Made by a program: the position numbers and the translations under genes
Shown: positions 1-14,210 of the stretch, one piece after another
How the letters are laid out: the number at the start of each line of letters is the position of its first letter
How positions within the stretch are numbered: the stretch's first letter is position 1
Assembly (NCBI GenBank): GCA_937872005.1
Contig: CALMPQ010000453.1
Span: forward strand, 1-14,210
Origin: an uncultured Propioniciclava sp.
Lineage (GTDB): Bacteria; Actinomycetota; Actinomycetes; Propionibacteriales; Propionibacteriaceae
Reading direction: 5' to 3'
DNA length: 14,210 nt
Notes under the pieces: generated by a model
Seen by the model: the letters and a program-made list of their open reading frames with translations, nothing else
The model's database searches: none
What the model was told of the DNA's origin: nothing

Positions 1-2156
1 CACCCCACCGACGCCAACGCCAGCGGCAGGACGGCCTCGGCGCCCGCGCGACGCAGCAGCCGCCCGGCGACGGCCATCGTCCAGCGCGAGTCGACCAGGT
101 CGTCGACGAGCAGCACCGGGCCGCACAGCGTCGGCAGCCGCTCGGCCATCGCCGCCGGCACCCGGAACCGCCCCCACACGTCGCGCACCCGGTAGGCCGA
201 ATTGGTCGACCCGCGCAGCGGCTCGGCGGTGGGGGAGAGCTCCAGTGGGCCGAGCAGCTCGAGGCGCCCGGCGCCGGCGATGCCGGTGGCCAGCGACTCC
301 ACCAGCCGGGGACGCCCCACGCTCGGCACCCACGCCACCGCCACCGGGCGCTGCTCCCACCCCCACCCGGCCAACACCCGGACGACGGCGCGCCCCAGTT
401 CATCGCGCACCTCGGCGTCGACCGGCCGGCCGTCGGCGTCGGACGCGAACAGCTCGCGCAGCCGCCCACCCCAGCCCAGGTCGGTGAGTCGGGCGACCAC
501 GCGCCCCTCCCCGACCTGCTCGGCCACGGGGATCTTGCCCTTCACCGGCTCCCCGTCCACGAGCAGGCCGAGCGTGTCGAGCCCCGTTGGCCACAGCGCG
601 CGCGGCGCGATCGGGACGCCCACGTGGTCGAGGGTCTGCTGGGCCCGATCGAGCACCGGCACGGTCACCGCGGTCGGGTACCAAGGCCCCGTGCAGGTGT
701 CGCACCGGCCGCACGGGGCGGCGTGCGGGTCGTCGAGGGCCTCGGTCAGGAACGCCATCCGGCACTCCCCGGGCCCGAGGCGTTCGTAGGCGAGCATCGC
801 CTCCTGCTCGGCGACCCGCGCCGCGGCGACCCGCTCGTAGCGCTCGGTGTCGTAGACCCACGGCCGCCCGGTCGCGACCCACCCGCCCTGCACCGCCTCG
901 ACCGCCCCATCGACGGCCAGCACCTTGAGCAGGAGCTCCAGCGGGCCGCGACGCAGGTCGACCCGCGCCTCCAGCGCGGGCACGGACAACGGGCGGTCCG
1001 CTTCGGCCAGCGCGCCCAGCACCGCGTCGGCCTTCGCCTGCGTGGGCATCGCGTTGGTCGCGAACCAGTGCCAGATCTCCCGATCCTCCACCCCCGGCAG
1101 GAGGAGGACGTCGGCGTTCGGCGTCCCACGGCCGGCGCGGCCCACCTGCTGGTAGTACGCGACCGGTGAACTCGGCGCTCCGACGTGCACGACGAACCCG
1201 AGGTCGGGCTTGTCGAAGCCCATGCCCAGCGCCGAGGTGGCGATGAGGGCCTTGACCTCGTTGCGCTTGAGCGCCTCCTCGGCCGCCTCGCGCTCGGCCG
1301 CGTCGGTGCGCCCGGTGTAGGGCAGCACCCGATGGCCTGCCTTGGCGAGCAGCGCCGCGGCATCCTCCGCGGCGGAGACGGTCAGGCAGTAGACGATGCC
1401 GCTGCCGGGCAGGGTGTCCAGGTGTTCGGCGAGCCAGGCCAGCCGCCGGGCGGGGGTGCCCAGGTCGAGGACGCCCAGCCGAAGCGATGCCCGCGCCAGC
1501 GCCCCGCGCAGGGTGAAGACCTCGTGGCCGCCGGCGGCCATCTGCTCTGCGACGTCGGCCACCACGCGCTCGTTGGCGGTGGCGGTCGTCGCCAGCACCG
1601 GGACGCCGCCGGGCAGCTCGGCGATCAGGTCCCGGATGCGCCGGTAGTCGGGGCGGAAGTCGTGGCCCCAGTCGCTGATGCAGTGCGCCTCGTCGATGAC
1701 CAGCAGCCCGCACCGGTCAACCAGCGTCGGCAGCTGCTCGGAGCGGAACCGGGGGTTCACCAGCCGTTCGGGCGATACGAACAGCACGTCGACCGCGTCG
1801 TCGGCCAGGAGCTGCTCGATGGCACGCCACTCGGTGACGTTGGCCGAGTTGATCGCCGCGGCCCGGACGCCGGCCCGCTCCGCCGCCGCCACCTGGTCGC
1901 GCATCAGCGCCAGCAGGGGTGAGACGATGAGAGCCGGCCCCGAGCCCGCCCGGCGCTGCAGGAGCGCGGCGATGAAATAGACCGCCGACTTGCCCCACCC
2001 GGTGCGCTGCACCACCAGCGCCCGTTCGTGTCGGGCGACGAGTGCCTCGATCGCCTCGAACTGGCCGGGGTGGAAGGTGGCGTCGGGGCGTCCGGTCAGG
2101 TCGCGGAGGACCGCGAGGGCCTGCTCGGCCAGCGGGGGTGTCATCGTTGCTGCCAT
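1..2156 (-). CDS. RecQ-family ATP-dependent DNA helicase with C-terminal phosphoribosyltransferase-like domain (3' end beyond window)
   Basis: An open frame runs 718 codons from ATG 2156 to the window edge without a stop, so the C-terminus is missing. Superfamily-2 helicase motifs are in order: motif 0 FHPGQFEAI (28-36), Walker A RTGWGKS (51-57), DEAH box VIDEAHCISDWGHDFRP (153-169), motif III ATTATAN (189-195), and motif VI YYQQVGRAGRG (334-344). A RecQ-type zinc site follows (C465, then CGRCDTC at 482-488). Such enzymes unwind DNA 3' to 5' with ATP. From about 590 the protein resembles ComF-type phosphoribosyltransferases, with a PRPP-loop-like VLLVDDLVDSRWT (681-693). This domain pairing is, to my knowledge, common in actinobacterial RecQ-like proteins; the role of the tail is unknown. 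Upstream, only a poor GGCGGA precedes ATG 2156, and a second in-frame ATG lies at 2144; translation may be leaderless. The gene is divergent from the FMN reductase gene. Confidence 0.93.
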   Translation of the reverse strand, partial: MAATMTPPLAEQALAVLRDLTGRPDATFHPGQFEAIEALVARHERALVVQRTGWGKSAVYFIAALLQRRAGSGPALIVSPLLALMRDQVAAAERAGVRAAAINSANVTEWRAIEQLLADDAVDVLFVSPERLVNPRFRSEQLPTLVDRCGLLVIDEAHCISDWGHDFRPDYRRIRDLIAELPGGVPVLATTATANERVVADVAEQMAAGGHEVFTLRGALARASLRLGVLDLGTPARRLAWLAEHLDTLPGSGIVYCLTVSAAEDAAALLAKAGHRVLPYTGRTDAAEREAAEEALKRNEVKALIATSALGMGFDKPDLGFVVHVGAPSSPVAYYQQVGRAGRGTPNADVLLLPGVEDREIWHWFATNAMPTQAKADAVLGALAEADRPLSVPALEARVDLRRGPLELLLKVLAVDGAVEAVQGGWVATGRPWVYDTERYERVAAARVAEQEAMLAYERLGPGECRMAFLTEALDDPHAAPCGRCDTCTGPWYPTAVTVPVLDRAQQTLDHVGVPIAPRALWPTGLDTLGLLVDGEPVKGKIPVAEQVGEGRVVARLTDLGWGGRLRELFASDADGRPVDAEVRDELGRAVVRVLAGWGWEQRPVAVAWVPSVGRPRLVESLATGIAGAGRLELLGPLELSPTAEPLRGSTNSAYRVRDVWGRFRVPAAMAERLPTLCGPVLLVDDLVDSRWTMAVAGRLLRRAGAEAVLPLALASVG

Positions 2157-2229
2157 GTCCGCCACTGTTGCACGCGGCCCTGACAAAATTCCCTCCGTCT
2201 CTCCCCTGTCGGGGTGACCGGCCGTGTCC

Positions 2230-2235
2230 TAGGGT
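2230..2235 (+). promoter_or_regulatory. Candidate -10 element (TAGGGT) for the FMN reductase gene
   Basis: TAGGGT fits the actinobacterial TAnnnT -10 pattern and sits in the 127-bp divergent gap, about 50 bp before the GTG start. No good -35 hexamer is seen at 17 bp spacing. A start near 2242 would place a perfect 13-bp palindrome at the beginning of the leader. Confidence 0.35.
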
Positions 2236-2242
2236 GCCGTCT

Positions 2243-2255
2243 GGGCACTGTGCCC
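2243..2255. promoter_or_regulatory. 13-bp perfect palindrome, candidate operator or leader hairpin
   Basis: GGGCAC-T-GTGCCC has two perfect 6-bp arms around a single base. It lies between the candidate -10 and the ribosome-binding site of the FMN reductase gene, where a repressor could act. In RNA it could fold only as a small 5-bp hairpin. In GC-rich DNA such short palindromes also arise by chance. Confidence 0.25.
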
Positions 2256-2269
2256 GAGCCTCCCTGATG

Positions 2270-2275
2270 AAGGAG
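2270..2275 (+). promoter_or_regulatory. Ribosome-binding site fixing the GTG start at 2284
   Basis: AAGGAG lies 8 nt before GTG 2284. No ATG in the same frame gives the conserved N-terminal beta strand, so the site supports the GTG start. Confidence 0.75.
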
Positions 2276-2283
2276 AACCCATC

Positions 2284-2841
2284 GTGACCTACCGCGTCGG
2301 ATACTTCGTTGGCAGCCTGTCGAAGGAGTCCATCAACCGCGTCCTCGCCAACGCGATCATCTCGGTCGCACCCGAGGACCTGGAGTTCTTCGAGATCGGC
2401 ATCGGCGACCTGCCGCTGTACAACCGTGACCTCGACGGCAACTACCCCGCCGAGGCCGTGGCGCTCAAGGACGCCATCCACAGCGCCCACGCGATCCTGT
2501 TCGTGACCCCGGAGTACAACCGCTCGATCCCGGGCGCGCTGAAGAACGCCATCGACTGGGCGTCGCGCCCCTGGGGTGAGAACGCGTTCGTCAACATGCC
2601 GGTCGCCGTCATCGGTGCCTCGCCGGGCAACATCGGCACGGCGGTGGTGCAGCAGAGCCTGCGCGCGGTGCTGAGCTTCCTCAACACCCGCCAGATGACC
2701 TCGCCCGAGGCGTACTGCTCCTACGACGAGGCCGACTTCCTCCCCGAACTGTCGGACCGCACGCGCGAGTTCCTGGGGGGCTTCATCACCGAGTTCCGCG
2801 ACCACATCGAGCGCGTGCTCACCGTGCTGCCGCGGCACTGA
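2284..2841 (+). CDS. NADPH-dependent FMN reductase / NAD(P)H oxidoreductase (flavodoxin-like)
   Basis: A 185-residue protein, the usual length for this flavodoxin-fold family, which reduces FMN or small electrophiles such as quinones with NAD(P)H in the cytoplasm. The phosphate-binding loop of FMN is GSLSKESINR (10-19). The family signature TPEYNRSIPGALKNAIDW (75-92) is intact, followed by the second flavin loop VIGASPGNIGT (109-119). The GTG start is set by AAGGAG 8 nt upstream. The gene stands alone: it is divergent from the helicase gene and followed by a strong terminator before the Nramp-like gene. The physiological substrate cannot be told from the sequence; azoreductase, quinone reductase and chromate reductase activities all occur in this family. 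Confidence 0.95.
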   Translation: MTYRVGYFVGSLSKESINRVLANAIISVAPEDLEFFEIGIGDLPLYNRDLDGNYPAEAVALKDAIHSAHAILFVTPEYNRSIPGALKNAIDWASRPWGENAFVNMPVAVIGASPGNIGTAVVQQSLRAVLSFLNTRQMTSPEAYCSYDEADFLPELSDRTREFLGGFITEFRDHIERVLTVLPRH

Positions 2842-2853
2842 CGAGCCCTCCGA

Positions 2854-2886
2854 CGGCCCGGACGCCCAGCGTCCGGGCCGTTCTCA
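2854..2886 (+). terminator. Rho-independent-type terminator after the FMN reductase gene
   Basis: A perfect 12-bp stem (2854-2865 with 2869-2880) closes a 3-nt loop and starts 12 nt after the stop codon. The trailing TTCTCATGTTGTT is only moderately T-rich, which is usual for GC-rich actinobacteria. Confidence 0.8.
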
Positions 2887-2888
2887 TG

Positions 2889-2917
2889 TTGTTGGCGAAT
2901 TGTTCACCAGCTGTAAC
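2889..2917 (+). promoter_or_regulatory. Candidate promoter of the Nramp-like gene
   Basis: TTGTTG (2889-2894) and TGTAAC (2912-2917) are separated by exactly 17 bp and lie just past the preceding terminator. This stretch is noticeably more AT-rich than its surroundings. Transcription would start near 2924, giving a leader of about 65 nt. TACGTT at 2939-2944 is an alternative -10. Confidence 0.4.
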
Positions 2918-2930
2918 ACGTAGTGGGTTG

Positions 2931-2946
2931 AGAACCGATACGTTCT
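2931..2946. promoter_or_regulatory. Inverted repeat AGAAC-N6-GTTCT, candidate operator
   Basis: Two 5-bp arms lie just downstream of the predicted start of the Nramp-like transcript, a usual place for a repressor. The 6-bp spacer does not fit the actinobacterial LexA box, which has GAAC-N4-GTTC. No regulator can be named. Confidence 0.25.
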
Positions 2947-2977
2947 TTTCGGCGCATCAACCGGTGGCGCTGACTTC

Positions 2978-2987
2978 GAGGAGGAGG
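2978..2987 (+). promoter_or_regulatory. Ribosome-binding site fixing the GTG start at 2992
   Basis: GAGGAGGAGG ends 4 nt before GTG 2992; its first AGGAGG copy gives a more usual gap of about 7 nt. It is the strongest Shine-Dalgarno match in the window. Confidence 0.7.
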
Positions 2988-2991
2988 TCTC

Positions 2992-4302
2992 GTGAGCGAG
3001 CCCATCGATGACGGCCGGAAGGCCGGCCACCACGAACGGGTGGACGACGACGGTGGCGCCGTCGCCAAGTGGAAGATCATCGGCCCCGGCATCGTGGTCG
3101 CCGGCACCGGCGTGGGAGCGGCCGACATGGTCGCCACCCTGGTCGCCGGGTCGCGCTACGGCTACATGCTGTTGTGGGCGGTCATCGTCGGCGTGATCCT
3201 GAAGATCGTCCTCGTCGAGGGTGCGGGTCGTTACTCGCTGGCGACCGGCTACACGATGTTCGAGGGCTGGCGCCGCCTCGGCAAGTGGACCACGTGGTAC
3301 TTCGCCCCCTACATCGTGATCTGGGGCTTCGTCTACGGCGCGTCGGCGATGTCGTCGACCGCGCTCCCGATGGCGGCGCTCTTCCCGCAGGTCCCGCTGG
3401 TGGTGTTCGCCATCGCGACCGGACTGGTGGGCTTCCTGCTCGTGTGGTTCAACCATTACGCCATCGTCGAGAAGGTCACGGCCGCCCTGGTCGGCATGAT
3501 GTTCATCACCATCGTCGCCCTGGCGGTCATCGCCATGCCGAACATCCCGGAGATGCTGGGCGGGCTGGTCCCGCGCCTGCCCGACGACCCCAACGGCATC
3601 ATGTACACCCTCGCCCTCGCGGGTGGCGTCGGCGGCACCATCACGCTCGCGGCCTACGGCTACTGGCTGCGCGAGAAGGGCTGGTACACGCCCAAGTGGA
3701 TGAAGGTCATGCGCATCGACAACACGATGGCCTACGTCATCACGGGCATCTTCGTGGTCTCCATGCTGATCGTGGGTGCCGAGGTGGTTCGCGCCGCCGG
3801 CGTGACCCTGAGCGCCGGTGACAAGGGCCTGCTGGACCTCGAGGTCGCGCTCGAGGCACGCTACGGCGCGTTCGTCGGCAAGGCCTTCCTCGTCGGCTTC
3901 TGGGCCGCGGCGTTCAGCTCGGTCATCGGCGTGTGGAACGGCGTCTCGCTGATGTTCGCCGACTTCATGGGGCGCATGCGGGGCCTGCCCGACGGCCACC
4001 CCGACACCCGGGTGGGCGGCAAGTACTTCAAGTGGTATCTGATCTGGCTGACCTTCCCGCCCATGGTGCTGCTGTTCCTCAACCAGCCCATCGGGCTGAT
4101 CCTCGCCTACGGCGTGCTCGGTGCCCTCTTCATGCCGTTCATGGCGGTCGCCAACCTCGGCCTGCTGAACGGCAAGCACATCCCGAAGGAGTGGAAGAAC
4201 AACCTCATCCAGAACATCGCGCTCGGCATCACCGCGCTGCTGTTCGTGATCCTGGGCGTCTACCAGTTGTGGAACGCGATCCAGCAGGTCCTGCCCAAGT
4301 AG
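2992..4302 (+). CDS. Nramp-superfamily (SLC11-like) membrane transporter lacking canonical metal-binding motifs
   Basis: A 436-residue polytopic membrane protein with a charged N-terminal tail (1-28) and about 11 predicted helices, the Nramp size and layout. Helix 1 begins GPGIVVAGTGVGAADM (31-46), and the helix 6 region is LAGGVGGTITLAAYGYW (209-225). Classical Nramp proteins bind Mn2+/Fe2+ through a DPGN motif in helix 1 and an MPH motif in helix 6. Both are absent here, replaced by glycine-rich segments. Homologues of this type are usually annotated as Nramp family divalent metal transporters, but the substrate is unproven and may not be a transition metal. The GTG start follows a strong GAGGAGGAGG. 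The gene has its own candidate promoter after a terminator, with a possible operator in the leader. Confidence 0.88.
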   Translation: MSEPIDDGRKAGHHERVDDDGGAVAKWKIIGPGIVVAGTGVGAADMVATLVAGSRYGYMLLWAVIVGVILKIVLVEGAGRYSLATGYTMFEGWRRLGKWTTWYFAPYIVIWGFVYGASAMSSTALPMAALFPQVPLVVFAIATGLVGFLLVWFNHYAIVEKVTAALVGMMFITIVALAVIAMPNIPEMLGGLVPRLPDDPNGIMYTLALAGGVGGTITLAAYGYWLREKGWYTPKWMKVMRIDNTMAYVITGIFVVSMLIVGAEVVRAAGVTLSAGDKGLLDLEVALEARYGAFVGKAFLVGFWAAAFSSVIGVWNGVSLMFADFMGRMRGLPDGHPDTRVGGKYFKWYLIWLTFPPMVLLFLNQPIGLILAYGVLGALFMPFMAVANLGLLNGKHIPKEWKNNLIQNIALGITALLFVILGVYQLWNAIQQVLPK

Positions 4303-4313
4303 GCCCGCGGGCC
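4302..4313 (+). terminator. Weak candidate terminator or spacer palindrome after the Nramp-like gene
   Basis: A perfect 12-bp palindrome begins at the last base of the stop codon. As RNA it gives only a 4-bp GGCC/GGCC stem with a CGCG loop and no T-tract, so termination would be poor. Confidence 0.2.
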
Positions 4314-4315
4314 AG

Positions 4316-4321
4316 TAGGCT
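4316..4321 (+). promoter_or_regulatory. Candidate -10 element (TAGGCT) for the membrane protein gene
   Basis: TAGGCT matches the TAnnnT pattern, 31 bp before ATG 4352. It allows the membrane protein gene to be transcribed separately from the Nramp-like gene, with a start near 4328. Confidence 0.4.
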
Positions 4322-4331
4322 CACGCCCACC

Positions 4332-4355
4332 ATGACGGGGGAGAAGGACGCATGA
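4332..4355 (+). CDS. Possible 7-codon leader ORF overlapping the next start (ATGA)
   Basis: ATG 4332 opens a short frame encoding MTGEKDA whose TGA overlaps the ATG of the membrane protein gene as ATGA. It begins close to the predicted transcription start, so it would be nearly leaderless, and its own codons contain the GGGGGAGAAGGA that serves as the ribosome site of the main gene. Leader ORFs with this overlap occur in actinobacteria, but nothing here proves translation. Confidence 0.22.
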   Translation: MTGEKDA

Positions 4356-5026
4356 GGGACGACCTCACCGAACGGCCGCGCAACCCGCGGCCGTTCGGCC
4401 TGCTGTTGTGGACGGTCCTGGTGACCCTCGGCGCCGCGATCGGGCTCGCCCTGCCGGTGGCCGCCTTCGTGGCCTCGAACCGCCTCGACATGCCTGCGTG
4501 GGTGATCTACCCGACCATCGCTCTGGCGGGGGCCCTGCAGGGGCTCGTGCTCGGTGTGGCCCAGGCGTTGTCCTTGCACCGGACCGTCATCGCCGTGCCA
4601 CGGGCCGGGTGGGCGCTCATCACGATGGCCGGTGCGCTGGTGGCGTGGGCGCTCGGCATGCTCCCGGCCACCTTCGCGGCCCTCGACGAGCCGCTCGACC
4701 TGACCGAGCGTCCCCTGCTGTGGGGCGCCGTGGCCGGGGCCGTCCTGCTGGTGCTGATCGTCCCCCTCGCCCAGTGGCTGTTGCTGCGGCGCGTGCTGCC
4801 CGGGGCCTGGATGTGGGTGGTGGTCGAAGCCGTCGCGATCGTCGTGGCCCTCGCCACCGTGTGGGGCATGAGCCTCGCCATCGACACCAAGCGACCCCTG
4901 GCTGACCTCGGCCCCACCCTCGCGGGCGGTGCCGGAGCCGTCGCGCTCGCCTTCGCCCTGATCACCGGCTTCGGGCTGATGATGATGGCCCCGCGCCGGC
5001 AGGCTACGCCGCTGTCGACCAGATGA
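4352..5026 (+). CDS. Six-helix integral membrane protein of unknown function
   Basis: A 224-residue protein with about six hydrophobic segments (roughly 14-40, 50-75, 86-107, 122-147, 152-176, 186-212) and short loops; the N-terminal tail is charged. Two similar elements, GLVLGVAQALSLHR (64-77) and VPLAQWLLLRR (137-147), suggest an internally duplicated three-helix unit with a conserved Gln near a terminal Arg. I do not recognise a named family and propose no function. ATG 4352 is preceded by GGGGGAGAAGGA with suitable spacing. The gene follows the Nramp-like gene by 49 bp but has its own candidate -10. Its last 23 bp overlap the end of the convergent HNH endonuclease gene, leaving no room for an intergenic terminator. 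Confidence 0.85.
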   Translation: MRDDLTERPRNPRPFGLLLWTVLVTLGAAIGLALPVAAFVASNRLDMPAWVIYPTIALAGALQGLVLGVAQALSLHRTVIAVPRAGWALITMAGALVAWALGMLPATFAALDEPLDLTERPLLWGAVAGAVLLVLIVPLAQWLLLRRVLPGAWMWVVVEAVAIVVALATVWGMSLAIDTKRPLADLGPTLAGGAGAVALAFALITGFGLMMMAPRRQATPLSTR

Positions 5027-6308
5027 AGTCGACGCGGGTGACCTGCGGTCGCGTGGGTGTGCCGGGTGGGCGTGGTGCCGTGGTGGTGCGTGTCTGACCG
5101 GTGGGGGTGGTGATCGTGATGGGGGCGTGCGGTCCGGGTCGGGGGAGGGTTTCCCAGCCGGGGGCTTGTTTGGTGTGGTTGCACGCCTCGCACAATCCTT
5201 GCCCGTTCGCGTACGACGTCGTGCCGCCCTCCGCGACCGGGATCACATGGTCGGAATGCCGGATCGGCGCGTCGCACCACGGGGTGCGGCAGGTTTGGTC
5301 CCGGGCCTGGATGAGCATCGCGAGCCCGGCGGGGAAGACGCGCGCTTTCGAGTCCAGGCCGATGAGTTCGCCGCTGGTGGGCTGCTGGTAGATCCTGCGC
5401 AACCAACTCCGGGTCTGCCCGTCAGCCGCTTGGGCGACCAGGCTGCGCGCCGCGGGGGCCGGCAGGTACCCCAAGCCCGGCACGAGGGCCGGGTCACACG
5501 CCTGGTTGAACAGGGTGTCCTCGCTCATGACGAGCAGCACGCCCACCCCGACCGCGTCGGCGGACGCTTGGCCGGTGAGGCGTTCCACGAGGGTGTCGGC
5601 CATCACCTGCCCGCGCGAGCGTCCGTCCCCGGCAGCCTGCGCGCTGCCGGCCGCGTCGTTGAGCGCTTTCAGGCACGACACGCCCTGAGCGAGGGGCAGC
5701 AGGGCGGTCAACCAGGTCATCCCATCCGGGGCCGGCCGCAAGCTCACATTGCGGTCCTTGACCGCGCGTTCGTTGCGGCGGACGAACGCGTGCGGGTCGA
5801 GCCGGTAGGCGATCCGCTGCACCTCGGCCGCCAACTGGCGGGTCCCCCACGACGCCACGCGTGGGTCGGCAGTGATCTCGGCATCGACCCGCCGACGGTC
5901 CGCCAAACTCAGGCAGGCGGTCTCGCGAACGATCACGGTCGCCCGGAACTCCGACAACACACCCTGTTCCAACAACCGATACGTGTGGGGCATCTCTGCC
6001 ACCAGCACCCGCGCGAACCCCAGCCAGCGATCACCCGCATGCGGGGACTCCCTGCGGGCGAACGCCACCGCCGCCGACACGCCACGCCCCAACCGGGCTG
6101 CCGGCACACCAGCTGCCCGTTGCTCGGCGACCAACCCGTCAGCCAACGCCACCGACACCCGCGCCTGCACGGCCGCGGCGGTGGCCTTCAACTCCTCCAA
6201 CCCCGTCAACAACCCAGCCAGGCCCGCGGCGTCCGACGGCAAACAGCCCGAAGCGAGGGCAGCGGCCAAACCGGCCACCGCCTCCCGCCCCAGCTCCTGC
6301 ACGTCCAT
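5004..6308 (-). CDS. DUF222 domain-containing HNH endonuclease (13E12-repeat family)
   Basis: A 434-residue protein typical of a family found in many copies in actinobacterial genomes. The N-terminal two-thirds (about 1-310) matches the DUF222 type: an alpha-helical Ala/Leu-rich start, RESPHAGDRWLGFAR (86-100) and a helix-rich middle. The HNH nuclease module spans about 335-385: a CRTPWC pair (C340, C345), the active-site stretch HSDHVIPVAEGGTT (351-364), N368, and a CEACNHTK knuckle (C373, C376). The motif appears complete. The Pro/Thr-rich C-terminal tail looks disordered. ATG 6308 has GAGGG about 8 nt upstream. Function is not established; links to mobile or repeated elements (REP13E12 in mycobacteria) are known for the family. 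No flanking repeats, integrase or restriction partner are visible. Confidence 0.93.
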   Translation of the reverse strand: MDVQELGREAVAGLAAALASGCLPSDAAGLAGLLTGLEELKATAAAVQARVSVALADGLVAEQRAAGVPAARLGRGVSAAVAFARRESPHAGDRWLGFARVLVAEMPHTYRLLEQGVLSEFRATVIVRETACLSLADRRRVDAEITADPRVASWGTRQLAAEVQRIAYRLDPHAFVRRNERAVKDRNVSLRPAPDGMTWLTALLPLAQGVSCLKALNDAAGSAQAAGDGRSRGQVMADTLVERLTGQASADAVGVGVLLVMSEDTLFNQACDPALVPGLGYLPAPAARSLVAQAADGQTRSWLRRIYQQPTSGELIGLDSKARVFPAGLAMLIQARDQTCRTPWCDAPIRHSDHVIPVAEGGTTSYANGQGLCEACNHTKQAPGWETLPRPGPHAPITITTPTGQTRTTTAPRPPGTPTRPQVTRVDFIWSTAA

Positions 6309-6359
6309 ACGAACACCCTCGCAGGCCCCACCGACAATTCTTGAAGCAGGGCAAAACCC

Positions 6360-7142
6360 CTAGCGGTCGAGCAGATGGCGAGCCAAGTGGCGGTCGTCGT
6401 CCTCGGTCCAGCCGAAGTCGCGCAGCAGGGGCCGGACGCCGCCGAGCTGGGCGAGATGGTCCAGCACCGCGCGCATCGCCTCGGGGCGGGCGGCCAGCCG
6501 TCCCTCGTCGATGTCGCTCGCCTCGCTGGCGTAGGTGGGGTCCGTCCACAACTTCTCGACCACGCGCACGACGCCCTCGGTGGTGCGCGCGTAGTCCGCG
6601 GCGATGACCTCGTCCGCCACCCCGACCAGCGCCAGTGCGAGGGCCACGGTGAAGCCCGTCCGGTCCTTGCCGACCGCGCAGTGCACGAGGGCCGCACCTG
6701 GGGCGTCCGCGATGGCGCGCAGGGCGCCCACAACGCTGTCGGGGCGGTCGGAGAGAAAACCGAGGTAGGAGTCGGCAGTCTCGTCGCCGGTCAACTCCTC
6801 GAACGGGTGGCCCACCCAGGGCAGCGCCCGGTCGAGGATGGTCGCATGGTCGTCCTCGGCCTCGCGGAAGAAGCTGTGGTGGTGGTAGCGCACCTGCGGC
6901 AGGCAGCGCAGCGGCGACGGCGAGCCGGCGAGCTCGAAGTCGGTGCGCAGGTCGATGACGTCGGTGAGGCCCTGGTCGATGAGCGACTGCAGCGCCGCCG
7001 ACGGCAGGCCGGTCTGGTTCTCGCTCCGCCACAGGCGCCGGTACTGGACGGGGCGCCCCGAGGAGGTCGGCGTCCCGCCGAGGTCACGGAGGTTCACCAA
7101 GCCGGGGACCGCGAGCCTGATGGGTGCGTCAGTGCCAGTCAT
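6360..7142 (-). CDS. Protein-tyrosine phosphatase, PtpB-like (Y_phosphatase3 family)
   Basis: A 260-residue protein with the N-terminal signature LVNLRDLGG (15-23), RLWRSENQ (36-43) and VIDLRTDFE (62-70). The catalytic P-loop is HCAVGKDRTG (154-163): C155 is the nucleophile, R161 binds phosphate, and the lysine in GKDR is typical of this class, which includes mycobacterial PtpB and acts on phosphotyrosine and in some members phosphoinositides. There is no signal peptide. I chose ATG 7142 because the NLRDLGG block follows directly and TACGTT ends 7 nt upstream, suggesting a leaderless mRNA. A TTG at 7187 would add 15 residues with no ribosome site. The HNH gene starts 51 bp downstream on the same strand, so cotranscription is possible. 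Substrate unknown. Confidence 0.92.
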   Translation of the reverse strand: MTGTDAPIRLAVPGLVNLRDLGGTPTSSGRPVQYRRLWRSENQTGLPSAALQSLIDQGLTDVIDLRTDFELAGSPSPLRCLPQVRYHHHSFFREAEDDHATILDRALPWVGHPFEELTGDETADSYLGFLSDRPDSVVGALRAIADAPGAALVHCAVGKDRTGFTVALALALVGVADEVIAADYARTTEGVVRVVEKLWTDPTYASEASDIDEGRLAARPEAMRAVLDHLAQLGGVRPLLRDFGWTEDDDRHLARHLLDR

Positions 7143-7149
7143 GCCGGAC

Positions 7150-7155
7150 AACGTA
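7150..7155 (-). promoter_or_regulatory. Candidate -10 (TACGTT) giving a leaderless phosphatase mRNA
   Basis: On the minus strand TACGTT is followed by 7 nt and then ATG 7142, the spacing expected if transcription starts at the A of the start codon. No Shine-Dalgarno sequence is found in that gap. Confidence 0.45.
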
Positions 7156-7214
7156 ACCCCCGTGGGTGTCCGGAGGGGTCCCCCCAAGTGGACGTCGGGT
7201 GAACGATTCCGGGT

Positions 7215-7652
7215 TCAGCTGAGAGTCGTCCCGCAGGAGCCACAGAAGCGATCGCCCGCGCCCGCCTGCACGCCGCACTGTCGGCAGAAGGGGCCGGACG
7301 CCCCGTCCGTGCGCCCGATGGCCCCCAGGCCCCGGCCGTCGGAGAGGTAGGCGGCGGCGTCCTTGACCACCGGCATGGTCTCGCCGGCGGTGTACCGCGC
7401 GCCCGCCTGCATCCAGCCGACGTTGGCGGCCGCGAGGGCTCCCACGAGGCAGAACCCGCCGGCGGCCAGCCACAGGATCGGCCCGGGCCCGGTCATGCTC
7501 GGGTTGCTCCACCCAGCGGTGAACTGCGACAGGCGGGTTGCCACGAAGATGACGCCGATGACGCCCAGCGCGATGGCCAGGATCCGGGCACCGCTGCGCA
7601 CCTTCTCCTGCTGCTTCAGGCCCGGGCTGGGGGTGGGAGTGGGCAGGGTCAT
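7215..7652 (-). CDS. Small membrane protein with C-terminal zinc ribbon
   Basis: A 145-residue protein with a hydrophilic, Pro-rich start, two hydrophobic helices (about 22-39 and 57-77), a linker, and a C-terminal ribbon CRQCG...CGSCG (C123, C126, C137, C140) that should bind one zinc ion. This layout is common among uncharacterised actinobacterial proteins, and the ribbon probably lies in the cytoplasm. I recognise no specific family and assign no function. ATG 7652 has GAGGGTAG upstream at workable spacing. The gene is divergent from the symporter gene across 70 bp, and the phosphatase gene begins 72 bp downstream on the same strand with its own candidate promoter. Confidence 0.85.
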   Translation of the reverse strand: MTLPTPTPSPGLKQQEKVRSGARILAIALGVIGVIFVATRLSQFTAGWSNPSMTGPGPILWLAAGGFCLVGALAAANVGWMQAGARYTAGETMPVVKDAAAYLSDGRGLGAIGRTDGASGPFCRQCGVQAGAGDRFCGSCGTTLS

Positions 7653-7692
7653 CGGGGACTACCCTCGTGCAACGGCGCCGTGCGTTGCGCCA

Positions 7693-7698
7693 GCGTAG
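7693..7698 (-). promoter_or_regulatory. Candidate -10 (TACGCT) for the zinc-ribbon protein gene
   Basis: TACGCT on the minus strand lies about 40 bp before ATG 7652, leaving a leader of roughly 33 nt that holds the GAGGG ribosome site. It sits close to the oppositely directed symporter promoter, so the two may interfere. Confidence 0.3.
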
Positions 7699-7710
7699 AC
7701 CCGCGCGCGG

Positions 7711-7716
7711 TAGTTT
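7711..7716 (+). promoter_or_regulatory. Candidate -10 (TAGTTT) giving a leaderless symporter mRNA
   Basis: TAGTTT is followed by 6 nt and then ATG 7723, matching a start of transcription at the initiation codon. No Shine-Dalgarno sequence precedes this ATG. Confidence 0.45.
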
Positions 7717-7722
7717 CACGGC

Positions 7723-9022
7723 ATGCGACGTCGCGAGCGGGTGGGGTTCTCCGCGGCCGGGTTCGGGCAGAACCTCGTCCTCAACGTGGTCACGCTGTTC
7801 CTGCTGGTCTACCTCGTCGAGGGGTGGGCCTGTCGACGGCCGGGATCGCGAAGGCCACTGCGATCCTCGGTGCCGCCAAGGTGTGGGACGCCGTGACCGA
7901 CGTCCTGCTCGGCCTCGTCGTCGACCGCACCCGGACGCGCTGGGGTCGGTTCCGCCCCTACATCCTCCTCACCGCCGCGCCCATCGCCGCGCTGACGGTC
8001 GCTCTGTTCCACCTGCCGCCCGGCTCGGAGGATGCCCGTCTGGCCTGGTTCGGCGTGCTCTACGTGTTGTGGTCGATGGCCTACACGCTGTGCGATGTGC
8101 CCTACTGGGCGATGACCAACGTCGTCACGACTGACGACGCCGACCGCACCCGCCTCATCGCGTGGGCGCGCACGGCCGGCGTCCTCGCCCTCGCGGCGGT
8201 CACCCTGGCCGGCGTGCCCCTCGCGCGGGCGCTGAGCTTCGGCCCCGTGGCCACCGAGGCCGGGTGGGGACGCCTCGCGATCGTGGCGTCCGTGGTCGGG
8301 ATGGGATTGTTCACGCTCGCCTTCTTCGCCACCACCGAGGAGGTGCAGGCAAGCACGCCACCGCCACTGCGCGAAGGCCTCGCCCTGGTGACCCGCAACC
8401 CCGGCCTGCTGTGGTTGCTCGCCTCGGGCGTGCTGGGCTTCGGGCGGTTCGTGCTGCAGGTCGGCGGCGTCGTGCTCGCTCTGGTCGTCTTCGGCGACGA
8501 GGGCTTCTTCACGCTGCTGGGCGCGGCGCTCATCGCGTCGATGGTGGTGGCGACCCTCGCCACCCCGGCGCTGCTGCGCCGGATGACCCGCAAGGCGTTG
8601 ATGATCGGCTCCAGCGCGGTCGCCGCGGCCGTCTACCTGGTGCAGTGGTTCGTGGGGTACGCCGTCCTGCCCGCGGTGATCGCGTGCGTGGCGCGACCGG
8701 CCTGCTGCTGGGCGTGTTCATGGTCACTCAGACGACCATGATCGGGGATGCCGCCGACGACGGCGAGCGTCGCACCGGCCAGCGCATGGACGGCATCGCC
8801 TTCGCCGGGCTGACCTTCGTGGGCAAGCTTTCGGGTGCCGTGGCGACCATCGTGTTCGGGTTGGCGGTGGCGGCGATCGGCTACAGCAAGGGCGTCCCGG
8901 TGACGCCGGCGATGCGCGACGGGTTGTGGGCGGCGGTCACGCTGGTGCCGGCGGCGTCGGTCGCGTTGAGCATCCTGCCCCTGCTGGCCTACCGCGTCCC
9001 CGAACGCGCTGCGACCGGTTGA
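7723..9022 (+). CDS. MelB-like GPH-family sugar:cation symporter, two frameshifts as written
   Basis: The gene is read in three frames: ATG 7723 to about 7824, about 7824 to 8692, and about 8692 to TGA 9022. One added base at each junction (a G in the GGGGTGGG at 7821-7828, and a G or C near 8691-8694) restores a 433-residue, roughly 12-helix protein of normal family length. The family signature follows the first junction: KVWDAVTDVLLG (53-64), then DRTRTRWGRFRPY (68-80). Asp56 and Asp60 correspond to the cation-binding Asp55 and Asp59 of MelB. The family imports oligosaccharides and glycosides with Na+ or H+ across the cytoplasmic membrane. The convergent alpha-mannosidase gene suggests a mannoside substrate (inference). 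Either the gene is decayed or, more likely, the sequence has missing bases. The stop lies inside the 3' end of the mannosidase gene. Confidence 0.85.
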
Positions 9023-11712
9023 CCGAGACCCGCAACGTCTTCAGCTCGAACGGCCCGAACCGCAGGTCATCGAGGTCGGCGGGGCTCGTCACGCGCTCGA
9101 GCAGGTCGGCCTCGTCGACGCCCACGATGGGCAGGGTGCTGGTGAGGCGTCCGGTCGCCGCGCGGCCCCGGGCCTCGTGGAGGCGCAGGATGAGGGCGTC
9201 CCCGTCCTCGGCGACCTTGACGGCCGCCAACTGCACGCCCGGGGCGTCCACGGTGAAGACCGGCTCGCGCGGAGCGGCCCGGCCCACCAGCACGGGCTGG
9301 TTGAGGTGGGCGGCGTGGGCGGGGGTGTCGGCGTCCTCGACCGGCCCGGCGTGCGGGAACAGCGCGTAGGTGAACCGGTGCCGGCCCTGGTCGGCGCTCG
9401 GGTCGGGGTAGATCGGCGCGCGCAGGAGGTTGAGCGAGAGGACGCCGTCCTTGGCCCGGTGGCCGTACTTGGAGTCGTTGAGCAGGCTCAGCCCGCCCGC
9501 CGCGTCGGACACGTCGACCCAGCGGTGGGCGCAGACCTCGTACTGCGCGCGCTCGACCGACGTGTCGTTGCGCGTGCTGCGCCGGTGGTGGCCGTACTGG
9601 ATTTCGCACGCCACCTCATCCGCCCACGGCGCGGGCCGGAACTCGGCGCGCAGCATGCGGTGCCGCTCGTGCCAGTCGACGGTGGTCTCGAAGGACAGGA
9701 AGCGCTGGCCGGGGGTGAGTACGGCGTCCTGGGTGAGGGTGGTGCGGCCGTGGCGGTAGTGGCTGCGCCGGACCGCGCGCGGCCCGTCGAGGAACGTCTC
9801 GACGCGGGTCGGCCGCAGCACATCGGTGGGGCGGTCGAGGTAGTCGGCGTTGATGTCCCAGGCGTCGAAGTAGCTCCAGGGGTCGCGGTGCACGACGAGC
9901 CGGTTCAGGCCCTCGCCGGCGTGCTCGATGCCCGTGGCCAGGTCGACCAGGGAGGTCGGCTCGCCACCCGGCCCCACGTGGCCCGCAGGTGCTCGTTGCT
10001 GAGCGTGTCGGCGGTGACGCGCGCCGACTCCCCGCGCCACGGGGTGCAGGACGCCGTCGCGAACGGTGCGACCGCGTAGGCCCACCAGCGGTCCTCGGCC
10101 CGGACGAAGCCCGCGCGAGGCGTGGGCAGCGTGTTCGTGACGGTCGGTGACTCGGCGGCACCGGCGAGGTGTTCGTCGATGAGCGCGGTCAGCGCGTCGT
10201 GGATCTCGGCGTAGCGGGGCTCGGCCTCGTCGTGGACCCGTGTGATCGACGACCCGGGCAGGATGTCGTGGAACTGGAACAGCAGCAGGTCCCGCCACGC
10301 CGCGTCGAGGGCCGCGCGCGGGTAGTCGCCGCCGGCGGCCCAGGCCAGGGCGGCGAGGTGTTCGAGGTCGTGGAGTCGCTCCTCGACGCGGCGGTTCCAC
10401 CGCTTGGTGGCCGCCTGCGTGGTGAACGTGCCCTGGTGCTTCTCGAGATAGAGCTCGCCGCGCCAGACCGGCAGCGCATCGCGGTGGGTGGCGAGCCGGG
10501 TGAAGAAGTCGGCCGACGTGCCGTACGCGACGCGCGGGAAGCCCTCGAGCGAGCCCAGGCGCCTGACGAGCTCCAGGTGGGTGCGGCCTGGCCCGCCCCC
10601 GCCATCGCCGGTGCCGAACAGCAGCAGGGCCTCGGGGGCGGCGTCCCGCTCGGGGTACTTGGTGGTGAGGTCGACCAGCGACAGGGGCGTGGCCGAGGAG
10701 TTGTAGGTGCCCTCCGGTGGCATGTGGACGAGCACCTGCGAGCCGTCGATGCCCTCCCAGACGAAGCTGCGGTGGGGGAAGTCGTTGTGCTCGTTCCAGC
10801 TCAGCTTGATGGTGAGGAAGTTGGACATGCCCGCCTTGGCGAGGAGCTGCGGGAGGTTGGCGTTGTAGCCGAACACGTCGGGCAGCCAGCAGGTCTCCAT
10901 GAGCCGCCCCACGTGCTGCTCGAACCAGCGCTGCCCGTACAGCGCCTGCCGCACGATCGACTCCCCCGAGGGCAGGTTCATGTCGGGTTCGACCCACAGC
11001 CCGCCCTGGGGTTCGAGGCGTCCGGACGCCGCGGCCTCCCGTACCTGCGCGAACAGGTCGGGGTGCTCCGATGCCAGCCACGCCCACTGCTGCGGCTGGG
11101 AGCTGCCGTAGACGTAGTCGGGGTCGGCGGCGAGGTTGCCGAGCTGGTGGGTGAACGTGCGGCGGGCCTTGCGGTGGGTCTCGCGCAGGGGCCACAACCA
11201 GGCCAGGTCGAGGTGCCCGTGGCCGATCGCGGTGACGCGCACGGGGGCACCAGCTTGCCGTTGAAGCCGGCGTCGAACCACAGGTCGAGGCGGCCGCCGG
11301 GGGCGAGCTCGGGGGTGACGGCGAGGGCGGTCTTGCCGCGCGCGGCGCCGAGCTGCTCGATGGGCGTCACGCGGCTGGACACGGCCCCAACGGGGGTGCC
11401 GTCGGGCAGCAGCACCATCGCCTCGCCGTCGAGGTCGGCGATGAGAACCGGCCGGGTGCCCGGCGGGGCGGTGGGGACGTCGGCCGTGACGTGGAACCAG
11501 GCGCACGTGAAGGCGGTGCCCCACACGGTCCCTCGCCGGGCCGCTCGGTGGGGCAGGGTGAGGCGCTGGTCGAACGGCACCGGTTCGTCGGAGGTGGCGA
11601 TGGTGGCCCCGACGGCGGCCAGGGGCGTCGTGATCGCAGCGCGGAGCCGGCGCAGTTGGGCGAGCAGCCACGGGTGGCGGGCGATGGAGAGCTCGGCGAT
11701 CTCGAACGGCAT
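8937..11712 (-). CDS. GH38 alpha-mannosidase, two frameshifts as written
   Basis: Three frames together encode a glycoside hydrolase family 38 alpha-mannosidase of about 925 residues. Junctions lie at the G5 run 11243-11247 and the C4 run 9972-9975; adding one base to each gives a continuous frame. The protein starts at ATG 11712, preceded by GAAGGA. In the repaired protein the zinc ligands are H167 and D169 (GHGHLDLAWLWP), D279 in CWLPDVFGY, which is also the family's nucleophile, and H482 in QFHDILPGS. The C-terminal beta-rich domain is present, ending near FELKTLRV. No signal peptide is seen, so it is probably cytosolic and acts on imported mannosides. The last 30 or so residues are low-complexity and antisense to the symporter 3' end; a further missing base near the end would give an earlier stop at 8989. 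Confidence 0.9.
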
Positions 11713-11745
11713 GTCCTGATCCTTCCGTCCCGCCGACGATCCCGC

Positions 11746-11751
11746 TAGCGT
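11746..11751 (+). promoter_or_regulatory. Candidate -10 (TAGCGT) for the formate dehydrogenase gene
   Basis: TAGCGT lies in the 69-bp divergent gap, 30 bp before ATG 11782. Transcription from about 11758 would leave a short leader containing the GGGAGG ribosome site. Confidence 0.4.
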
Positions 11752-11770
11752 GGCGACCACGTCGGACGCA

Positions 11771-11776
11771 GGGAGG
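11771..11776 (+). promoter_or_regulatory. Ribosome-binding site selecting ATG 11782
   Basis: GGGAGG ends 5 nt before ATG 11782. The in-frame GTG at 11776 overlaps this site, so it is unlikely to be the true start. Confidence 0.65.
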
Positions 11777-11781
11777 TGGGC

Positions 11782-14210
11782 ATGGTCAAGCGGTTGCTGG
11801 GTTGGCCCGTGCTGCGCCAGCTCTCCACCGGCGACTGGCTGGGCCGCGGCCCGGCGGTCACCTCTCCACGAACGGACGCCGCGGGCGCGCGCACCTCGAC
11901 CGCCGACCGGGTCGTGCAGAGCGTCTGCCCCTACTGTGCGGTGGGCTGTGGCCAGCGGATCTTCGTGCGCGACGAGGAGATCATCCAGATCGAGGGCGAT
12001 CCCGACTCGCCCATCAGCCGCGGCAGGCTGTGCCCGAAGGGGTCGGCGTGCGAGCAGTTGGTGAACTCGCCCCGGCGCGTGACGACGGTGCGCTACCGGC
12101 GCCCGTTCGGCACGCAGTGGGAGGACCTCTCGCTCGCCGAGGCGACCGACATGATCGCCGACCGGTTCGTGTCCGCGCGGCACGACTACTGGCAGGCCGA
12201 GGACCCCGACGGCAACCGCCTCGACCGCACGATGGGCATCGCGTCGCTGGGCGGCGCGACGCTGGACAACGAGGAGAACTACCTCATCAAGAAGCTGTTC
12301 ACGGCGGCCGGCGCGATCCAGATCGAGAATCAGGCGCGGATATGACACTCCGCCACGGTCCCCGGTCTGGGGGCCTCGTTCGGGCGGGGAGGCGCCACCC
12401 AGTACCTCCAGGACCTCGCGGAATCTGACTGCATCGTCATCATGGGCTCCAACATGGCCGAGTGCCACCCGGTGGGCTTCCAGTGGGTGACCGAGGCGAA
12501 GCTGCGCGGGGCGCGGGTGGTGCACGTCGACCCGCGGTTCACGCGCACGTCGGCGCAGGCTGATCGGCACATCCCGATCCGGGCAGGCTCCGACATCGTG
12601 CTGCTCGGGGCGCTGGTCAACCATGTGCTCACCAACGAGCTGTGGTTCCGTGAGTACGTGCTCGCCTACACCAACGCCACGTCGGTGATCTCGGCCGACT
12701 TCGTGGGTGCCGAGGACCTCGACGGGATCTTCTCGGGCTACGACCCCGAGTTGCGCGAGTACGACCCCTCCTCGTGGGCCTACGCCGAGGAAGGGGGCGG
12801 CACGGTGCCCGACGACCCGCCCGACCCCGACGTGGCCGAGGGGCAGTCCTACGGCGAGGGCGGACTGCCGCTGGAGAACCACCGCATCCGCAAGGACCCG
12901 ACGCTGACCGACCCGCGCTGCGTGCTCAACCTGCTGCGCCGCCACTACGCGCGCTACACCCCCGAGCTGGTCGCCGAGACCTGCGGCATCAGCGTCGAGG
13001 ACTTCGCGTACCTCGCCGACTCGATCACCGCGAACTCGGGGCGCGAGCGCACCACATCCTTCTGCTACGCGGTGGGCTGGACGCAGCACTCCTCGGGCGC
13101 CCAGGTCATCCGCGCCGCGGCCATCCTGCAGCTGCTGCTGGGCAACATGGGACGCCCCGGCGGCGGCATCATGGCGCTGCGCGGTCACGCGTCGATCCAG
13201 GGCTCCACCGACATCCCGACCCTGTACAACCTGCTGCCCGGCTACCTGCCGATGCCGGCGGCGGGTCGGACGGCCACGTTGGGGACGTACCTGGACGCCA
13301 TCTCGAGCAAGCGCCAGAAGGGCTACTGGGCCAACGCGGATGCGTATGTGGCCTCGCTCCTGAAGGCTTGGTTCGGTGACGCCGCCACGCCCGAGAACGA
13401 CTTCTGCTTCGACCACCTGCCCAAGCTGACCGGCGCCCACGGCACCTACCAGACCGTGCTCTCGATGCTGGACGGCGGGGTGGCCGGCTACTTCGTGCTC
13501 GGCCAGAACCCGGCGGTCGGGTCAGCGCACGCGCGGTTGCAGCGGCTCGCCCTGGCCAAGCTCGACTGGCTCGTGGTGCGCGACCTGCAGCTGATCGAGA
13601 CCGCGACCTTCTGGAAGGACGCCCCCGAGATCGCCACCGGCGAGTTGGTGACCGAGGACATCGGCACGGAGGTGTTCTTCCTGCCCGCGGCGTCCTATGC
13701 CGAGAAGTCCGGCACGTTCACCCAGACCCAGCGGCTGCTGCAGTGGCGGCATCAGGCGGTCGCCCCGCCGGGCGACTGCCAGAGCGAGCTCGACTTCTTC
13801 CACGTGCTGGGCCAGAAGATCCGCGCGCGGCTGGCCGGGTCGACCGACCCCCGTGACCGCCCCCTGCTCGACCTGACCTGGGACTACCCGGTCGACGAGC
13901 ACGGCGACGTCGACCCCGAGGCGGTGCTGCGCGAGATCAACGGGTACGACGGGTCGGGGGAGCTGGTCGACACCTTCAACCAGCTGCGCGCCGACGGCTC
14001 CACGAGCAGTGGCTGCTGGATCTACGCCGGCGTCTTCGCCGGCGACGTCAACCGCTCGGCCCTGAGGGTGCCCGGCGGGGGAGGTGGACGGACGGCGTCC
14101 GAATGGGGCTGGGCGTGGCCGGCGAACCGCCGCGTGCTCTACAACCGCGCCTCAGCCGACCCCGACGGGCGCCCGTGGAGTGAGCGCAAGAAGTTCGTCT
14201 GGTGGGACGA
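11782..14210 (+). CDS. fdhA: Formate dehydrogenase alpha (catalytic) subunit, selenocysteine-containing, FdnG/FdoG type (3' end beyond window)
   Basis: A molybdopterin enzyme that oxidises formate to CO2. The frame from ATG 11782 runs 809 codons to the window edge with a single internal TGA, codon 188, within NQARI-U-HSATV, the family's Sec-His active site. The [4Fe-4S] ligands are C49, C52, C56 and C84 (CPYCAVGC, then GRLCPKG). After the TGA come FGRGGATQY, the MGSN cofactor loop, GNMGRPGGG, and ALRGHASIQG, whose R467 matches the catalytic arginine of FDH-H. GWAWPANRRVLYNRASAD near 777-794 is typical of the long FdnG/FdoG form, which exceeds 1000 residues, so about 200 or more are missing. 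The N-terminus lacks a twin-arginine signal, which suggests a cytoplasmic enzyme. Partner iron-sulfur and membrane subunits would be expected to the right. Function needs the SelA, SelB, SelC and SelD machinery, not in this window. Confidence 0.95.
12343..12345 (+). other. In-frame UGA recoded as selenocysteine (Sec188)
   Basis: The TGA sits exactly at the catalytic Sec/Cys position of formate dehydrogenases, is followed at once by the conserved His codon, and both flanks are in one frame. The preceding codon is ATA, rare in DNA this GC-rich. A nonsense mutation or frameshift is unlikely because no base has to be added or removed. Confidence 0.93.
12346..12392 (+). promoter_or_regulatory. Bacterial SECIS element (selenocysteine insertion hairpin)
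   Basis: The upper stem pairs 12357-12363 with 12369-12375 (7 bp, one G-U) and closes a GGUCU loop (12364-12368). A lower stem pairs 12348-12354 with 12383-12389 (7 bp, one G-U). The loop begins 18 nt after the UGA. From memory, Escherichia coli fdhF has the same GGUCU loop at the same distance, where SelB binds. The folding was done by eye. Confidence 0.82.

Follow-up and report, generated by a model that had tools for sequence, protein, structure and literature searches.

The window, i.e. the whole stretch of 14,210 nucleotides that was analysed, ends inside a gene of the plus strand, fdhA, which would encode an FdnG-type formate dehydrogenase alpha subunit; the 3' end of this gene and the genes of the partner subunits lie outside. 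Its frame contains a stop codon, TGA at 12343-12345, the sole one up to the contig end, and the codon directly 5' of it is ATA (12340-12342, plus strand). If the TGA is read through, the frame comprises 811 codons from GTG 11776 or 809 from ATG 11782, and the UGA is codon 190 or 188, respectively. ATG 11782 is the likelier start, because GTG 11776 overlaps a Shine-Dalgarno-like GGGAGG (11771-11776). A lone TGA in an otherwise open frame of at least 809 codons had been claimed by the first-pass annotation, and reading through from ATG 11782 bears this out. The annotation also foresaw that standard gene calling would deliver a 187-codon fragment plus an N-truncated second gene; a table-11 scan reproduced both, the fragment starting at ATG 11782 and the second open reading frame running from ATG 12442 to the end. 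As standard calling splits or truncates fdhA in this way, it could overlook or misinterpret formate oxidation in the lineage. The features are the following:

11782-14208, plus strand: fdhA, FdnG-type formate dehydrogenase alpha subunit, 5' part (open reading frame with the TGA read through, NF041513, Pfam domains)
12340-12342, plus strand: ATA (Ile) codon preceding the predicted Sec codon; most actinobacterial Sec genes retain A/T at its third base, 12342 (codon comparison)
12343-12345, plus strand: TGA, predicted selenocysteine codon at the active-site position (sequence, relatives, PDB alignment)
12346-12356, plus strand: spacer of 11 nt from the UGA to the upper stem of the putative SECIS (sequence; equal length in E. 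coli fdnG)
12357-12363, plus strand: 5' arm of the upper stem of the putative SECIS, GGTCCCC (148 distinct and 41 divergent sequences)
12364-12368, plus strand: apical loop of the putative SECIS, GGTCT (148 distinct sequences)
12369-12375, plus strand: 3' arm of the upper stem of the putative SECIS, GGGGGCC (148 and 41 sequences; weak Rfam SECIS_3 match at 12340-12398)

The adjoining gene on the minus strand (8937-11719) is a GH38 alpha-mannosidase. It lies in at least two frames, with Pfam GH38N/mid in one and GH38C in another, and its apparent N-terminus falls in a third; an assembly error or a pseudogene may be the cause.

The window protein, although truncated, scores 1444.3 bits against NCBIfam NF041513 (formate_DH_Act; cut-off 1400; profile 2-814 of 1067) and contains the Pfam domains Molybdop_Fe4S4 (PF04879, 67 bits) and Molybdopterin (PF00384, 103 bits). 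With TIGR01553, the model of formate dehydrogenase-N alpha, the truncated protein reaches 718 bits, below the cut-off of 814; the likewise incomplete protein part from G009, a genome of the same genus, yields 708 bits. PDB entries 9qm0 and 6sdr and E. coli FdnG (1kqf) are matched by sequence with E < 1e-160. The alignments to the first two place C (9qm0) or X (6sdr) opposite the TGA codon, and these chains are named selenocysteine-containing, so that the TGA is aligned with the family's Sec position, where it had been placed from the start. The gene represents an ordinary SelB/SECIS type of selenoprotein gene; its arrangement is known and its family, NF041513, curated.

A bacterial SECIS, according to the consensus given in PMC13188914, has a loop of 3-9 nt with a G within its first two positions, a stem of 4-16 bp, 16-37 nt between UGA and loop and a minimum free energy of -7.5 kcal/mol or lower. 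The hairpin downstream of the TGA fits this geometry (loop GGTCT, 5 nt; stem, 7 bp; UGA to loop, 18 nt). Its 60-nt region, at -25.9 kcal/mol, also passes the energy limit, though with a z of 0.53 against shuffles, 138 of 200 of which fold at least as well. Rfam SECIS_3 hits the right place with 26.2 bits (E 0.041), below its gathering threshold of 63. The Rfam score and the fold energy do not prove the hairpin, because the match is weak and the stability of this GC-rich sequence is at shuffle level.

Comparison goes further. From 178 distinct sites we selected 41 TGA-type sequences such that every pair of them has at least 5 differences in 48 bases. In these, 91.6% of 287 cells are paired; sliding the partner by one base lowers pairing to at most 61%. 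Double changes fill 28 cells, against a shuffle mean of 6.0, and 0 of 500 shuffles reach 28. The pair +15/+27, which consists of two synonymous third positions, is a standard pair in 146/148 Sec sequences versus 5/21 Cys genes, and it occurs as GC, TA, CG, TG and GT across the Sec sequences. Similar contrasts are seen for +16/+26 (146/148 Sec, 0/21 Cys) and +18/+24 (145/148 Sec, 6/21 Cys). In Cys genes, too, +13/+29, +14/+28 and +17/+25 mostly remain paired (19-21 of 21). Only 108 of the 148 Sec sequences have the outermost pair, +12/+30. In the loop, G 12365 and T 12366 are identical in all 147 unambiguous sequences of the 148; this T, base +21, occurs in 1/21 Cys genes. It is by such comparison that the hairpin can be established as a SECIS: its synonymous positions covary across actinobacteria, and their pairing is lost in Cys homologues.

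The nearest named relatives, judged by best-segment identity to the window, are Enemella evansiae and Paenarthrobacter nicotinovorans (71% each) and a Propionibacterium MAG (70%); the organism probably belongs to the Propionibacteriaceae or stands close to them. Of the 57 genomes searched, G000 among them, 14 have TGA-type fdhA with the TGA at the same codon, 13 have selA above cut-off, and 12 have both. The selA count agrees with the earlier statement that the Sec pathway is patchy in actinobacteria. In G003 and G012 the TGA gene occurs with no selA over the cut-off, G012 being a draft of 330 contigs in which no selA was found; G047 has selA and lacks an FdnG-type TGA gene. In a phylum-wide sample, the motif with TGA was detected in 84 of 396 genomes, and a pattern that puts TAG or a codon for Cys, Tyr or Trp in place of the TGA matched four (two GTG-TGC, one ATT-TAC and one ATT-TGC); all these patterns admit only Ile, Met or Val ahead of the Sec codon. 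The ATT-TGC match, in G240, was rejected as a Cys formate dehydrogenase, as it lies in a 34-codon frame that is not a formate dehydrogenase. A presumed second TGA homologue in G025 (L232, C11:109500-113200) was discarded as well; it is a molybdopterin oxidoreductase, and the TGA terminates a transporter-like gene that precedes it. The FdhF-type pattern G-R-[IVM]-U-H-[S/T-like]-P-T, sought as a second Sec family, was found in 0/396 genomes. Sixteen weaker relatives' loci (L031-L046) had no motif and were left out of the counts.

Two side observations belong here. In G003, which is of the same genus, the fdh-sel locus (L158, 3900-9960) looks decaying: fdhA matches query residues 4-404 of 811 and selA positions 2-275 of 455, and a tRNA-Sec is still reported by ARAGORN. 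Further, TAG at the Sec codon together with the same hairpin is seen in five loci (L072, L083, L090, L091, L092), of which one record is titled Geodermatophilus and four Blastococcus; UAG-encoded Sec in Geodermatophilaceae was reportedly described by Mukai in 2016.

Could the TGA be a nonsense mutation or a sequencing or assembly error in a Cys-type gene, and fdhA thus a pseudogene or misread? The window is a contig of a draft assembly, and the alpha-mannosidase split over frames means that errors or pseudogenes do occur in it. However, TGA and hairpin are both present in a same-genus genome that is 86% identical, the TGA recurs at its codon in the genomes counted above, the hairpin covaries across relatives, and sel genes reside in the same genome (see below). 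TGC or TGT at 12343-12345 had been named as evidence against Sec; the assembly shows TGA. A mutation or error is, in our judgement, hardly credible, and the window's TGA is almost certainly decoded as selenocysteine.

The assembly to which the window belongs comprises 2.49 Mb in 482 contigs and is estimated to be 72% complete and 1.1% contaminated. By profile searches, a single contig of 3572 bases, C85, holds part of selB, selA, tRNA-Sec and selD. The scores are 412 bits for selA (cut-off 268), 380 bits for selD (cut-off 125) and 76 bits for the tRNA-Sec, selC (gathering 47), the anticodon of which is UCA. The selB gene ends with the contig; it covers positions 2-339 of 581 of the profile and stays, with 235 bits, just under the cut-off of 242. 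The Sec pathway that the first-pass annotation had predicted for the host is thus supported by selA, selD and selC, all over cut-off in the same genome; the genome search it had proposed stands for these three, and for selB only in part. Joint absence of selB and selC, which it had listed as counter-evidence, was not what we found, as the assembly contains the tRNA-Sec and the partial selB. A second strong SECIS was not detected among the 150 of 2002 first-look candidates of this genome that were scored with model R1: the fdhA site obtains 74 bits, the next one 17.5 bits (E 0.65).

Positions 39-3572 of the 3572 of C85 align to G009 with 79.8% identity over 3612 columns. In G009 the sel genes lie about 3 kb past the counterpart of the window's last fdhA bases; the interval is filled by the remaining fdhA, an open reading frame with an Fe-S domain (158 bits with the FDH-beta model, below the cut-off of 335) and a weak NrfD-like one (24 bits), and past the selB part comes the gene for FdhD. 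Given this alignment to the G009 sel genes close to fdhA, a single fdh-sel locus has most likely been broken into the window and C85, which we join across an unsequenced gap. Of course, C85 could have been misbinned from another organism, which would leave the host unable to insert Sec and its fdhA a dying gene. The contamination estimate of 1.1% leaves some room for this, and so do the incomplete locus of G003 and the TGA gene of G012 for which selA was not found. The near end-to-end alignment to G009 and the intact fdhA frame and hairpin in the window argue against it, and we regard misbinning as very unlikely.

The mechanism would be as follows. SelA and SelD would make Sec-tRNA(Sec); SelB-GTP, loaded with it, would bind the SECIS hairpin 11 nt downstream of the UGA; the ribosome at the UGA would receive selenocysteine and complete a full-length FdnG-type formate dehydrogenase, in which Sec would ligate Mo or W at the active site. 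Sec incorporation, the metal and catalysis we infer from sequence. That this is a selenoprotein gene in which Sec is inserted at that codon we hold with very high confidence; the reading further includes an A/U immediately 5' of the UGA that looks selected in this lineage.

This A/U deserves attention. The first-pass annotation had called the ATA before the TGA unusual. It is indeed the only ATA among the 52 Ile codons of three window open reading frames, the others being 51 ATC and 0 ATT. In 80 named actinobacterial loci and 14 loci obtained by the search for relatives, all 73 Sec genes have A/T at -1 (52 ATT, 18 ATA, 3 GTT) and all 21 Cys genes C or G (A/T 0/21). The contrast counts as one event, because the Sec/Cys switch is a single change on the tree. 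Among 156 distinct actinobacterial Sec sites, E. coli excluded, 147 have A/T at -1, while the Ile/Val codon usage of these genes predicts 15.0; the window's class contributes 13/13 in the phylum sample. Between codons -20 and +25, near-constant A/T third positions outside the Sec codon are confined to -1 (147/157, E. coli included) and +7, the T of the SECIS loop (156/157). Of the 22 Ile/Val columns conserved to at least 90%, -1 has the highest A/T content, 148/155 rows, counting Thermomicrobium and a plasmid gene; second comes the SECIS stem codon +5 with 44%, and the remaining ones do not exceed 17%. At least one row is misaligned at -1, because two columns carried the -1 mask.

The simplest objection is that A/T before the UGA is merely inherited or mutational and without function. 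The single Sec/Cys change on the tree is compatible with this, and so are the exceptions: C/G is found in 9/156 actinobacterial sites, i.e. in 9 of 87 sites of the phylum sample (8 ATC, 1 ATG, all outside the window's class), and in 6/6 proteobacterial FdnG genes with the motif, all of which have GTC. The latter derive from a scan of 12 loci, E. coli fdnG and 11 plasmid records from 60 listed of 162 matching; within it, L220, L221 and L225 have no motif and L219 is a Cys gene with GTC. One Thermomicrobium gene has ATA. The state of the base further correlates with the stem positions +15/+27, as lineage effects would. Pairing of -1 with another position was considered, as its highest mutual information is with +27 and +15, and rejected; the correlation is read as a lineage effect because +15 and +27 already pair with each other. 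Yet the base is not frozen. On a FastTree tree (L164 was too short and dropped), 10 changes between A and T stand against 5 between A/T and C/G, a ratio that is reversed in the other 15 Ile/Val columns with counts for both types of change. Nor does base composition account for it, since the 21 other conserved columns have 1-44% A/T, and in genes with a GC3 of at least 0.95, where just 26 of 1287 Ile codons end in A/T, 47 of 51 sites have A/T at -1. A base without function therefore appears doubtful to us.

A different objection concerns the codon. In GC-rich genomes, slow decoding of ATA, ATT or GTT might buy time for SelB, and the base itself would be irrelevant. Codons ending in A/T are scarce in these genes, as such pausing demands. 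On the other hand, three different codons all serve, and ATA, ATT and GTT are read by different tRNAs; at sites with a GC3 below 0.8, where these codons are less rare, A/T is still found in 11 of 12, the exception being E. coli. Base identity and codon rarity are confounded in these data, and we deem rare-codon pausing possible but unlikely.

We propose instead that A/T at -1 probably belongs to the recoding signal, as a 5' element specific to this lineage. While the ribosome sits at the UGA, the base would be the last one of the P-site codon, and A/U there might weaken termination or ease accommodation during the UGA pause. All five TAG-type genes have ATA before the Sec codon, and UAG is read by a different release factor from RF2's; a reason specific to RF2 is therefore less likely, though all five come from one family. 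With C at -1 in the window, the predicted accessibility of the UGA drops if 60 or 30 nt upstream are included and not with 15; the effect thus varies with upstream length and reveals no general structural reason. A result from PMC4513850 speaks against a role of the base: in an E. coli system in vitro, Sec was inserted, RF2 being absent, into a model mRNA whose UGA follows AUG. The same paper gives UGA recoding in E. coli as 30-40%. For the wider claim, that in most actinobacteria and, by one gene, in Thermomicrobium a bacterial Sec-recoding signal has a 5' component, A/U before UGA or UAG after Ile or Val despite strong GC pressure, we see even chances. If functional, the base would be a simple added criterion for finding actinobacterial selenoprotein genes and would pose a one-base question on how SelB-dependent decoding relates to the P-site codon. 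A statement of the -1 A/U rule was not found in searches of an open-access collection, in which most subscription papers are absent; earlier studies by Engelberg-Kulka and co-workers of the SECIS context in E. coli could bear on it.

Sec formate dehydrogenases in actinobacteria are already known, and the -1 pattern alone may be new. PMC7176365 describes selenium-dependent formate removal by an actinobacterium, A. chiangmaiensis, and in PMC5029168 a member of the Propionibacterineae is listed as the donor in a transfer of the Sec trait. PMC5330540 reports UAG-encoded Sec in Geodermatophilaceae with a tRNA-Sec of anticodon CUA. Compared with this last system, gene and hairpin are the same in the five TAG loci, whereas the window has TGA and its genome the anticodon UCA in place of TAG and CUA.

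Against NF041513 the window protein lies above the cut-off and no difference is seen in the portion present, the 3' part being outside the contig. The solved Sec formate dehydrogenases and E. coli FdnG are distant; with the E. coli homologues that the plasmid collection contains, identity is 38.6-38.8%. In contrast to the Sec formate dehydrogenases and FdnG, no RR pair is discernible by eye in the visible N-terminus, and a possible partner in G009 is NrfD-like, by the weak match mentioned. The SECIS of E. coli fdnG has the same 11-nt spacer and, at the same place, the loop AGTCT where the window has GGTCT; the window stays under the gathering score of the corresponding Rfam model, SECIS_3. The codon before the UGA also differs: the six proteobacterial fdnG genes have GTC, most actinobacterial ones ATA, ATT or GTT.
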